From: Chloroflexota bacterium
GTDB lineage: Bacteria > Chloroflexota > Anaerolineae > Anaerolineales > Villigracilaceae
NCBI GenBank assembly: GCA_016213105.1
Contig: JACRBN010000028.1
Location: 1 to 64,000, forward strand
Length of the DNA: 64,000 bases
Direction: 5' to 3'
The notes beneath the pieces are model-generated. The model had not been told where the DNA came from and made no database searches. It saw only the letters and a list, made by a program, of their open reading frames with translations. Below are positions 1-64,000 of this stretch, in pieces; within the stretch, counting starts at the first letter, position 1; every line of letters begins with the position of its first letter. The position numbers were made by a program, and so were the translations under genes.

Positions 1-2893
1 CCAGGAAGACCGCCATCTGCGCGCGGTTGACGACCTGCTTCGGGCAGTACTTCCCGCCTCCGCAGCCGCCCGTGATGCCCTCGGCGGCCAACTGCTCGAT
101 CCAAGCCGCATAGGGATTGGCGGCGGGCACATCCGAGAAGACGCCGCTCGCCGCGGGCGGAGCGTAGCCAACCCCGTGTTCCGCCACCAGCAGGAAGACC
201 GCCATTTGCTCACGATTGACCGGAGAGTTTGGACAATAGTTGCCGTTTCCACAACCGCCCGTGATGCCCTCGGCAGCCAACTGCTCGATCCAGCGTGCAA
301 ACATGTGGGTGACAGGCACATCGTTGAAGACCGTCCCTGTGGCAGCGGGTGCGACATAATCCTTACCGTACATGCCCTTGAGCAGGAAGACCGCCATTTG
401 CCCGCGGGTGACCTGGTTTTCGGGACAGTATTTCAAAGGAGCGGTGGAACAGCCGCCAGTCACACCGGCGTTGTACAGACGCTCGATATAGCCCCAGGCC
501 CAATGTTGAGCAGGAACATCTGCAAAAATTGGTGGTGCCTTTATAGATGAAGCCCAGTACCCTGAACTCAAACGATAATTCGTTCCCTGCATAACACCTG
601 GGATACTTGGCTGTCCAGCAGTTCCATTCAAGGTGTATTGGGGAGAATCGGAATTCATTCCAACCGCGCCAAAAGTGGTGCGCTTTAGTACATAAAGCGT
701 AGAGGATGGGTTGGCAGGATACAGATTGATCGTGATGCTATCTGACACAACGGTCGAAACATTCCCCGCGCCATCCTTGAATTGCGCTTCGACGCTGGCA
801 GTCTGCCCGTGAGAGCCGATAAGCTGCCAAGGCAAAACGCCAGAGTATGACAACCAGGCCGACCATGTTCCTCCCACATCACGAAACCTTATCCTTGAAA
901 CACCGCTGGTGACATCGCTTGCCTGAGAGTTCAACACAGTAGTTGTGGAATAAGTTTGTGGCGATCCATTTTGGATGACAAAAGATCCTGTGGGAGAAAC
1001 GGAATCAATCTTAACCAGAGTGTTTTTTTCCGTCTCCCAGTTTCCTGCAATATCCTGGGATTTGTAATATACCCTATGAAACCCATTCGTGGACACAGAA
1101 AATGGTGCGCTATAAGTTTGCCAGTTGCCTGCGTCAATTTTATATTGCGTTTGACTAACTCCTGACCCATCACCATTATCGGTTGCCAAGAGCAAGACAT
1201 TTACTGCTGACAAATACCAACCGTTTTCACCAGCAATCCCTGTTGAGATGGTGGGTGAGCTTGTAGGAACAATATTGTCAAACCAGAAGGGGCCGGCTGA
1301 AGCAATATCAGATACATTTCCTGCATTATCCCATGCCTGAATATAGAGTGTATGAATTCCTTGAGGCAATGAAACAGAGCCAGTAGCACCGCTAATTTCT
1401 GTTCCAGTAGGTGGATTCTGATCCCATGCATACTTATATCCTCGCACACCAGAACCTGGATCTGAAATTGCCCACACTATGTTCTGGTCCGTGTCATACC
1501 ATTGATTGACGACGGGTTGCTGCGTAACTGTAATCGAGGGACCAGTAAAATCAGGTGGGTTTTCGTCTGCCCACAACCAGCTACTTACTTCACAACCCTT
1601 ATAAACACCAATACCGCCTGGCACACCACTTGGCCCCTCTGGACAAGGGTCATTACCACCTCCATACCAACCCATTGTATCAGTCTGCTTTCCCCCATGT
1701 CGAACCTCGAAATGAATATGATTAACTCCCCCAGCATATCCGCTTGTACCTATGGACTGACCTAATGAAACCCATTGCCAAGATGAGACATAGACTTTAT
1801 TAAGATGCCAAATAACGATTTCATATCCATTATACTGAATGATTATTCCCTTATTACCTGCTCCCCAGTCCTCCACATCCACCACTTGACCATACAAAGG
1901 AGCAAATACTTCTGTATCAATAGGCATCCAAAAATCATCCCCATCATGCATATCATAATTTGTATTGGTTCTTCCAAGGTAATCAAGCATACCGCCTATA
2001 TTGGGTGAGCCAACATCTACTGATGGATACGTATGATCATAATACCCGCGTCCCTGCAATTGCACATTGTAAGGCTTGTACAGAAAAGGTGTAGTATTTG
2101 CAGGTTGAATTTCATCGAATGGATTTCCAAAGTTGGCAATATAAGTTTCGATAAATTGGCTTGACAATTTCTCAGCCTGAGACTTGGACTGTCCTGCGCT
2201 TAAACTAGTGAAGATTGCCCTATAGGATAAATTCCATTCATCTAGTTGAATGACTACAATTTCTCTAGAATAAAATTGAATTACTTGAGTTTCACCTTTC
2301 ACAAAAAAAAGTGCGGATCGAACCCGAGAAGTCTCAAGATATAACCACTTCAACCAATTCTGATAATCACTAAATTCTTTATCTGCATTTTTTATTTTTG
2401 CCAAAGTGAGCAGATATCTTGTATTAATTCCTTTTACGGCGCTAATTGTACTCATCGCTTGAAGTTGTTGTTCACTTAGATCCAATCCAATTTGCGCTGA
2501 TAGCATTGCCAATCGCTCGCCATAATAACCATTGCTGTCCAGCAAGAGGTTATCTGGCATATTGATGGTGTCGGATATTTCATAGGCGGGCTGCCCCTGA
2601 ACAGTTAGCAATGAGCTTTCGAATTTCAATCTTGGCAAGGACTGTGCTTCATCAACACTAACTAACATTGCCAAACTCAAATCTGGCAACTTCGCGATAG
2701 CTCCAGAATCGCTTTCCCCAAAGTAAACAATCACTGAGTTGAGCAAAGCCTTATTTGTCGATTCATATTTTTTCGTAAAAGCACCTCGTGCATTTGCGCT
2801 TCTAGTATTTGTAATACCTGTGAACATGGCAAGCAATAACACAGCAATTAACAACTTCTTGCTCAATTGCATACTTCGTTGTCTAATATTCAT
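1..2893 (-). CDS. Secreted M23 peptidase with SLH modules (3' end cut by window)
   Basis: A continuous minus-strand frame runs from ATG at 2893 to the left edge, about 964 codons with no stop. AAAGGA lies 8 bases upstream of the ATG. The first ~37 residues form a signal peptide (KKLLIAVLLLAMF core). At residues ~310-400 is a peptidase M23 (LytM-type) domain with its zinc motifs intact: HxGxD as H316/D320 and HxH as H392/H394 (HIHFEVRHGG). Beta-rich repeats follow, including an OmpL47-like module near residue 580. From ~790 there are SLH modules, each opening F(A/N/S)DVP and closing in R(G/E/A)QMAVFL; the third is cut off. SLH modules bind S-layer proteins to wall polymers, so this is probably a cell-surface peptidoglycan or peptide hydrolase. 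The gene is more AT-rich than the rest of the window. The substrate is unknown. Confidence 0.88.
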   Translation of the reverse strand, partial: MNIRQRSMQLSKKLLIAVLLLAMFTGITNTRSANARGAFTKKYESTNKALLNSVIVYFGESDSGAIAKLPDLSLAMLVSVDEAQSLPRLKFESSLLTVQGQPAYEISDTINMPDNLLLDSNGYYGERLAMLSAQIGLDLSEQQLQAMSTISAVKGINTRYLLTLAKIKNADKEFSDYQNWLKWLYLETSRVRSALFFVKGETQVIQFYSREIVVIQLDEWNLSYRAIFTSLSAGQSKSQAEKLSSQFIETYIANFGNPFDEIQPANTTPFLYKPYNVQLQGRGYYDHTYPSVDVGSPNIGGMLDYLGRTNTNYDMHDGDDFWMPIDTEVFAPLYGQVVDVEDWGAGNKGIIIQYNGYEIVIWHLNKVYVSSWQWVSLGQSIGTSGYAGGVNHIHFEVRHGGKQTDTMGWYGGGNDPCPEGPSGVPGGIGVYKGCEVSSWLWADENPPDFTGPSITVTQQPVVNQWYDTDQNIVWAISDPGSGVRGYKYAWDQNPPTGTEISGATGSVSLPQGIHTLYIQAWDNAGNVSDIASAGPFWFDNIVPTSSPTISTGIAGENGWYLSAVNVLLLATDNGDGSGVSQTQYKIDAGNWQTYSAPFSVSTNGFHRVYYKSQDIAGNWETEKNTLVKIDSVSPTGSFVIQNGSPQTYSTTTVLNSQASDVTSGVSRIRFRDVGGTWSAWLSYSGVLPWQLIGSHGQTASVEAQFKDGAGNVSTVVSDSITINLYPANPSSTLYVLKRTTFGAVGMNSDSPQYTLNGTAGQPSIPGVMQGTNYRLSSGYWASSIKAPPIFADVPAQHWAWGYIERLYNAGVTGGCSTAPLKYCPENQVTRGQMAVFLLKGMYGKDYVAPAATGTVFNDVPVTHMFARWIEQLAAEGITGGCGNGNYCPNSPVNREQMAVFLLVAEHGVGYAPPAASGVFSDVPAANPYAAWIEQLAAEGITGGCGGGKYCPKQVVNRAQMAVFL

Positions 2894-2963
2894 GGTTTTG
2901 TCCTTTGAAGTTTTACCTGGCTTTAATCCATGCGGCCAAAATCTTACCTGCGACCAGCTTCTG

Positions 2964-3851
2964 TTATGGCGCGCCGAGTACGATGTAATTGATGCAAACT
3001 TCCCATCCCCATTGATAATTTAAATTCACCGTAACAGGATTGAGCGATGAAACTTTTAAGTCCAGGACATGGGTTCCAGGACTAACTGTCTTGATACGTT
3101 GTCCCTGAACCTTTGTCGATGTGCTATTCACAAGACTGTTTGACAGATACTGATTATCAAGGGCCAAATTTACAATCCCATTTTCGGTTCCAGGAGTAGT
3201 CCATGCCATACCATCCACCCAAAACAAGATTTCACTTTGGGCATTCACCGTAAATTCTAGGGAAATATCGGGAACAGTTACAACATCATAATTGCCAGGG
3301 GAACTTACTGCTGTTAGCTCGTTTAAACATGAAACGCCATGTTGCACCTTTAGTTTTGGCGATGTAATACTCCCGTCTGGAACGGTAAAAGCCATATTCG
3401 ACACCAACGATATTGGCACAGCACCAATCATCTCGCGCGGCAACAATTCAGTGCTATCCCCGTCCACTTGCACCCCCAAATACACGGTGGAATTACTCCA
3501 CACCGATGCGGGGATAGGTGTAATGCTGCCCAAAAGCACATTGAATAAGCCATTGCTCACAGGCACGGCATTGGTGCCAGTATGCGCTTCTGTCCAAAGT
3601 GCAGTACCGCCAGACTGGACGTTATAAAATCGAAACGTCATACCAACCGTAGCATCAATCGGTATTCCGCTGGCAGTAGCGAGTGTTCCCTGATAGGAAA
3701 TAGTACTAAACAAAGTCTCAGAGCCAAGTCCTGCTGCACGTACATTAGTTACAAATAGTAAAGCCAGTACCACGATGATTGTGCCAAGATTAGGAACAAA
3801 ATGATGGGAAATATGTCTTAGAAAATTTGGAAAAGCGCCTTGATTATTCAT
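2964..3851 (-). CDS. Membrane-anchored surface protein, paralogue A
   Basis: A 295-residue protein starting after a strong GGAGG site. Residues ~15-40 are a hydrophobic anchor or signal (TIIVVLALLFVTNVRAAG). Residues ~45-150 form a domain with STISYQGTL, FRFYNVQSGGTALWTEAHTG, NGLFNVLLGSITPIP and YLGVQVDGD. This domain recurs almost unchanged in the neighbour at 3921-4796 and resembles the N-terminal module of many uncharacterised bacterial surface proteins with fibre-like C-termini. The C-terminal ~140 residues differ from the paralogue and look beta-rich, so the pair shares an anchor module and carries different heads. It follows its paralogue by 69 bases that hold two perfect hairpins. Function unknown; secretion is well supported. 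Confidence 0.75.
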   Translation of the reverse strand: MNNQGAFPNFLRHISHHFVPNLGTIIVVLALLFVTNVRAAGLGSETLFSTISYQGTLATASGIPIDATVGMTFRFYNVQSGGTALWTEAHTGTNAVPVSNGLFNVLLGSITPIPASVWSNSTVYLGVQVDGDSTELLPREMIGAVPISLVSNMAFTVPDGSITSPKLKVQHGVSCLNELTAVSSPGNYDVVTVPDISLEFTVNAQSEILFWVDGMAWTTPGTENGIVNLALDNQYLSNSLVNSTSTKVQGQRIKTVSPGTHVLDLKVSSLNPVTVNLNYQWGWEVCINYIVLGAP

Positions 3852-3882
3852 TCAGACCTCCAGGAATATTCAAACTTCGTAA

Positions 3883-3920
3883 ATCATGCAAGGTTGCATG
3901 ATTTGCCGCGTGAGCGGCAA
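3883..3920 (-). repeat. Two adjacent perfect hairpins between paralogues
   Basis: ATCATGCAA-GG-TTGCATGAT (3883-3902) abuts TTGCCGC-GTGA-GCGGCAA (3903-3920), directly after the stop of the upstream minus-strand gene. Neither hairpin has a U-tract on the minus strand. They could act as an mRNA processing or stability element between the two surface-protein genes, or as an attenuator. Confidence 0.6.
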
Positions 3921-4796
3921 TTAGTACTCAATCACAGCAATTTGTCTTTGATAAATCCAGGTTATATCGCCTCCCGATGCAGCCGTCCAAGCCATGGCCC
4001 GAAAAGTATATGTGCCTGCAGGAAGATCAGTGAGCACATAACTGGAGGAACAGGAAAAGTAATCGGAGAGAGCATGGCTTCCATCACCATTAAGAAAACG
4101 AATTATTTGCGTATCCTGAAGAACGGCAATGGCGCAATATTTATCCACAGATTGCGGGGAAGAATATGTCATGTTCATTGTGATCAACAACGGGCTGCCT
4201 GTTGTTGTTGCTGTTACCTGGATAAGATCATCGGCTGTAGCTCCCTTCACTGTCACCCATTTCGATTGGCTTACGCCTTCTGTCAGATTCCCACAATTGT
4301 CGCACATGATCGAGCCAAGAATCTGCGGTACATTGGATGCATGATTGGCAAAAGGCACACTGCCAATCAATTCTCGTGGTGACAACTCAGCACTATCCCC
4401 CTCCACCTGCACCCCTAGATACACGGCAGAATTGGTCCATACCGATGATGGGATAGGCGTAATGCTACCCAGGGACACATTGAACAACCCGTTACTCACA
4501 GGTACAGCGTTGGCGCCAATATGCGCTTCGGTCCAAAGCGCAGTGCCACCAGATTGGATGTTGTATAACCTGAATGTCAAACCAACACTGGAATTGACCG
4601 CTGTCCCGCCAGCCGTGAAAAGAGTCCCCTGATAGGAGATTGTGCTGGATGATGTAACAGCATTCAAGCCGGCAGCGCGAGCCTCAAAAACAAACAGCAG
4701 GGAAAGAACAACCACAATCGTGCCAATATTTGGAATAAGTTGGCGTACCATCCAGTTTATCCATGCAGGCAGTGTAATTTTCTTGTTGGTGTTCAT
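3921..4796 (-). CDS. Membrane-anchored surface protein, paralogue B
   Basis: The ATG at 4796 is preferred over one 54 bases upstream because GAAAGGA lies just ahead of it; it gives 291 residues. The hydrophobic N-terminal segment (TIVVVLSLLFVFEARAAGL) is followed by the same ~110-residue module as the neighbour (STISYQGTL, RLYNIQSGGTALWTEAHIG, NVSLGSITPIPSSVW). The C-terminal part is unrelated to that of the paralogue. It has a CxxC pair (MCDNCGN), which may form a disulfide or bind metal, and two more cysteines in a beta-rich region. This suggests duplication followed by exchange of the C-terminal module. It is probably co-transcribed with paralogue A. Function unknown. Confidence 0.75.
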   Translation of the reverse strand: MNTNKKITLPAWINWMVRQLIPNIGTIVVVLSLLFVFEARAAGLNAVTSSSTISYQGTLFTAGGTAVNSSVGLTFRLYNIQSGGTALWTEAHIGANAVPVSNGLFNVSLGSITPIPSSVWTNSAVYLGVQVEGDSAELSPRELIGSVPFANHASNVPQILGSIMCDNCGNLTEGVSQSKWVTVKGATADDLIQVTATTTGSPLLITMNMTYSSPQSVDKYCAIAVLQDTQIIRFLNGDGSHALSDYFSCSSSYVLTDLPAGTYTFRAMAWTAASGGDITWIYQRQIAVIEY

Positions 4797-4887
4797 AACA
4801 AAATTCCTTTCAGGAAAGTTTTGGCCTTGCCTCAGAATTTCCGTTCCCAATCAATCAATTCGGAATTTATTCCCCCTCTCCCCCAGC

Positions 4888-4915
4888 TTGAGCCAATTTT
4901 CACGGAGTTTATGAT
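4888..4915 (+). promoter_or_regulatory. Candidate promoter of the NB-ARC/TPR operon
   Basis: TTGAGC (4888-4893), a 16-base spacer and TATGAT (4910-4915) lie about 55 bases ahead of the ATG at 4968. Nothing competes with this reading in the short region between the divergent genes. Confidence 0.5.
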
Positions 4916-4967
4916 ATATTCCAACCCGCGCTGGACAAAAAACTGACAAAAAAGTGACAGGCTCAGG

Positions 4968-6470
4968 ATGGAACTGGAAAAACTCACCCCAAAATTGCTG
5001 GAATCATATCTACATGCCTTTCGCGTCGGCGCGGAGAAGCCCGGGGAGTTGCTGGATTTGCACTGTATCGAATACCAAGCGGGGACGGGGATGCAGGAAA
5101 GGCATTTTCAACTATTCGACTGGTTGGAACGCCTCGTACTCGAGCAGTTGACTCTCCATCGTCAAAGCCAATCCTTGGATACACACAGCCCGAATCCGTC
5201 CTGGCGCAGCGCCCTGCGGCAGGATTTCCAGAACTCGACCGTCATGCTGCAAGCCTGGAGCGCCCTGTATCATCGCTATTTCCTCAGGGAGGTGCAAGCG
5301 GTCGACGAGCTGTCTCAGGTGGCCGGCTATGACCCGCGCCAGTTCCGCCGGCGGCTGGAGACGGGCTTAAAGGAACTCTGCGCCCAGGTTCAGCGCAGGG
5401 AAATGCAGGCGCACCAGCGCGACAAAAGAGCCAGCCTCGGCGCAAGCATCCCGGCCCCGGAGTACGCGGAGCTTTTTGGCGTCACTGCCGCAAAAGAACA
5501 ACTGCAAAACTGGCTCTGCGCCGCAGACGGCCCGCGCATGGTCAGCATCGAAGGCCTCGGTGGGATCGGAAAGACCACCCTGGCGCAGGCGGTGCTTCAG
5601 GATGTCCTGCAAAAGGACAATGCCTTTCACGACATCCTCTGGATCAGCGCCCGGCAGGAAAGCCTGACCCTGCGCGGGGAGATCGAGCAGGCCGCCCACT
5701 CCGCCCGAACCTTGCAGGAGATCGCCTCCGAACTGGCCCAAAAGCTGGGCCTGACCCACCTGACCGGGCTCGACACAACGGAAAAACTCAAGGGCATCCA
5801 GCCGCTTTTGAATCTGCATCCCCACCTGGTGGTGATCGACAACCTGGAAACCGCGCAGGAGGTCAGGGCCATCGTCCCGGCCCTGCGGAAAATCGCGGGA
5901 CAATCCCGTTTTCTGTTTACCAGCCGCCGCACCCTGGGAGCATATCCCTACGTGCAGGTCTTCTCCGTTCCCGAGTTGTCGGCGGAGGACAGCCGTCGGC
6001 TGATCGAGTCGGAGGTCAGGCGGCGGGGAAAACCCTACACCCTGGAGGCGGAAAAGGCGAGCCTCATCTACGAGACGGTGGGCGGCCTGCCCCTGGCGCT
6101 TAAATTGATCGCCGCCCAGATTTATGACCTGTCTGAGGAGTATGCGCTCAAGCGACTCTCACAGGTTTCCCCGGGGCGCTCGGCCCGCGCGCTCTACACC
6201 TACATTTATAAACAAACCTGGCGGAGCTTGATGGAAACCTCCAGGCAGTTATTGCTGTCCATGCTGCTGGTTTCGCCCAGCGGCGACTCGCTGGAGTGGA
6301 TCCAAACCAACAGCGGACTGTCTGCGGAGGATTTCGAAGGCGCGTTTGCCCAATTGCTCGACTTCTCCCTGGTGGAGACCAATCGAACCCAGGTCTCGAA
6401 CGGGTACCATTTGCATCGTATCACCCAGGCTTTTCTAAAAACCAACATCCTGCAGGAGTGGGACCTGTAA
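4968..6470 (+). CDS. NB-ARC (STAND) ATPase regulator
   Basis: A 500-residue protein. Residues ~1-165 are an alpha-helical N-terminal region of unknown type. Residues ~175-450 are an NB-ARC/AP-ATPase: P-loop GLGGIGKTTLA (~196), Walker B LVVIDNLE (~287), RFLFTSRR sensor (~317) and the GGLPLALKL motif (~372). A helical or winged segment follows. STAND ATPases are signal-dependent switches whose C-terminal repeats usually sense the ligand. Here that part is a separate protein: the stop overlaps the start of a TPR gene (TAATG at 6468-6472), so the pair is translationally coupled. Family members act as transcription regulators or as defence NLRs. No effector domain is recognisable here, so the role is open. 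Confidence 0.85.
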   Translation: MELEKLTPKLLESYLHAFRVGAEKPGELLDLHCIEYQAGTGMQERHFQLFDWLERLVLEQLTLHRQSQSLDTHSPNPSWRSALRQDFQNSTVMLQAWSALYHRYFLREVQAVDELSQVAGYDPRQFRRRLETGLKELCAQVQRREMQAHQRDKRASLGASIPAPEYAELFGVTAAKEQLQNWLCAADGPRMVSIEGLGGIGKTTLAQAVLQDVLQKDNAFHDILWISARQESLTLRGEIEQAAHSARTLQEIASELAQKLGLTHLTGLDTTEKLKGIQPLLNLHPHLVVIDNLETAQEVRAIVPALRKIAGQSRFLFTSRRTLGAYPYVQVFSVPELSAEDSRRLIESEVRRRGKPYTLEAEKASLIYETVGGLPLALKLIAAQIYDLSEEYALKRLSQVSPGRSARALYTYIYKQTWRSLMETSRQLLLSMLLVSPSGDSLEWIQTNSGLSAEDFEGAFAQLLDFSLVETNRTQVSNGYHLHRITQAFLKTNILQEWDL

Positions 6471-8026
6471 TGCCCGCGGCAGGAAAACAGAAACGCTGGA
6501 AGGAAACCTTCCAACAGATGGTGGAGAATTCCCTGCGTCATTCCATTGCGCTGGTGGAGGGGAATCCCAACGCGCCCCAGGCCTTCCGCCCGCACATGGA
6601 CAGCATGTCCAGCCAAATCCGCTGGGGAAACAAACTCGCGCCCGAGCTTGCCACCCGCCTGATGGTGGCCGCCTACCCCTGGCCGGCGCGCTGGGGCCTG
6701 ACCGATGCCTGGCGCGACCATCTGGAACAGGCCCGCCGGGGACTGGCTCCCTCACACCCGCTCAACCGCCAGTCCCAGGCCTGCCTGGCCGACATTTTTC
6801 AATTCAGCGGCCAGCCTGAGAAAGTGCTGGAAATCGCAGATGCGCTCTTCTCGGACCCGTCGACCCCGCCGGGCGAATTCGCTCTGCTGGTCGCGCGGGC
6901 TGCGGGGGCCTGGTTTTCGGCGCTTGCCAGCCAGGGAAAAATCGTCGAGCTGGAGCAGGCCGCAGGGCGGTTGTGGGAGCGGCTGGAATCCGCTTCGGCG
7001 CAGACCCCTCCCTCCCTCCAGGCGGAGGCGCAGGCCGTCGTGCTGCTGCATCGCTCCATCCTCGCCCGCCGCAAAGGCGACCTGCCGCTGGCGCTGGAGT
7101 CGATCAGCCAGGCCATTGCGGGGCTGGAAGGCCAGGTCGAGACCGACCGCAGTTCCATGAGCGAGATCCTTCAATCGCGCGCCATCTATCACTGGGTGGG
7201 GGCAAATTATGCGGCCGCGCTGGCCGACCTGGAGCATGCCCGCGAGGTGAGCGCCTCTGCCAACGACGCCATCGGGCTTTGTTCCGCTCACGGCAACCGC
7301 GGATTGGTTTATTTGAGCATGTCTGAATACGACCAGGCCGAGCGCGAATTCCTGGAGGCGATCCGTCTCTCTGAAAAGAACAAATTGACGTATTTGTTGA
7401 TGAAGCAGGTGGGGAATTTGGGCATAGTGTATTTCAATCGCGGCGATTTACAGAAGGCCCTGCGGTATATCGAGCGGGAGAGGGAACTGGCTGAAATCGC
7501 AAGCGACGATGATGAAAAGGCGCTGGCAGAGGGGAACCAGGCCGCCGTCCAGATTTATACGGACCGCCCGGAGCTGGCTCTGCCGGGCCTGTTTTCCACC
7601 CACCAAAAATACCTGGACACGGAACGCTTCGAGACCCTGGTGGGCGTGCTGGCGGACCTGTCCGTGTGCCACTACAGGATCGGGAAGCTGGAAGAATCGG
7701 CCCGCTTCGCCGGGCAGGCATTCGATCTGGCGCGGGAAAAGAACAACCCGTCGTTGATCCTGGTGGCATTGCGGGCGCGCGCCTTGTCCGCTCCCCCAGC
7801 CGAAGCCGTGGACATTTTGAAGCAGGCTCTGCAACTGGCGGAACGCCTGGACCGCAAACTGGACATTGCCGGGTGCAAACTCTTCCTGGCCCAGCTCTCC
7901 CCTGCTCCAGGGGCCAGGCGCAGGCTGTGGAGAGAGGCGGCTGCCATCCTGGAGCAGATCGGCGCAGGCGGCTGGCTCGAGAACAAAAGCGCGGGGGATG
8001 TCATCATCCTGCCCCTGACGGTCTAA
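6470..8026 (+). CDS. TPR-repeat partner of the NB-ARC ATPase
   Basis: A 518-residue protein starting at the ATG that overlaps the previous stop codon; AGGAG sits about 12 bases ahead. An in-frame start further upstream would read through the end of the NB-ARC gene and is not supported. The product is almost wholly helical, with tetratricopeptide-like repeats, clearest at ~230-360 (GNRGLVYLSMSEYDQAEREF, GNLGIVYFNRGDLQKALRYI). TPR arrays bind peptides or proteins and form the sensor of many NB-ARC/AfsR-type regulators. Splitting sensor and switch into two coupled genes is the unusual point. No DNA-binding or catalytic domain was seen. Confidence 0.8.
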   Translation: MPAAGKQKRWKETFQQMVENSLRHSIALVEGNPNAPQAFRPHMDSMSSQIRWGNKLAPELATRLMVAAYPWPARWGLTDAWRDHLEQARRGLAPSHPLNRQSQACLADIFQFSGQPEKVLEIADALFSDPSTPPGEFALLVARAAGAWFSALASQGKIVELEQAAGRLWERLESASAQTPPSLQAEAQAVVLLHRSILARRKGDLPLALESISQAIAGLEGQVETDRSSMSEILQSRAIYHWVGANYAAALADLEHAREVSASANDAIGLCSAHGNRGLVYLSMSEYDQAEREFLEAIRLSEKNKLTYLLMKQVGNLGIVYFNRGDLQKALRYIERERELAEIASDDDEKALAEGNQAAVQIYTDRPELALPGLFSTHQKYLDTERFETLVGVLADLSVCHYRIGKLEESARFAGQAFDLAREKNNPSLILVALRARALSAPPAEAVDILKQALQLAERLDRKLDIAGCKLFLAQLSPAPGARRRLWREAAAILEQIGAGGWLENKSAGDVIILPLTV

Positions 8027-8066
8027 AGCCCGCCGGGAAAGCGTTGCCCCAAATCGAAATCTGGGA

Positions 8067-8283
8067 TATATAACCCAAGTTGCTACCTTGAAGAAAAAAT
8101 AGGAGTTTGTCGCCCTGAGGGAGCGTTCTCCGCGACCGAAGGGCCTCTACGATGGTCGTAGAGATGCTTCGGGGCCAAAGCCTGCCCTGAGCTTGTCGAA
8201 GGGAACGTCCCTCACACCGTCCCGAAGCGGTGTCCTTCGGGAGCATGACACCATATGGGGATCGTGGCAACTTGAGTTATATA
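8067..8283. mobile_element. MITE-like element with 17-base terminal inverted repeats
   Basis: The left end 8067-8083 (TATATAACCCAAGTTGC) and right end 8267-8283 are inverted copies matching at 16 of 17 positions. The 217-base interior has no ORF and carries smaller palindromes, among them CCCTGAGCTTGTCGAAGGG (8185-8203). The 20-base palindrome at 28468-28489 is of related type. This structure fits a non-autonomous element. No transposase is in the window. Confidence 0.55.
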
Positions 8284-8290
8284 ATACCCA

Positions 8291-8339
8291 CGGGTGAAAA
8301 TTGCGCTTTCCACCTCTAAAAAAGTGCAATTTTCACCCG
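8291..8339. repeat. Inverted repeat / hairpin upstream of MFS gene
   Basis: CGGGTGAAAATTGC (8291-8304) and its exact complement GCAATTTTCACCCG (8326-8339) flank a 21-base loop. It could be a terminator-like structure or an operator for the downstream transporter. Confidence 0.6.
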
Positions 8340-8432
8340 AGTGCGGTATATTTCGTTGCTTCATGAACGCTTTCACGCTGGGGGCATGCTGAAAGGGTGT
8401 TGTGGGGCAGTCCCAATTTCGGAGTCAAGGTA

Positions 8433-9701
8433 ATGAACCATCCGCTTATCAAAACCCTGTTCGAGTTGAAGGGCAATCCGCGTATCACCGTGTGGACCGA
8501 AGTCATGTTCGGCATTCCGTACAACCTGTTCGCGCCGTTCTTTTCGGTATACATGCTGGCTTTTGGCGTGACCGACCAGCAGATCGGCGCCCTGGCCAGC
8601 CTGGGCCTGGTGGTGCAGATTTTCTCTGCCCTGCTGAGCGGCGCCATCGTCGACAAGTTCGGCCGCCGCCTGACCCTGTTCATCAACGACATCCTGTGCT
8701 GGAGTGTGCCCTGCCTGATCTGGGCCTTTGCGCAGGATTTTCGTTATTTCATTGCCGCCGCCGTGATGAGCAGCCTGTGGCGCATCTCGCACACGGCCTG
8801 GACCTGCCTGATGGTCGAGGATGCCGAGGAGCGCCACCTGGTGCACATCTGGACCTGGATCATGATCTTCGCCGTCTGTTCGGCTTTCTTCGCCCCGCTG
8901 GGCGGCTGGATCGTGGATCGGTACGGGCTGGTGCCCGCTCTGCGCTGGCTGTTCGGCTTTGGCTTTGTGATGCTGACCGCCAAGTTCGTGGTGCTGTACG
9001 TCTATTCGCATGAGACGACGCGCGGCGTGCAGCGCATGCAGGAAACCCGTCACCGCTCGCTGGTCAGCCTGCTGGGTGAATATCGCAGTGTCTTCGGCCA
9101 GCTTCTGCATTCCAGGCCGCTCCTGGCGGCCCTCGCGCTGATGGTCATCACCAACATCTACTCCACCGTCAGCGGCAGTTTTTGGGGCGTGTTGTTCACC
9201 ACCAAGCTCGGTTTTGCCGACTCGGAAATCTCCACCTATGTAGCCATCCGCTCGATCGTCATGACCCTCAGCTTCTTCGTCATCGGCCCGCGCCTGACCA
9301 ACCCGCGCCGCTTCCGCCTGCCGCTGTGGGCGGGATTCGGCCTCTTCTTCGTCAGCCAGTTGCTGCTGGTAACCATGCCGCCGCGCGCCGTTGCGCTGAT
9401 GGTCGTCAGCGTGATGCTCGAAGCGGTGGCCTCGGCCCTGGTCAGCCCGATGACCGAGTCGCTGCTGGCGCTGTCGCTGGAGTCGGCGGAACGGGCGCGC
9501 GTCAGCGCGATGGCCTACGTGGCCCTAATCATATTGATCTCGCCCTTCGGCTGGATCGCGGGCCAGCTCTCGGCCATCGACCGCGCCCTGCCCTTCGCCC
9601 TAAACATGGGCCTGTTTGCCCTGGGCATTTTGCTGGTCTGGATCATCGGGCGCCCGGGCATCTTCCCCCCCGCGCCGCAGCCGTCCACGCAGGCGGAATG
9701 A
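8433..9701 (+). CDS. MFS transporter
   Basis: A 422-residue membrane protein. The ATG at 8433 is chosen over an earlier in-frame start because MNHPLIKTLFELKGNPR is a plausible cytoplasmic N-terminus and GGAG lies ahead of it. About 12 hydrophobic segments follow the major facilitator pattern. The loop 2-3 signature appears as GAIVDKFGRRLTLF (~70), and the second half begins near SGSFWGVLFTTKLGF. No substrate-specific motif is recognisable; drug or sugar efflux are the common roles in this family. It stands alone between a repeat-rich leader and its own terminator. Confidence 0.82.
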   Translation: MNHPLIKTLFELKGNPRITVWTEVMFGIPYNLFAPFFSVYMLAFGVTDQQIGALASLGLVVQIFSALLSGAIVDKFGRRLTLFINDILCWSVPCLIWAFAQDFRYFIAAAVMSSLWRISHTAWTCLMVEDAEERHLVHIWTWIMIFAVCSAFFAPLGGWIVDRYGLVPALRWLFGFGFVMLTAKFVVLYVYSHETTRGVQRMQETRHRSLVSLLGEYRSVFGQLLHSRPLLAALALMVITNIYSTVSGSFWGVLFTTKLGFADSEISTYVAIRSIVMTLSFFVIGPRLTNPRRFRLPLWAGFGLFFVSQLLLVTMPPRAVALMVVSVMLEAVASALVSPMTESLLALSLESAERARVSAMAYVALIILISPFGWIAGQLSAIDRALPFALNMGLFALGILLVWIIGRPGIFPPAPQPSTQAE

Positions 9702-9710
9702 GAAAACGAG

Positions 9711-9746
9711 ACACTCCCCTTTCATAGCTGGAAGGGGAGTGTGTTT
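9711..9746 (+). terminator. Rho-independent terminator after MFS gene
   Basis: ACACTCCCCTT (9711-9721) pairs with AAGGGGAGTGT (9732-9742) and is followed by TTTs, 10 bases past the stop. Confidence 0.8.
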
Positions 9747-9827
9747 ATGTCTTTGGCAAAGTCCTTCCACACCAGATGGCTCATGTGTAAAAAATGTGCT
9801 ATCTTCTGGCTGGACGCCAAAATTCTA

Positions 9828-9900
9828 AACGCGAATGGCGCGAATATTACAAATTTCACTGAACATTCGCGTCATTCGTCCAATTTGCGTAATTCGCGTT
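9828..9900. repeat. Palindromic intergenic repeat (AACGCGAAT type)
   Basis: AACGCGAAT (9828-9836) is mirrored by ATTCGCGTT (9892-9900). Inner GCGAAT/ATTCGC copies repeat the motif. Together with the terminator it fills most of the ~300-base gap between the MFS gene and the antitoxin gene. Confidence 0.55.
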
Positions 9901-9925
9901 AAAAGCATTTGTTCTATTGCACAGA

Positions 9926-9989
9926 GTCTACACATGAGCCAAATTTTTTTCAACCCACCTTGCAGTATAATATGCCTACAAATGTAGAC
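9926..9989 (+). promoter_or_regulatory. Promoter and candidate operator of the toxin-antitoxin module
   Basis: A consensus -10 TATAAT (9966-9971) is followed by the inverted repeat CTACA-AA-TGTAG (9976-9987), which would lie over the transcription start. GTCTACA (9926-9932) and TGTAGAC (9983-9989) are exact complements further apart. Autorepression by antitoxin at such palindromes is typical of these modules, so this is the likely operator. Confidence 0.6.
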
Positions 9990-10004
9990 ACATTAGGAGC
10001 AGAC

Positions 10005-10253
10005 ATGGTAACGGTTGGAATTCGTGAACTGAAACAGCAGGCCAGCGAATTGGTGCGCATGGTGCGAGAAACCGGCAATGAGGTGCAGGTAACCTATCAT
10101 GGCGAAGTGGTCGCGTTGCTGATCCCCGTCAAGCCCGCCAGGAAGAGCGCGGATCAGGCCTGGGCGAATCTGGACAACCTGTCGGCGGAAATCGGCGCGC
10201 GCTGGCCCAAGGACGTTTCCGCCGCGGATGCGGTCAACGAGGCGCGGCGCTGA
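10005..10253 (+). CDS. Phd/YefM-family antitoxin
   Basis: An 82-residue protein starting at the ATG at 10005, with AGGAG about 6 bases ahead. The N-terminus VTVGIRELKQQASELVRMVRETGNEVQVTYHGEVVALLIPV-type pattern (seen as IRELKQQASELV, then EVQVTYHGEVVALLIPV) is the Phd/YefM DNA-binding fold. The C-terminal ~35 residues would wrap the toxin. Its stop overlaps the toxin start (TGATG at 10251-10255), so toxin and antitoxin are translationally coupled. It should neutralise the PIN toxin and repress its own promoter through the palindrome at 9976-9987. Confidence 0.9.
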   Translation: MVTVGIRELKQQASELVRMVRETGNEVQVTYHGEVVALLIPVKPARKSADQAWANLDNLSAEIGARWPKDVSAADAVNEARR

Positions 10254-10657
10254 TGTTCATCGTGGTGGATGCCAGCGTTTGGGTGGCCAGACTGGTGCCC
10301 GCAGATGTCTTCCATGAATCCGTCAAGGCATGGATGACCGCTCAACTCCAAAAAGGGGATCAATTTCTGGCCCCTGCCCTGCTGCTGGCGGAGGTGGGCG
10401 GCGCGATCAGCCGACGCACCACGTCCGCCCTGGCTTTGAAGGCCGTCGACCTGCTGCAAGACCTGCCTGGGTTGCAGTTCGTGGAAATGGATCATTCCCT
10501 GCTGGAGCAAGCCGCCCAACTGGCGGCTGTGCTTGGTCTGCGCGGCGCGGATGCAACCTACGTGGCGGTCGCGGCCCGTCTCGACCTGCCCCTATTCACC
10601 CTGGACGTCGACCAAAAATCGCGGGCGGGCAAACAGGTGACGGTGTTGGAGATTTGA
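10253..10657 (+). CDS. vapC: PIN-domain toxin (VapC family RNase)
   Basis: A 134-residue PIN-domain protein with the expected acidic metal ligands: D6 (VVDASVWVA), E47 (LLLAEVGGAI), an Asp near residue 100 (GLRGADATYVAVA) and a C-terminal LFTLDVDQ. PIN toxins are Mg-dependent RNases that cleave tRNA or rRNA and stop translation until bound by their antitoxin. The overlapping upstream gene encodes a Phd/YefM-type antitoxin, a common pairing for VapC-like toxins. The RNA target cannot be read from sequence. Confidence 0.9.
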   Translation: MFIVVDASVWVARLVPADVFHESVKAWMTAQLQKGDQFLAPALLLAEVGGAISRRTTSALALKAVDLLQDLPGLQFVEMDHSLLEQAAQLAAVLGLRGADATYVAVAARLDLPLFTLDVDQKSRAGKQVTVLEI

Positions 10658-10774
10658 GGGAAGGAGCGCCCTGTGCCCCGAGTGCGGCGAAGCGCCCCTG
10701 GTCAACGAGGAAGGCTGCCCCGCCAGGATCCAAACAGGAATACCACAAAGACTTCCAAAGTCTGTCTGCAATAA

Positions 10775-10811
10775 AACATCCCATCCTCTTGTGCAGGATG
10801 GGATGTTCTTT
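10775..10811. terminator. Bidirectional terminator between vapC and amt
   Basis: AACATCCCATCCT (10775-10787) and AGGATGGGATGTT (10795-10807) form a 13-bp stem with a 7-base loop. Short T-runs lie on both sides, so it can end transcription of both convergent genes. Confidence 0.8.
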
Positions 10812-10831
10812 ATCGTTGAAACCGTGAAGGA

Positions 10832-12043
10832 TTAGATCATCTCGTAGGCGCTTTCGCCGTGCAGGGCGGCGTCCAGGCCGTTCTCCTCGTCCTGTCGGGT
10901 CACCTTGACCGGCGTGATCTTGTTGATCAGCCACAGCATGGCATAGGAAACCGTGAAGGCGTAGAGCGAGGTGATCGCCACCGCCGCCAGTTCCTTGAAG
11001 AAGAAGCCGGGGTTCCCCAACAGCAGGCCGTTGACGCCCGCCGGGTTCACGGCCAGGTCCGCCCACAGGCCGAGACAGACAATTCCCAGGAAGCCGCCCA
11101 CCCCGTGCACGCCCCACACATCCAGGGCATCGTCCAGGTTCAGTTTCGTTTTCAGGGAAATGGCCAGGTAGCAGACGATCCCAGCCAGGCAGCCGATGAT
11201 GACCGCGCTGGTGGGGGTGACGTAGCCTGCGGCCGGGGTAATGGTCGCCAGGCCGGCCACGGAGCCTGTCAGCAGCCCGATGAATTTGGGCTTCTTCTCG
11301 AAGATCCAGGCCATGATCAGCCAGACGATGCCCGCAAACGAGGCGGCGATGTCGGTATTGAGGAAGGCCGTGGCGGTAATGCCGTCCACTTTCAACTGGC
11401 TGCCGGCGTTGAAACCGTACCAGCCGAACCACAGCAGCCCGGTGCCCAGGGCCACCAGCGGGATGCTGTGCGGGCCTTTATCGGGGAACAGGCGTTTCCC
11501 GACGAAGATGATCGAGGCCAGCGCGGCCATGCCGGCGATATTATGCACCACGATGCCCCCGGCGAAATCCAGGACGCCCCACTGTTGCAGGATGCCGCCG
11601 CCCCAGATCATGTGAACCATCGGGAAGTAGACCAGAAGCAGCCAGGCCACCAGGAAGAGCAGGTAGGCCCCAAAGCGGACCCGGTTGGCGAACGCGCCTG
11701 TGATCAGGGCCGGGGTGATGATGGCAAACATCATCTGATAGGCAATGAAAACGAAGGTGGGAATGCCGATGTTGCCGTACATTGTGGTCACGGTGATGCC
11801 GCGCATGAACGCGTTGTCCAGGTTTCCGATCACCCCGCCCACGTCGCCGCTGAAGCACAGCGAGTATCCCACCAGGTACCAAACGATGGTGGTCACACCC
11901 ATCGAGACGAAGGATTGGATCATGATGGTCAGCACGTTCCTGCGGCCGACCAGACCGCCATAGAAAAAGGCCAGCCCGGGTGTCATCAACATCACCAGGC
12001 TGGTCGCGACCAGCATAAAGCCGGTATTGCCAGTATCGAGCAT
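10832..12043 (-). CDS. amt: Ammonium transporter Amt
   Basis: A 403-residue protein with about 11 membrane segments. The pore twin histidines are present (VVHNIAGMAAL and WGVHGVGGFLG), as is the conserved Asp of DFAGGIV. The C-terminus has the DEENGLDAALHGESAY pattern typical of Amt/AmtB tails, which couple the trimer and contact PII proteins. No separate signal peptide is evident; the first segment starts at ~residue 8. No glnK gene is adjacent. It follows a response-regulator-like gene on the same strand by 103 bases, so that regulator may control it or be co-transcribed. It would supply ammonium when external levels are low. Confidence 0.95.
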   Translation of the reverse strand: MLDTGNTGFMLVATSLVMLMTPGLAFFYGGLVGRRNVLTIMIQSFVSMGVTTIVWYLVGYSLCFSGDVGGVIGNLDNAFMRGITVTTMYGNIGIPTFVFIAYQMMFAIITPALITGAFANRVRFGAYLLFLVAWLLLVYFPMVHMIWGGGILQQWGVLDFAGGIVVHNIAGMAALASIIFVGKRLFPDKGPHSIPLVALGTGLLWFGWYGFNAGSQLKVDGITATAFLNTDIAASFAGIVWLIMAWIFEKKPKFIGLLTGSVAGLATITPAAGYVTPTSAVIIGCLAGIVCYLAISLKTKLNLDDALDVWGVHGVGGFLGIVCLGLWADLAVNPAGVNGLLLGNPGFFFKELAAVAITSLYAFTVSYAMLWLINKITPVKVTRQDEENGLDAALHGESAYEMI

Positions 12044-12146
12044 TTTTGCCTCCAGGAAGGATGGATAACGAATGTTCCCATCTTACCCGCTGGAAGGCCG
12101 GCTGCGATTTCAATACCTCTGCAATTGAATTGCGATTTGGAAACAA

Positions 12147-13010
12147 TTACTCCGGGGAAAATACATATCCCGAACCGCGGATCGTGCGCAGGATCTCCGG
12201 CTGCTCGGGATCCTCGTCCATTTTGCGCCGCAGGCGCAGGATATGCGGGCGGACGATGCTGCGCGATTGGATTTCATCCAGTTGACCGTATCCCAGCGCG
12301 GCCTGGGCAATCTCGCGGTTGCTGAGCGCCCGGTTGGGATGGCAGATCATGTACATCAGGATCGAGGATTGGTCTGCGGTCAATTCCACCTTCCTGCAAT
12401 CAGCCAGGTTGCCGACCTTGAAGATCAGGCAATGCTGCTGCGGGTCGAATTGCAGGTGCGGATGGATCGAGAAGGAGGCAGGCGCGCTCCTGGGTTCGGA
12501 CGCGGGCGGCGTATCCGTGCGGAACATTTGCAGGGCCGCTTCCAGGGCGCTCATCATGCGCTGGCGTTCCTGGTTCTCCACCTTGCGCTTCAACTGCTGG
12601 TTCAACTCCTCGGTCTGGCGGGCCTTGAGCAGAAGCCGCACACGCTGGCGCAGAACCAGCGGATGGATCGGGCGCGTCAGGATGTCGGTGATCCCCAGCC
12701 GAAAACTCGGCTCGACCCAGCGCGTCCCGTCCTGGTCGATGATCAACAAGACCTGCAACGGCTCCCCCTGGCCCAGGGCCTGGATCGCCTGGATGATGTT
12801 CTCCAACTCGGGCAGCGCGTCTGGCGAGGCGTATGGGAACCAAATGATCCCCAGGTCTGGTTTTACCTCCAGGCGCGGCAGGGGCAGGGAAAAGGAAAGC
12901 ACGGTCTCGATGCGATAGCCCTCATCCAGCAATACCGGTTTCAGGCGCTCGGCCTTGGCGGCTTCACTGGCGACAATAAGGATCGTATTGAAATTTGACT
13001 CTGAGTGCAT
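12147..13010 (-). CDS. OmpR-type winged-helix regulator with degenerate receiver
   Basis: A 287-residue protein; AGGTAA precedes the ATG. Residues ~8-135 align with the receiver fold: ILIVASEAAKA replaces the usual acidic ILIVDDE, GIIWFPYAS stands where the phospho-acceptor Asp strand should be, and TRPI replaces the conserved Lys-Pro. The phosphorylation residues are therefore missing and this is a pseudo-receiver. A coiled linker (~140-165) leads to an OmpR/PhoB-type winged helix at ~190-287 (HILRLRRKMDEDPEQPEILR, GSGYVFSPE). Pseudo-receivers usually respond to protein or ligand binding, not to a kinase, and no kinase is adjacent. It is upstream of amt on the same strand; a role in nitrogen control is inference. 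Confidence 0.85.
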   Translation of the reverse strand: MHSESNFNTILIVASEAAKAERLKPVLLDEGYRIETVLSFSLPLPRLEVKPDLGIIWFPYASPDALPELENIIQAIQALGQGEPLQVLLIIDQDGTRWVEPSFRLGITDILTRPIHPLVLRQRVRLLLKARQTEELNQQLKRKVENQERQRMMSALEAALQMFRTDTPPASEPRSAPASFSIHPHLQFDPQQHCLIFKVGNLADCRKVELTADQSSILMYMICHPNRALSNREIAQAALGYGQLDEIQSRSIVRPHILRLRRKMDEDPEQPEILRTIRGSGYVFSPE

Positions 13011-13128
13011 CCATTTACCTCGGCTGCAAAATAACCATACCTACGCATTGTAGCCCGTCTCCCCTGCCGATGGGAGTACTATTCATCCTTTTTTAGGGTC
13101 GGATTCATCATCTTTCCAGCCTTCAAAA

Positions 13129-13191
13129 AGACTTCGGAAGTCTGCCCTGGCGAACCCAGACGGGGAGTCTTCTCAAAGACTTCCGAAGTCT
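13129..13191. repeat. Paired AGACTTC-palindrome repeats
   Basis: The 15-base palindromes AGACTTCGGAAGTCT (13129-13143) and AGACTTCCGAAGTCT (13177-13191) form a pair. A third copy, AGACTTCCAAAGTCT, is at 10749-10763. They occupy most of the gap between two minus-strand genes and belong to a dispersed repeat class. Confidence 0.65.
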
Positions 13192-13199
13192 ATGTGCTC

Positions 13200-14009
13200 C
13201 TACAACCCAAACTGCCGCTTCAACCAATCCTTTCGATCTGCCGTGGACTCGTCGTTCAGTCCGTGGCCCGAGGAATACATCCGCATCTCCTTCGGCTCCC
13301 GCGCGGCAGCGAAGAACTCCGCGGCGCGTTCCTGCGGGACGTGGAAATCGTCATCGCCAAACTGGAACAGGATCGGCGCAGGCGCGAGCTGCGCGACGTG
13401 TGTGATCGGGTCGAGTGGGGCCATCTGGCGGATGAAGGCCTCGCGCGCCTGCCCCTCCAGTTTGGGCAGGTACAGGTACCAGTCCGCGAAGCGCGGGGTG
13501 GCGGCCATGAGGACATAGTGGCTGGGACGCTGATCCAGCGCGCCTGCCAATGCGCCGTACATCCCGCCGAAATCGTGCCCGACCAGGGCGAAGCGCCCCG
13601 CGTCCACGCCAGGCTGGGCCAGCAGGAAATCCATCCAGCGCCGCAGGTTGACGGCCTCCTCGACGGAGTTTCGCTCATCGTCCGCCTGGGTACGTTTCAT
13701 GAAGAAATCGGGGTCGGACCACAACGTCTCCACCGTCAGGCACAGCACGCCCAGCTTCGCGAACTCGACCGCCTCACTCACGAACTGACTGCGATTCGAG
13801 TCGCGCGACTCAGGCTCGTACCAGTGAATGTATAGGATGGCGGGGAAAGGACCTGCGCCCGCCGGCCGAAACAACTCCGCCGTACGCCGATAACCGAACG
13901 GCGTCTGGCAGACCCACATGGCTTGTTCGAATCCCTCCTGGCTGCGACTCCCGACCAGACGCATCTGCGAAGGATCGAGGCGCGGGTAGTTCTGCATCTC
14001 AGCGGACAT
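13200..14009 (-). CDS. Alpha/beta hydrolase with Asp in the nucleophile elbow
   Basis: A 269-residue alpha/beta-hydrolase fold protein. It has oxyanion-side LYIHWYEPES, nucleophile elbow VGHDFGGMYG (~150), the acid strand FQFGDDDFHVP (~215) and a late His in SSGHGLND (~255). The elbow carries Asp where esterases and dienelactone hydrolases carry Ser or Cys. Asp nucleophiles are usual in haloalkane dehalogenases and epoxide hydrolases, which form an ester with the substrate. There is no signal peptide, so it is cytoplasmic. AGGAG precedes the ATG and a TATAAT box lies 26 bases upstream of the ATG. The substrate is unknown. Confidence 0.78.
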   Translation of the reverse strand: MSAEMQNYPRLDPSQMRLVGSRSQEGFEQAMWVCQTPFGYRRTAELFRPAGAGPFPAILYIHWYEPESRDSNRSQFVSEAVEFAKLGVLCLTVETLWSDPDFFMKRTQADDERNSVEEAVNLRRWMDFLLAQPGVDAGRFALVGHDFGGMYGALAGALDQRPSHYVLMAATPRFADWYLYLPKLEGQAREAFIRQMAPLDPITHVAQLAPAPILFQFGDDDFHVPQERAAEFFAAAREPKEMRMYSSGHGLNDESTADRKDWLKRQFGL

Positions 14010-14065
14010 GGATCACTCCTGGGTTGGTTTCTTCAATTATATACTGCCGAGGGTAGAACTATACT

Positions 14066-14309
14066 TAACCGTGGCGGCGGTTGCCAAGCTTTTTAAACCG
14101 CGAAGCCCGCCAAGGACGCGAAGACAACCTTTAAACCCCTTTGCGCTCTTGGCGTGCTTGGCGGTTATTTTTTCACGGTTAAAAGACTCCACTAACCGTG
14201 GCGGCGATTGCCAAGCTTTTTGAACCGCGAAGCCCGCCAAGGACGCGAAGAAAACCTTTAAACCCCTTTGCGCTCTTGGCGTGCTTGGCGGTTAATTTTT
14301 TCACGGTTA
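14066..14309. repeat. Two tandem 127-base palindromic repeat units
   Basis: Two near-identical units begin at 14066 and 14193. Each is bounded by TAACCGTG and CACGGTTA, and each contains a long imperfect inverted repeat (AACCGCGAAGCCCGCCAAGG against CCTTGGCG-type and CTTGGCGGTT arms), so each can fold into a large hairpin. The units differ by only a few bases, which points to recent duplication. No ORF is supported. They fill the gap between the hydrolase gene and the serS leader. Confidence 0.75.
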
Positions 14310-14480
14310 AAAGACTCCTCGTTTAAGGGTGGCGCTACCCGGACGAGAGCAGGTCTTTTTTAAAGGGTTTTTGCCGTGAAGCTCAGTGTAATCCGTGTTG
14401 TCCGTGTCCAAAAAGCCTTTAAAAAAAGTCTCTCAAAATGACACACCAAAAATAGGAAAAAGATCGCCAATGCGCGTTTC

Positions 14481-14508
14481 TTGACATCCCCCCGGGGATG
14501 GGTATAAT
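14481..14508 (+). promoter_or_regulatory. Consensus promoter of serS
   Basis: A perfect TTGACA (14481-14486), 16-base spacer and perfect TATAAT (14503-14508). Transcription would start near 14515 and give a leader of about 314 bases, as expected for the T-box structure that follows. Confidence 0.85.
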
Positions 14509-14514
14509 CGCATC

Positions 14515-14810
14515 CAATCGACAGCGCGAAGACAAGTAGCTGCCCCAACCGTACAGAGAGCCGTCGGTGCGTGCGAGACGGACGGAACGGACAGCCAAAT
14601 CCACTTCGCCGAGTCTTCCTCGCAGGGGCGTAACGCAAGATGTCATCTTGCGTCGCCGTAAGAGGGACGGGAGCGCCCGTTAGCGCGCAGCCAAGGCCGC
14701 CCTCACCCCGACCCTCTCCCAGAGGGAGAGGGAGCAACAAAGGCGGCGAAAGCAGGTGGCACCACGAGACGCCCCCTCGTCCTGCAAACGGACCGGGGGC
14801 GTATTCTATT
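14515..14810 (+). ncRNA. T-box riboswitch (tRNA-Ser sensing) in the serS leader
   Basis: The leader before serS has T-box features in order. GAAGAC (14528-14533) pairs with GTCTTC (14613-14618) as the Stem I base, and CAGAGAG lies in the arm. AATCCAC places a UCC serine codon at 14600-14602, where a specifier is expected and followed by A. The T-box AGCAGGTGGCACCACGAG is at 14751-14767. Its bulge reads UGGC, which is complementary to the GCCA 3' end expected of uncharged tRNA-Ser (discriminator G). A competing terminator follows: CGCCCCC (14770-14776) with GGGGGCG (14795-14801), then a T-rich stretch. T-boxes raise expression when the tRNA is uncharged. A common dispersed palindrome is embedded at 14700-14733. 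Confidence 0.82.
14700..14733. repeat. CCCTCTCCC/GGGAGAGGG palindrome inside the T-box leader
   Basis: ACCCTCTCCCAGAGGGAGAGG folds into a tight hairpin, preceded by CCCTCACCCC. The same motif is recognised from many unrelated genomes as an intergenic palindrome. Here it sits between Stem I and the T-box antiterminator. Confidence 0.6.
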
Positions 14811-14828
14811 CCCGCACGGAGGTGCATC

Positions 14829-16100
14829 ATGCTCGACATCAATCTCATCCGCGAAACGCCCGACGTGGTCCGCAAGGCCATGCAGGACCGCCAGATGGAC
14901 CCGGGCCCGGTCGATTCCATCCTGCAATTGGATGAAAGACGCCGCGGCCTGCTCTCGGAAGTGGAGAAGCTCAAGGCCGAACGCAACGCCGTCTCGAAGG
15001 AGATCGGCCGCATGAAGGACGCCGCCGAACGCGAGGCGAAAGTGGCCGCCATGCGCGTCGTCGGCGACCAGATCGCCGCGCTCGACAAGGAACTGGCCGA
15101 CGTGGAGGCCAGCCTCAGCGCCCTGACCGCCACCCTGCCCAACATCCCCGACCCGCGCACGCCCTACGGGAAGGATGACAGCGAGAACATCGTCATCAAG
15201 ACGGTCGGCGAACCACGCAAGTTCGACTTCACGCCCAAGCCGCACTGGGACCTCGGTCCCGCCCTGGGCATCATCGACTTCGAGCGCGGCACCAAGCTGA
15301 CAGGCTCGCGCTTCTACGTGCTCAGCGGCGCGGGCGCCCGCCTGCAGCGCGCCCTGATCGCCTGGATGCTCGACCTGCACATCCGCCAGGGCTACCGCGA
15401 GCAGTACCTGCCCTTCATGGTCAAGACCGCCACGGTCTTCGGCGCGGGGCAGCTGCCCAAATTCGCCGACAACCTCTACCGCGATCACGAGGAGGATTTC
15501 TACTTCGTGCCGACCGCCGAGGTGCCGCTGACCGGCCTGCACATGGACGAGATCCTCGACGAGGCCAGCCTGCCGAGGATGTACACCGCCTACACGCCCT
15601 GCTTCCGCCGCGAGAAGATGAGCGCCGGCCGCGACGTGCGCGGCATCAAGCGCGGGCATCAGTTCGACAAGGTCGAGATGTACATCTACTGCAAGCCCGA
15701 AGACTCGGAGGCCATGCACGAGAAAATGCTGGCCGACGCCGAACAGACCTGCGCCGAGCTGGGCATCCCCTACCGCGTCAAGCGCCTGTGCAGCGGCGAC
15801 ATCGGCTTCGGCTCGACCATGACCTACGACCTCGAACTGTGGGCGCCCGGCTGCGACGAGTGGCTGGAAGTCTCCTCGGTCTCGAACGTGACCGACTTCC
15901 AGTCGCGGCGCGCGAACATCAAGTATCGACCCAGCGAAGGCGGCAGGATCAAACTGCTGCACACGCTCAACGGCTCGGGCCTGGGCCTGCCGCGCACGCT
16001 GATCGCCGTCATGGAGAACTACCAGCAGGCCGACGGCTCGATCGTCGTGCCCGAAGTCCTGCGTCCGTGGATGGGCGGCGTGGACGTCATCCAACCATAA
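14829..16100 (+). CDS. serS: Seryl-tRNA synthetase
   Basis: The ATG at 14829 follows GGAGG and gives 423 residues, the usual bacterial length. A longer in-frame reading would translate the T-box leader and is rejected. The N-terminal coiled-coil tRNA-binding arm spans ~25-105 ([20 protein letters not shown]). The class II catalytic core has [10 protein letters not shown], motif 2 [21 protein letters not shown] and motif 3 [20 protein letters not shown]. The enzyme charges tRNA-Ser in the cytoplasm. The leader predicts induction by serine starvation. A terminator follows 11 bases after the stop. Confidence 0.97.
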
Positions 16101-16110
16101 GGTAAAATAA

Positions 16111-16143
16111 GAGGCAGTCACAATTCGGTGGCTGCCTCTCTTC
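16111..16143 (+). terminator. Terminator after serS
   Basis: GAGGCAGTCAC (16111-16121) pairs with GTGGCTGCCTC (16128-16138), one G-T pair, and is followed by TCTTC. It ends only six bases before the next start codon, so the DUF456 gene either has its promoter in this stem or depends on read-through. Confidence 0.65.
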
Positions 16144-16148
16144 ATACC

Positions 16149-16664
16149 ATGACAGAATTCGACCTCTTCCTGCAAACCCTGCTGCACACCCTGACCTTCC
16201 TGGTCCTGATCGTCGGCCTGTTGGGATTGTTCATCCCGATCTTCCCGGGCCTGACCGTGATGTGGATCGCCGCCCTGGCTTTCGCCCTGTTGCAAGCCGC
16301 AAGCGGACAGATGGCCTTCATCGACTGGTTCCTGTTCGCGCTGATCACCCTGCTGATGCTGGGCGGCAACATCGTGGACAATATCATCATCGCGCGCCAC
16401 ATGCGCGACAAGGCCATCCCGTGGAGCTCGATCCTGCTCGGCTTCGCGGCGGGCATCGTCGCCAGCCTGTTCCTCACCCCGCTGGTCGGCCTGGTCGCCT
16501 CCCCGCTGGGGCTGCTGGGCGCGGAGTACTGGCGCCTGCGCGACCGCCAGGCCGCCATCGACTCGACCAAGGCCTACATGACCGGCTTCGGCTGGTCGGT
16601 GGCCGCGCGCCTGGGCATCGGCCTGGTCATGCTGGTCTTCTGGATGCTGTGGGCCTGGCTGTAA
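16149..16664 (+). CDS. DUF456 membrane protein
   Basis: The start at MTEFDLF gives 171 residues; no clear ribosome-binding site precedes it. The sequence is almost entirely hydrophobic, with four to five membrane segments. It matches the DUF456 pattern: a Gly-rich LIVGLLGLFIPIFPGLTVMW start and a central GGNIVDNIIIARHM, followed by a glycine-rich second half. The function of DUF456 proteins is not established. The gene lies close behind the serS terminator and faces a convergent gene across a bidirectional terminator. Confidence 0.8.
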   Translation: MTEFDLFLQTLLHTLTFLVLIVGLLGLFIPIFPGLTVMWIAALAFALLQAASGQMAFIDWFLFALITLLMLGGNIVDNIIIARHMRDKAIPWSSILLGFAAGIVASLFLTPLVGLVASPLGLLGAEYWRLRDRQAAIDSTKAYMTGFGWSVAARLGIGLVMLVFWMLWAWL

Positions 16665-16692
16665 GCGCGGGAACAGCCTTTCCGCCTGAACA

Positions 16693-16721
16693 AAAAAGTC
16701 CAGCCTGACGCTGGACTTTTT
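16693..16721. terminator. Bidirectional terminator
   Basis: AAAAAGTCCAGC (16693-16704) and GCTGGACTTTTT (16710-16721) form a perfect 12-bp stem with A- and T-tracts, between convergent genes. Confidence 0.9.
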
Positions 16722-16725
16722 GATT

Positions 16726-17196
16726 TCACTTCTTCGCCGCCTGCACCGCATGGATCAGCATCTGCTTGAACTTCTCCCCTGCCGCGTCCCGGCCCAGGCC
16801 GAGGAAGGTCATGCCGCCCTCCGTTGCGCCCGTGGCCAGGCCCGTGATGTGCATGCCTGTATCGGGGATCATTTTGTAAAAGGCGCTTTTCTCGTAATCT
16901 TCGACCACGATGTCCACCAGGCGCAGCGAACGCGCGTAAGGCGCTGTATTGTCCGCGGCCTGGATTTCGAACAGCCAGCGCGGTGTGAGCACCACGCCCA
17001 TTCTCAGGAACTTCGGGCCCGGCCCCGGGAACAAGCCCTTCTTGATCTTTTCCGAGGTCGCTTCGATGCAGATCAGCGCGTCGCCCAGCACGTCGCCGAG
17101 TTCATATTGTTCGATGTGCGCCGCCAGCGCGGCGGACATGGCAGCGGGCAGGTTGTCGAGCGTGATTTCGCGGGTGGAACGGTTGTAATCTCCCAT
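16726..17196 (-). CDS. Conserved hypothetical protein
   Basis: A 156-residue soluble protein; GGAGCCTCCCATGG-type spacing places GGAG near the ATG. There is no signal peptide, membrane segment or recognised motif. The middle part (GVVLTPRWLFEIQ, LRLVDIVVEDYEKSAF) alternates strands in a way that resembles PH-like or lipocalin-like small beta folds, and the C-terminus is helical. I do not recognise the family. It stands alone between the DUF456 gene and the peptidase cluster. Confidence 0.65.
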   Translation of the reverse strand: MGDYNRSTREITLDNLPAAMSAALAAHIEQYELGDVLGDALICIEATSEKIKKGLFPGPGPKFLRMGVVLTPRWLFEIQAADNTAPYARSLRLVDIVVEDYEKSAFYKMIPDTGMHITGLATGATEGGMTFLGLGRDAAGEKFKQMLIHAVQAAKK

Positions 17197-17278
17197 GGGA
17201 GGCTCCTTGTGCGTTGTTGATTGTCCCCATTGTACGGGTGGAACCGCTCCGCCTCACCCGCCCATTGGTGGGATGCCC

Positions 17279-18499
17279 TCACTTCAACGATTCAACGGCC
17301 TCTTTGGCCACGACCTCGGCCTGCTCCCCATTCAACATGCGGCCCATTGCCACCTGGAAAATAGGTCCCACGGACAGGATCAGGTCGTTGGTGGGCAGGA
17401 TCTGCGCGGATTGCGAGATGGAATTCAACTGGCCGCGCGGGTCCGAGGCCTCCAGCGCGGTGGGACGCGGGGGCAGGGTGCCCATGGCCAGATTCCACTC
17501 GGACAGGAATTCGTCCGCCACGAGCCACTCGGCCAGTTCGAGAGTCAGCGCATCGGTCTGCGGATTCGAGCCTGCCAGCGCCCAGACCCAGCCGGTGGCC
17601 AGGGTAAACGGAGTCCCTTCTAGGCCGGGCAGCGGCATCAAGACGGAATCAGGCGGGGGGACGAGAATGAAATTCGAGACCCAGGTCACAGCCAGGTCGG
17701 CGCGGCCGTCCACGAAGGCGCTCCAGGCGGCCTCCTCCGAGCCCACGGCGGCCAGGTTGCCCGCATCCAGCTCCCGCAGAACGCGCACGAGGGTGGCCTC
17801 ATCCAGCATGGGATGGTTGGCATCGTCGAGCAGGGGGCTGCCCGCGGAGAGGTACAGGCTGAGCTGTAAATAGCTGTTAGGGTCGCCGCTGGAGACGGCC
17901 AGCGAACGGCGCTCCGCGAACAGATCCTGCCAGGTGTACGGGGGCGAGTCGAAGTCGTCGGGGCGGTAAGCCACGGCCAGCACATCCCCCGAGAAGGGCA
18001 GTCCGTAGGGGGTGTTTTGCACCTGTCCCAACTGGCGCGCATAGGGATACCAGTTTGGGTCGGATTGCAGGTCGGTCAGACCCGTCAGCGGATGGACCAG
18101 GCCTTTGAGGGCGGCGGCCTCCAGGTCGGCGCGCGAGAGAGCCACGAGGTCGGGCAGCACGTCGGGCGCGGCGGAACGGGTGATCGAGAGCGTCTCCAGC
18201 AGGCTGGGGCCCATCTCGGAGCCTTTGATGCGGATTTCCAGCGCCAGCCCGGGGTGCGCCGCGGCAAACGCATCCAGCCGCGCCTTGAGCAGGGATGCGG
18301 CCGGGGTTTCAGCGTTCGGGTCGAATTGGGGGGGCAGCCACAGGCGCAGGGCCTGCACCGTGGACGGGGTGGCCGTCAGCGGCGCGGGAGGCGGCTCGGT
18401 CCCGCTCACGGGAGCGGGCGTCGGGGTGGAGGTGGGCGGGGTGAGTGTCCCGCAGGCGGCAAGCAGGGCGAGCAGGACGAATCCCAGAACGCGGCGCAT
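17279..18499 (-). CDS. Extracellular solute-binding lipoprotein (ABC type)
   Basis: A 406-residue protein with a lipoprotein signal ending LLALLAACGT, so it is anchored through the Cys. A Thr/Pro linker (~20-50) follows, then a family 1 solute-binding fold (ASLLKARLDAFAAAHPGLAL, PDLVALSRADLEAAALKG, YGLPFSGDVLAVAYR). Such proteins deliver sugars or peptides to ABC permeases, but no permease or ATPase gene is adjacent. The ATG at 18499 overlaps the stop of the M42 peptidase gene (TGATG), so it belongs to the peptidase operon and may bind peptides. Confidence 0.85.
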   Translation of the reverse strand: MRRVLGFVLLALLAACGTLTPPTSTPTPAPVSGTEPPPAPLTATPSTVQALRLWLPPQFDPNAETPAASLLKARLDAFAAAHPGLALEIRIKGSEMGPSLLETLSITRSAAPDVLPDLVALSRADLEAAALKGLVHPLTGLTDLQSDPNWYPYARQLGQVQNTPYGLPFSGDVLAVAYRPDDFDSPPYTWQDLFAERRSLAVSSGDPNSYLQLSLYLSAGSPLLDDANHPMLDEATLVRVLRELDAGNLAAVGSEEAAWSAFVDGRADLAVTWVSNFILVPPPDSVLMPLPGLEGTPFTLATGWVWALAGSNPQTDALTLELAEWLVADEFLSEWNLAMGTLPPRPTALEASDPRGQLNSISQSAQILPTNDLILSVGPIFQVAMGRMLNGEQAEVVAKEAVESLK

Positions 18500-19497
18500 C
18501 AATCCAGCTTGACGGGCGATTTGAGCAGGGCCGCCAGCAGGTCGACTGTTTTTTGCAGGTCAGCCATGTCGATCATCTCGGAGGGCGAATGCACGTAGCG
18601 CACGGGAACAGAGAGCGCGCCCGCCTGCGCGCCCGCGCGGGAGACCTGCATGGCCCTGGCGTCGGTGGAGCCGATGGTAAGCACCTCGCGCTGATAGGGG
18701 ATGCGCGCCTTCTCGGCGGTGCGGATCATCCAGCGCACGATGGCGGGGTCGGCCAGCATGCCCAGGTCGCGGATCTTGACGGCGGGGCCTTTGCCAAGGG
18801 CAACTTCCAGCTTGGTGGCGTCGGGCGTGTCGCCCGTGGGGGTGACGTCGACAGCGATGACGATCTCGGGTTCGAGGCCGAAGGCGGCCGTGGCAGCGCC
18901 GATGGTGCCGACCTCCTCCTGCACAGTGAAGACGAAATATACTTCATTGGGTGTGGATGCGAGCGCGCGCAGGGTCTCGATGGCGACCAGCACGCCCGCG
19001 CGGTTGTCGAGCGATTTGGCGACGACGCGCGCGCCGAAATCCTGGAAGGGGCGGTCGAAGGCGGCCACGTCGCCGACCTGGACGGGGCAATCCTTGCGGC
19101 TCGTGGCGCCCACGTCGAGGAACATCTTATCGGCGGCGGGGATCTCGGTGATTTTTTCGAGGCGGTCGTAACCGATCAGGCCCTGCGTCCCGTTCAAAAA
19201 GCGCACGCGGCCGCTGAGCAGGTAGCGCCCAAAGACTCCACCGATGGATGCAAAGCGCACAAAGCCGCGCTCGTCCACGTGGCTGACGATCAGGCCGATC
19301 TCGTCCATGTGCGCCGCAACGAGGATGCGTTTGCCGCCCTTGCCGAGCGTCCCCTTGCGGACGATCAGGTTGCCGAGCGCGTCCACACGGATTTCGTCGG
19401 CCAGCGGCTCGACCTCAGCGCGGATCACGGCGCGGATGGCGTCTTCGTAGCCCGAGGGGCTGAAGGTTTCGGTCAGTTTTTGGAGGAGTTGTTTCAT
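18499..19497 (-). CDS. M42-family aminopeptidase C
   Basis: A 332-residue M42 (glutamyl aminopeptidase/TET) enzyme. The metal and catalytic residues are in place: H in VAAHMDEIGLIV (~63), D in KSLDNRAGVLVA (~170), EE in FTVQEEVGTIGA (~203), D in AVDVTPTGD (~225) and H in VRYVHSPSEMID (~309). M42 enzymes form dodecameric shells that trim peptides in the cytoplasm. It is the third M42 gene of this operon and overlaps the next gene by one base. Upstream 65 bases carry a short repeat. Confidence 0.92.
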   Translation of the reverse strand: MKQLLQKLTETFSPSGYEDAIRAVIRAEVEPLADEIRVDALGNLIVRKGTLGKGGKRILVAAHMDEIGLIVSHVDERGFVRFASIGGVFGRYLLSGRVRFLNGTQGLIGYDRLEKITEIPAADKMFLDVGATSRKDCPVQVGDVAAFDRPFQDFGARVVAKSLDNRAGVLVAIETLRALASTPNEVYFVFTVQEEVGTIGAATAAFGLEPEIVIAVDVTPTGDTPDATKLEVALGKGPAVKIRDLGMLADPAIVRWMIRTAEKARIPYQREVLTIGSTDARAMQVSRAGAQAGALSVPVRYVHSPSEMIDMADLQKTVDLLAALLKSPVKLD

Positions 19498-19562
19498 GAT
19501 GTCTCGCCTTCGAGAAAAGATTTAACCACAGAGTAGACAGAGAGCACAGAGTTTTTTGGGGA

Positions 19563-20276
19563 CTACAGCGGAACCTGCTCGCCCGAACGATAGCTTTTTT
19601 CGGCCTCGTGGGTCAGGACGTGGGCCTGGCTTTCGCCCAGCACCTGCCACTCCCCGCCCAGCCTGCCGACCAGGGCGGTGTTCTCGTCGATGCCGAGGGC
19701 GTACTCACTGCCCTTCAGGGTCTTGCGCAGGGCCAGCATCATCGGTTTAACAATGGCGGGCATGGCATCGAAGTGCGGAAACACGTAGCTGGCAGGCATC
19801 ACGCCGAAGCCTGAGGGCGTCCCGTTCCCGAACATACGGAAGTTGGGCAGTTTCTGCGCCAGGATCATCGCGCCCGCCGAACAGCCCGCGTAGATGGCTC
19901 CGCGCGCCCAGGCTTTTTGCGCGGCATTCCAGGCGCGGCTGCCGTTCAGGGTCTGGAACAGATAACTGGGGTCGCCGCCCGAGAAGTAGATCAGGTCGGC
20001 GGCCTCCAGCGTGGACTCGAACTGCGGGTCGTCCGCCGAAGCGCGGTCGATGATGTGCAGGGCCGAGACATCCGCGCCGAGCTTCTGGAAATGTGCGAGG
20101 CCCATGTCCGACCAGCGGTTGACGCTGGCGTCGCCTTCCTTGCCTGCGGCAGTCGGCAGGCAGACCACGCGCGGCTTGCGGCCGTTAAGGTTCAGGCTGT
20201 CGAGCAGGGCACGGTCGATGGGTTCGACCACGGGCAGGTATTCGCCCGCGCCGTACAGGGCGATCAATCCGTTCAT
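19563..20276 (-). CDS. S51-family peptidase (peptidase E / cyanophycinase-like)
   Basis: A 237-residue class I glutamine amidotransferase-like fold. The nucleophile elbow IYAGCSAGAMIL has the S51 arrangement, with Ser as nucleophile. FSGGDPSYLFQTL and GIDENTALVG match peptidase E and cyanophycinase relatives, which cleave Asp-X dipeptides or poly-Asp-Arg. There is no signal peptide. The gene lies between two M42 peptidase genes on the same strand and supports a joint role in breaking down oligopeptides. Confidence 0.82.
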   Translation of the reverse strand: MNGLIALYGAGEYLPVVEPIDRALLDSLNLNGRKPRVVCLPTAAGKEGDASVNRWSDMGLAHFQKLGADVSALHIIDRASADDPQFESTLEAADLIYFSGGDPSYLFQTLNGSRAWNAAQKAWARGAIYAGCSAGAMILAQKLPNFRMFGNGTPSGFGVMPASYVFPHFDAMPAIVKPMMLALRKTLKGSEYALGIDENTALVGRLGGEWQVLGESQAHVLTHEAEKSYRSGEQVPL

Positions 20277-20300
20277 GGAGCACCTCTAAATTCACAGATC

Positions 20301-20361
20301 CGCGGATCGCAGACTTAAGTCTGCGCTTATTAGAAAATAGCGGACTGAAGTCCGCACTCCA
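20301..20361. repeat. Dispersed GCGGACT palindrome repeat, copy 1
   Basis: GCAGACTTAAGTCTGC (20309-20324) and GCGGACTGAAGTCCGC (20340-20355), then ACTCCA. Each half is itself a palindrome. Copies recur at 30681-30736 (full) and 35592-35613 (half). Confidence 0.75.
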
Positions 20362-20363
20362 AA

Positions 20364-21416
20364 TTATTTTCTAACAGCGATCACGCTCCTGGTCACCCGC
20401 CCCAGCGCGGCATAGATCAGGTTGAGCGTGTTCTTCCAATCGTCCACGCGCGAGATGCTGATGGGCGAATGGGTGTAGCGGTGCGGCACCGAGACCGAGA
20501 CGGTCGGGACACCCGCGCGCGCACCCTGGATGGAGCCTGCATCCGTCCCGCCACCGCCTGGCTGGCGGAACTGATACGGGATGCCTTCGGCTTCGGCAGT
20601 CTCGACCAGGAAGCGGATCAGGCGCGGGTCATGGACGGTGTGCCCATCCACGGTGTAGATGGCGGGACCGTGTCCCAGCTTGGTATTGTAGGTCACGCTT
20701 TCCGTGCCGTCGTGCATGGGCAGGTCGTGGGCGGGAGTCGAGTCGATGGCGAAGGCCAGGTCGGGGTCGAAGTAATGGGCGGCCACCTTTGCGCCGTACA
20801 GGCCGATCTCCTCCTGCACCGAGAAGGCCAGGCACAGGTCGACGTGGGCGGGAGCATGCTTGAGCAGTTCGATCAGGATGGCCACACCGATGCGGTCGTC
20901 GATGGACTTGGACAGGATCGACGGACCCGAACGGCGGAACTTCGTGGCAAAGGTGGCGCGGTCGCCGACCTTGGCCTTGCCATTCGGACCCAGGTCGATG
21001 CGCAGGGCGTCCAGGCCGACCTTGCGGGTGCGCGCATCCGCGGCCAGCAGGTGGATGGGCGCAGCGCCGATCACGCCAGGCGTGTGGTCTTTGCCGACGA
21101 TGACCTGCTTACCCAGCAGATGGCGGTTGTCGATGCCGCCGACATGTTCGAAGCGGTACAGGCCGTCGCCCTCGTCGGACACGATCATGAAGCCGACCTC
21201 GTCCATGTGGGCATCCAGCAGCACGCGCAGACGGTCACGTCCCGTGCCGCGTTTGGTGACCAGCACGCTGCCGAGCGCGTCCACCTTGACTTCATCCGCG
21301 AAGGGCTTGACCTCGTCCAGCACGATCTTGCGGACTTCGCCTTCGTCACCGGAGACGGCTGCGGCGTTGCAGAGTTTTTCGAGCAGTTTGAATTGCGCGG
21401 AACCAATCGTCAGCAT
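20364..21416 (-). CDS. M42-family aminopeptidase B
   Basis: The ATG at 21416, two bases after the preceding stop, gives 350 residues. The M42 metal residues are intact: VLLDAHMDEVGFMI (~70), KSIDDRIGVAIL (~180), FSVQEEIGLYGA (~215), AIDSTPAHDLP (~240) and a late His in PHRYTHSPIS. The protein is only moderately similar to its two neighbours, so the three are old paralogues and not recent copies. Co-expression of three different M42 subunits raises the possibility of mixed TET assemblies with wider peptide specificity. Confidence 0.92.
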   Translation of the reverse strand: MLTIGSAQFKLLEKLCNAAAVSGDEGEVRKIVLDEVKPFADEVKVDALGSVLVTKRGTGRDRLRVLLDAHMDEVGFMIVSDEGDGLYRFEHVGGIDNRHLLGKQVIVGKDHTPGVIGAAPIHLLAADARTRKVGLDALRIDLGPNGKAKVGDRATFATKFRRSGPSILSKSIDDRIGVAILIELLKHAPAHVDLCLAFSVQEEIGLYGAKVAAHYFDPDLAFAIDSTPAHDLPMHDGTESVTYNTKLGHGPAIYTVDGHTVHDPRLIRFLVETAEAEGIPYQFRQPGGGGTDAGSIQGARAGVPTVSVSVPHRYTHSPISISRVDDWKNTLNLIYAALGRVTRSVIAVRK

Positions 21417-21418
21417 GG

Positions 21419-22477
21419 TTATTCCCACACGATCTTTTCGATAAAGTCGGCTTCGAGCGCGCCGATGAATTCCGCCAGCAGGCGGCCTGCGCGCTGGATG
21501 TCCTTGAGCGCGACCAGTTCCACGGGCGTGTGCATGTAGCGCAGCGGGATGCCCAACACCATGTTGGGAATGCCCTCCGCGGCCAACTGCAGGGTCATCC
21601 CATCCGTGCCCGAGGAGCGGGGCATGGGCTCGACGGCATACGGGATTTCCAATTTTTCGGCCAGTTCCTTGAAGCGGGTATGCAGGAACGGATGGATGTT
21701 CGGGCCAAGGCCGAGGGTGATGCCCTTGCCGAGCGGGAAGGTTTCCCAGCCATTCACGCCCGGTCCCTTGGCAAAGGTCACGTCCACGGCGATGGCCAGG
21801 CTGGGTTTCAACTGGAAGGCGGAGGTGGCCGCTCCCTTCGCGCCGACCTCCTCCTGCGTGGTTGCCACGGCCCATACATCCCAGGCATGGGATTTGGGCT
21901 GGAGTTCGCGCAGGGCGACGGTCAGCGCCGCAACCGAGGCGCGGTTATCCAGCGAGTGGCCGTTCAAGTGCTCGCCCGCCATCTCAACGGGCTGGGTGTC
22001 GAAGGAGATCAGGTCGCCCACGCGGATGCGTTTCGCGGCTTCGGCCTGGGTCAGGCCCGTATCCACCACAAGATGCTCCAGCGTGAGGAAGCCGTCGTTC
22101 GCGCCAGCGGGCAGCAGTTTGCCCATCGGCATGGCCACCACGCCGGGCAGGTCGCCGCCTTCGGTATGCACCAGCACGGGCGTGCCCGGCAGGACGCGTA
22201 CATCCACACCGCCGACGCCCGCCGTGTACAGGAAACCATCCACGACCAGTTTGACGATCAGGCCGATGGCGTCCATGTGCGTGGCGACCAGCAGCGAGGG
22301 ACGCGGCTCGGAACCGCTCCCTTTTTTGAGCGCGTGCAGGGAACCGACCCGGCTGAAGTGGATCTCGTCCACCAGGGGTTTCCATTCCGCTTCGATCAGG
22401 CGCGCAGCGGGGGTTTCATGGCCCGAAAGGCCCGAAACCGAAAGCAGGGATTTCAGGAAGGGGAGCAAGTCTGTCAT
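21419..22477 (-). CDS. M42-family aminopeptidase A
   Basis: A 352-residue M42 peptidase, first of three in the operon. Metal residues: LLVATHMDAIGLIV (~70), HSLDNRASVAAL (~175), ATTQEEVGAKGA (~210), AVDVTFAKGPG (~230) and LRYMHTPVELV (~320). Thr replaces a small residue in the His motif and Ala the second acidic residue of HMDE, as in some M42 subfamilies. It starts three bases after the Thr/Pro-rich membrane protein and is followed after two bases by peptidase B. Confidence 0.92.
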   Translation of the reverse strand: MTDLLPFLKSLLSVSGLSGHETPAARLIEAEWKPLVDEIHFSRVGSLHALKKGSGSEPRPSLLVATHMDAIGLIVKLVVDGFLYTAGVGGVDVRVLPGTPVLVHTEGGDLPGVVAMPMGKLLPAGANDGFLTLEHLVVDTGLTQAEAAKRIRVGDLISFDTQPVEMAGEHLNGHSLDNRASVAALTVALRELQPKSHAWDVWAVATTQEEVGAKGAATSAFQLKPSLAIAVDVTFAKGPGVNGWETFPLGKGITLGLGPNIHPFLHTRFKELAEKLEIPYAVEPMPRSSGTDGMTLQLAAEGIPNMVLGIPLRYMHTPVELVALKDIQRAGRLLAEFIGALEADFIEKIVWE

Positions 22478-22480
22478 GGG

Positions 22481-22975
22481 TTATTGGAAGGCCGTCGGCG
22501 TCTCGGTAGGCGTCAGGATGGGAGTCTCGGTGGCGGTGGGAGGCTCGGTTGGGGAGGGGGTTTCCGTCGCGGAGGGTGTAAAGGACGGAGGCGGAACCAG
22601 CGAAGCGGTCCAGGTCGGCGAAGGGACGAGTGTATCCGTCGAGGTCGGGATGAAGGTATTGGTCGGCGTGGCCGTCGCGGGCTGGAACGGTGACGGCGAT
22701 GCGGTGGGCGTGAAGGTGGGGGTGGCCGATGGGGTGAAGGTCAGGGAGGCGGTGCCCGTCACGATCTGCGGGGTGCCGCTCACGGTCGGGGTGATCGGTG
22801 TGGCTGTCGGCGCGGTGGGGGTCAAGGTAGCGGTATCGGTCATCGTCGGGGTGGCGCCCTTATCAGGAGCCACCATCAAGGCAATCCCCCCCACACAATA
22901 GCAAACAATCGAAATCCCGATGACTGATACAAGTAAAAGGCGCAGGCGGGCACGGGCTTCGGTGGTTTCGCGCAT
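22481..22975 (-). CDS. Thr/Pro-rich membrane-anchored protein
   Basis: The ATG at 22975 gives 164 residues. A basic N-terminus ([12 protein letters not shown]) precedes one membrane segment ([21 protein letters not shown]). The remaining ~120 residues are almost only Thr, Pro, Ser and Ala, a long extended stalk likely to be outside the membrane and possibly glycosylated. No folded domain follows the stalk. It is the first gene of the peptidase operon and starts from a palindromic -10 shared with sbcC. Function unknown; an ATG 21 bases upstream lies inside the promoter and is rejected. Confidence 0.7.
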
Positions 22976-22983
22976 AACGGTTC

Positions 22984-22993
22984 GATTATAATC
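22984..22993. promoter_or_regulatory. Symmetric bidirectional -10 box (sbcC / peptidase operon)
   Basis: GATTATAATC is a perfect palindrome containing TATAAT on both strands. From it, nine bases lead to the sbcC ATG on the plus strand and nine to the ATG at 22975 on the minus strand. Both mRNAs would have leaders of about three bases. Confidence 0.6.
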
Positions 22994-23001
22994 CATCCAC
23001 C

Positions 23002-25575
23002 ATGATTCCCCTGAAACTTCGCATTGCTGGCTTTCTTTCGTATCGCGAACCCGTCGAACTGGACTTCACCGGCTTCGACCTGGCCTGCATCTCGGGCCAC
23101 AACGGCGCGGGAAAATCGTCGCTGCTGGACGCCATCACCTGGGCAATCTTCGGGCAGGCGCGCAAACGCGACGACTCACTGGTCAACCTGCAATCGAAGG
23201 CGGCCGAGGTGGCGCTAACGTTCAGCTACGAAAACAACGTCTACCGCATCCAGCGCACGCTGCCGCGGGGCAAGACCACGATTTTGGAATTTCAGGTTTT
23301 GGAGAAAGAGCAGGAGACAGAAGGCGGAACCTGGCGGGCGCTGACCGAGAAGACGCGCAGCGAGACCGAGGCGCGCATCCGCCAGACCCTGCGGCTCGAT
23401 TACGACACCTTCGTCAATGCCTCCTTCTTTTTGCAGGGCAAGGCCGACGAGTTCACCCAGAAAAAAGCCAGCGAACGCAAGACCGTGCTCGGCTCCATTC
23501 TCGGCCTGGAAATGTGGGAGACCTACCGCGAGCGCGCCGCCGAACGCCGCAAGACCATCGAGCGCGAAGTCAGCGGGATCGAAGGCCGCATGGCCGAGAT
23601 CGACGCCGAACTGGCCGAGGAGGAACCGCGCAAGGCGCGCCTGGCCGAACTCGACGCGCAGTTGAAAAGCCTCTCCTCCATTCGAGCCACGCAGGAGGCC
23701 GCGCTGGAAAGCATCAAGCGGATGTCCGCTTCGCTGGCCGAACAGCGACGGCTGGCGGATACCCTTTCGTCGACCCTGGCACGCTCCCAAAACACCCTGT
23801 CTGGACTTCAGGCCCGTCTCGCCGTCAAAACAGCGGATGCCGCCGCCTTTGCCGATCTCGTTAACCACGCCGACCAGGTCGAGTCCGCGTATCAGGCCTG
23901 GCAGTCGGCCCGTGAGGAAGTCGCCCGCCTGGACGGCGTCGCCGCCCAATTCCGCGAGCACGATGACCAGCGCCAGCCCCTGCTGCGCGAGATCGAAGCG
24001 GAGAAGGCCAGGCTGGAGCAGGAGTTGGCTTCACTCAGTGAACAGTCTTCAGTCATCAGCGAACAGTCGGCGGGGATCGGTGAGCTGCAGGACAAGATCG
24101 AAGCGGCGCAGGCATCCCTGGCAGAGATTACCTCTAAATTGGCTACGCGCAAAGAGATCGAGACCCAACTCCAGGCGGGGCGCGAGCGGCAGGCGGAACT
24201 CAGGGCGGAAAATGAAGCGCTCAAAGTCCAGATGGATGAGATGAAAGCGCGCATCGACCGCCTGGAAGAGACCGATGGTGCGGATTGTCCGCTGTGCGGC
24301 CAGCCGCTGACGCCTGATCACCGCCTGCAAACCATCGAGCAGTTGAAACTGGACGGCAAGGGTTCGGGCGACCGCTACCGCGCCAACCTGGCCGAGATTA
24401 AGTCGCTGAACGAGAGCCTTACAGAATACACGTCACAGATGGCGGCCCTGTCCAACGCCGAGCGCGAGCAACTGGCGGCATCCAGCACCGTCTCCCAATT
24501 AATGGAACGGCTGGAGACGCTGGAGCGTCAACAAAAGGAATGGGCCAGGACAGGCGCGAAACGCTTGAAGGAAGTGACGAAGATTCTGGAAAGCGGCAAG
24601 TATGCCGTCGACGCGCACAAGGCGCTCAAGCAGCTCGACAAGGAATTGGCGCGGCTGGGCTACGACCCGACCGCGCACGAGGCGGCTCGTTTGGCGGAGT
24701 CCGCCCAACGCGAGGCGGAGAGTCAACTCTTGAGCCTGGAAAAAGCCAAATCCGCGCTGCAACCCATCGAGGACGAAATCGCCAACCTCCAATCAGAAAT
24801 CGGAAATCGTCAATCCGAAATCGCCATGCAGCAGACCGACTACGAACGCGCCGCATCCGCCCTGGCCGCCGCCGAAGCCCAATCCCCCAGCCTGGACACC
24901 GCCGAGCGCGAATACTTCCGTTTGCGCGAACAGGAGAACCAGGCCCGCGATGAGATGGTGGCCGCGCGCCAAAAAGTGGACGTGCTCACGCCCCAGCGCG
25001 CCCGCAAAGCCGACCTGACCTGTCAGCGCGAGGAACTCCAACTACACATCGTCCGCCATAAGACGCTCGAACGCGCCTTCGGCAAGGACGGCGTCCCCGC
25101 CCTGCTGATCGAACAGGCCCTGCCGCAGATCGAGGAGCGCGCCAACGACCTGCTAGACCGCCTGAGCGACGGCCAGATGAGCATCCGCTTCGTGACGCAG
25201 GCCGAGTACAAGGACAAGAAACGCGACGACCTGAAGGAGACGCTCGACATCCAGATCAGCGACGGCGCGGGCCTGCGCGATTACGAGATGTACTCGGGCG
25301 GAGAGGCCTTCCGCGTCAACTTTGCCATCCGCCTGGCGCTCTCGGAGGTTCTGGCCCAACGCAAGGGCGCGCGCCTGCAAACTCTGGTCATCGACGAAGG
25401 CTTCGGCTCGCAGGACGCCCAGGGACGCCAGCGCCTGATCGAGGCCATCAACACGGTCAGGCCCGATTTTGCGAAGATCCTGGTCATCACGCATTTGGAC
25501 GAGTTGAAGGACGCCTTCCCGACCAGAATCGAGATCGAGAAGACGGAGGGGAGGAGCCAGGTGGTGGTGAGGTAG
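23002..25575 (+). CDS. sbcC: SbcC/Rad50-family exonuclease ATPase
   Basis: An 857-residue SMC-like protein. The N-terminal ABC half has the P-loop [16 protein letters not shown] (~33). Two long coiled coils flank a zinc hook CPLCGQPL (~431). The C-terminal half has signature [10 protein letters not shown] and Walker [12 protein letters not shown], then the H-loop VITHLDEL. SbcC/Rad50 works with the SbcD/Mre11 nuclease to open DNA ends and hairpins. No sbcD gene lies next to it in this window, so the partner must be elsewhere or missing. SbcCD cuts hairpins, which is worth noting in a genome so rich in palindromes. Translation is probably nearly leaderless. Confidence 0.95.
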
Positions 25576-25612
25576 TTGGTAATTGGTGAGTGGTAATTGG
25601 CGAGGCGCAAAG

Positions 25613-25705
25613 CCTTGCGAAGGTTTGGAATGGGACAGGCTTTTGGTTTCATTCGGCATCTGTTCCCTGAAATATAGTACTGCGCCGACAGCAACCTTCG
25701 CAAGG
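25613..25705. repeat. CCTTGCGAAGGTT inverted repeat, copy 1
   Basis: CCTTGCGAAGGTT (25613-25625) and its exact complement AACCTTCGCAAGG (25693-25705) are separated by 67 bases. The same arrangement precedes the second SIMPL gene (26516-26528 and 26595-26607) and decays before the third. Related arms form the nrfA terminator. Confidence 0.75.
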
Positions 25706-25746
25706 GTGAATCCATAAAACCATTTTCATTTGCAAGGAGGAATTCC

Positions 25747-26487
25747 ATGTCCATCAAAAACAAAGTCACATTGCTTCTGGTTCTTGCCCTGCTGCTGGCG
25801 GGATGCACCCCGACGCCGCAAAAGGAGACCGTACAGCAAGTCCAGGTTGTGCAGGAACAGGAACTGAGCATCAAGACCTTTGGCGTGGGCGAGGTCAAGG
25901 TCAGGCCTGATACGGTGCGTTTTGAGGTGGTCCTGGTCGTCGAGAACAAGGAATTGGCCCCCGCCGAACAGGAACTTGAAGAGAAGACGCAAAACATCAT
26001 TGCGGTATTGAAAGAATTCTCCATCCCCAATGGGGATTTCAAGGAGGATTATCCGAGCCTGACGACTGACGCGGTCGGAGCGAAAGTATACCGATACATC
26101 CTGAAACAAGACATAAAAGTAACCCTGCGTGACCTGACTCAATTGGAAGCGCTCTTTTCAAGGCTTCTCCAGATCGAGGCCACCCAAATTTCAGCCATTC
26201 GGTTTCAAATTGCAGACCTTGATTTATTTAAGGAACAGGCCCTGACGTTTGCAATTGCAGATGCAAGGAAAAAAGCCGAGGTGATGGCCGAAGAATTGGG
26301 CCAGGAGGTTGGGAAAGCCTTGGTCGTGGAAGAAATTGAATTGGACGAGGATTATCAGCCAAGCTACCCCCAAACCGTCTATTCAGGGGGCGCAGGCATG
26401 GAACCGCTTTTCAACCAGCTAAATGCCCTGTCGTTCAACGAGATCACCGTTCACGCAAAAATTTCCGTCAAGTTCGAGATCAAGTAA
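25747..26487 (+). CDS. SIMPL-domain (DUF541) lipoprotein 1
   Basis: A 246-residue lipoprotein starting after GGAGGAA, with signal LLLVLALLLAGC. Residues ~40-245 form a SIMPL/DUF541 domain (VGEVKVRPDTVRFEVVLVVE, DLTQLEALFSRLLQ, ALTFAIADARKKAEVMAEELG). Proteins of this family are exported and are linked to oxidative stress or signalling complexes, without a known biochemical activity. It is the first of three tandem paralogues with near-identical signal sequences. Each is preceded by the same upstream module, so the repeat unit includes the regulatory region as well as the gene. Confidence 0.88.
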   Translation: MSIKNKVTLLLVLALLLAGCTPTPQKETVQQVQVVQEQELSIKTFGVGEVKVRPDTVRFEVVLVVENKELAPAEQELEEKTQNIIAVLKEFSIPNGDFKEDYPSLTTDAVGAKVYRYILKQDIKVTLRDLTQLEALFSRLLQIEATQISAIRFQIADLDLFKEQALTFAIADARKKAEVMAEELGQEVGKALVVEEIELDEDYQPSYPQTVYSGGAGMEPLFNQLNALSFNEITVHAKISVKFEIK

Positions 26488-26515
26488 CCCGATTTCCTGG
26501 ATTCAAGTCATCGAA

Positions 26516-26607
26516 CCTTGCGAAGGTTTGGAATCAAACGGACAGTTGGCCGTGCCCGGCGTCCGTTCGTTGAAACAGGCCCGTCGCTGACAGTAACCTT
26601 CGCAAGG
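26516..26607. repeat. CCTTGCGAAGGTT inverted repeat, copy 2
   Basis: An exact second copy of the inverted pair, again about 40 bases ahead of a SIMPL gene. The sequence between the arms has diverged from copy 1, while the arms and the TTTTGCAAGGAGGAAT ribosome-binding region are kept. Confidence 0.75.
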
Positions 26608-26647
26608 ATGAATATCGGGCCATTTTCTTTTGCAAGGAGGAATATCC

Positions 26648-27388
26648 ATGTCCGTCAAAAACAAAGTCACATTGCTTCTGGTTCTTGCCTTGCTGCTGGC
26701 GGGATGCGCCCCGACGCCGCAAGCGCCGCAGCAGCAAAGAATTCAGATCATTGAGCAGCAGGAGAGAAATATTTCCACGTATGGATATGGAGAGGTCAGG
26801 GTCAAGGCGGATGTGGCGCGATTCATTGTCACCGTCCAGACCGAAAAGAGCGGCTTATCCCCTGCGCTGGAGGAAAACGAGCAAGCGACACAAGCGCTCC
26901 TGGACATTCTGCAAAAATACGAAATAGCCAACAACGATATAAAGTTGGATTATCTTCAGCAGGAAAAAAGCGGCACGGATTCGAAACCATACTTCAAACT
27001 CCGTCGGAATATAAAAGTGGTATTGCGGGACCTAACCCAGTTGGAGCCGCTATTTACAGAGATTATCGAGGTTCAAGCTTATCAGATTTCGGAGGTTCGC
27101 TTCCAGGTTTCGAATGTTGTTCTTTACGAAGAACAGGCAGTACGTCTGGCAATTTCCGACGCCAGGGCGAAGGCGGACATCATGACGACAGAACTGGGGT
27201 GCGAAGTCGGTGAAGCGATTAGCCTGCAAATGGAGACAATCTCAGATTTTCATAGAGAGAACAGCTTCTTTACTGGAAGGTACGAAGACAACAGGATCCT
27301 GTCGAGCGACCTCCCTTATTTGGTGTCCCAATCGCGCCAAGAGATTTCATTTCGATATGCCGTTCAGATGGAATTCCAGGTGAAATAG
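26648..27388 (+). CDS. SIMPL-domain (DUF541) lipoprotein 2
   Basis: The ATG at 26648 after GGAGGAA gives 246 residues; an in-frame start 18 bases earlier would run through the ribosome-binding site. The signal is almost identical to that of gene 1 (LLLVLALLLAGCAP). The SIMPL domain keeps YGEVRVKADVARFIVTVQTE and RLAISDARAKADIMTTELG. The body is far less similar to gene 1 than the signal peptide is, so the copies have diverged under different constraints. Function unknown. Confidence 0.88.
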   Translation: MSVKNKVTLLLVLALLLAGCAPTPQAPQQQRIQIIEQQERNISTYGYGEVRVKADVARFIVTVQTEKSGLSPALEENEQATQALLDILQKYEIANNDIKLDYLQQEKSGTDSKPYFKLRRNIKVVLRDLTQLEPLFTEIIEVQAYQISEVRFQVSNVVLYEEQAVRLAISDARAKADIMTTELGCEVGEAISLQMETISDFHRENSFFTGRYEDNRILSSDLPYLVSQSRQEISFRYAVQMEFQVK

Positions 27389-27563
27389 CCCATCCGCTCT
27401 TTTCAGAGTCAGGCAACCCACTTTCTTGTTGAAACACCCCAGCCTTGCGATGATTCGAAAATGGACAAATGGTTGATTACGTTTGACACCCGCCCGTTGA
27501 GATATGATCAGCAGTCTTCGCAAAGGTAAATCAAACAAACATCGTTTTGCATGGAGGAATGCC

Positions 27564-28310
27564 ATGTTCGTCAAATATAACGTCAGGTTACTTCTGTTTT
27601 TTGCCCTATTTCTGACGGGTTGCGCTCCAACGCCGCAAGCGCCGCAGGTGCAGGATATTCAAGTGATCCAGGCCAAGGAAAGGATCGTTTCTGCTCAAGG
27701 GAGGGGAGAGGTCAGGATACGGCCGGATGCGGTGCGCTTCACCATTACAGTCAAAACGGATGGAAGTGAACTGACTACCGCGCTAGAAGATAATGAAAAA
27801 GCAACCCAGGAGGCCTTGGCCCTCCTGAAGAAATACGAAATAGCGGACGCCGACATCGAAACAGACCAGCCCAGCCAGGAGGAAGGCGTATTTGAGCCGA
27901 TTCGCTATTTTGTTCGCCAAAATATTAAGGTGATCTTGCGCGACCTGACCAGGTTTGAAACGCTGAGCACAGAAATCCTGCAAGGCGGGGCCTATCATAT
28001 TTCAGAAGTGCGATTCCTGGTTTCCGACCCTGCACTTTACAAGGAACAGGCGCTGAACCTGGCTGTTTCGGACGCCAGGGACAAGGCGGAAATCATGGCG
28101 GTAGAAATCGAGCGCGAACTTGGTGAAGCACTCACCATACGCGAACTTGGAGAAGCACTCACCATATACCAAGTAAATGGATACCTCTACGAACGTGGAA
28201 CAACACGGTACGGATCAAATCTGGAGGTCGAACTTCCCGACGCAGTCTATCAATCCTTCAATGAATTGGAAATTCAAATCGAAGTAGTGGTGGAATTTCA
28301 GTTGAAATAG
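27564..28310 (+). CDS. SIMPL-domain (DUF541) lipoprotein 3
   Basis: The ATG at 27564 follows ATGGAGGAAT and gives 248 residues. The lipoprotein signal LLFFALFLTGCAPTPQAP is followed by the SIMPL domain (RGEVRIRPDAVRFTITVKTD, LNLAVSDARDKAEIMAVEIE). Near residue 190 a nine- to ten-residue stretch, RELGEALTI, is repeated twice in tandem; the other copies lack this, so it is a recent internal duplication. It is the last gene of the triplet and the most diverged upstream. Confidence 0.87.
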   Translation: MFVKYNVRLLLFFALFLTGCAPTPQAPQVQDIQVIQAKERIVSAQGRGEVRIRPDAVRFTITVKTDGSELTTALEDNEKATQEALALLKKYEIADADIETDQPSQEEGVFEPIRYFVRQNIKVILRDLTRFETLSTEILQGGAYHISEVRFLVSDPALYKEQALNLAVSDARDKAEIMAVEIERELGEALTIRELGEALTIYQVNGYLYERGTTRYGSNLEVELPDAVYQSFNELEIQIEVVVEFQLK

Positions 28311-28367
28311 ACCGTCCATTCCGCGCGCGCCGAGTAATAGGCGCCGCCTGGCCGTCGTCTTCACCTC

Positions 28368-29543
28368 ATGCCCTACCTGATCCTCTCCACACTCGTCTTC
28401 CTGGTCGGCCTGGTCATCATCCACTGGCTGCATAATCAATATCAACTCGACATCATCGTCGAGCCGCTCCCTTCGACTTCGCTCAGGGAGGAGGATGCTC
28501 CGCTGATCTCGGTCTGCATCCCCGCGCGGAACGAGGCGCGCAACATCGGCCGCTGCGTGCAGGCTGTGCTGGCGCAGGATTATCCCAACTTCGAGGTCAT
28601 CGTGCTGGATGACCGTTCGACGGATGCCACGCCTGAGATCCTTCGTGGCTACGCCACTCAGGATGACACATTGAGAGTATTGCACGGCGCGGAGCTGCCT
28701 GCAGGCTGGGCGGGCAAGCCACATGCGCTGTATCAGACCGCAAAGGTGGCTCGTGGCGAGTGGCTGTGCTTCATCGACGCGGATACCTTCCTCGCGCCCG
28801 GGACGCTGTCCGCAAGCTACGCCAAAGTCGTCGAAACCCGCGCCGACATGCTGACCCTGATGACCTTCCAAATCCTGGGTTCGTTCTGGGAGAAGACGGT
28901 CATGCCGTTGGTGATGACGGCGCTTTCGGTCGGGTTTTCGCCGCGCAAGGTCAACGACCCATCCACGCGGGATGCCATCGCCAACGGACAGTTCATCTTC
29001 ATCAAGCGCAGCGTCTACGATGCCATCGGCGGACATGAACGCGTCAAAGACCAGATCGTGGAGGACAAGGCCATCTCCGAGCAGGTCAAGTGGAACGGGC
29101 ACCGCCTGGTGGTGGCCGACGGAATGAAGCTGGTCCGCACGCGCATGTACACCTCCCTGCCCGAGATGTGGGAGGGCTGGACGAAGAACATCTATCTCGG
29201 GTTGAGCGATCACCCGGGTATGCTTTTGTTGGGGGCCTTCGGCGCGACGCTGGCGGTCATCGCGGCGCTTTTCCTGCCTGCCTGGCCCCTGCTGGGTTTG
29301 GGCTGGGGACTGAACGGCGGCGGGTTGGCGGGAGGGATCGTGATGGCGGAGGCCGCCATTTTATGGGCCTACCTGCTCACAATCCGCGCAAAGGTGGCGC
29401 GCAAGATGGGAATTTCCCGCTGGTGGGCCTTGACCACCCCACTGGGGGCGGGCGTCTTCGCCGCCATGATGCTCACCTCCGCGTGGAAAGTCCTGTCGGG
29501 CCAGGGGGTCACTTGGAAAGGCCGCTTATATTCCAAAAAATAA
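28368..29543 (+). CDS. Family 2 glycosyltransferase, membrane-bound
   Basis: A 391-residue protein with an N-terminal membrane segment (~3-22) and two to three more at ~285-375. The GT-A domain has SVCIPARNEARNI, VLDDRSTDAT, the DxD-like CFIDADTFL (~140) and EDKAISEQVKWNG. The RTRMYTSLPEMWEGW stretch resembles HpnB- and carotenoid-type glycosyltransferases, which act on isoprenoid lipids; substrate is not certain. Residues ~34-41 (PSTSLREE) are encoded by a dispersed palindrome, TCCCTTCGACTTCGCTCAGG, which therefore appears to be inserted in frame in the linker after the first membrane segment. Confidence 0.85.
   Translation: MPYLILSTLVFLVGLVIIHWLHNQYQLDIIVEPLPSTSLREEDAPLISVCIPARNEARNIGRCVQAVLAQDYPNFEVIVLDDRSTDATPEILRGYATQDDTLRVLHGAELPAGWAGKPHALYQTAKVARGEWLCFIDADTFLAPGTLSASYAKVVETRADMLTLMTFQILGSFWEKTVMPLVMTALSVGFSPRKVNDPSTRDAIANGQFIFIKRSVYDAIGGHERVKDQIVEDKAISEQVKWNGHRLVVADGMKLVRTRMYTSLPEMWEGWTKNIYLGLSDHPGMLLLGAFGATLAVIAALFLPAWPLLGLGWGLNGGGLAGGIVMAEAAILWAYLLTIRAKVARKMGISRWWALTTPLGAGVFAAMMLTSAWKVLSGQGVTWKGRLYSKK
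28468..28489. repeat. Dispersed palindrome inside a coding sequence
   Basis: CCCTTCGACTTCGCTCAGGG type sequence within the glycosyltransferase gene. The related form CCCTGAGCTTGTCGAAGGG lies in the MITE-like element at 8185-8203. It encodes a linker and keeps the frame. Confidence 0.65.
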
Positions 29544-29565
29544 ACCATTCCGCACCACGGCTTGC

Positions 29566-29621
29566 TTGACAATTATCATCCTCTTTGTTATATTTTGAGA
29601 AATCCTGATAAAGATAACAAA
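29566..29621 (+). promoter_or_regulatory. Promoter and possible operator of the DeoR-NosL/PCu(A)C pair
   Basis: TTGACA (29566-29571), a 17-base spacer and TATATT (29589-29594). TTTGTTAT (29584-29591), overlapping the -10 box, and its exact complement ATAACAAA (29614-29621) could be an operator for the regulator encoded next. Confidence 0.6.
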
Positions 29622-29630
29622 AGGTCACAC

Positions 29631-30188
29631 ATGCCCCACTCCGCCAACCGTGAACAGAAAATCCTCGAAATCCTGAAAGCCCAGGGCAGCGCATCCATCC
29701 AGGAGCTGGCCGGGGCGCTGGAGGTTTCGCCCATGACGGTGCATCGCGACCTGAACCGCCTGGCCGAGGCGGGGCTGGTGCAAAAGACGCACGGCGGCGC
29801 CTCCCTGGCTGCGGAATCCGCTGCGAGGGGCGGCTGCGCCATGTGCGGGAAGCCCATCCACGAACGGACGGTTTTCCTGTTCAGCCTGCCCAACGGCGAA
29901 CAGCGCCGCGCCTACTGCGCTCACTGCGGCCTGATGTTGCAACAACAGACGCCGAACGCGGGCCAGGCCATGACCGCCGACTTCCTGCACGGACACATCG
30001 TCAGCGCGGGGCAGGCGGTCTTTCTGCTCGAAAGCGAGCTGACGGTCTGCTGTGTGCCCAGCGTGTTAAGCTTCGGCTCGCGCGCCGAGGCGGAACGCTT
30101 CCAGAAGGGATTTGGCGGACGGCTGGCAAATCTAAAGGAAACCTTGCATTTCCTGCACGAAACCATGCACGCCAGCCAGGCCGCATAA
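29631..30188 (+). CDS. DeoR-type HTH fused to a NosL-like metal-binding domain
   Basis: The ATG at MPHSANREQKILE gives 185 residues. Residues ~4-60 are a DeoR-type winged helix (ILEILKAQGSASIQELAGAL, VSPMTVHRDLNRLAEAGLV, THGGASLA). Instead of the usual sugar-phosphate sensor, residues ~70-180 hold two CxxC pairs (CAMCGKP and CAHCGLM) and a stretch resembling NosL copper proteins (ADFLHGHIVSAGQAVFLL, then SFGSRAEAERFQKGFGGRL). His and Met residues are frequent at the C-terminus. It is probably a metal-sensing repressor. The copper chaperone gene 27 bases downstream supports copper as the ligand; this is inference. Confidence 0.78.
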   Translation: MPHSANREQKILEILKAQGSASIQELAGALEVSPMTVHRDLNRLAEAGLVQKTHGGASLAAESAARGGCAMCGKPIHERTVFLFSLPNGEQRRAYCAHCGLMLQQQTPNAGQAMTADFLHGHIVSAGQAVFLLESELTVCCVPSVLSFGSRAEAERFQKGFGGRLANLKETLHFLHETMHASQAA

Positions 30189-30215
30189 GTTTCAAAAAAA
30201 TCAAAGGAGAGAGAA

Positions 30216-30671
30216 ATGAAGAAGTTGTTGACGCTCGCCCTGCTGGGCATGTTTGTGTTGAGCGCCTGCGGGGCGGGTGAGAAGATCGAGGCGCACGACG
30301 CCTGGGCGCGCGCCGCCGTACAGGGCGAGAACAGCGCCATCTACCTGCTGCTGCACAACCACACCGCCGAGGACGATGAACTGCTCAGCGCCTCGACCGA
30401 TGCGGCTGGGATCGTGGAACTGCACGAGAGCCGCATGGTGGCAGGCACCGACATGATGGAAATGGTGCCGCAGGAATCCGTGCCCCTGCCCGCCGACGGC
30501 GAGGTGGAATTCAAGCCGGGCGGCCTGCACATCATGCTGATCGGCCTGACCCGCGACCTGAACGTCGGCGACGAGATCAGCCTGACCCTGACCTTCAAAA
30601 GCGGCCTGACCCTGACCCTGACCGTGCCCGTCGAAGAGGGCATGCCTGGCATGGAAGGCATGAATCACTAA
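30216..30671 (+). CDS. PCu(A)C copper chaperone lipoprotein
   Basis: A 151-residue protein after AAAGGAGAG, with lipoprotein signal GMFVLSACGAG. It matches the PCu(A)C (DUF461) family: HDAWARAAVQGENSAIYL near the start, then the copper ligands H and M in VELHESRM, MMEMVPQ and GGLHIMLIGL. The C-terminus is Met/His-rich (GMPGMEGMNH) and may add binding sites. These proteins carry Cu(I) outside the membrane, often to the CuA or CuB sites of oxidases. The preceding gene encodes its likely regulator. No oxidase gene is in the window. Confidence 0.92.
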   Translation: MKKLLTLALLGMFVLSACGAGEKIEAHDAWARAAVQGENSAIYLLLHNHTAEDDELLSASTDAAGIVELHESRMVAGTDMMEMVPQESVPLPADGEVEFKPGGLHIMLIGLTRDLNVGDEISLTLTFKSGLTLTLTVPVEEGMPGMEGMNH

Positions 30672-30680
30672 CCAAAAAAC

Positions 30681-30736
30681 TGGAATGCAGACTTCAGTCT
30701 GCGTTCGAAAAAAAGCGGACTAAAGTCCGCACTCCA
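30681..30736. repeat. Dispersed GCGGACT palindrome repeat, copy 2
   Basis: GCAGACTTCAGTCTGC (30687-30702) and GCGGACTAAAGTCCGC (30715-30730), bounded by TGGA and TCCA. It lies between the PCu(A)C stop and its terminator. Confidence 0.75.
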
Positions 30737-30754
30737 AAAAATGAACGCTGCCCC

Positions 30755-30786
30755 AATCCCGCTCCCAGTGAGCGGGATTTTTTCTT
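30755..30786 (+). terminator. Terminator after PCu(A)C gene
   Basis: AATCCCGCTC (30755-30764) and GAGCGGGATT (30770-30779) form a stem followed by TTTTTCTT. Confidence 0.88.
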
Positions 30787-30800
30787 AACTGGCGCTTATT

Positions 30801-30842
30801 TTGTGACTAAAGTCACAACAATTCAGACAAATTTGGTATAGA
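30801..30842 (+). promoter_or_regulatory. nrfH: Crp/Fnr-type operator and promoter of nrfHA
   Basis: TTGTGACTAAAGTCACAA (30801-30818) is a perfect TTGTGAC-N4-GTCACAA palindrome. A -10 TATAGA lies at 30837-30842. The predicted start near 30849-30851 places the operator centre at about -40, the class II activator position, where it replaces a -35 box. The Crp/Fnr regulator at 33432-34130 is an obvious candidate for binding here. Confidence 0.8.
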
Positions 30843-30882
30843 ATAAGTGCAGGATTAATATCAGACTCAGACAAGGTGCCGT

Positions 30883-31371
30883 ATGTCCAAAATTCCCATC
30901 CTTATTGCAGTCGCAGCCGCAGTTGTGGCCCTGGGCCTCTTCGTCCTTGTGACCGATGCGCCCGCCTATGCCGGCACGGATTCGGAAACCTGCAACAACT
31001 GTCACGTGATGAACCCGATGTACGAGAACTACTATCACGCCGCCCACCAGCGCGCCGCCGAATGTGCCGACTGTCACCTGCCCCATGAAAACGTAATTGC
31101 ATACTATTTCGAAAAGGGCCGCCAGGGCGCGCATGACGTATACGTGTTCAGCACGGGAACGACCCCCGAGATGATCCGCGCCAATGAACACTCGCAGGAG
31201 ATCATTCAATCCAACTGCGTGCGCTGCCACCAGGAAACCGTCGAAACGGTCATGATGGGCGCCCAGCCGTTTGATCGCCAATGCTGGGACTGCCACCGCG
31301 ACGTGGCCCACGGTCCGCGCGGCATCGCCAACTCCCCCTTCCAAGACTCCACCCTATACCCCATCAAATAG
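30883..31371 (+). CDS. nrfH: Cytochrome c nitrite reductase small subunit NrfH
   Basis: A 162-residue membrane-anchored tetrahaem cytochrome. The N-terminal segment (ILIAVAAAVVALGLFVLV) anchors it. The four CxxCH sites are CNNCH, CADCH, CVRCH and CWDCH. CNNCHVM has the Met that ligates haem 1 in NrfH. NrfH belongs to the NapC/NirT family, takes electrons from menaquinol and passes them to NrfA. nrfA follows after 12 bases, and the pair sits behind a Crp/Fnr-type site. Confidence 0.96.
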   Translation: MSKIPILIAVAAAVVALGLFVLVTDAPAYAGTDSETCNNCHVMNPMYENYYHAAHQRAAECADCHLPHENVIAYYFEKGRQGAHDVYVFSTGTTPEMIRANEHSQEIIQSNCVRCHQETVETVMMGAQPFDRQCWDCHRDVAHGPRGIANSPFQDSTLYPIK

Positions 31372-31383
31372 GAGAATGCATCC

Positions 31384-32724
31384 ATGAAACGTTATACCAC
31401 CGTATTCCTCGTCGGCCTCGTCGTCCTGCTGGCTGTCGTGCTGGCAGGCGTGCTGGTCTATATGAAGAACCAGCCCGTCCAGCAGCGCGCCGTGGCCCCC
31501 ATCGTCGAGATCGCGCCGATGGAACCCGATTCGTCCAAGTGGGGCATCAACTTCCCCAACCAGTGGGCTTCGCTGCTGAAGACCGAAACCAACAACATCG
31601 ACACCACCTACGGCGGCTCGTCCCAGTTCTCGTGGCTGGAACGCGATCCGCGCCAGGTGATCCTGTTCGCGGGCTACCCGTTCAGCAAGGACTATAACGA
31701 TGACCGCGGCCACATGAACATGCTCGAAGATGTGCGCGCCACCAAACGTCTGAACCTGAACGACGAGGACCCCAAGCACACCCCTGCCACCTGCTATTCC
31801 TGCAAGAGCGCCAACAACCCCGCCCTGTGGGATGAGATGGGCATGGAAGCCTACGACGCCATGTCGTTCAACGAGATGACGCCCAACATCCATGAACCCA
31901 TCGGCTGCGCCAACTGCCACGAAGCCAGCTCCATGCGCCTGATCGTCACCAATCCCGCGCTCGACGAGGCCCTCAAGGCGCAGGGAAAAGATTGGACCAC
32001 TTTCACCCGCCAGGAGATGCGCACGGTTGTGTGCGCCAACTGCCACGTGGAATACTACTTCCAGGGCGCAGGCAAGTACCTGACCTTCCCATGGGCCAAG
32101 GGCACCCAGATCGACCAGATCGTCGAATACTACGAGGAAAGCGGCTTCAAGGACTGGGAATATCCCGAGACGGGCACGCCAATGCTCAAGGCCCAGCATC
32201 CCGAGTTTGAGTTCTTCACGGCTGGCTCCACACATTACAACGCAGGCGTCTCCTGCGCCGACTGCCACATGCCCTACGTGCGTGACGGCGCCTCCAAGTA
32301 CTCCAGCCACGACGTCAAGTCGCCGCTGCTGACGGTCGAACAATCCTGCGGCACCTGCCACACCGACACCGAAGCCGTCGTGCGCCGCGTGAACACCATC
32401 CAGGAACAGATCGCCACCACCAAGCAGGACACCGAGGACGCCATCATCGACGCAATTACCGCGCTCAAGGCCGCCGCCGCCAACCCGGACGCCGACCAGG
32501 CTCTGCTTGACCAGGCCCGCAACCTGCACCGCAAGGCCCAATATATGTGGGACTTCGTCTCCGCCGAGAACAGCACGGGCTTCCATAATCCCGAGTACGC
32601 CCTCAAGATCCTGGCCGAATCCACCAACCTGGCCCGCCAGGCGCAGATGCTGGCCGCCCAGTCGGTGAACGACCCGGGCCTGCTGGCCACGGGCACCTAC
32701 TACAAAACGGCCCCCGCACAGTAA
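31384..32724 (+). CDS. nrfA: Cytochrome c nitrite reductase catalytic subunit NrfA
   Basis: A 446-residue pentahaem cytochrome with an N-terminal signal or anchor (VFLVGLVVLLAVVLAGVLV). The first haem site is CYSCK (~136), the Lys-ligated catalytic haem that defines NrfA. Four CxxCH sites follow (CANCHEA, CANCHVE, CADCHMP, CGTCHTD). The enzyme reduces nitrite to ammonium with six electrons on the outer face of the membrane. With amt elsewhere in the window, the cell can both make and move ammonium. It ends in a strong terminator. This is the clearest respiratory system in the window. Confidence 0.98.
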   Translation: MKRYTTVFLVGLVVLLAVVLAGVLVYMKNQPVQQRAVAPIVEIAPMEPDSSKWGINFPNQWASLLKTETNNIDTTYGGSSQFSWLERDPRQVILFAGYPFSKDYNDDRGHMNMLEDVRATKRLNLNDEDPKHTPATCYSCKSANNPALWDEMGMEAYDAMSFNEMTPNIHEPIGCANCHEASSMRLIVTNPALDEALKAQGKDWTTFTRQEMRTVVCANCHVEYYFQGAGKYLTFPWAKGTQIDQIVEYYEESGFKDWEYPETGTPMLKAQHPEFEFFTAGSTHYNAGVSCADCHMPYVRDGASKYSSHDVKSPLLTVEQSCGTCHTDTEAVVRRVNTIQEQIATTKQDTEDAIIDAITALKAAAANPDADQALLDQARNLHRKAQYMWDFVSAENSTGFHNPEYALKILAESTNLARQAQMLAAQSVNDPGLLATGTYYKTAPAQ

Positions 32725-32741
32725 ACCCACTCCCGGCAAAT

Positions 32742-32783
32742 AAAAAACTTGCGAAGCTACCAAGCCTTCGCAAGTTTTTTATT
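32742..32783. terminator. Terminator after nrfA
   Basis: AACTTGCGAAG (32746-32756) and CTTCGCAAGTT (32766-32776), an 11-bp stem followed by TTTTATTT and preceded by an A-run. The arms belong to the same family as the repeats ahead of the SIMPL genes. Confidence 0.9.
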
Positions 32784-32914
32784 TCCCATGCCAAAGTGGA
32801 TGTATATCCATCAATTTCGGGAACCTTCATGCGGGGATCATCGTCCAGTTCAGGAAAGAGGCAAACCCGCCGCATCCAAAGCATGGAACTTTTTTCAATA
32901 TCAAGGAGACTGAC

Positions 32915-33364
32915 ATGAGAAATTTATTCTTTATCGTATTGGCGGTTGCCCTGGCCGCCTGCGCCCTCAACGCGCAGAAGGATCTGACCGCCAACCAGCA
33001 GAAATGGGAAACAAGCGGCGTTACACATTATCGGTACGATCTCTTCATCGGCTGCTTTTGCGCCTTCACCGAGCAGATGCCGCTCAGCATCGAAGTGCTG
33101 GATGGTGAAGTGGTTTCGATGACCTATGCGGATGGAACCCCCATTGCAGCGGATGATCCCCTGATGGAACTCTTCGATCATTTTTCAACGTTTGACCATC
33201 TGTTTGCGGACCTTCAAACGGGTCCCGCCTCGAAAGCGGACGAGGTCACGGTCGAGTATCAGCCCACCTATGGCTTTCCTGTCACCATCAATATCGACCA
33301 GGTGAAGGAAGCCGTGGATGACGAGTATTACCTGACGATCTCCAATTTCGAGATCCTGAAATAA
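32915..33364 (+). CDS. DUF6174-like lipoprotein
   Basis: A 149-residue protein after AAGGAGA, with a lipoprotein signal ending LAVALAACAL. The mature part has the DUF6174 pattern: NQQKWETSGVTHYRYDL, a CFC pair, VLDGEVVSMTYADG, and a C-terminal YGFPVTINIDQVKEAVDDEYYL. These small secreted proteins have no known activity. It stands alone between the nrfA terminator and a terminator at 33385-33413. Confidence 0.75.
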   Translation: MRNLFFIVLAVALAACALNAQKDLTANQQKWETSGVTHYRYDLFIGCFCAFTEQMPLSIEVLDGEVVSMTYADGTPIAADDPLMELFDHFSTFDHLFADLQTGPASKADEVTVEYQPTYGFPVTINIDQVKEAVDDEYYLTISNFEILK

Positions 33365-33384
33365 CCTGCACAAGGCAGACACAA

Positions 33385-33413
33385 AAGGCGGCCGTGACGG
33401 GCCGCCTTTTCGT
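33385..33413. terminator. Terminator between DUF6174 gene and crp-like gene
   Basis: AAAAGGCGGCC and GGCCGCCTTTT form a near-perfect stem around GTGACG, with A- and T-runs on each side, so it can serve both convergent genes. Confidence 0.85.
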
Positions 33414-33431
33414 TTCCATAGAATTCCAGGT

Positions 33432-34130
33432 TCAATTGTAGGGATGAGTCCACTGCTCCATGGCGGCGGCGTCGGCCACGTAGATGCGCCGATCCTCGAT
33501 GCGGATCGCCCCGCTGCGCTCCAACTCTTTGAGTGAGCGCGCCACCACCTCGCGCACCGTGCCCAGGCGCGCCGCCAATTGCTCCTGCGTCCAATGCGGC
33601 AGGGGGCGTCCCTGCGGATCGTTGTGCGGCAGTTCGCTGATCAAGCGCGCCAGGCGATGCGTGACCTGATAGAAGGCCATCTCGCTGACCTTGTGTACCA
33701 TGCCGCGCAACATCCTGCCAAAATTCGCCAGCACCTTCTGCGCAAACGTGGGATGCGCCAGCACCAGGCGGCGTAGCAACTCGCTGTCGATGACCCACAC
33801 GCGGCAGGCCTCCAGCGATTCCACGTTGACGGGGTGCAGCCCGCCGTCGAAGGCGGGCACCTCGGCAAAGGTGTCGCCCTCCTGCAGGACGCGCACGATG
33901 TACTGGCGTCCCTGCGGGGAAAGGCGGTAGATCTTGGCGCTGCCCTTCTCGATGATGTACAAGCCCGTGCAAACGTCGCCCTCCCAGAATAGGACTTCGC
34001 CGCGCTCGTACTCGCACAGGCGGGTATGCGCGGCAATCTCCCTCAACATCTCATCGGGCAGCTCGTTGAAATATTCGTTTTCGCGCAGGGTCCTGATCTT
34101 CGAGGAGTTGGAAACTTCGATTGACTTCAT
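33432..34130 (-). CDS. Crp/Fnr-family transcription regulator
   Basis: A 232-residue regulator. Residues ~15-135 are a cyclic-nucleotide-binding-type beta-roll (RGEVLFWEGDVCTGLYIIEKG, QYIVRVLQEGDTFAEVPAFD). The dimer helix follows, then a C-terminal HTH at ~180-220 (WTQEQLAARLGTVREVVARS). It lacks the N-terminal Cys cluster that holds the [4Fe-4S] centre of Fnr, and the cAMP-binding Arg motif is not clear, so the signal may be haem, NO or another ligand. It is the last gene of a three-gene run and may act on the nrfHA operator at 30801-30818. Confidence 0.9.
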   Translation of the reverse strand: MKSIEVSNSSKIRTLRENEYFNELPDEMLREIAAHTRLCEYERGEVLFWEGDVCTGLYIIEKGSAKIYRLSPQGRQYIVRVLQEGDTFAEVPAFDGGLHPVNVESLEACRVWVIDSELLRRLVLAHPTFAQKVLANFGRMLRGMVHKVSEMAFYQVTHRLARLISELPHNDPQGRPLPHWTQEQLAARLGTVREVVARSLKELERSGAIRIEDRRIYVADAAAMEQWTHPYN

Positions 34131-34137
34131 GCGGAAA

Positions 34138-34647
34138 TCAAATCTCTCCGAGCAGCACCTGGTCGGTACCGCGGTTCACTTCCCAGGGATAGATGATGAA
34201 CGCATCCGTGACGGCGGCATAATAATCGGGGCGGACACTGCCGAACAGGCTGCGATACGGGTTGTAATGCAGCACGCAGGTCTCGGGAAAGCCGCCTGCC
34301 GCCGAGACGCGATTCTTCACGGCCGTGATGGTACGTCCCGAACCCCACACGTCATCCACGATCAAGGTCGGGCGTCCGCGTAATTTGTCGTCGGATGGAA
34401 ACTGGATGAACTCAGGCCAGGCCATCAGCGGAGTCTTGGGCTGGGTCAACTCGGCCGGGAAGTCGACCGCCGCGGTCAGCACGTGCGTGATGTCCATGGC
34501 CTCGGCCAGCATTCCGCCAGGCACGATGCCGCCGCGCGTGATCATCACCATGGCGGTAAATTCCCGTTTGAACTGCGGGAGGAGGTAATCGATCAGGCGA
34601 CCGAATTCCTCCCAGGTTACCAATTCCTGTCTGCGTCCCGGCTGCAT
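34138..34647 (-). CDS. Phosphoribosyltransferase-domain protein
   Basis: The ATG at 34647 gives 169 residues; the previous stop ends one base earlier. The type I PRTase fold shows a PRPP loop TLIVDDVWGSGRTI (~100) and an N-terminal MITRGGIVPGGMLAEAM typical of purine or pyrimidine phosphoribosyltransferases. The hood is short and I cannot tell the base it uses; xanthine/guanine-type enzymes are closest in layout. It lies between a DUF6159-like membrane protein and the Crp/Fnr regulator and is probably co-transcribed with both. Confidence 0.82.
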   Translation of the reverse strand: MQPGRRQELVTWEEFGRLIDYLLPQFKREFTAMVMITRGGIVPGGMLAEAMDITHVLTAAVDFPAELTQPKTPLMAWPEFIQFPSDDKLRGRPTLIVDDVWGSGRTITAVKNRVSAAGGFPETCVLHYNPYRSLFGSVRPDYYAAVTDAFIIYPWEVNRGTDQVLLGEI

Positions 34648-34648
34648 G

Positions 34649-35548
34649 TTAACCAAGCACTGCCGCGAGCGGAGCGGGGGCGGCCACAGGCGAGGTCTGA
34701 CCCTCGGCGCGGGCCTTCTCGGTCTCGCGCGCCCAGATGTACAGGCAGGTATGATACGCCGTGCCCGTGTACGTGCTGATCACGCTGGCCACCGTCACAA
34801 AGGCGAAGAAGATCAACGCGCCCAGCACAATGCCGATGACGATGCCCGCCGTGGCGCTGCCGGAGGCCAGAATGGTCCCGTAGCCCACGCCGAAACCGAT
34901 TACCGCGCCGATCAACCCGAGCACGAAGCCGATCAGGCCGGTCACCCAGTTAACGCCCACCGCGCTGATGCCCACCAGCAGCAGGTTGTCCTTCGTGATC
35001 TGGACGATGCGCGCCAGGCCATCCTTGAGGTTCAGGTCGTCGATCACCATGGCGGGCAGCACCAGCAGCGCGGCCTCGGTCCACAGCGCCTCCAGCGCGC
35101 GCGTGGCGGCGCGGGCCAGCCCCGCCACGATCCCGCCCTTGCGATTCTTTTGCGCCGTCTGTTTCAGCAGGTTGACCACGGTCGAGACCGCCGCCAGGGT
35201 CAGGATGTCGATGAAGTCGCGCTTGACGATTTCCCAGGCCTTGTCCATACGGCCATCGCCTTCAGAGAGGTAGCCGTAGATCAGGTAAACGGTCATGGCC
35301 GAAAAAATGTAACTGACCACGAACTGCGCGAAGACCAGGATCGCGCCCAGCACGAACAGCACCGCCTGGGCAAAGATACCTTCCGTGCCGAGGATGAACG
35401 CCGCCAGCGCAATGGGAATCATGCCGATCACCGAAACGATCAGGCCTGTGATCAGGGCGTAGATGGATGGCTTGATCAAGTCCGTATCCTTGAACGCCAT
35501 CGACCAGGCCTGTTGAAGAAAAGACCAGCCGCGCGAAAAACTTTGCAT
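34649..35548 (-). CDS. DUF6159-like multipass membrane protein
   Basis: The ATG at MQSFSRGWSFLQQAW follows GGAGG and gives 299 residues; an in-frame ATG 30 bases upstream lacks such a site. The N-terminus (SRGWSFLQQAWSMAF) and about six membrane segments match the DUF6159 type. A glycine-rich helix pair lies at ~210-250 (GFVLGLIGAVIGFGVGYG). The C-terminal ~30 residues are a soluble Ala/Pro-rich tail. No function is known. Confidence 0.7.
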   Translation of the reverse strand: MQSFSRGWSFLQQAWSMAFKDTDLIKPSIYALITGLIVSVIGMIPIALAAFILGTEGIFAQAVLFVLGAILVFAQFVVSYIFSAMTVYLIYGYLSEGDGRMDKAWEIVKRDFIDILTLAAVSTVVNLLKQTAQKNRKGGIVAGLARAATRALEALWTEAALLVLPAMVIDDLNLKDGLARIVQITKDNLLLVGISAVGVNWVTGLIGFVLGLIGAVIGFGVGYGTILASGSATAGIVIGIVLGALIFFAFVTVASVISTYTGTAYHTCLYIWARETEKARAEGQTSPVAAPAPLAAVLG

Positions 35549-35591
35549 ACCTGCCTCCTGTATGAAGTATCGATCCATAAAATCTCGGAGC

Positions 35592-35613
35592 GCGGACTTC
35601 AGTCCGCACTCCA
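35592..35613. repeat. Dispersed GCGGACT palindrome repeat, half copy
   Basis: GCGGACTTCAGTCCGC (35592-35607) followed by ACTCCA; only one of the two arms of the full repeat is present. Confidence 0.7.
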
Positions 35614-35626
35614 GTTTTCGGGTAGA

Positions 35627-38065
35627 TTATAGCAAACTTATCGGTTCCACTTCAACCCGCCAGCCAGCGGGAATGCGCCCGCGCAGCAGGGAAACGGGAT
35701 CAGGCCCGCGCACGATCACCTGCCAGCGATACACGTTATCCAGCTTGGAGAAGAAGGCGGGCACGGGGCCGATGAGCGTGGTCTCGGTCCGCTTTTCGGA
35801 TTGGATCCAGGCGGAGAGTTGATCGGCCAATTTGCGCGCCGCCGCCTCCGCCCGCTCCGCGTCCTGGTCCCGTATTTCGAGCCTCACCAGCCGCCCAAAG
35901 GGTGGATAGCCCAGCCGCTCACGCTGGGTCAACTCCATGCGATAGTTGCCCTCGAAATCGTGCCGCGCCGCCGCCTGGATGACCGCGCTCTCGGGCTGGA
36001 AGGTCTGCATGACCACCTGCCCGCCGCGCGAACTGCGGCCCGCGCGTCCCGCCACCTGCGTCAGCACTTGGAAGACCCGCTCGGCCGCGAAGGGATCGGG
36101 CAGGCTGAGTCCCACGTCAGCCAGGACAATGCCCACCAGCGTGACCAGCGGCAGGTCCAGACCCTTGGCCAGCATCTGTGTGCCCACCAGCACATCCGCC
36201 TGGTGGTTGGCGAAGTGGGTCAGGATCATCTCGTGCGCGTCCTTCTGGCGGGTGGTCTCCCAATCCCAGCGCAGGGTGCGCGCTTTGGGGAAGAGCGCCT
36301 GCACTTCGGCCTCGACCTTCTCGCTGCCCAGCCCATACTCGCGGATCTGCGTCCCGCCACACTGTGGGCATTTGCGCGGCTTGTCACGCGTATAGTTGCA
36401 GTGATGACAGCGCAGGTTTTCGCGCTCTTCGATGTGCAGGGTCAACGGCGTGTCACAGCGCGGACACTTGAGCACGTAACCGCAGTCACGGCAGAAGATG
36501 TAGGTGGCCGTCCCGCGGCGGTTGAGGAACAGGATGGCCTGCTCCTGATTGGCCAGCGTCTGGGTCAGGGCCTCCATCAGCGGACGGCTGAAGATACCGC
36601 GCTGACCCTGTTTGAGTTCCTCGCGCATGTCCACGATGCGCACGGGCGGAAGTCCTGCCGCGTTGAGGATGCGCTTGGGCAGATCCAGGCGGGTGCTCGC
36701 GCCCCGGTCGGCCTGGTAGCGTTGAAGAATGGAAGGCGTTGCGCTGCCCAGGATGCAAACCGCGCTTGTCAGGCGCGCGTAGGTCTGCGCCGCGCTCACG
36801 GCGTGATAGAACGGCGGGTCGGACTGGTAATACGAACCGTCGTGGCACTCGTCGGCCACGATCAGGCCCAGGTTCGGCAGCGGCGCAAACATGGCCGAGC
36901 GCGCGCCAATGACTAGCTTGAGCAGTCCCGCGCGCGCCCTGCGCCAGGTGTCGTAACGCTCGCCCTCCGACAGTTTCGAGTGGACCAGTCCCACCTGCCC
37001 GGGGAAACGCGCCAGGAAGCGCCGCACCGCCTGCGGGGTCAGCGCGATCTCGGGCACCAGGATGATGGCCTGTTTGCCACGCCGCACGGTCTCCTCCACG
37101 GCGCGCAGGTAGATCTCGGTCTTGCCCGAACCCGTCACGCCTTGCAGGAGGAAGGGTAGGATGGGCTTCCCCTCCGCCAGGGATGCGAAGCCGTTTTGAA
37201 TGACATCCCAGGCTTTGGCTTGGTCAGCCGTCAACTCGGGCCGCCGCTCGGCCTCGTCAATTTGAATTTTCTGCAGGGGGTCGCGCCAGATCTCGCTCTC
37301 GCGCAGCAGGATCAACTCGCGCTCGGTCAGCTCCTGCAAATCGGCCAGCGAACAGCCGCTCTCGGCGTAGACCCACGAGACGTTGACCGCGTCGGGCACG
37401 CGCATCAGGAAGCGCAAAGCCGCGCTGCGCCGCGTGCGGGTGGCCTCGGTCTTGCCCAGCTCGGACATGGCCGCCTCGGCCACCTCGGGCGCAACCGCCA
37501 ATTCCGCCACGCGGATGAACTTCGGGCGCACCGTCGGCGCAGGCAAAATGGACTGACTCGCCAGCGCGCCGCGCCTGACCAGCATCTGCGCGCTCTTGCG
37601 CCAGTCCACCTGGGCGAAGTGACGGTCGATCTGCCGTCCGCGCAGGGGGCCTTTTTCCTGGAGCAATTTAATGAGACGGGAGGCAGTCTGGGATAACTCG
37701 GGGTTCAAGGATTGGATATTCGGGCGAAGGTCGAAGAGGGTGTCGGCCTGCTTGCTCAAGCCGGGCGGCAGCATCAAATCCACGATGGCGGCCAGGGAGG
37801 CCAGGTTGGTCTCGGCCATGGACTGGGCCAGCTCGATCTGCGCGGAGGTCAGCACAGGCTGCGGGTCGAGCGTCGACAGGATCGGCCGCACCTCCGCCAC
37901 GGAGGGAACCTCCACGAACGCGAGGATCACGCCCTGCGCCACCTGCCTGCCGAACGGCACGGTGACCAGCTGCCCAATGCCCACCTGCCCCGCCAACTCA
38001 GGCGGGATGGAGTAATCGAAGGTCCCGCTCACCGCGGGCAGGTTGACCGAAATACGCGCAAACAT
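35627..38065 (-). CDS. priA: Primosomal protein N' (PriA helicase)
   Basis: An 812-residue PriA. The N-terminal 3'-DNA-binding domain is followed by a helicase core with Walker A GVTGSGKTEIYLR (~310), motif II DECHDGSYYQ, and a zinc region with four CxxC pairs (CRDCG, CPRCD, CHHCN, CPQCG). The C-terminal helicase motifs include VGTQMLAKGLDLP and QVAGRAGRSSRGGQVV. PriA reloads the replicative helicase at stalled forks. The -10 TATAAT lies six bases before the ATG, so the mRNA would begin at or next to the start codon. Confidence 0.97.
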   Translation of the reverse strand: MFARISVNLPAVSGTFDYSIPPELAGQVGIGQLVTVPFGRQVAQGVILAFVEVPSVAEVRPILSTLDPQPVLTSAQIELAQSMAETNLASLAAIVDLMLPPGLSKQADTLFDLRPNIQSLNPELSQTASRLIKLLQEKGPLRGRQIDRHFAQVDWRKSAQMLVRRGALASQSILPAPTVRPKFIRVAELAVAPEVAEAAMSELGKTEATRTRRSAALRFLMRVPDAVNVSWVYAESGCSLADLQELTERELILLRESEIWRDPLQKIQIDEAERRPELTADQAKAWDVIQNGFASLAEGKPILPFLLQGVTGSGKTEIYLRAVEETVRRGKQAIILVPEIALTPQAVRRFLARFPGQVGLVHSKLSEGERYDTWRRARAGLLKLVIGARSAMFAPLPNLGLIVADECHDGSYYQSDPPFYHAVSAAQTYARLTSAVCILGSATPSILQRYQADRGASTRLDLPKRILNAAGLPPVRIVDMREELKQGQRGIFSRPLMEALTQTLANQEQAILFLNRRGTATYIFCRDCGYVLKCPRCDTPLTLHIEERENLRCHHCNYTRDKPRKCPQCGGTQIREYGLGSEKVEAEVQALFPKARTLRWDWETTRQKDAHEMILTHFANHQADVLVGTQMLAKGLDLPLVTLVGIVLADVGLSLPDPFAAERVFQVLTQVAGRAGRSSRGGQVVMQTFQPESAVIQAAARHDFEGNYRMELTQRERLGYPPFGRLVRLEIRDQDAERAEAAARKLADQLSAWIQSEKRTETTLIGPVPAFFSKLDNVYRWQVIVRGPDPVSLLRGRIPAGWRVEVEPISLL

Positions 38066-38077
38066 GGGATGATTATA
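38066..38077 (-). promoter_or_regulatory. priA: Leaderless-type -10 of priA
   Basis: TATAAT (minus strand, 38077-38072) then CATCCC and the ATG at 38065. Six bases between -10 and ATG put transcription start on the A of the start codon. No ribosome-binding site can fit. Confidence 0.65.
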
Positions 38078-38138
38078 ATCTGCCCCCCTTGCAGGTCAGG
38101 CCTGTGGGCTGACATTCTTCATAAACTGGCCATTATGA

Positions 38139-38225
38139 AAAAAATTCACCACGGAGTTCACAGAGGTCACGGAGAAAAGCTCAAAAAATCTCCGCGCGCT
38201 CCGTGGTCTCTGTGGTGGGGATTTT
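38139..38225. repeat. CACCACGGAG palindromic intergenic repeat
   Basis: An imperfect inverted repeat: CACCACGGAG, CACAGAGG and CACGGAGA are mirrored by CTCCGTGG, CTCTGTGGTG. It fills most of the gap between priA and the AmmeMemoRadiSam gene. A degenerate relative (CCACAGAGTAGACAGAGAG) lies near 19524. Confidence 0.6.
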
Positions 38226-38274
38226 CTGCTTTGCGAGTAGGTCAAGCCTGTGGGCTGACAGGAGTGAAATTTAG

Positions 38275-39116
38275 TTCATGCCTCTCAAAATCGCCGCCGC
38301 GCCATAGCCCACCACGGACGAAGTATCGCCTGTGACGTCGCCCGAGGTGGCGTGATGCAGCACCTTGACCGTGTCCGCGCCGAGGCCGCGGGCGGCCCAT
38401 AGGACCGAGGCTACCGCGCCCAGGCCGCAGGCAAAGCCCTTGCCCAGCTCCTCGGTAGCAAACAGGCTGTCGGGCGAGAAGGATGCGATCTGCTTGAGCA
38501 TTTCGGCATCGAAGCGGTTGGCCTTCTCCTGCGGATAAAAATGGGACAGGTCGGTGCTGGCCACCAGCAGGAAGCGCCTGCCGCGCAGAAGATTCGCCAG
38601 GGCTTTGCCCAGCGTCTCCGCCATGTGCGGGTCAAGGGTGCGCACCATGATCGGCAATATTTGGAATGGTTTGGCCAGGGCGCGTTGCAGGAAGGGTAGC
38701 TCGATCTCAAGCGAATGTTCGTGGTCGCGCGCGACGTGCGTCAATCCCATGCCCAGGCCGTGCCTGAGGTTATCATCGAGCTGGTCGAGCAGGGCGTGAT
38801 CGATCAACACCTCGCCCAAGGGCGTGACGTAGGCGGTGTGCGAACTGGTCAGCAGCGGGCTGGAATGGAAGTTGTGATACGGTGAAAGCACGGCCACCAC
38901 GTCGGGCGTCCGTCCGCGCAGGGCGGCAAAGGCGTAGCCTGCCACAGGTCCCGAATAGACGTGTCCCGCATGGGGGGCAATCACGCCCAGCACCTCCCCG
39001 TTCAGCTCGGGCAGGTCGGCGTGATCCATGTATTCATCCACACTGCGGGCCAGTGCTTTGGGGTCGCCTGGATACCAGGTCCCAGATAAGGGGGAGGGGC
39101 GCAAATTGAGAGTCAT
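38275..39116 (-). CDS. amrB: AmmeMemoRadiSam system protein B (MEMO1 family)
   Basis: A protein of about 280 residues matching the MEMO1-like AmmeMemoRadiSam B family: RPSPLSGTWYPGDP at the start, IAPHAGHVYSGPVAGYAFA, VLSPYHNFHSS, HEHSLEIELPFLQ, and LLVASTDLSHFYPQ. The His residues in these blocks bind metal in relatives. This family occurs with AMMECR1 and a radical SAM protein; neither is adjacent here. The start may be the ATG at 39125 or at 39116; a TACAAT seven bases ahead of the second favours a leaderless start at 39116. Confidence 0.85.
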
Positions 39117-39252
39117 CAAAATCATTGTAGCACATCATTTTTTTTGGAATCCAAAGTCTCCCGACTTTGGAAAGACCAGGGCGGGAATGGTCGAGTCCAT
39201 TGAAAACAAAAACCGCCAGCGGATGGGCTGGCGGTGGGCGGGCCGAACAGGG

Positions 39253-39918
39253 TTAACGATAACTTTCGATGACCGAGTTGAGCGTGTCGAAATACAGGTC
39301 CTCGGCGCTGTCGATCCATTCCACGGTGAACATCAGGAAGGTGGTCTTGTTGCGCACCTCGAAATACGAGATGCCCGAGTAACCGCCGCTCCTCGATTCC
39401 CAGATCAGGCGCTCGCTGCCGTCGGGCTGGAGGTTGTCATCGGTGATGCGGATGTCGCCTTCCTTGCCCGTGTTGCTGTAGAAGGTGTGCAGCAGAGCCA
39501 GGGCAAATTTGCCGTTGACGTTGCCCGTGAAAGCGTTGCCCTCGTCGTAGACCAGGTTCTCAACCAGGGCCTGTTCATCGGGCGACTTGAACTGGTCGAT
39601 GTAATAGTAGTCGCCGATCTCGTGCGAGTAGGCCCAGTCGGCGGGCACATCGATCTGGAAGTAGTCGTTCTCATCCGTGAAGGTGATCCAGCCGCCTGTG
39701 GCCTGCTGCTCCGCCGTCGGCGAAGGCAGGGGATCGGGATCCTGCTGAGGTTCCTGTTGGGGTTCCTGCTGGGGCTGGGGTTGCGGTTGTTGCTGTTGCT
39801 GGGGCTGCGGCTGGGGCGGCACAGGGGTGGGCGTCCCCTGCCCGCCGGTGCAGGCCAGGCTCACCAGCACAAACACGAGCAGAAAGGCAAACAAACGATG
39901 GATACCTGCATTCTTCAT
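39253..39918 (-). CDS. Lipoprotein with Pro/Gln linker
   Basis: A 221-residue lipoprotein (VLVSLACTGG). Residues ~28-70 are a low-complexity Pro/Gln-rich linker. Residues ~75-221 form a small domain beginning WITFTDENDYFQIDVPADWAYS, a PsbP/Mog1-like beginning seen in many exported proteins, and ending AEDLYFDTLNSVIESY. The decayed lipoprotein at 46775-47512 has a similar design (PDEGLAFLQPDGWFY near the domain start). Function unknown. AGAGGAGA precedes the ATG. Confidence 0.75.
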   Translation of the reverse strand: MKNAGIHRLFAFLLVFVLVSLACTGGQGTPTPVPPQPQPQQQQQPQPQPQQEPQQEPQQDPDPLPSPTAEQQATGGWITFTDENDYFQIDVPADWAYSHEIGDYYYIDQFKSPDEQALVENLVYDEGNAFTGNVNGKFALALLHTFYSNTGKEGDIRITDDNLQPDGSERLIWESRSGGYSGISYFEVRNKTTFLMFTVEWIDSAEDLYFDTLNSVIESYR

Positions 39919-40004
39919 GTGAATCTCCTCTGGATATATGGTATTACTGTTGAAAATCCATCACAACCGCGCAGATTTTTCAAATTGGGGTTTTGCGCTC
40001 CCGG

Positions 40005-40056
40005 CGGATTTGCAATCCGTCAGCCGGCCGCTGGATTACAAATCCAGCGGGAGCAT
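40005..40056. repeat. CTGGATTNNAAATCCAG palindrome repeat, copy 1
   Basis: CGGATTTGCAATCCG (40005-40019) and CCGCTGGATTACAAATCCAG (from 40028). The second half, read on the minus strand, matches 45984-46013 almost base for base. Confidence 0.75.
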
Positions 40057-40126
40057 TCGTCTCCTCTTGAAACAGGTTTGATTGATTATAAAAAATTTGC
40101 CCCCCAGTCACAACCATACTTTCGGT

Positions 40127-40618
40127 CTATTTTTCCTGCAACACCAGGCGGGTGGCTCGAAACGCCAGCGGCGGAAGCTGGCTGCGCTCGAACCAGTCGG
40201 CGGCATCCGCGTCGTCGGCGGGGACCAGCTCGCCGCCCAGGACTTCCGCGGCGTAGACGATGATGAAATCCGCGCCGCGTGGGTGCTCCCGCCCGGGGAT
40301 GACATCCACCACCCCTTTGATTCGGACCGACAGGCCGGTCTCCTCCAAACATTCGCGGGAGGCGGCTTCGGCCGGGTCCTCGTCTGCATCCACGAAGCCA
40401 GCGGGCAGGGTCCACATGCCGCGGAACGGTTCGTTGACGCGCCGCACCAAAAGCACGCGGCCGTCCCGTTCAACCAGGACAGCCGCGGCCACTTTCGGGT
40501 CGGCAAAATGAATCCACCTGCACTGCGGGCAGGTGGCGCGAAGCTTGCCAAAACGTTCGGCGCGGATGACCTCCGCGCCGCAACGGGGACAGTACCTTAC
40601 TTCACTTTCCTGCGCCAT
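40127..40618 (-). CDS. NUDIX hydrolase with zinc ribbon
   Basis: A 163-residue protein. The N-terminus holds a zinc ribbon (CPRCGAEV and CPQCRWIH). The NUDIX box begins at ~72: GFVDADEDPAEAASRECLEE, fitting Gx5Ex7REUxEExGU. The arrangement recalls NudC-like enzymes and small ADP-ribose or NADH pyrophosphatases; the substrate is not clear. Its start overlaps the end of the anti-sigma gene by 22 bases, so it belongs to the sigma-factor operon. Confidence 0.9.
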   Translation of the reverse strand: MAQESEVRYCPRCGAEVIRAERFGKLRATCPQCRWIHFADPKVAAAVLVERDGRVLLVRRVNEPFRGMWTLPAGFVDADEDPAEAASRECLEETGLSVRIKGVVDVIPGREHPRGADFIIVYAAEVLGGELVPADDADAADWFERSQLPPLAFRATRLVLQEK

Positions 40619-41367
40619 GTTTGATCTGCGAGTTGGCTCAGGATCCAGGCCAGGCCGCCGCTGGCGAGGGCCACCACCAGCAGGCCGATCTGCCAGGCGA
40701 GGGGAACAGCCAGCGGGGCGGGTTCGATGAACGGCCCGGCGTCGGCATTCCTCAAAGCCAGGTCTTCGGTGGGAAGCGGCTGGGCGGTCGGCTGGAGCGC
40801 GGCGTCCCCCATCTCGGTGGCGCTGACAATGGGTTCCGTCGGCTCGAACACCATCGACGGCGCCTGGGTGGCAAGCGGGGTTTCGGTGACAGCGGGAGCC
40901 GCTTCCAATTCGGGCGATTCAGTGGCGGCGGCTTCGGTGGCGGCGGGTTCGGCAGCGGCGGGTTCGGCGGGAGCGGATTCCATCACCAGGGCTTCCTCAG
41001 GTCCGCCTCCGCCCTTGCCCAGGGACATATAGGAGGGGGAAGCCAGCGAGGGCGCGAACGCATTCGCGGCGAAGGTCGCGAACAACAACAGGGTGGCCAG
41101 CGAGGTGGCCCAGCGCAGGGCCGGCACGGCGCGCGGAAGGGGCGGTTTGACGCCCGCCATTTGGGGCGTAAGCGTGAAGTTGCGCGGGGCGCGTCGTTTG
41201 GGCAGCTTGCGCAGCAGGGCGCGGGACTGGGACAGATCGTCCAGGATGTCGCGCAGGCCGGGTTCGACTTTAATGCGGGATTCAAGACGCGCAGAATCGG
41301 CCTGGGACAGCTTGCCGTCCAGATAGGCCGATAACAGTTCAACGTCGCGGAAGGTGGGAGTTTTCAT
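40597..41367 (-). CDS. Anti-sigma factor-like membrane protein
   Basis: The ATG at 41367 overlaps the sigma-factor stop (ATGA) and gives 256 residues. Residues ~1-75 are a helical cytoplasmic part (LLSAYLDGKLSQADSARLES) like anti-sigma domains, but without the HxxxCxxC zinc motif. A first membrane segment (~84-106), a long Ala/Pro/Glu/Thr-rich region (~110-215) and a second membrane segment (~222-245) follow. It is the expected regulator of the adjacent ECF sigma factor, holding it at the membrane until a signal arrives. The low-complexity external part is unusual as a sensor. Confidence 0.8.
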   Translation of the reverse strand: MKTPTFRDVELLSAYLDGKLSQADSARLESRIKVEPGLRDILDDLSQSRALLRKLPKRRAPRNFTLTPQMAGVKPPLPRAVPALRWATSLATLLLFATFAANAFAPSLASPSYMSLGKGGGGPEEALVMESAPAEPAAAEPAATEAAATESPELEAAPAVTETPLATQAPSMVFEPTEPIVSATEMGDAALQPTAQPLPTEDLALRNADAGPFIEPAPLAVPLAWQIGLLVVALASGGLAWILSQLADQTWRRKVK

Positions 41368-41969
41368 GCCTTTTCTCCTTCCAGACGATAGGATGCGGGC
41401 AAAAGTTCCGCAAAGCCTTGCAGGCACTCGCGCAGGCGCAGGCGGGCGCGGGCCAGGCGGCTCTTGATGGTGCCGAGCGGCGCGCGCACCGAGGCGGCCA
41501 CCTCCACGTAGTCCATGCCCTGGATGTCGGCCAGCACGACCACGGTGCGGAAGTCGGTGGGCAGGTTTTCGAGGCAGTGCTGGATGGCGTGCTCGACCTC
41601 GTCGGCTTCGGCGGCCTGCTCGGGCGTCAGGCCGGGATCGGCCAGCCAGCGCGGAGTCTCGACCTCCTCGCCGTCATCCATCTCAGGTTCGAGCGGCGTG
41701 GTGGGACGGCGCTTCTTGCGACGCAATTCGTCGTAACAGGCGTTGGTGACCGTGCGCATCAACCAGGCCTTGAATGACCCGCCGCGGAAGCTGGTGATGC
41801 TGCGGAAGGCGGAGATGAAGGCCTCCTGCGTGGCATCGGCGGCCTGTTCCTCGTCGCCGAGCACGCGCATGGCGGTATTGAAAAGGATATCTTGATAATG
41901 GAGGACCAGCGTATTAAAGGCGTTCAAGTCCCCGCGTTGGGCGTCGTGAATCAGGGCTGTTTCATCCAT
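41364..41969 (-). CDS. ECF sigma factor (RpoE-like)
   Basis: A 201-residue sigma-70 family protein. Region 2 is ~10-90 (VLHYQDILFNTAMRVLGDEE, ADATQEAFISAFRSI, SFKAWLMRTVTNACYDELRR). Region 4 is ~125-185 (CLENLPTDFRTVVVLADIQG, GTIKSRLARARLRLRECL). A short acidic linker lies between. It overlaps its anti-sigma gene by four bases. The target promoters are unknown; it probably drives its own operon. Confidence 0.93.
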   Translation of the reverse strand: MDETALIHDAQRGDLNAFNTLVLHYQDILFNTAMRVLGDEEQAADATQEAFISAFRSITSFRGGSFKAWLMRTVTNACYDELRRKKRRPTTPLEPEMDDGEEVETPRWLADPGLTPEQAAEADEVEHAIQHCLENLPTDFRTVVVLADIQGMDYVEVAASVRAPLGTIKSRLARARLRLRECLQGFAELLPASYRLEGEKA

Positions 41970-42114
41970 GCCTGTATTTTATCAGGTTTGTGGGAGTGGG
42001 GAATCGGGAGTTGGAAGTTGACAAGGATTGCTCCCGCTGGAACAACGCAGGTCGCAGAAAGCCTGTCCAACACGGGTTTGAAAAACAACGCATTTTCATC
42101 CCGGCGAAAAGGCT

Positions 42115-42120
42115 TATAAT
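42115..42120 (+). promoter_or_regulatory. Candidate -10 of the membrane-protein pair
   Basis: TATAAT, about 34 bases ahead of the ATG at 42155. No convincing -35 box is visible. Confidence 0.45.
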
Positions 42121-42154
42121 CCAAAACAAGCATCAAACGAAACGCGGAATTCGA

Positions 42155-42778
42155 ATGACTACCTCCCCTTCCAATATCGTCCAAATCCCAGCCAGCACGC
42201 GCGCGCGCCATCGCTTCAGCGCGGGCTTCTTCTTTCTGTTCGCCCTGTTCATGGTGGTCGTGTCGCTGTTGCCGCCAAGATCAGACAGGAACATGCACGC
42301 AGACTGGTTGTACGTCGCGGGCACGCTCGGCGTGATTACGCTGTTCCTGGCGCTGGGAACCATTTTCCTCGGCATGAGCCGCTTGTGTTTGCTGGTCTCG
42401 CCCGAGGGCATCGAGCAGCGCGGATTCGGGTATCGCGCCCGCACCTCGTGGGACAACGTGGAACGCATCACCCTCCTGCCCATGAGTATGCTGGCCCTCG
42501 GTCCCGCCTGGGACGAGAATCCGCGCCTGGCGCAGGCCAGGTGGCAGCAGGCTGTCACGCTCACGCGCAAGACGCGCGACAACCTGCCCGACGCCTGCTT
42601 CGAAGGAATGCTGTTGCGCGAGGCCGTGCCGCACGAAAATGCCTGGTGGGCGGTCGGCATGGTGAAGACCACGCGCATCCTCTCGCTGGATGATTTCAAG
42701 TGGTGGCGCTATGGGGACTTGGGGCGCAGCCTGCGCCAGTATGCCCCACGTCTGCTGGACGTACAGGAGTTGGAATGA
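42155..42778 (+). CDS. Membrane protein with PH-like cytoplasmic domain
   Basis: The ATG at 42155 gives 207 residues. Two membrane segments (~23-42 and ~58-80) are followed by a soluble part of ~125 residues. Its beginning, LCLLVSPEGIEQRGFGYRAR and TSWDNVERITLLP, resembles bacterial PH (bPH) domains. The family is not recognised. Its stop overlaps the next start (ATGA at 42775-42778), so the two are translationally coupled. Confidence 0.65.
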   Translation: MTTSPSNIVQIPASTRARHRFSAGFFFLFALFMVVVSLLPPRSDRNMHADWLYVAGTLGVITLFLALGTIFLGMSRLCLLVSPEGIEQRGFGYRARTSWDNVERITLLPMSMLALGPAWDENPRLAQARWQQAVTLTRKTRDNLPDACFEGMLLREAVPHENAWWAVGMVKTTRILSLDDFKWWRYGDLGRSLRQYAPRLLDVQELE

Positions 42779-43122
42779 CCATCACGCACCAGGAAACCCG
42801 CATCTACCCCCTGGACATGAATGAGTTGTTTCCCCTTTGCCTGCGGACCCTGCACGGGATGGGCGTGGAACTGGACCACCAGGAGCGGGACTTGGGCATC
42901 CTGCGTGGCAAGCTGCCTGTGCGGGAGGCTCTCTTTACGGGCAAGGTGGGGTTGTCGCTCCTGCTGTCTCCCGTCGCAGGGCCCGGTGTGGAATTGTCGC
43001 TCGAAGCGGATGTGAGCTATTCATCTGCGACACGTTTCGCCCCAGCCAACCAGCCCAGGCAGGCGGCGCAGCGCTTCTTCATGCAGTTGGAGGATGCGCT
43101 GGCCCTCTCCAGGCGGAGTTGA
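42775..43122 (+). CDS. Small conserved hypothetical protein
   Basis: A 115-residue soluble protein starting in the overlap with the previous stop. It has alternating strand and helix segments (IYPLDMNELFPLCLRTLHGMG, RDLGILRGKL) compatible with a ferredoxin-like fold. It has no signal peptide, membrane segment or known motif. Coupling to the membrane protein ahead suggests a joint role. Confidence 0.6.
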   Translation: MTITHQETRIYPLDMNELFPLCLRTLHGMGVELDHQERDLGILRGKLPVREALFTGKVGLSLLLSPVAGPGVELSLEADVSYSSATRFAPANQPRQAAQRFFMQLEDALALSRRS

Positions 43123-43146
43123 CCGCCCAATTTCGAGGAGAATGGC

Positions 43147-43452
43147 ATGGAATCGAATCCACAGCCGACCTTTCGTCAGACAATGACCCGTCTCATTTTT
43201 GGTGAACCGCAGGGAGACCTTTTCTCGCGCGTTTCCTTTTTGATTGTGACCGCAGGCATTGTTGCGTTCGCATGGGGGGCTGGCCCCGAGTTCAGGGGAC
43301 AATGGGGACCACTCCTGCTCGGGATGATCAGCCCCGTCTGGGCGGAGTCGCTGGCCGAGACCCTGCCCGCCAAGTTATGGAAACTGGCAGGGGGCATCCG
43401 CATTCTGGGCTGGGTGGGCGGTTTGGTCCTGATGATTCCCTTCCTTTTTTGA
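43147..43452 (+). CDS. Small two-segment membrane protein
   Basis: A 101-residue protein with GAGGAG ahead of the ATG. Two to three hydrophobic segments (VSFLIVTAGIVAFAWGAG; LLLGMISPVWAESL; ILGWVGGLVLMIPFLF). It has no recognised family. It continues the run of small genes from 42155. Confidence 0.6.
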   Translation: MESNPQPTFRQTMTRLIFGEPQGDLFSRVSFLIVTAGIVAFAWGAGPEFRGQWGPLLLGMISPVWAESLAETLPAKLWKLAGGIRILGWVGGLVLMIPFLF

Positions 43453-43524
43453 TCCTTAACCTCCCGATAAAAATGCGCGTGATATACTCGCGAAATATCT
43501 TTTGGCAGAAAAAGATTCTTTATC

Positions 43525-43935
43525 ATGGAAAAGAAAATGTTCGACTTCGACAAGGAATTCAAGCTAGGCATCGAGCAGGTCGACCGCGAGCACGTCATCC
43601 TGGTGGACATGCTCAACGAGGTCTACGCCCTGATCGGCGCGGACCAGCGCGACGAGGCGCGCCGCTATTTCAACGAGACGCTCTCCAGTTACGTCGATGA
43701 GCATTTTTCCAACGAGGAGAAGTTCATGGAGAGTTTCCAGTACCCGGGCCTGGAGGAGCATCGCAAGGTGCATGAGAATTACAGGAAATCCTTCAACGAG
43801 TTGAAGCCCCAAATCGACTCCTTCGACGACGTCTCCTTCCGCCAGGCGTTGAGCGACGCCTTCACCTGGATCATCGGTCACATCGGCAGGACTGACCGCA
43901 AATATGCCAGTCATTACCTGACCCAGAAGAGTTGA
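43525..43935 (+). CDS. Bacteriohemerythrin
   Basis: A 136-residue single-domain hemerythrin. The iron ligands are all visible: H23 (VDREHVILVDMLNE), H in DEHFSNEEKFME with its Glu, HxxxH in EEHRKVHENY, and HxxxD in IGHIGRTDRKY. It binds O2, and in some bacteria NO, through a di-iron site in the cytoplasm. In an anaerobe it may buffer or sense oxygen. It is followed by a hairpin with a T-run (43941-43970). Confidence 0.93.
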   Translation: MEKKMFDFDKEFKLGIEQVDREHVILVDMLNEVYALIGADQRDEARRYFNETLSSYVDEHFSNEEKFMESFQYPGLEEHRKVHENYRKSFNELKPQIDSFDDVSFRQALSDAFTWIIGHIGRTDRKYASHYLTQKS

Positions 43936-43940
43936 CCAAC

Positions 43941-43970
43941 CCCCCGAGCAAATGCCCGGGGGATTTTTCA
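43941..43970 (+). terminator. Terminator after hemerythrin gene
   Basis: CCCCCGAGC and GCCCGGGGG around AAAT form a stem with mismatches, followed by ATTTTTC. Confidence 0.65.
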
Positions 43971-44000
43971 TGTCGTGGCGAGGAGCGCGGCATTTTCCGT

Positions 44001-44023
44001 AGCGCAAATTGGCAATTTGCGCT
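44001..44023. repeat. AGCGCAAATT palindrome
   Basis: AGCGCAAATT and AATTTGCGCT, exact complements, separated by GGC. It lies in the leader of the acetyltransferase gene. Confidence 0.6.
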
Positions 44024-44139
44024 GCAATGACATGGCTTTGACAGATGACCGCTTTTCCTGTATGCTTGCCAGGCAGCAAGTTCAGGCAATGTTGAATGTG
44101 ACCACTGGGCAGGAAAACGCATCCCTCCAAAAGGCACCC

Positions 44140-45051
44140 ATGAAATTCAATCCCCGCAAGTACACAGGAAACTCTGACCAGCAGGTCATGCTTGCCCTGG
44201 CCCGCGCCTTTCCTGGCGGCAACCTGCACGTCATCGACCTGCCCTATCGGCTCAGTTCGTGGGCGCTGGAGGACCCAGACAACGTCGGCCTGTGGTTCGG
44301 CGCAGACGGTCAACTGGCGGGCTGGGCCGTGCTGCAAGTCCCCTTCTGGACAGTGGACATCGCCTGCCATCCCGCCTGCGAAGCGGAGTTGTATCCCGAA
44401 ATCCTGGCCTGGGCCGACCGCCAAGCGCGGGCCGCCCTCGACACCCCCAGCGGACATCCCGCCTGGTTCATCATGGCCTTTGCGGGACAGGCCAGCCGCT
44501 GCCGCGCGTTGGAGTCAGCGGGCTTTGCCTGCCAGGCGGATGTAGGCGAAAACTCCTGGTCGAAGGTGCTGATGCGGCGCTTCACACCCGAGCCTGTCAA
44601 ATTGTACGAGCCGCGGGCAGGCTTCACCGTCCGCCCTTTGGCGGGGATGGACGAGGTGGCCGCCTACGTCGAGCTGCATCGCTCCGTGTTCGAAAGCAAG
44701 AACATGACCGTGGATTGGCGCGCCCGCAGCCTGCGCCAGCCCGCCTACCGCCCCGACCTCGACCTGGTGGTCGCCGCCGACAATGGACAGCTGGCCGCCT
44801 TCTGCATCTGCTGGCTGGACAGAGAGTCGCTGCGCGGGCACGTCGAGCCACTGGGCTGTCACAAGGATTTCCGTCCGTTCGCGCTGGGACGCGTGGCCCT
44901 GTCGCATGGACTGCATCGGCTCCAATCGCTGGGGGCCAGGGAAATTTTCGTCGAGACCGACAACTATCGCGACACCGCCTTTCGGCTGTACGAGTCCTTC
45001 GGATTTGAAGTCATCCAGGATGTGCTCGTGTATCGCAAGGATTATGAATAG
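44140..45051 (+). CDS. GNAT-family acetyltransferase
   Basis: The ATG at MKFNPRKYTGNSDQ gives 303 residues; AAAAGG lies ahead. Two GNAT-like halves can be seen. The first (~25-140) is degenerate. The second (~150-303) has VRPLAGMDEVAAYVELHRSV, FCICWLD, CHKDFRPFALGRVAL in place of the acetyl-CoA loop (Q/R-x-x-G-x-A), and FVETDNYRDTAFRLYESFGF, a typical end. This double-GNAT layout is known for acetyltransferases acting on antibiotics or thiols. The acceptor is unknown. Confidence 0.8.
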   Translation: MKFNPRKYTGNSDQQVMLALARAFPGGNLHVIDLPYRLSSWALEDPDNVGLWFGADGQLAGWAVLQVPFWTVDIACHPACEAELYPEILAWADRQARAALDTPSGHPAWFIMAFAGQASRCRALESAGFACQADVGENSWSKVLMRRFTPEPVKLYEPRAGFTVRPLAGMDEVAAYVELHRSVFESKNMTVDWRARSLRQPAYRPDLDLVVAADNGQLAAFCICWLDRESLRGHVEPLGCHKDFRPFALGRVALSHGLHRLQSLGAREIFVETDNYRDTAFRLYESFGFEVIQDVLVYRKDYE

Positions 45052-45093
45052 TTGACAATTGCCCTTCTACATAACAAGGTTGAGGATTTCAAT

Positions 45094-45834
45094 ATGGAAC
45101 AAAAAACCACCTATCGTTTCTCCGAAGGCCTCCGCAAAAGCAAGCGGGCAACATATGCATTCATGGCAGGGCTGCCCTTTTTCTTGGTTGCCGCTATTCT
45201 TCTAACGCCGACAACGCGCCCCCTGGATGACATAATCGTTCCGATGTTCCTCCTGCTGATCTTCCAGGAACTATTGACCTTTTCCGCCAGCAGGTTGGGT
45301 TTCGCAAGAATGAAAAAACGATCCATTTCTCTCTTTGCCGACAGGCTCGAACGTAAAAGTGAAAAAATCACGGAAAGCCTGTTCTTCAAGGATATTCAAA
45401 CCTGCGAATTGATCCAGCAGCCTGATGGAAAGGTCATAGCCATTAAGCTGAAGTCGAATACAAACAAAATCATGCTCCTGCGTGGGTTGAGTGATATAGA
45501 GGCTGTCGCAACTCAAATAGAAAGCCAACTTCCCAATTCAGCGGTCGTCCTCAGAAAAGAAGAAAAGTTCGATTGGGAATCGCCATTGGGAATCGTCATA
45601 TTCTCCCTGGCAATAGGGGTGTTTTTCATTCTGGTCTCCAATGTTTTTGGTGAAAAAGGAAGATCTGCCTTGATTGTTTCCATGTTGTCAGGTACGGGAG
45701 GATATCTTCTTCTCCTCCGACCCTACTCTCGCTCAATAAGCCAGGAATATAGGGAATTTGAAATTGTCTTTGGCGTTATCATGTTCGCTGTCGGCCTGAT
45801 CCTGGCATACAATTTCTTTTTGTTGATATCCTGA
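45094..45834 (+). CDS. Four-segment membrane protein of unknown function
   Basis: The ATG at 45094 after GAGGA gives 246 residues. Two membrane segments (~24-66) precede a soluble domain (~75-165: SLFADRLERKSEKITESLFF, CELIQQPDGKVIAIKLKS) with strand pairs like a PH domain, then two to three more segments. The layout is like that of the product at 42155 but without clear similarity in sequence. The gene is more AT-rich than its neighbours. Confidence 0.6.
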   Translation: MEQKTTYRFSEGLRKSKRATYAFMAGLPFFLVAAILLTPTTRPLDDIIVPMFLLLIFQELLTFSASRLGFARMKKRSISLFADRLERKSEKITESLFFKDIQTCELIQQPDGKVIAIKLKSNTNKIMLLRGLSDIEAVATQIESQLPNSAVVLRKEEKFDWESPLGIVIFSLAIGVFFILVSNVFGEKGRSALIVSMLSGTGGYLLLLRPYSRSISQEYREFEIVFGVIMFAVGLILAYNFFLLIS

Positions 45835-45840
45835 ACCCAC

Positions 45841-46053
45841 ATGAAGCCTATTACCCCCCTCCTCCCTCCCCGCCTGCGTCCGGGCGACACCATTGGTATC
45901 GTCTCCCCGTCCACGCCCGTCAACGTGGAATTGGACGGCCAGTTCAGGAACGGCGTCCGATTCCTGGAAAGCCTCGGCTTTAAATGCTCCCGCTGGATTT
46001 ACAATCCAGCGGCTAAGAAGTCTGAAGGCAAACAGGGCGAATTGGGAATTTAG
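45841..46053 (+). pseudogene. 5' fragment of an S66 LD-carboxypeptidase gene
   Basis: The first ~47 codons (LLPPRLRPGDTIGIVSPSTP, LDGQFRNGVRFLESLGFK) match the intact gene at 47544 at roughly 80-85% of bases. Similarity stops abruptly at about 45982. There a CTGGATT-type palindromic repeat (45984-46013) begins, and the frame ends at a stop shortly after. The catalytic residues are all lost, so it is non-functional. The breakpoint lies exactly at the repeat. Confidence 0.85.
45984..46013. repeat. CTGGATT palindrome repeat, copy 2, at the pseudogene breakpoint
   Basis: ATGCTCCCGCTGGATTTACA and onward, matching the minus strand of 40027-40056 with only two or three differences. It marks the point where the ldcA-like fragment ends. 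Confidence 0.8.
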
Positions 46054-46103
46054 AAAACCAAGCCAGCAGTTTCAAGGTTTTTCATATCGGATAACACATA
46101 CCT

Positions 46104-46655
46104 ATGAATATTGCCGAACTAAATCTCAAGGAACTATACGGGATCGTTTGCTGGGAGTGCAAATGGGACTGCAATCTGAATTTATCATTGAATTTTGGAC
46201 AACCCTCCCTGTCCATTGTCGAGCCTAAAGATGTCAAAACAGACAACGAGAAAATTCGCATATTCCACCGCTACAGGCATGTAACTTTGCGGGGAGAATG
46301 GTTGTTGTGGATACTGGGAGCCTATTGGAAGTTATCCATCCCGGACTTTGACACGGTAACAAGCGCAAGTCCATATAAAAAGATACAAATGGCCCTGGCT
46401 CGCCTGGATGGGCAAAAATTAATCAACGCAGGCGTACATCCGTCCACGTCAGCAACGTGTCTCACGTTCGACCTCGGGGCCCAGCTTACCATCCGACGAA
46501 CCAGAATTGCTGATCACGAGAATATATGGTCTTTATACAAGCCAGATGGTTGCGTGTGCTCCGTGAGAGCCGATGGAAGATATAACAATATCCCCAAGAC
46601 ACACGCGGTCAGTGAAAAGGATTGGATGCCTATTTTCCAGAAGCCGAATCAGTGA
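46104..46655 (+). CDS. Orphan protein, possibly immunity-like
   Basis: A 183-residue soluble protein without signal peptide. It starts at an ATG without a clear ribosome-binding site. Codon use and base composition are more AT-rich than in the neighbours, a sign of transfer. The end (CLTFDLGAQLTIRRTRIADH, WSLYKPDGCVCSVRADG) resembles the layout of small immunity-type proteins in polymorphic toxin systems, but no toxin is adjacent and I cannot name a family. It lies between the truncated and the intact carboxypeptidase genes. Confidence 0.5.
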   Translation: MNIAELNLKELYGIVCWECKWDCNLNLSLNFGQPSLSIVEPKDVKTDNEKIRIFHRYRHVTLRGEWLLWILGAYWKLSIPDFDTVTSASPYKKIQMALARLDGQKLINAGVHPSTSATCLTFDLGAQLTIRRTRIADHENIWSLYKPDGCVCSVRADGRYNNIPKTHAVSEKDWMPIFQKPNQ

Positions 46656-46774
46656 CTCCACGGTTTGATTTTTCTGCATACATTTTGGTCCACTTTGCGC
46701 CGTGGCGTTCTGGCGTTAAGGGTTTTAGGTCTTTGCAGTCATCTCCCCCTACCCCAAAAAGAAGGGAATCATCC

Positions 46775-47512
46775 ATGAAACGAATATGCGTCTCCATTTT
46801 GATAACGCTGATTCTTTCCAGTTGTTCAGCGCTTCCGTTCCTGCAACCCACACCCACACTGACTCCCACCCCCACCCATACCCCGACGCCCACCTCGCCC
46901 CCCACAAACACCCCGACTTCCACCCCCACGCGAACAGCCACGCCCACCCTTACCCGCACACCCAGGCCGACTGCCACACAGGACGTTTCAGGATATCTTT
47001 CGCTCCTGCCTTCCATCCCCCCAGGTTTCCAGTGGATTATCCTTCCTGATGAAGGCCTGGCCTTCCTGCAACCGGATGGGTGGTTTTACAAGCAGGAATT
47101 CCACCCCGAGCTATCGCTGGATGGATTCTTCGTGTCCAAGGAAAATATCGATGTGACCGGCCGCTTCTCGACAGGCATGACGATTTACGTTTACAAGGAT
47201 TTTGCCAGTTCGACGGCAGCCAGGGAATTTGCAGATTAATTGGTCGCCACGAACAAGGGCCTGGAAACAACCCAGGAGGTACTCAAGGAATGGGATCGAA
47301 GCACCAGCGGCTTCACGATTCACCACCTGCGCATTCGGGCTGAGTATCCCAATGAAACGGGCGCGGACAGAAATAAAATCGTTCAGTATTCGACGCTGCC
47401 TTTTCGGAAAACAGTGTATCTAATCGTTTTTGAGTCTCCAGACGCGCTTTGGGAAAAAACCATACAAAAGTATGGGCTGGTGCTTGATTACGTGGTCGTC
47501 TTTGGCAACTAG
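46775..47512 (+). pseudogene. Lipoprotein gene with an in-frame stop
   Basis: From ATG 46775 the frame encodes a lipoprotein signal (ILITLILSSCSA), a Thr/Pro linker and a folded domain up to REFAD, then TAA at 47237-47239. The same frame stays open after it for 90 codons (LVATNKGLETTQEVLKEWDR and onward, ending DYVVVFGN). The second part reads as the continuation of the same domain. One nonsense change thus breaks a protein of ~245 residues. The first part might still be made as a truncated lipoprotein. The layout resembles the lipoprotein at 39253-39918. Confidence 0.75.
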
Positions 47513-47543
47513 AAATAATGAAGCCAAAATAGAGGAAAATCCC

Positions 47544-48476
47544 ATGCCCCTCCTCCCTCCCCGCCTGCGCCCGGGCGACACCATCGGCATCGTCTCCCCG
47601 TCCACGCACGTCACTGAAGAATTGGACGGCCAGTTCGAGCACGGCGTTCGCTTTTTGGAAAGCCTCGGCTTTCGGGTCAAGCTCGGCAAACACATCCGCT
47701 CCACGAGCTGGGGCTACACCGCTTCGCCGCAGGAAAAGGCGGAAGACATCCACGCGATGTTTGCCGACGACTCGGTGCAGGCCATCATCTGCTCGCAGGG
47801 CGGCGACACCGCCAACGCCTGCCTGCCCCACCTCGACTGGGAGTTGATCCGCGCCCACCCCAAGATCTTCCTCGGCATCAGCGACATCTCCGTGCTGCTC
47901 AACGCCATCCATCATCAGACGGGGCTGGTCACCTTTCATGGGGATGACGTGATGTGGGGCTTTGGCCGCGCGCCCACGGCCTACGACCGCGACGAATTCC
48001 TGGCGCGACTGGTCGAGGGACGGGTCGGGGAGATTCCGCCCAACCGCGAACGGCGCTCCATCCGCGGCGGGGTCGGCGAAGGCAAACTGCTGGGCGGCAA
48101 CCTGCACTGCCTGCTCAAACTGGCGGGCACAGCCTGCTTCCCCGATTTCAGCGACGCCATCCTGTTCGTGGAAGACATCGGCGTCACGCCCGAGGGCTGC
48201 GACCACGCCTTCCAGCAGATGAAACAGATGGGCGTCTTCGAACGGCTGCGCGGCGCGGTCGTCGGCTACGTGGACGGCCTGCAGGACGACCCATCCCAGA
48301 TGCAGATGGAGGACATTTTGCTGCGCATTACCGCGGAATACGACTTCCCCATCCTCAAGGTCGACGATTTCGGGCACAACTGTCCCAACACAACCCTGCC
48401 TATCGGCGGCATGGTGCGGCTGGATGCGGATGAACGAACCATCGAAATCGTGGAAAGTTGCGTGCGCCCCGCTTGA
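47544..48476 (+). CDS. S66-family LD-carboxypeptidase (LdcA/MccF-like)
   Basis: The ATG at 47544 follows GAGGAAAA and gives 310 residues. The S66 fold shows LRPGDTIGIVSPST at the start, the nucleophile in LGISDISVLLNAI (~110), GGNLHCLLKLAGT (~190) and a C-terminal His region (DFGHNCPNTTLPIGG). Family members trim the last D-Ala from murein tetrapeptides (LdcA) or cleave the toxic part of microcin C-type peptides (MccF). I cannot decide between these. A decayed copy of its 5' end lies 1.7 kb upstream. Confidence 0.9.
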   Translation: MPLLPPRLRPGDTIGIVSPSTHVTEELDGQFEHGVRFLESLGFRVKLGKHIRSTSWGYTASPQEKAEDIHAMFADDSVQAIICSQGGDTANACLPHLDWELIRAHPKIFLGISDISVLLNAIHHQTGLVTFHGDDVMWGFGRAPTAYDRDEFLARLVEGRVGEIPPNRERRSIRGGVGEGKLLGGNLHCLLKLAGTACFPDFSDAILFVEDIGVTPEGCDHAFQQMKQMGVFERLRGAVVGYVDGLQDDPSQMQMEDILLRITAEYDFPILKVDDFGHNCPNTTLPIGGMVRLDADERTIEIVESCVRPA

Positions 48477-48857
48477 CTATCCGCGGCGGGTGATTGCCCA
48501 ATAGATTCCCCGCCAGACCAGCATCCCCAGCGCAGAGGTGGACGCCAGCACCACGGCAAAGATCGGGAGGATCGGCGCGTTGAGAATCAATCCGCGCAGG
48601 ACGGCGGCCAGCGGCGCGGCAAACGTCATCGCCAGCATGGGACGCCAGAGCTGCCTCCAGTTCGAAGTCACCTCGGCGCGGAAGAGGCCATAGACGGGGA
48701 CCAAAATAAACCAAGCGATTGAGAGGGGAAAAAAGGCCGCCGCCATGCGCGGCAGGAAGGACAGGTCCGCTTCGCCGTGCGTGGCAAATCCGATCACGGT
48801 CACGAGGGCGATGGCCAGCAGGTCGCCCAGAGCCAGGTGGAGAGTCTTCTTTTGCAT
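48477..48857 (-). CDS. DUF3054 membrane protein
   Basis: A 126-residue protein with four membrane segments. It fits DUF3054: LGDLLAIALVTVIGFATHGE at the start, then LSIAWFILVPVYGLF and LRGLILNAPILPIFAVV. Function is unknown. It converges with the S66 gene with no space between the stops. The stop-to-stop contact leaves no room for a terminator between them. Confidence 0.8.
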   Translation of the reverse strand: MQKKTLHLALGDLLAIALVTVIGFATHGEADLSFLPRMAAAFFPLSIAWFILVPVYGLFRAEVTSNWRQLWRPMLAMTFAAPLAAVLRGLILNAPILPIFAVVLASTSALGMLVWRGIYWAITRRG

Positions 48858-48880
48858 AAAGTCCCTGTCGAAAAAATGGA

Positions 48881-48907
48881 AAGGCCCTGTTGCGAACCAA
48901 CAGGGCC
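48881..48907 (-). terminator. Terminator after the L7/L12-like gene
   Basis: On the minus strand GAGGCCCTGTTG and CAACAGGGCC form a stem around GTTCG, followed by TTTCCATTTTTT. Confidence 0.85.
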
Positions 48908-48914
48908 TCGTGTT

Positions 48915-49577
48915 TTACAAGCCGTTCCTGAAGAAGAAAAAGGCCAGCGCAGCCACGATCACCACGAACAGGAAAGCCAGCACCAACATGCGGCGGGTGC
49001 GGCTGTTCTCCTCGGCAAACGGATCATCGCCAATGGCGCCCATGTCGGACTGGGACAGGCTGCTGGTTTCGGGCATCTGCGCCTCGATGGCCTCCACGTA
49101 ATCCTTGGCTTCCTTCAAGCCCACGTTGGTCGCCAGGCGATAGAGCTTGATCGCCTCGATCTTCTGTCCCCTGGCCAGCAGGGTGCGGATCGGGCCGTCG
49201 AAGGCTGCGCCGCCCGCCTCGGCAGGGGCCGCGGCCTCGGGAATGTGAACCGTCCCGCCGCGTTCCAGCGCCTCGACGGCATCCTTGGCCTGCTTCAAAT
49301 CCGCGCCCGTCCAGCCGCGATACAGTTTGATCGCCTCGATCTTTTTATCCTGGGCCAGCAGGATCAGGATTTGCTGCTGCCGCGACGAATCGGCCACGGG
49401 CGGCTGCGGAGCGGAGACGGAAGCGCCTGTCCCGAAACGCAACGCCTCGACCGCGGCCTTGGATTCGGCCAGGCCTGCGTTGGTCAGCAGGCGGTATTCC
49501 TTAATAGCCTCGATCATCCTGCCGCTTTGGGCGATCTGGCGGATGCGCGCTTCCTGTTCGGGCGGGAGGCCAGTCAT
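48915..49577 (-). CDS. Tail-anchored protein with three L7/L12 C-terminal-like repeats
   Basis: A 220-residue protein with three copies of an L7/L12 C-terminal-like motif: IEAIKEYRLLTNAGLAESKA (~22), IEAIKLYRGWTGADLKQAKD (~77) and IEAIKLYRLATNVGLKEAKD (~138), each followed by a VEA(L/I) end. A single membrane segment closes the protein (LVLAFLFVVIVAALAFFFF), so the repeats face the cytoplasm. In ribosomal L7/L12 this domain recruits translation factors. Here it may tether such factors, or other partners, to the membrane. It starts two bases after lysS. Confidence 0.8.
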   Translation of the reverse strand: MTGLPPEQEARIRQIAQSGRMIEAIKEYRLLTNAGLAESKAAVEALRFGTGASVSAPQPPVADSSRQQQILILLAQDKKIEAIKLYRGWTGADLKQAKDAVEALERGGTVHIPEAAAPAEAGGAAFDGPIRTLLARGQKIEAIKLYRLATNVGLKEAKDYVEAIEAQMPETSSLSQSDMGAIGDDPFAEENSRTRRMLVLAFLFVVIVAALAFFFFRNGL

Positions 49578-49579
49578 GG

Positions 49580-51097
49580 CTACTCTTCCTTACGCAGGGC
49601 GGGGAACAACAACACCTCGCGGATGGAGTGCTTGTTGGTCAACAGCATCACCAGGCGGTCGACGCCCATGCCAAATCCGCCGTTGGGCGGCATACCGTAG
49701 CGCATGGCGCGCAGGTAATCCTCGTCGAGCGGATTCTTTTCCTCTTCATCGTCGGTGTAGTCGCGGCCCATGTCGAGGAAGCGCTGCTCCTGGTCGAGCG
49801 GATCGTTCAACTCGGTGAAGGCGTTACACAACTCGAAGCCCGCAGCATAGCCCTCGAAGCGCTCCACCGTCAGCGCGTCGCCAGGGATGGACTTGGCCAG
49901 CGGCGAAATGTCGCGCGGATAGTCGTAGAGGAAGGTCGGCTGGATCAGCGTCGGTTCGAGGAACTCGCCCAGTAGGAAGTCGATCATCTTGCCGCGCGTC
50001 ACCTTCGGGTCGGGGGTCTTGTTCGGGTGTTTGGCGCGGATGGCCTGGAGCAACTCGTCGGCAGTCTTGTGCTCGGCGATGTCGATACCGCTGGTTTCGA
50101 GGATGCCCTGGCGCATTTCCACGCGCCGCCACGGCGGCTTGAAATCCAGAACATAGTCGCCATATTTCACCTGCGTGGTGCCGTTGACCTTTTCGGCCAC
50201 GAAGGCCACCATCTGCTCGGTCAATTCCATCACCTTGAGATAGTCCGCGTAGGCGCAGTAGAACTCGAGCTGCGTGAACTCGGGGTTGTGCTTGAACGAC
50301 ACGCCCTCGTTGCGGAAGTCGCGTCCGATCTCGTAGACGCGCTCCAGGTTGCCGACCAGCAAACGCTTGAGGTACAACTCGAACGAGATGCGCAGGTACA
50401 TGTCCTGCTCCAACTCGTTGTGATGCGTGATAAACGGACGCGCCGCCGCGCCGCCGTACAGCGGCTGGAGGATGGGCGTTTCCACTTCGAGGAAATCCTG
50501 CCCATCGAGGAATTCACGCAGGGCCTTGACGATGGCCGCGCGCTTGCGGAAGGTTTCGCGCACGTCGGGGTTGACGGCCAGGTCGGCGTAGCGCTGGCGG
50601 GCGCGCAGTTCGGGGTTGTCCAGTGCGGCATAGCGGACAACCGTGCCGTCCTCCTGGGTCACATCCTTGTCGGCGGGCAGCGGGCTGACCGATTTGGCCA
50701 GCAGCCTGAAGTCCAGGACGAGCAGGGTGACCTCGCCGGTCTTGGTGCGCATCATCACGCCCGAAGCCTGGACGAAGTCGCCGATATCGAACATCTTGTC
50801 GAAGAAGGCCAAGCGTTCCCTGCCGATCTCGTTGATGCGGAAGAAAAGCTGGATCTTGCCGCCGCCGTCCTCGATGTGGGCGAAGGTCAGCTTGCCCATC
50901 GTGCGCATGGCGCGGATGCGCCCCGTCAGCGTGGCCTTGACCTCGCGGCCCTCCCCCTCGGCGGCTTCGAATTCGGCGATGGCCTGCACGGAGGTGTGCG
51001 TGCGCTCGGCGCGGGTCGGATACGTCTCCACGCCCTCGGCGCGCAGTTCCTCCAGTTTCTGAAGGCGGACTTTTTCGAGCGAGTTATAGTCTGTCAT
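49580..51097 (-). CDS. lysS: Lysyl-tRNA synthetase, class II
   Basis: A 505-residue LysS of standard length. The N-terminal OB-fold anticodon domain (~55-155: VKATLTGRIRAMRTMGKLTF) precedes the class II core with motif 2 FRNEGVSFKHNPEFTQLEFY and motif 3 GFGMGVDRLVMLLTNK. It charges tRNA-Lys. The gene follows greA after a terminator and is closely followed by the L7/L12-like gene. No T-box is present in its 73-base upstream gap, in contrast to serS. Confidence 0.97.
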   Translation of the reverse strand: MTDYNSLEKVRLQKLEELRAEGVETYPTRAERTHTSVQAIAEFEAAEGEGREVKATLTGRIRAMRTMGKLTFAHIEDGGGKIQLFFRINEIGRERLAFFDKMFDIGDFVQASGVMMRTKTGEVTLLVLDFRLLAKSVSPLPADKDVTQEDGTVVRYAALDNPELRARQRYADLAVNPDVRETFRKRAAIVKALREFLDGQDFLEVETPILQPLYGGAAARPFITHHNELEQDMYLRISFELYLKRLLVGNLERVYEIGRDFRNEGVSFKHNPEFTQLEFYCAYADYLKVMELTEQMVAFVAEKVNGTTQVKYGDYVLDFKPPWRRVEMRQGILETSGIDIAEHKTADELLQAIRAKHPNKTPDPKVTRGKMIDFLLGEFLEPTLIQPTFLYDYPRDISPLAKSIPGDALTVERFEGYAAGFELCNAFTELNDPLDQEQRFLDMGRDYTDDEEEKNPLDEDYLRAMRYGMPPNGGFGMGVDRLVMLLTNKHSIREVLLFPALRKEE

Positions 51098-51119
51098 GAA
51101 TGAGAACCTTTCTAAATAA

Positions 51120-51155
51120 AAAAGCCTCGCGCCCTATACAGGTGCGCGAGGCAAC
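51120..51155 (-). terminator. Terminator between greA and lysS
   Basis: On the minus strand GCCTCGCGCAC and GGCGCGAGGC around CTGTATA, followed by TTTTTTATTT. Some read-through must reach lysS unless it has its own promoter. Confidence 0.85.
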
Positions 51156-51170
51156 ACAGGCGCGCGCCCG

Positions 51171-51638
51171 TTAGCTGACCTTGATGATCTTCACCTTATA
51201 CGTGCCGCTGGGGGTCTCGACGTTGACTTCTTCGCCGTGACGATGCCCGAGGATGGCTTTGCCGATGGGGGACTCGTTCGAGATCTTGCCCTCGCGCGGA
51301 TTGGCCTCGGCCACCCCGACGATGGTGTAGGTCTCGGAATCGAAACCCTGCTCCTTGATGGTCACCTTCGAACCGATCTGGATCAGGCCCGATTTATCCT
51401 TGCCATTCTCCTCGATGACGCGGGCGGTCGCCAGGAGCATTTCCAATTCCTGAATGCGGCCTTCGACAAAGGCCTGCTCATTCTTGGCAGCCTCATATTC
51501 GGCGTTTTCGATCAGTTCCCCGCCTTCCATGGCCTCGTGCAGACGGCTGGCAACTTCCTGGCGCTTGACGTTGCGCAGGTAGTCGAGTTCGTCCTGGTGT
51601 TTTTGAAAGCCTTCTTTTGTCAGGAAATTAGTCGGCAT
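51171..51638 (-). CDS. greA: Transcription elongation factor GreA
   Basis: A 155-residue GreA of the usual size. The N-terminal coiled coil (FLTKEGFQKHQDELDYLRNV; ENAEYEAAKNEQAFVEGRIQ) carries the acidic tip residues D/E between its helices (ENAEYEAAK). The C-terminal FKBP-like domain has GSKVTIKEQG and ISNESPIGKAILGHRHGEEV. GreA rescues backtracked RNA polymerase by stimulating transcript cleavage. Upstream at 51662-51691 is a hairpin with TTTGCATCTC/GAGATGCAAA arms. Confidence 0.97.
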   Translation of the reverse strand: MPTNFLTKEGFQKHQDELDYLRNVKRQEVASRLHEAMEGGELIENAEYEAAKNEQAFVEGRIQELEMLLATARVIEENGKDKSGLIQIGSKVTIKEQGFDSETYTIVGVAEANPREGKISNESPIGKAILGHRHGEEVNVETPSGTYKVKIIKVS

Positions 51639-51661
51639 GCTGGGTAATCCTGCTAAATAGA

Positions 51662-51691
51662 ATTTTGCATCTCCAAAGATAGAGATGCAAA
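51662..51691. repeat. Hairpin upstream of greA
   Basis: TTTGCATCTC (51664-51673 approximately) and GAGATGCAAA, perfect 10-base arms around CAAAGATA. It is either the terminator of the PIG-L gene upstream or part of the greA leader. Confidence 0.6.
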
Positions 51692-51753
51692 GCCAAACGA
51701 GTATTAGGTTTTCCCGATAAGCGGGCTTAATATATCATGATTCAAAACCAGAA

Positions 51754-52494
51754 TCAAGACTCACTTGCCGCAAAACGCCAAAGGCCGATCCCTCTTTTGT
51801 CCCTACTGTAGGCGCGGATGGCCTCGAAGAGCTTTTCGGGACTCTCGAACAGGCTGGAAAGCTGGGATCGATAGGCGGAAATCCCCTCCAGCCAAGCCTC
51901 CAGGCCTGATTCGGTGACCGGCTGGAGCGATTCCTGCATCCCAGCCGTGTTCGGGGCCAATTCCGACGGGTTATTAAACAGATAGGGAATGTCCAAATCA
52001 TACCACAGCGGACGCCCGAGCCGCTCGACAGCCCGCCGCACGGTGACGTGGTCGACGTGGCGGCCGATGCCAAACTGGCCGACCAGCACATCGTCGGGCT
52101 GGAGGCGGGCAGAAATGGCGGCGGCGATTTGGGCGGGCAGGTCAGCCTCCCCAGCCAGGGGCGGGACAAAAACCTCCAGCGGGTAGAGCCAGTTCCCGTC
52201 CGCGCCGCGGCGGTAGATGCAATCCAAAAAGTCGAAGTGGACGGTTTTGGCGCCCACAAGGGAGGCGGCCTGATCATCCTCGGCGCGCCGGTGGCGGACG
52301 GCTTCCTCGGCGGACGAAAAGCCCCACTGGTGGTGCAGCACTTGCGCAAGCTGCGAAAGCTCGCCCTCGGGCGGGAATCCGCACATTATGGTCCAAATCT
52401 CGACGGGCAGGCCTGCCCGCGTCTGTTCGTAGATCAAACCGCCCGCCGACAGCACGGCGTCGTCCAAATGGGGGGAAATATATATCCAACGCAT
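51754..52494 (-). CDS. PIG-L/LmbE-family deacetylase
   Basis: A 246-residue protein with the PIG-L zinc motif at the start (YISPHLDDAVLSAGG; His-x-x-Asp-Asp) and the later His in FGIGRHVDHVTVRRA. Family members remove acetyl groups from N-acetylglucosamine conjugates (GlcNAc-PI, mycothiol or bacillithiol precursors, or other sugars). There is no signal peptide. No thiol-biosynthesis gene is adjacent, so the substrate is open. Confidence 0.9.
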   Translation of the reverse strand: MRWIYISPHLDDAVLSAGGLIYEQTRAGLPVEIWTIMCGFPPEGELSQLAQVLHHQWGFSSAEEAVRHRRAEDDQAASLVGAKTVHFDFLDCIYRRGADGNWLYPLEVFVPPLAGEADLPAQIAAAISARLQPDDVLVGQFGIGRHVDHVTVRRAVERLGRPLWYDLDIPYLFNNPSELAPNTAGMQESLQPVTESGLEAWLEGISAYRSQLSSLFESPEKLFEAIRAYSRDKRGIGLWRFAASES

Positions 52495-52568
52495 GGGCCA
52501 GTTTTACCATAAAAATGTAATTCTTCAACGCGCAAGTGGATGTACACTGGGTTAATATCGGAGTAGAG

Positions 52569-52955
52569 ATGAAGGACAGACGGAAACAAAACCGCAAGGA
52601 CCTGAACGCGTATTCGCAGGTGTTCGATTTATATGAAGGGGCTCTACTGGGCTACCTGGGCGACCTGACCACCTCGGGCGCGATGGTCATCGGGGAGAAC
52701 AGCATGGAGATCGACCATGAGTTGACCCTGCAGCTGGTCGTCCCCGCTCTGGAGGGCGCCACGGCGCGGAGATTGTCCATCCCCGCCCGTGTGGCCTGGT
52801 GCGAACCCGACGTCAGCCCGCAATTCCACAATATCGGCTTCGAATTCAAGGACGTCAGCGCCAATCAGAGAAAGGTGCTGGAAGCCATCATCGACGCCTA
52901 TGAATTCCGCCGCGAGACGCCGCAGTATCCGTATCGCCCCGCGGCGAGGAGATAA
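52569..52955 (+). CDS. PilZ-domain protein
   Basis: The ATG at MKDRRKQNRKDL after GGAG gives 128 residues; a GTG 33 bases upstream is less likely. The c-di-GMP motifs are present in PilZ form: RRKQNRKD (RxxxR-like) near the N-terminus and LGDLTTSGAMV (D/NxSxxG) at ~37. The rest is a beta-barrel. PilZ domains relay c-di-GMP levels to motility or envelope functions. No cyclase or phosphodiesterase is in this window. Confidence 0.85.
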   Translation: MKDRRKQNRKDLNAYSQVFDLYEGALLGYLGDLTTSGAMVIGENSMEIDHELTLQLVVPALEGATARRLSIPARVAWCEPDVSPQFHNIGFEFKDVSANQRKVLEAIIDAYEFRRETPQYPYRPAARR

Positions 52956-52980
52956 CGGCGCTCGTTTTCCTGCCTTGCTC

Positions 52981-53079
52981 CGCCTGGATCACAAATCCAG
53001 GCGGGTTTCATACCGATGCCGACGATTCCAAAATCGTCGGCGAGCACGATTAGCTCCCCCTGGATTTGCAATCCAGGGG
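52981..53079. repeat. Cluster of three different short palindromes
   Basis: CGCCTGGATCACAAATCCAG (from 52981, stem to 53003), GCCGACGATTCCAAAATCGT (from 53018, stem to 53041) and CCCCTGGATTTGCAATCCAG (from 53057, stem to 53080). The outer two belong to the CTGGATT family of 40005-40056 and 45984-46013. Confidence 0.75.
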
Positions 53080-53165
53080 CGGTTGATAGCCACTGACGTA
53101 TAAGAAACAGCCAACGATTGTATATCGGCGGCGAGCGTACATGTCGATTACAGGACGGGTTATCC

Positions 53166-55169
53166 ATGAAACTTGCACACCCAGACAAAGGCATACTTTT
53201 CATCGAACGGATGATGGTTCCTGCCATCCTCCTGGTCACGGCGGTTGGCTGCATTCCGCTGACAGCCACCTCGCCCGCCGCCATTCCCACAAAGACAAAC
53301 ACGCCTCCCACCCCCCCATCCGAAATCCTGGACAGCGCACATCACCTTATTTTTGTCGAAGCCAGGGAGAAAGTCGAAATCGACACGCTCGACCCAGCCC
53401 TGGCGTACGACGCGGCTTCCAGCGAAATCATCCAAAACGTCTACGAAACCCTGGTCTTTTACGATGGGACCAAAGCGGATGAATTTGTCCCCCAACTGGC
53501 GGAGTCCTGGTCACTGTCGGAAGATGGGACAGTCTACACCTTCCACATCCGCCAGGGTGTGAAATTCCACGCAGGCGGCGACCTGACCCCCTCCGATGTG
53601 GCCTATTCCTTTCAGCGCGGCCTGCTCCAGGGCGGGTACTCCTCCCCGCAGTGGCTGCTGGCCGAGCCTTTCTTCGGCCGCGGCATCGACGACATCTCCC
53701 TGGTCGTGGATGGCGAAGGAAACTGCGCGGATGATCGCTACTGCATGATTGACCTTCCCGCTCAAACCCTCAAGACGGCCTGTGAAAAAGTGCAGGCCGC
53801 CATTGTCGCGGATGATGCGGCGGGTACCGTCACCATGACGCTGGCCCAACCCTGGGCGCCCTTCCTGGCGAACCTGGCCCAGCCCTGGGGTTCCATCATG
53901 GACAGGGAATGGGTCATCGAGAACGGCGGCTGGGACGGCTCCTGCGACACCTGGCAAAATTTCTACGGCATGGTCTCAAAGGAAAACCCTTTCAGCGCGA
54001 TTGCCAACGGCACAGGCCCCTTCGTTCTTGATGAGCTCGTTCAGGGCGACAGGGTTTCCCTGGATTGGAATACGAACTATTGGCGGAAAATGCCGCGGAT
54101 CATGGGTGTCTTCTTGTGGGAAGTCCCCGACTGGGAAATTCGCAAGGCCATGATGCAGGGTGGCGATGCCGATAGGGCAGAAGTGCCCTCAGAAGGCTAT
54201 TCCGAAATGAAAAAGCTGGTTGGAGAGCGCTGTGAATTCGATCTCTACACCAATGGGTACGATTGCAAAGTCATCGACGACTTCCAGCCATTGCGGGTCT
54301 ATCTCGGCCAGCCGGCTGCCAGCCAGGATGTGCTCCTCTTCAACTGGGATATTAAGACTCACGAGGAAGACCCCAATCCCTATATCGGCTCCGGCGCCCT
54401 GGATGGCAACGGCATCCCGCCCGATTTCTTCAGCGACGTTCACATCCGCAAAGGCTTCGCCTATGCCTTCGACTGGGATACCTTCATTACCACGGCGTTC
54501 GACGGCGAGGCCATTCAGTCCCGCCAACTACCACTGCCTGGCATGAATGGATTCTTCTCTTATGCCCAGCACTATGAATACAACCTCGAAAAATCCGCCA
54601 GGGAATTCAAACTGGCCGACCTGGACAAGGACGGCATCCCGGCCGGCCAAGACCCTGAAGGCGACGTCTGGACAACCGGATTCCGCTTTCAAATTATGCA
54701 TATTCAAGGGAATCGCCAACGGTCAATAATAGGCGAGAGCCTGTCGATCAACCTGTTCGAAGTCAATGAGTTGTTTGTGATCGAGTCCCTGGGCAGGCCC
54801 TGGGATGCATACCTGCGGTCGAACCGCGTTCGTCCCATTCCAATCATGACCGCAGGGTGGTTGGAGGATATCCACGATCCGCACCATTGGTTTGAGCCAT
54901 ACACGCAAGGCAGCTATGCAAGCCGTCAAGTCCTGCCTGAGGATATTCAGGCCCAATTCAAGGAAATCCTCGAACGCGGCCTGGCAGAAACCGACCCGGT
55001 CAAGAGGGCCCAAATCTACAAGGAAGCCACCAACTTATATTACAACCAGTGCATCGGCCTGCCCCTGGTGATTCCCACCCGTCATTTCTACATGCAGCGT
55101 TGGGTGCAGGGCCTGATTCCAAACCCCGCCTATCAGGGAACTTACTTTTACACCATCTATGCGGAATGA
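53166..55169 (+). CDS. ABC transporter substrate-binding protein, family 5 (oligopeptide type)
   Basis: The ATG at MKLAHPDKGILF gives 667 residues. The lipoprotein signal ends VTAVGCIPL. The mature part is a DppA/OppA-like family 5 protein: PALAYDAASSEIIQNVYETL, AESWSLSEDGTVYTFHIRQG, VKFHAGGDLTPSDVAYSFQR. The C-terminal lobe has DPHHWFEPYTQGS. It would bind peptides outside the cell, but no permease or ATPase gene is adjacent. It fits the peptide-using picture given by the M42/S51 cluster. A terminator follows. Confidence 0.9.
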   Translation: MKLAHPDKGILFIERMMVPAILLVTAVGCIPLTATSPAAIPTKTNTPPTPPSEILDSAHHLIFVEAREKVEIDTLDPALAYDAASSEIIQNVYETLVFYDGTKADEFVPQLAESWSLSEDGTVYTFHIRQGVKFHAGGDLTPSDVAYSFQRGLLQGGYSSPQWLLAEPFFGRGIDDISLVVDGEGNCADDRYCMIDLPAQTLKTACEKVQAAIVADDAAGTVTMTLAQPWAPFLANLAQPWGSIMDREWVIENGGWDGSCDTWQNFYGMVSKENPFSAIANGTGPFVLDELVQGDRVSLDWNTNYWRKMPRIMGVFLWEVPDWEIRKAMMQGGDADRAEVPSEGYSEMKKLVGERCEFDLYTNGYDCKVIDDFQPLRVYLGQPAASQDVLLFNWDIKTHEEDPNPYIGSGALDGNGIPPDFFSDVHIRKGFAYAFDWDTFITTAFDGEAIQSRQLPLPGMNGFFSYAQHYEYNLEKSAREFKLADLDKDGIPAGQDPEGDVWTTGFRFQIMHIQGNRQRSIIGESLSINLFEVNELFVIESLGRPWDAYLRSNRVRPIPIMTAGWLEDIHDPHHWFEPYTQGSYASRQVLPEDIQAQFKEILERGLAETDPVKRAQIYKEATNLYYNQCIGLPLVIPTRHFYMQRWVQGLIPNPAYQGTYFYTIYAE

Positions 55170-55211
55170 TTCAAACAGGATAATCTGTTTTCAGAAAAAC
55201 GCTGAATCAAA

Positions 55212-55254
55212 AAGCACAATCAGGGATAAGTTCTCATCCTGATTGTGCTTTTGT
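55212..55254. terminator. Terminator between substrate-binding protein and GH13 genes
   Basis: AAAGCACAATCAGG and CCTGATTGTGCTTT form a 14-bp stem, followed by TGTTT; A- and T-runs on both sides let it serve both convergent genes. Confidence 0.9.
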
Positions 55255-55269
55255 TTATCTTTGCTTCTG

Positions 55270-58020
55270 CTACTTCTTGGCAGTAGGTTTCTTTGCAGTC
55301 GCAGGTTTCTTTGTCGCGGCCTTCTTCTCTGCGGGTTTCTTCGTCGCCGCAGCCTTTTTTCCGCTTTCCGTCTTCTTCGGGGCGGCCTTCTTGCGCGGCT
55401 TCTTGACCTTCGTCTCCTCGACCACTTCTTCCTTCACGACAAACATCTCATCGTATCTGATTTGCACCGAGTCGACGCCCGCGCCGTTCAGGGCCTGGTG
55501 GACCGCGGCCCAATTTTCGCCGTCCACGAACCACCAGTCCATGAAGACGTGGCATTGATAGGCGCCCAATTCGGCGTACATGCCGTTGTCCCATAACTCA
55601 GCGCACGGGCGGATGAATTCCAGGTGTGAGGTGTAATCGCGGAAGATGGCGTAGCCCTGGCGCGGCAGGCCGAGCGCCTCGCCCAGGCTCTTCTGCACGA
55701 GCTGGCCCGAACCCTTGTCCAATGCGGCGGCGGAGACTTTGATCCAGCCGCGGGTGTCGGCGTAGCGGTTGTGGTAGATGACCAGTCCGCGCTCGTCGTT
55801 GCGGCGGTTGGAGTAGGCGAAGACATTCTCGTCCACGTGGCCTTCGGGAGCGAAGAAGTCGTAGAGTTGATAGGCTTCCACTTCGGCGAACAGGGAACGT
55901 CGATGCAGGATCGGGAAGATCTTCCACTCGTGGCCGCGCACCAGGCCTTCGTCCACCTGCTCGTCCCATTTCGGCTTGCGGAATTCCATGCCGTATTTCT
56001 CGTGGAAGCCCTCGACCTGTCCGTGCCCAAACATGGGCAGGCCGGGCAAGGTCGAGAGCACGGTGGCGATGCCGAAATATTTGTCGCCGTTGCCGAACTG
56101 CTCGACGGCGGTCTTCTCGTCGGGGTTGTTCATGAAGTTGACGTAGCGCTTGAGGATCTGCGGGTCGAACTCGAGCGTGTTCTTGATGGCCGCGCGATAT
56201 TTGGCATTGTCCTCGTCGCGCAGCATGTGCATGAAGGCCGAGTTGTACACGCGGTGCATGCCCAGCGTGCGCACGAAGTAACCTTCCATCAGCCAGAAGG
56301 CCTCGGCCAGCAGCAGCGTATCGGGCACCTCGACGGCCACCCGATCCACCACCTCGCGCCAGAACTCCTCGGGGATGGCGGCGTCGAACTCGGCGCGGGT
56401 CATGCCGTGCTCGGAGCGGGACGGGATCGCGCCGCCCGCGCCTGGTTCGGGGAACCACAGGCGCTGGATGTGTTTCTTGGCCAGGGTCATGGCCGCGTCA
56501 AAGCGGATGACAGGGAAGTTGCGCGCCACGTGCAGGATGGTCTGGATAACCGCCTCGCGCACCTGGGCCTGGGAGTAATCCAACTGGGCCGTGTCATTCC
56601 ACGGGAAGGAGGTGCCGTCGTTGCCGTGATACACGTAACGCGTCTCGCCCGAGGAGCGGTCGTAGCGTTTGAAGACTACCGCGGCGTCCGAGTGATCGTA
56701 ATAATGATCCTCGAGGATGATCCCCGCGCGGCCATCGTCGGACAGATCCTGCGAGTTAAAGGCGTAGGAGGGATACGGTGACTGGGGCACGGACAGGAAC
56801 CAGTCGGGATGCGCCATGACCCATTCCGAGTCGATGCCCATGTGGTTGGGGACCATGTCCGCTGAGAGACGCACGCCGCGCTGCCAGGCGCGGGTACGCA
56901 GGTTGCCGAGCGCGTTCCAGCCGCCCAGGTCGTCGGCGATGTCGTAACTGTGCAGGGAATAGGCAGAGGCCACAGCGTCCTCCTGTCCCATGCGCTGTTT
57001 GATGCGCTGGCTGGCGCGGCTGCGTTCCCACAGGCCGATCAGCCACAGGCCGGTGAATCCGCGCTGGGCCAGCAGATCGAGTTCCTCGTCGGGCACCTGG
57101 TCGAGGGTCTTGATCCAGCGGCCGTACTTGCGCGAAAGCTGTTCCAGCCAGACGTAGGTATTCTTGGCCATCAGCACCAGGCGCGGCATCCAGTCGCGGT
57201 CGGGACTGTAGCGCTCGTATTCGGCATACTCCGCACCGCCGTAGGTGGGGACGGGCGCTTCGGGCTTGAAGTGGCTCGGGCCCTGGTGGCGGATGAACTC
57301 TTCACGGATGAAGTCCATGCCGCGCAGGATGCGGGTGACAAAGGAATCGCCCAGCAGGACGCCCCACTTGCCGAGCAGGAATTGTAGCTGGCCTTCGAGC
57401 GAATACGGGGATGCCTTGGCGGGGGCGGTCAACACGTCGAAGAGGGTTTCGCCGCCGCGCGCCGACCCGCCAAAGGCAGGCTGGTGCGAGAGGAAACGTC
57501 CCAGCAGGGTCAGCGCCTTGTCGTAGGAGGCGGACGCCTTGAGCGGAGAGTCATCGAACAAATCCCTGTAGGGCTGGATGGCGGGATTCTGATTGTTCAC
57601 CTGGATCAGCAGCAATTCCTCCACCGCGACCTGACGGTGGGGCCGCCCGTCCGTGGCGCCCTCAAGATACTGGGAGGCGGTCGTCCCGCCCTCGGAAACC
57701 GACAGGGGAGGGAACTCTTCCGTGAAGCGCACCAGCGTGGAGTCCAGGGGTTCGCCCAGGCTGGCCTGGACGTATCCCAGCGCGCGGGTCAGTAGGCCCG
57801 GGTTTTGCATCTCATACTGACGCAGCAGGATGCGCAGCACCTCGTCAAGCAGGGCCATGGCATGCACATCGGAGGCAGGCACAGGGCGCGGACGCTGGGC
57901 CGACATCTGTTCGGCAAAGCGGCGAGCGGAGGAATAATCCGTAAAAACAGCGCGACCATCGGGTCGGAAAAATTGCGGGTCGAATTGGTATTTCTGGCGG
58001 GCGGTGCGGGATATGAGCAT
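55270..58020 (-). CDS. GH13 alpha-amylase-family enzyme with histone-like Lys/Ala tail
   Basis: The ATG at MLISRTARQKYQF after GAGG gives 916 residues. The long helical N-terminal region (~1-330) is unassigned. The GH13 barrel has SADMVPNHMGIDSEW, nucleophile Asp in VIRFDAAMTLA (~507), acid in LLLAEAFWL (~571) and the third Asp in NFMNNPDEKTA (~633), so it should be active on alpha-glucan or a related sugar. It has no signal peptide. The last ~45 residues are a run of Lys, Ala, Pro and Thr like a histone H1 tail, rarely joined to a glycosidase. It is divergent from the histidine kinase gene. The exact reaction is unknown. Confidence 0.87.
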   Translation of the reverse strand: MLISRTARQKYQFDPQFFRPDGRAVFTDYSSARRFAEQMSAQRPRPVPASDVHAMALLDEVLRILLRQYEMQNPGLLTRALGYVQASLGEPLDSTLVRFTEEFPPLSVSEGGTTASQYLEGATDGRPHRQVAVEELLLIQVNNQNPAIQPYRDLFDDSPLKASASYDKALTLLGRFLSHQPAFGGSARGGETLFDVLTAPAKASPYSLEGQLQFLLGKWGVLLGDSFVTRILRGMDFIREEFIRHQGPSHFKPEAPVPTYGGAEYAEYERYSPDRDWMPRLVLMAKNTYVWLEQLSRKYGRWIKTLDQVPDEELDLLAQRGFTGLWLIGLWERSRASQRIKQRMGQEDAVASAYSLHSYDIADDLGGWNALGNLRTRAWQRGVRLSADMVPNHMGIDSEWVMAHPDWFLSVPQSPYPSYAFNSQDLSDDGRAGIILEDHYYDHSDAAVVFKRYDRSSGETRYVYHGNDGTSFPWNDTAQLDYSQAQVREAVIQTILHVARNFPVIRFDAAMTLAKKHIQRLWFPEPGAGGAIPSRSEHGMTRAEFDAAIPEEFWREVVDRVAVEVPDTLLLAEAFWLMEGYFVRTLGMHRVYNSAFMHMLRDEDNAKYRAAIKNTLEFDPQILKRYVNFMNNPDEKTAVEQFGNGDKYFGIATVLSTLPGLPMFGHGQVEGFHEKYGMEFRKPKWDEQVDEGLVRGHEWKIFPILHRRSLFAEVEAYQLYDFFAPEGHVDENVFAYSNRRNDERGLVIYHNRYADTRGWIKVSAAALDKGSGQLVQKSLGEALGLPRQGYAIFRDYTSHLEFIRPCAELWDNGMYAELGAYQCHVFMDWWFVDGENWAAVHQALNGAGVDSVQIRYDEMFVVKEEVVEETKVKKPRKKAAPKKTESGKKAAATKKPAEKKAATKKPATAKKPTAKK

Positions 58021-58129
58021 GGAAACCTCGACGAAGGATATGCAACTGGCATGGGCTGGCTCAAAGAGGACTTGCAAAAAGGACAGGCTGCCTAACAATC
58101 TTAATGATACCCCAATCATTGATTTCGGG

Positions 58130-58135
58130 TATACT
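58130..58135 (+). promoter_or_regulatory. -10 box of the histidine kinase gene
   Basis: TATACT ends eight bases before the ATG at 58144, giving a leader of about two bases. This is the same close -10-to-start arrangement as in sbcC and priA. Confidence 0.5.
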
Positions 58136-58143
58136 TTCCGACA

Positions 58144-60429
58144 ATGCCCGCACTGAACCCACAACTTTTAACACTGATCGGGTTGCTCCTTCTGGCTGTA
58201 CTCTACGTGCCTGTGCTGGTCTTTGCCTTTCAACGCAGCGAGGGCCAGGAGATGCTCGGGGGACTGATTGCCGCCTATGTGCTGATCTCCCTGAGTGTTA
58301 CCGCAATCGAAGCATTCTGGCTTGGCGGACGCCTGCCTGTCCTGAACCACGCCTTCGTCCAGGGGATGGAACTATACGCCGCCCTGGGCCTGGCCTTCCT
58401 GGTCATGCTCATCTTGCATGCCTTCATGCGGCGCGCCGCCTGGTGGGGATGGGCCGCGCTGGCCGTGGTCTGGACCGTCGGGCTGGCCGCCATTCACCTG
58501 AGCATGTCCAGGTTCCCAACCGTGATCTGGACGAACGGACAGTGGGCGCTGCCGCGCGAGGGATTGGGCGCGGCCTGGGCCCTGGTGGGCTGGTTGATCT
58601 TCATGCTGGGCGGGGTCATCACGGTCACGCGCGAGCAGCAACAAACCCGCCAGCCGCTGCTGCGCAACCGCCTTTCCTATTGGCTGATCCTGTATACCCT
58701 GGTGATGGTCAACGACCTGTTCATCATCGGCGGCCAGGCCCTGCCCGGCAATCCCCTGCGCCTGGGGGCGGCCATCATCATCGCCTACGTGGCGCTGACC
58801 CACGACCTGCCCGACGTGCGCCAGATCACCCGCCGCGGCCTGGTCTATCTCATCACCACCCTGCTGATCGTCGGCATCTATATCGCCGGCTTCGTTTTTT
58901 CCCAGACCATCTTCCGCGCCGCGCCCAACAACAGCCCGCTGCTGGTCGGCGCGGTGATTGCGCTGGTGCTGGCCCTGATCTTCACGCCGCTGTTGAGCGC
59001 CGTCCGCCGCATGGTGGATCACTGGCTGAAGGCCGATCAGTATGATCCAGGCCAGGCCCTGCATGAGTACAGTCAGAGCATCAGCAATATCCTCGAAATG
59101 GACCGCCTGGCCTCGGTGGCCGTCGGCATCATTTTGGAGACCATGCAGGTGGAGCGCGGCTTCCTGTTCCTGGTGGACGGGGAAACCACCGCCGAGGGGA
59201 GCATGCTCTACCGCCTGCGCCTGGCCCGCAGCCAGACCGAGCGGCCGATGATCGGCCCGCAGATGGAGGAAGCAGGGGCGCTCGTCAGTTACTTCATGCG
59301 CGATCAACGTCCCCTGCTGCAATACGACCTCGACCTGCTTCCCGCCTATCGCTCGGTGCCCCAGCCCGAACGGGAATGGTTCCGCCGCCTGGAGGTGGAG
59401 GTGTACGTGCCCATCTTCGCCAAACGCAAGTGGATCGGCCTGCTGGCCTTCGGCTCGAAGATCAGCGGCAACCGCTACACCGACGAGGATCTGGTCACGC
59501 TCAGCGCGCTCTCCAATCAGACCGCCGTGGCGCTCGAAAACGCCCGCCTGGTGGACAACCTGATGCGCCTCAACATGGACCTGCGCCTGGCGCGCCGCGC
59601 TCTCGAAAAATCCAACCGCGACCTGGAACGCCTTGACCAGACCAAGTCCGATTTCATCAGCATCGCTTCGCACGAACTGCGCACCCCGTTGACGGTCATC
59701 AAGGGCTACACCGAGATGCTGATGGAAGACACGAACCTGGACTCGAATTACCAGCCGATCATCAATGGCATCCATGACGGGACGGTGCGCCTGCACCAGA
59801 TCATGGACTCGATGTTCGAGATCGCGCAGATCGACGCTCGCACGATGCAGCTCAACCTGCAGCTGATCAACCTGGCCGAGATGATCCAGGAGGAATGTAC
59901 CGAGCAGGAGACAGCCATCCGCGGACGCCAGCAAAGTCTCACCATCGACCTGCCCGTCCTGCCCTACATCAAGGTCGACCCGAAGAGCATTCGCAAGATA
60001 TTCCAGCACCTGGTCAACAACGCCATCAAGTTCACCCCCAACCAGGGCAGGATCGTGGTCACGGCGCGCCCCGTCAGCCCGAACGGCGGGGACCTGCCCA
60101 ACGGCGGCGTGGAAATTGTTTTCAGCGACACGGGCGTGGGCGTCGACCCGAACATGCGCGAGATCATCTTTACCAAGTTCTACCAGCCGGGCCAGTTGAC
60201 CAAACATTCCACCAGCAAGACGCGTTTCAAGGGCGGCGGCTCGGGGCTGGGACTGGCGCTCTCCAAGGGCATCATCGAAGCCCACGGCGGGCGCATCTGG
60301 GTCGAGAGTCCGGGCTACGACGAGGTGCATTTCCCCGGCAGCCAATTCCACGTGATTGTGCCGCTGACCAAACGCGAGGAAAGTTCCACCATCCCGATGT
60401 CGAAGGTGCTGAACTTCAAGATCGAGTAG
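58144..60429 (+). CDS. 7TM-type GAF sensor histidine kinase
   Basis: A 761-residue protein. About eight membrane segments (~8-285) form the N-terminal 7TM-type sensor. A GAF domain follows (~310-455: SVAVGIILETMQVERGFLFL, LVTLSALSNQTAVALENARL). HisKA has SIASHELRTPLTVIKGYTEM with the phospho-His near 510. HATPase shows NNAIKFTPNQ, FSDTGVGVDP and GGGSGLGLALSKGIIEAHGG. It should phosphorylate itself and a response regulator, but no regulator gene is adjacent, so it is an orphan kinase. A terminator follows at 60480-60508. Confidence 0.93.
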   Translation: MPALNPQLLTLIGLLLLAVLYVPVLVFAFQRSEGQEMLGGLIAAYVLISLSVTAIEAFWLGGRLPVLNHAFVQGMELYAALGLAFLVMLILHAFMRRAAWWGWAALAVVWTVGLAAIHLSMSRFPTVIWTNGQWALPREGLGAAWALVGWLIFMLGGVITVTREQQQTRQPLLRNRLSYWLILYTLVMVNDLFIIGGQALPGNPLRLGAAIIIAYVALTHDLPDVRQITRRGLVYLITTLLIVGIYIAGFVFSQTIFRAAPNNSPLLVGAVIALVLALIFTPLLSAVRRMVDHWLKADQYDPGQALHEYSQSISNILEMDRLASVAVGIILETMQVERGFLFLVDGETTAEGSMLYRLRLARSQTERPMIGPQMEEAGALVSYFMRDQRPLLQYDLDLLPAYRSVPQPEREWFRRLEVEVYVPIFAKRKWIGLLAFGSKISGNRYTDEDLVTLSALSNQTAVALENARLVDNLMRLNMDLRLARRALEKSNRDLERLDQTKSDFISIASHELRTPLTVIKGYTEMLMEDTNLDSNYQPIINGIHDGTVRLHQIMDSMFEIAQIDARTMQLNLQLINLAEMIQEECTEQETAIRGRQQSLTIDLPVLPYIKVDPKSIRKIFQHLVNNAIKFTPNQGRIVVTARPVSPNGGDLPNGGVEIVFSDTGVGVDPNMREIIFTKFYQPGQLTKHSTSKTRFKGGGSGLGLALSKGIIEAHGGRIWVESPGYDEVHFPGSQFHVIVPLTKREESSTIPMSKVLNFKIE

Positions 60430-60479
60430 GCGCGCCCTTCGCCCGAACGCAGTCGAAGCGCAAGATTCGAGAATCAAAA

Positions 60480-60508
60480 CCGCCAGCCTGAACTGGCGGT
60501 CTTTTTGT
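60480..60508 (+). terminator. Terminator after histidine kinase gene
   Basis: ACCGCCAG and CTGGCGGT around CCTGAA, followed by CTTTTTG. Confidence 0.9.
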
Positions 60509-60540
60509 GCATACCAATCCGCCGAGACGGCGGGGGCATT

Positions 60541-61068
60541 TCAAGAAACGGGGGTAAACGCCTCTACGATTTCCGCGACAGCCCGCCGCACGGGCTCGCT
60601 CAGGGTCTCCCCCACTTCATTTTGCTCAGGCTGGATTCCCAGCACCCGCACGGTGCAACCCATTTCCAGTTCGATGAACTCCGCCAGGATCGACAGCGGC
60701 AGGCTGTGACTGGAGGCGCTCATGCCGTCGATGGTATTCAGCTCGATCCAGCGGATCGCGCCGGGCGGCTCGTCCATGTGGGCGGCATCCAGGAAGATGA
60801 CCTGTTCGGGCTGGAACTTGCGCAGCGTGGCGGTGATATTCTCGGGGGCTGGTCCGCCTTCGAGGGGCAGGAACAGGTCCGAGGTCAGGCCGCGCGCGAT
60901 GATTTCGCGCACCGCCGCCAGCCCGGCCGAATCATCCCCGCGCAGGTCATTGCCAACTCCCACCAGGCAGGTGCGGGGCGGGAGAAAGCGGTTATTCTGG
61001 TTTGGCGGGCTCGGTTTTATTTCCAGAAAACTTTGCCAGGAGGGTTGCGATGTCTTCATCTCTTCCAT
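60541..61068 (-). CDS. HycI-like hydrogenase maturation protease
   Basis: A protein of 175 residues from the ATG at 61068, which has GAGG six bases ahead. It overlaps the previous gene by 77 bases. The M52 family motifs are present: LVGVGNDLRGDDSAGL (~35), FLDAAHMDEPPGAI and SSHSLPLSILAEFI, with VLGIQPEQNEVGE near the end, as in HycI. The enzyme removes the C-terminal peptide of the large subunit after nickel insertion. The unusual N-terminal extension of ~30 residues may be artefact if translation begins at a later, non-ATG codon. Confidence 0.9.
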   Translation of the reverse strand: MEEMKTSQPSWQSFLEIKPSPPNQNNRFLPPRTCLVGVGNDLRGDDSAGLAAVREIIARGLTSDLFLPLEGGPAPENITATLRKFQPEQVIFLDAAHMDEPPGAIRWIELNTIDGMSASSHSLPLSILAEFIELEMGCTVRVLGIQPEQNEVGETLSEPVRRAVAEIVEAFTPVS

Positions 61069-61417
61069 ATACAACCTCAAACGCTTCCTTGTTCAATGCC
61101 GCCAGTTCCCAGTCCTCGTTGGACATGCCCATACACTTGAACTTGCAGGACTGGATGCACTGGCCGCAGTAGGTGCAGCGATCCATGTGATAGCGGGCCA
61201 CGAACTTCTTGGCGGCGCGGTCGAGGATGATGATCTCCAGCGCGTCGGAGGGGCAATCCTTGGAACACAGGTTGCAGCCCGTACACTTGGCGGGATCGTA
61301 ATACAGCTTGCCGCGAAAGCGCTTGGCAACATCCGGGCGTTCAAACGGATATAACTCCGTGATCGGTTTCTTGAAGAACGAGGTCAGCAGGTCTTTGAAC
61401 ATCGAGCCGATTTTCAT
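60992..61417 (-). CDS. HycF-like 2[4Fe-4S] ferredoxin subunit
   Basis: A 141-residue protein with two four-cysteine clusters (CTGCNLCSKDCP and CTYCGQCIQSCK), like NuoI and HycF. The N-terminal hydrophobic-amphipathic stretch fits membrane association. It would carry electrons between the partner oxidoreductase and the hydrogenase. The C-terminal ~40 residues are an extension that overlaps the maturation protease gene. Confidence 0.92.
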   Translation of the reverse strand: MKIGSMFKDLLTSFFKKPITELYPFERPDVAKRFRGKLYYDPAKCTGCNLCSKDCPSDALEIIILDRAAKKFVARYHMDRCTYCGQCIQSCKFKCMGMSNEDWELAALNKEAFEVVYGRDEDIATLLAKFSGNKTEPAKPE

Positions 61418-61427
61418 GGCAGGACTC

Positions 61428-62339
61428 CTATTTCAAAACAATAAGCGCCAGGATTTGCAGGAGCGCCAGAATCGCGCCAGCCCGCCACCACATGCCCACG
61501 GTCTGGTCGATGCGCAGGCGGACGAGCACGGATTGCAGGAAGGCCATCACCAGCAGCAGGCCGAGCGATTTGGCCAGGAAGATCAACGGGTTGCCAAGGC
61601 CGCCCAGGTAAAAGGCCGTGACGAGCGAGACGCCGATCACCATTTCCACCGACCTGCCGATATGGAAGAGGGCCAGGCCGCGCCCCGAGTATTCGGTCAA
61701 CGCGCCCGCAACGATTTCCGTCTCGGCTTCGGGGGCGTCGAAGGGCGGGAGTTCGAGCTTGCCCATCAGGCCGATCAGGGCAATGACGAAGCCGACCGGC
61801 TGCAGGACGATCATCCAATGGGATTCCGTGTAGGCCACGATCTTGCCGATCTGCCAGGAGTCGGCGGCCATGGCGGGGCCGAGCAGGGCCAGCAGGAAGG
61901 GCGCTTCGTAGGCGAAGAGCTGGGTCAGCGTGCGCGTCGCGCCGACGATGGAGAAGCGGCTGGCGGAGTTCCAGCCTGCCAGGCCCATGCACATCGTCAA
62001 CAGCGAAAGCAGGTAGAGCGTGACGATCAGATCGCCGGGGAAGGAATATGCAGGCTGAATGCCGAAGATCGGCACGTACAGCGCAGCGGTCAATGCGCCC
62101 GAAAGTGCGACGACCGGCAGGCCAAAGAACAGGGCCTGGTTGACGCCCAGCGGCTGGATCTCTTCCTTCGCAAGCAGTTTGATCGTATCGGCCAGCGGCT
62201 GGAACCAGCGCGGCCCGACGCGGTTTTGGAAGCGCGCCACCAGCTTGCGGTCGGCCCATTCGTACAACATGCCGCTAAAGATCAGGCTGAGGCCCGCGGG
62301 AAAGAACATGATGGAGGTAATCGCGAGGAGGGTTTCCAT
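61428..62339 (-). CDS. HycD/NuoH-like membrane subunit of group 4 hydrogenase
   Basis: A 303-residue protein with about eight membrane segments. It has the NuoH/HycD conserved parts: DRKLVARFQNRVGPRWFQPL, DTIKLLAKEEIQP, FDAPEAETEIVAGALTEYSG, and the hydrophobic ends. In group 4 hydrogenases and complex I this subunit sits below the catalytic arm and helps pump ions. Its start overlaps the stop of the large subunit by one base, so both are coupled. Confidence 0.93.
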   Translation of the reverse strand: METLLAITSIMFFPAGLSLIFSGMLYEWADRKLVARFQNRVGPRWFQPLADTIKLLAKEEIQPLGVNQALFFGLPVVALSGALTAALYVPIFGIQPAYSFPGDLIVTLYLLSLLTMCMGLAGWNSASRFSIVGATRTLTQLFAYEAPFLLALLGPAMAADSWQIGKIVAYTESHWMIVLQPVGFVIALIGLMGKLELPPFDAPEAETEIVAGALTEYSGRGLALFHIGRSVEMVIGVSLVTAFYLGGLGNPLIFLAKSLGLLLVMAFLQSVLVRLRIDQTVGMWWRAGAILALLQILALIVLK

Positions 62340-64000
62340 TATCGGCTCTTATATTTCTCGATCCCATACGCGCGCAGGTCGAACCACGACATCGTCTGGC
62401 TGCCATTCTTGCGGCGCACGGTCACCATGCGGTCGTTGCACGAGAAGCACGGATCCATGCCCGAGATCATCATCGGCATGTCGGCCAGTTGATGTCCGAC
62501 CGCCTTGTTGAGCACGGAGGTCCAGTTGCACAGGCTGGGTGTGCGGATCTTGATGCGGGTCGGGCTTTCGCCGCCTTCGCTCTTGATAAAGTAGAAGGCC
62601 TCGCCGCGCGGAGCCTCGACCCGGCTGACCGTTTCGCCAGCGGGGACTTTGCGGGGGAAGCGCACCGTCAAATCACCCGCGGGCAGGTTATCCACCAGCG
62701 TGCGGATGGTGAAGCACGTAACCAGCAACTCCTTCAAGCGGACGGCGAACTTCGCTTCCAGGTCGCCGCGCTCGTCGGTGACGATGCTGATCGGGAAGTG
62801 TTTGTAGGCGCCGTAGGGAGAATCCAGCCGCACGTCGCGCACCAGGCCCGAGGCGCGCGCCGTGGGACCCAACGCGCCGTACAGGATGGCTTCGTCGCGG
62901 GTCATGGTGCCGATGCCGCGTGTCCGTTGCAGAAACATCGCATCCGTGCTGACGATGTCCAGGTAGTAGCGGATGCGCTCCTCGAGATAGTCCATCGCCT
63001 TGTGAATGGACTTGGATTCCGCCGGGCCGATATCCTGTTTCACGCCGCCCAGCACACTGATCGAGTAGTTGACGCGGTTGCCCGTGATCTCCTCCAGCAG
63101 GTTCATGATGGTCTCGCGGTCGCGCCACGAGTACATGAACAGGGTGTCGAAGCCGGCTTCGTGCGCCACCACTCCCAGCCACAGCAGGTGACTGTGGATG
63201 CGCTCCATGCCCGCGATCAATTCGCGGATGGCCAGCGCGCGCGGAGACACTTCCACCTGGGCCAGTTTTTCGACCCCCATGGCGTAGGCGCTGGTATGGG
63301 TGTGCGAGCAGATGCCGCAGATGCGTTCGAGCAAATAAAGGTTCTGGATCCAGTTGCGCTGTTCGGTGGCCTTCTCGATGCCGCGATGGACGTAGCCCAG
63401 GCGCATTCTCGCGCCCGTGATGATCTCACCGTCCACGGCGAACTCGAAGTGACCGGGTTCCTTGAGGGCGGGATGCTGCGGGCCGATCGGGACGATGAAC
63501 TTGTTGCCCATACGTCCCTGTTCGGGGATTTTCGGAACGTCGCGTTCCACGGGCGCGGCATCCTCGATCTTGAAATCCCTGCGGTTCGGGAAGACACCGT
63601 CGGGCCAATCATCGGGCAGGAAGAGGTGGGTCGGGTCGGGGGTGCCGACCACGGTCACGCCGAGCATCTCGCTCAGTTCGCGCTCGTAGAAGGAGGCCAC
63701 CGGGACCTGGTCCGCCACGGAGTCGATCTCGGGCTGTCCCTCGCGCGACAAACGCACGCGCAGGGAGGTGACCGCGGCGGCATCGCAGAAGTGGTAGAGC
63801 GCTTCCATGTAGCCAGCCTCGACTCCCAGGTCCAGGCCTGTGATCGCGGAGAGGTAGCCGCAGTCCGCGGCGAGCATGGCGGCCGTGGCTTTCGTCAGGT
63901 CGCCCGCGTCGATGACCACATCCAGGCGGTTGGTCTCGGGGGCGAAGGTTTCCCTGGTAAACGGCGCCAGGGCATCCTTGGCGCGTTGGAGGCGTGCTTC
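62339..64000 (-). CDS. Group 4 [NiFe]-hydrogenase large subunit, NuoC/NuoD fused (5' end cut by window)
   Basis: The frame is open to the right edge; no ATG occurs in its first 27 visible codons, so the start lies outside. The internal GTG at 63919 is not needed as a start. An N-terminal NuoC-like (30-kDa) domain leads into the NuoD-like catalytic part. The nickel ligands are kept in both motifs: RICGICSHTHTSAYA (L1) and DPCFSCNDRM (L2), which separates it from complex I NuoD. The fusion fits HycE/HyfG types of group 4 hydrogenases, which evolve H2 or couple it to ion pumping. The electron donor is not visible. Confidence 0.93.
   Translation of the reverse strand, partial: EARLQRAKDALAPFTRETFAPETNRLDVVIDAGDLTKATAAMLAADCGYLSAITGLDLGVEAGYMEALYHFCDAAAVTSLRVRLSREGQPEIDSVADQVPVASFYERELSEMLGVTVVGTPDPTHLFLPDDWPDGVFPNRRDFKIEDAAPVERDVPKIPEQGRMGNKFIVPIGPQHPALKEPGHFEFAVDGEIITGARMRLGYVHRGIEKATEQRNWIQNLYLLERICGICSHTHTSAYAMGVEKLAQVEVSPRALAIRELIAGMERIHSHLLWLGVVAHEAGFDTLFMYSWRDRETIMNLLEEITGNRVNYSISVLGGVKQDIGPAESKSIHKAMDYLEERIRYYLDIVSTDAMFLQRTRGIGTMTRDEAILYGALGPTARASGLVRDVRLDSPYGAYKHFPISIVTDERGDLEAKFAVRLKELLVTCFTIRTLVDNLPAGDLTVRFPRKVPAGETVSRVEAPRGEAFYFIKSEGGESPTRIKIRTPSLCNWTSVLNKAVGHQLADMPMMISGMDPCFSCNDRMVTVRRKNGSQTMSWFDLRAYGIEKYKSR

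Follow-up and report, generated by a model that had tools for sequence, protein, structure and literature searches.

A predicted YcnK-family copper regulator paired with a PCu(A)C chaperone gene in a Chloroflexota bacterium

YcnK of Bacillus subtilis carries a C-terminal NosL-like domain, and its operator is a 16-bp direct repeat. Passages of published work describe the protein as a copper-dependent repressor that uses its helix-turn-helix domain (PMC8424229) and place it in the DeoR family, with a 573-bp gene in a B. amyloliquefaciens table (PMC10991351). The ycnKJI genes, the target of its repression, are reported to be upregulated in copper starvation and downregulated when copper is replete (PMC12154828), and ycnK deletion strains to have raised copper import (PMC13344008). 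The discussion of a 2026 mBio paper proposes that cytosolic Cu+ antagonizes YcnK, against that paper's own wording of a 'Cu-dependent repressor', so the sign of the YcnK copper response is not beyond doubt.

A gene probably of this type lies in the stretch of DNA analysed here, a window of 64,000 nucleotides from a Chloroflexota bacterium (assembly GCA_016213105.1, contig JACRBN010000028.1, positions 1 to 64,000) whose 5.39-Mb genome is assembled in 28 contigs and is 97.55% complete. The regulator gene (29631..30188, forward strand; ATG at 29631, stop at 30188) encodes 185 residues. Separated from it by 27 bases is the gene of a PCu(A)C copper chaperone (30216..30671, forward strand), the 151-residue product of which has a lipoprotein-like start and matches Pfam PCuAC (PF04314, E = 6e-35) over residues 27–134. 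Genome-wide profile searches return a single PCuAC match, this gene (30216–30671), and a single NosL-family match, the regulator itself (29631–30188). As with YcnK, the predicted product is a DeoR-family repressor encoded by the first gene of a copper operon. It differs from YcnK in coming from another phylum, in having PCu(A)C as its partner where YcnK is accompanied by YcnJ, a CopC-CopD-YtkA importer, and YcnI, a DUF1775 chaperone, in having Y95 where most relatives have a cysteine, and in predicted half-sites that are inverted and 29 bp apart rather than directly repeated.

The regulator is composed of a DeoR-type winged helix-turn-helix (residues 7–60, 29649..29810, forward strand; HTH_DeoR, PF08220, E = 4.6e-18, 65 bits) and a predicted sensor domain (residues 64–178, 29820..30164, forward strand), which in an AlphaFold model built from an 88-sequence alignment (mean pLDDT 93.1) is a NosL fold. 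The best match of the model in the PDB is NosL (Foldseek, 7og7, E = 2.4e-5), followed by MerB and by NosL from the NosDFYL complex, and structural alignment of model residues 64–178 with 7og7 superposes 112 residues with a Z-score of 14.7 and r.m.s.d. of 2.2 (VIA-align). A profile search from sequence only also reaches NosL (E = 1.2e-5), and the Pfam NosL family covers residues 121–170 (28.4 bits, cut-off 24). HTH_DeoR is matched by 88/88 homologues and Pfam NosL by 78/88 at E 0.001. Among solved structures, the best phmmer match to the whole regulator reaches E = 0.026 and falls on the helix-turn-helix. A first-pass annotation of this DNA had described a DeoR-like helix-turn-helix joined to a NosL-like half with two CxxC pairs, a PCu(A)C gene 27 bases downstream and an inverted repeat over the −10 element. 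Both CxxC pairs (C69/C72 and C96/C99) are present, the location of the chaperone gene is exact, and the NosL call, now reached by both structure and profile, is right for the entire C-terminal domain.

Resemblance to the NosL chaperone lies in this fold and in the weak sequence similarity noted above; unlike NosL, the regulator domain is fused to a helix-turn-helix, and no secretion signal is seen. The regulator does not keep the CxM motif to which copper binding in NosL has been ascribed as a proposal (PMC6530538), as the profile alignment places K74 at the methionine position of 7og7, and C96, C99, C140 and C141 are additional. A secreted NosL lipoprotein with CxM was considered and rejected, the N terminus being a helix-turn-helix and K74 standing in place of the methionine. 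The organomercurial lyase MerB ranks directly after NosL in the structure search with the regulator model, and a profile comparison aligns its winged helix and core with the regulator (probability 78%, E = 1.8e-5), albeit in a weak, gapped alignment from which kinship with MerB is suggestive only. MerB differs in being an enzyme, and a search of the window's genome with Pfam MerB finds nothing. MerB and NosL themselves are described as overlapping very little in sequence (PMC8261052).

Preceding the regulator is a sigma-70-type promoter (TTGACA-N17-TATATT, 29566..29594, forward strand) that agrees with the consensus at 11 of 12 positions and has TG before the −10; TTGACA occupies 29566–29571 and, after a spacer of 17 bases, TATATT occupies 29589–29594. 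Lying over the −10 is a putative left operator box, TTTGTTATATTTTG (29584..29597, forward strand), which has a single exact copy in the genome and similar boxes in close relatives. A putative right half-site, ATAACAAA (29614..29621, forward strand), is inverted relative to it. The exact inverted repeat formed by TTTGTTAT (29584–29591) and ATAACAAA, with 22 bases between, overlaps TATATT as first annotated; by chance, the 64-kb window should contain 0.02 such repeats with three or fewer mismatches, and the exact spaced pair occurs once in the 5.39-Mb genome. With up to two mismatches, the 14-base box has 34 matches in the genome, against 34 for a reversed control; 32 of them have two mismatches, and the only one with a single mismatch sits within a 209-residue open frame. 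The 20-kb region surrounding the cluster of oxidase and Sco genes in this genome contains no TGTTA-N4-30-TAACA pair. A regulon beyond the operon was accordingly rejected, as the box count equals its control, the exact pair is single and none lies near the oxidase and Sco genes; the regulator's own promoter alone is supported as a target. After the operon is a weak terminator-like hairpin (30755..30779, forward strand), a 10-bp stem followed by TTTTCTT; the scan finds three such sites in the region, against 1.9 in shuffled sequence.

Related boxes recur upstream of the regulator in other genomes. In the 120 bases upstream of 18 close relatives, the window included, TGTTAT or ATAACA occurs 40 times, where 2.7 are expected and none of 300 shuffles gives more than 9. 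The shorter TGTTA/TAACA word exceeds all 300 shuffles in three of four phylum groups, namely the other Chloroflexota (27 against 10.2 expected, largest shuffle 19), the Bacillota (31 against 12.0, largest 20) and a Thermodesulfobacteriota-type group (13 against 3.9, largest 10), and shows no excess upstream of the Aquificota-type members (2 against 2.2). The count of a scrambled control word stays within the shuffle range in all groups, although it is high in the other Chloroflexota (26 against 14.9, largest 27). Start codons for these counts were picked by script, and L054, a copy, was excluded from both the tree and the counts. The arrangement around the boxes also recurs: because the 18 relatives are closely related, their box and spacing counts are not independent, but a TTGACx-N17/18-TATAxx promoter is present in 16 of them, TAACA follows TGTTA by 29 bases in 14 (the window included in both), and two TAACA boxes are spaced 10 bases apart in 10. 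L033 has TAACA at 19 bases as well as at 29, L043 has it at 39 bases only, and L048, L051 and L059 have no spaced TGTTA/TAACA pair. Spacings that differ by single helical turns suggest that the inverted boxes form a helically phased operator, to which the regulator may bind cooperatively on one face of the DNA.

The regulator is very probably a copper-responsive autorepressor of the two-gene operon, which would open at copper scarcity and thereby provide PCu(A)C for the loading of cytochrome oxidase. It would act as a one-component sensor, its DeoR-type winged helix binding DNA and its NosL-fold domain, with six cysteines, binding a metal that is most likely Cu(I). Bound to the paired TGTTAT half-sites over its own −10, it would repress both its own gene and that of PCu(A)C; the predicted sites extend over the −10 and the region of the start, a placement most naturally read as repression of this operon. 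At falling copper the regulator would lose its metal and release the DNA, and the PCu(A)C then made would load the CuA site of a cytochrome c oxidase whose genes lie elsewhere in the genome. We infer copper as the bound metal and the paired site as the one that the regulator binds; repression by the metal-bound form is assumed by analogy with YcnK. COX2 is the oxidase subunit that carries CuA, and in this genome its gene shares a cluster with a Sco gene. PCu(A)C probably serves this oxidase. Against copper-scarcity autorepression count the lack of an operator pair in that cluster, the 28/88 loci at which no copper-family gene lies within 3 kb, the Aquificota-type group without TGTTA enrichment and the Y95 of the window copy.

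The sign of the response could be the reverse, with the regulator acting as an activator, or with copper relieving repression, and the operon forming a response to copper excess. This differs from copper-scarcity autorepression in sign only and is unlikely: the mBio proposal of antagonism by Cu+ points that way, and a buffering role for PCu(A)C at high copper is conceivable, whereas a site over the −10 and start region is the position of a repressor, the ycnKJI genes are described as up in starvation and down when copper is replete, and published work treats PCu(A)C and Sco as loading factors.

The candidate metal site of the proposed copper autorepressor is built from cysteines. The first CxxC pair, C69 and C72 (29835..29846, forward strand), the second, within Y95-C96-A-H98-C99 (29913..29927, forward strand), and two adjacent cysteines that the first-pass annotation had not named, C140-C141 (30048..30053, forward strand), supply six cysteines that are invariant in 88 aligned homologues. 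At position 95, 87 of the 88 have cysteine, and the sole exception among them is the window protein, with tyrosine. Part of this set comes from a scan of named genomes with the patterns VSxMT[IV]HR[DE]L and ACC[APS]HCGL, which gave at least 575 relatives (597 stretches) and from which the best 80 loci were used; L044, L053 and L070 were dropped as copies; the conservation of C95, C96, H98 and C99 in the 88-sequence set is thus partly built in by the second pattern. In 11 full-length homologues retrieved without a pattern, the window's included, C69, C72, C96, H98, C99, D117, C140, C141 and P143 are invariant, and the ten others all have C95. The six cysteines would suit Cu(I) and are the candidate metal ligands.

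Homologues are spread over several phyla. Among the best 80 of at least 575 relatives are Chloroflexota, Bacillota, Thermodesulfobacteriota and Aquificota, and the tree of homologues includes one labelled Acidobacteriota and one labelled Myxococcota. In a sample of 400 Chloroflexota genomes, ten carry the 11 full-length homologues among the matches listed, and the other listed matches cover roughly the first 60–80 residues, corresponding to the helix-turn-helix. The sensor domain is present in 31 of 299 Bacilli genomes, three of which were already in the main sample, and a pattern scan found no viral contig encoding a homologue. The regulator on contig L088, labelled Chloroflexi, falls inside the Thermodesulfobacteriota-type clade, by transfer or because the contig is mis-binned.

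Clustering of the open reading frames around these loci, with Pfam naming of representatives, identified PCuAC, SCO1/SenC, YtkA, PepSY_TM and CopC (with CopD below the cut-off) as recurring neighbours, DUF1775 also being recurrent. At least one of PCuAC, Sco, YtkA, PepSY_TM and CopC lies within 3 kb at 60/88 loci and within 1.5 kb at 58/88; by family, PCuAC is within 3 kb at 38 loci, Sco at 18, YtkA at 14, PepSY_TM at 7 and CopC at 5. The same five families have no match up to 1.5 kb either side of 20 HTH-only DeoR loci, nor in 107 far stretches (324 kb) of the regulator loci. The five profiles were built from genes of the same loci, so the independent part of this linkage is the Pfam naming and the Bacilli sample, in which a copper gene lies within 1.5 kb at 22/30 loci, three of the 30 being copies of counted loci. 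The ten full-length Chloroflexota homologues besides the window's include nine with a copper-family gene, eight of them with PCuAC. No member of the five families is within 3 kb at 28/88 loci, some of them shortened by contig ends; these 28 include all nine rows of the Thermodesulfobacteriota-type clade and all seven of the Aquificota-type clade. In three loci of the former clade, L080, L082 and L094 (Desulfopila and Geobacter-type), genes of one cluster stand up to 3.5 kb upstream of the regulator and are read from the opposite strand; the L094 member is a TonB-dependent receptor by Pfam and is possibly a copper receptor. L083, in the Thermodesulfobacteriota-type clade, has a NosL gene downstream of the regulator, and in L046 a 587-residue protein with several near-identical tandem PCu(A)C-like repeats is encoded next to the regulator of that locus (8608–10371).

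The members without copper neighbours in these two clades are in keeping with a YcnK-family protein that senses a thiophilic metal other than copper (zinc, silver or mercury) or the redox state of thiols (oxidation), its four CxxC cysteines being structural zinc ligands and its copper linkage indirect. C69/C72/C96/C99 resembles a zinc knuckle, and NosL and MerB domains are held in one published account to derive from treble-clef zinc fingers (PMC4999995). Such a sensor is nonetheless improbable, given the strong linkage to copper-delivery genes in two phyla, the members in ycnKJI order described below and the copper dependence reported for YcnK. It is hardly tenable that the gene encodes an ordinary DeoR regulator of the sugar type that chances to precede a PCu(A)C gene. 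HTH_DeoR gives the top Pfam hit, but none of the 17 families matched at E ≤ 0.001 is a DeoR C-terminal sensor, a NosL fold standing there instead, and copper genes accompany 58/88 loci against 0/20 HTH-only controls within 1.5 kb, results that already contradict such a reading. The likelihoods given to these alternatives, which partly overlap with copper-scarcity autorepression, do not sum to one with it.

The gene order of the Bacillus system recurs in L075 (Ammoniphilus) and L098 (Brevibacillus), in which the regulator is followed by CopC-CopD and DUF1775, the ycnK-ycnJ-ycnI order; the L116 regulator likewise adjoins CopCD and DUF1775 genes. CopC of L098 and DUF1775 of L075 were called by Pfam, the rest by cluster membership. 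All three regulators share the invariant cysteines and fall in the Bacillota clade of the tree of the window regulator. B. subtilis itself is absent from the best 80 of at least 575 relatives kept in the named-genome scan, and its genome, used as a control, matches Pfam NosL above the cut-off. On shared architecture and operon order, we conclude that the window gene most plausibly belongs to the YcnK family. The first-pass annotation had proposed a copper-sensing module of an unusual regulator type and had named two outcomes that would speak against it, a known non-metal DeoR sensor and homologues unlinked to copper genes. Both were looked for, and a NosL fold and copper linkage were found instead; the module is upheld by architecture and gene linkage. 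Its novelty is not: YcnK, a DeoR-family copper-responsive repressor already in print, has the same architecture.

Searches of the open-licence literature for DeoR combined with NosL, or for both with copper, found no paper. As far as that literature shows, the Chloroflexota branch tied to PCu(A)C, the cross-phylum box and the spacing rule are new here, and to them is added a near-invariant cysteine replaced by tyrosine in the window copy. The YcnK-type copper sensor, known from Bacillus, may thereby be extended to Chloroflexota and two further lineages, and a DNA box, TGTTA repeats across phyla, is predicted for the type. The six invariant cysteines and the natural Y95 variant are handles on the way in which the sensor would bind copper. 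In uncultured respiratory bacteria of this kind, PCu(A)C is predicted to be a copper-starvation gene. Only tentatively, the Chloroflexota branch may have exchanged the control of copper import (YcnJ/YcnI) for that of delivery (PCu(A)C and Sco), with boxes 19, 29 or 39 bases apart, in one-turn steps, bound by a dimer of dimers or by looping unlike canonical DeoR sites, and a winged helix joined to a NosL domain with a cysteine site may be the kind of regulator from which MerB arose.

MerB-like genes of Chloroflexota form a separate observation. Seven of them (L202, L206, L208, L211, L212, L213 and L216) contain one in-frame TGA each, which we take to stand at the second active-site cysteine of MerB. 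A SECIS-like hairpin follows the TGA in all seven fetched single-TGA loci (CTTCCGGTCGGAAG in five, CTTCCGGTCGGAGG in two), with folding z-scores of −2.3 and −0.3 in the two loci tested. A tRNA-Sec above the cut-off is found in 20/20 genomes with a TGA-bearing gene and 18/20 without (40 of 58 genomes tested), and so does not discriminate. A selenocysteine-containing MerB-like protein with a CU motif, SaoL, is already in print; the Chloroflexota genes lack a cysteine preceding the TGA, unlike the CU motif of SaoL.

Beyond the operon of the window lie nrfHA, and control of these genes by the YcnK-type regulator was left aside as unsupported: the terminator-like hairpin and a CRP-like palindrome, TGTGACTAAAGTCACA (30802–30817), precede nrfH, and in L037 and L038 nrfHA is upstream of the regulator, not downstream. 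TGTGA-N6-TCACA stands before 8 of 11 related nrfH genes, two of the 11 being copies of one genome. Just past nrfHA is a CRP-family regulator gene (33432–34130, reverse strand; Pfam cNMP_binding and HTH_Crp_2). With the CRP-like site following the hairpin, nrfHA is probably in another regulon, likely a separate nitrite-reduction regulon together with the CRP-family gene. On the other side of the operon, positions 25747–28310 hold three tandem related lipoprotein-like genes (246, 252 and 268 residues) that share LLLxxALxLxGCxPTPQ near their start.
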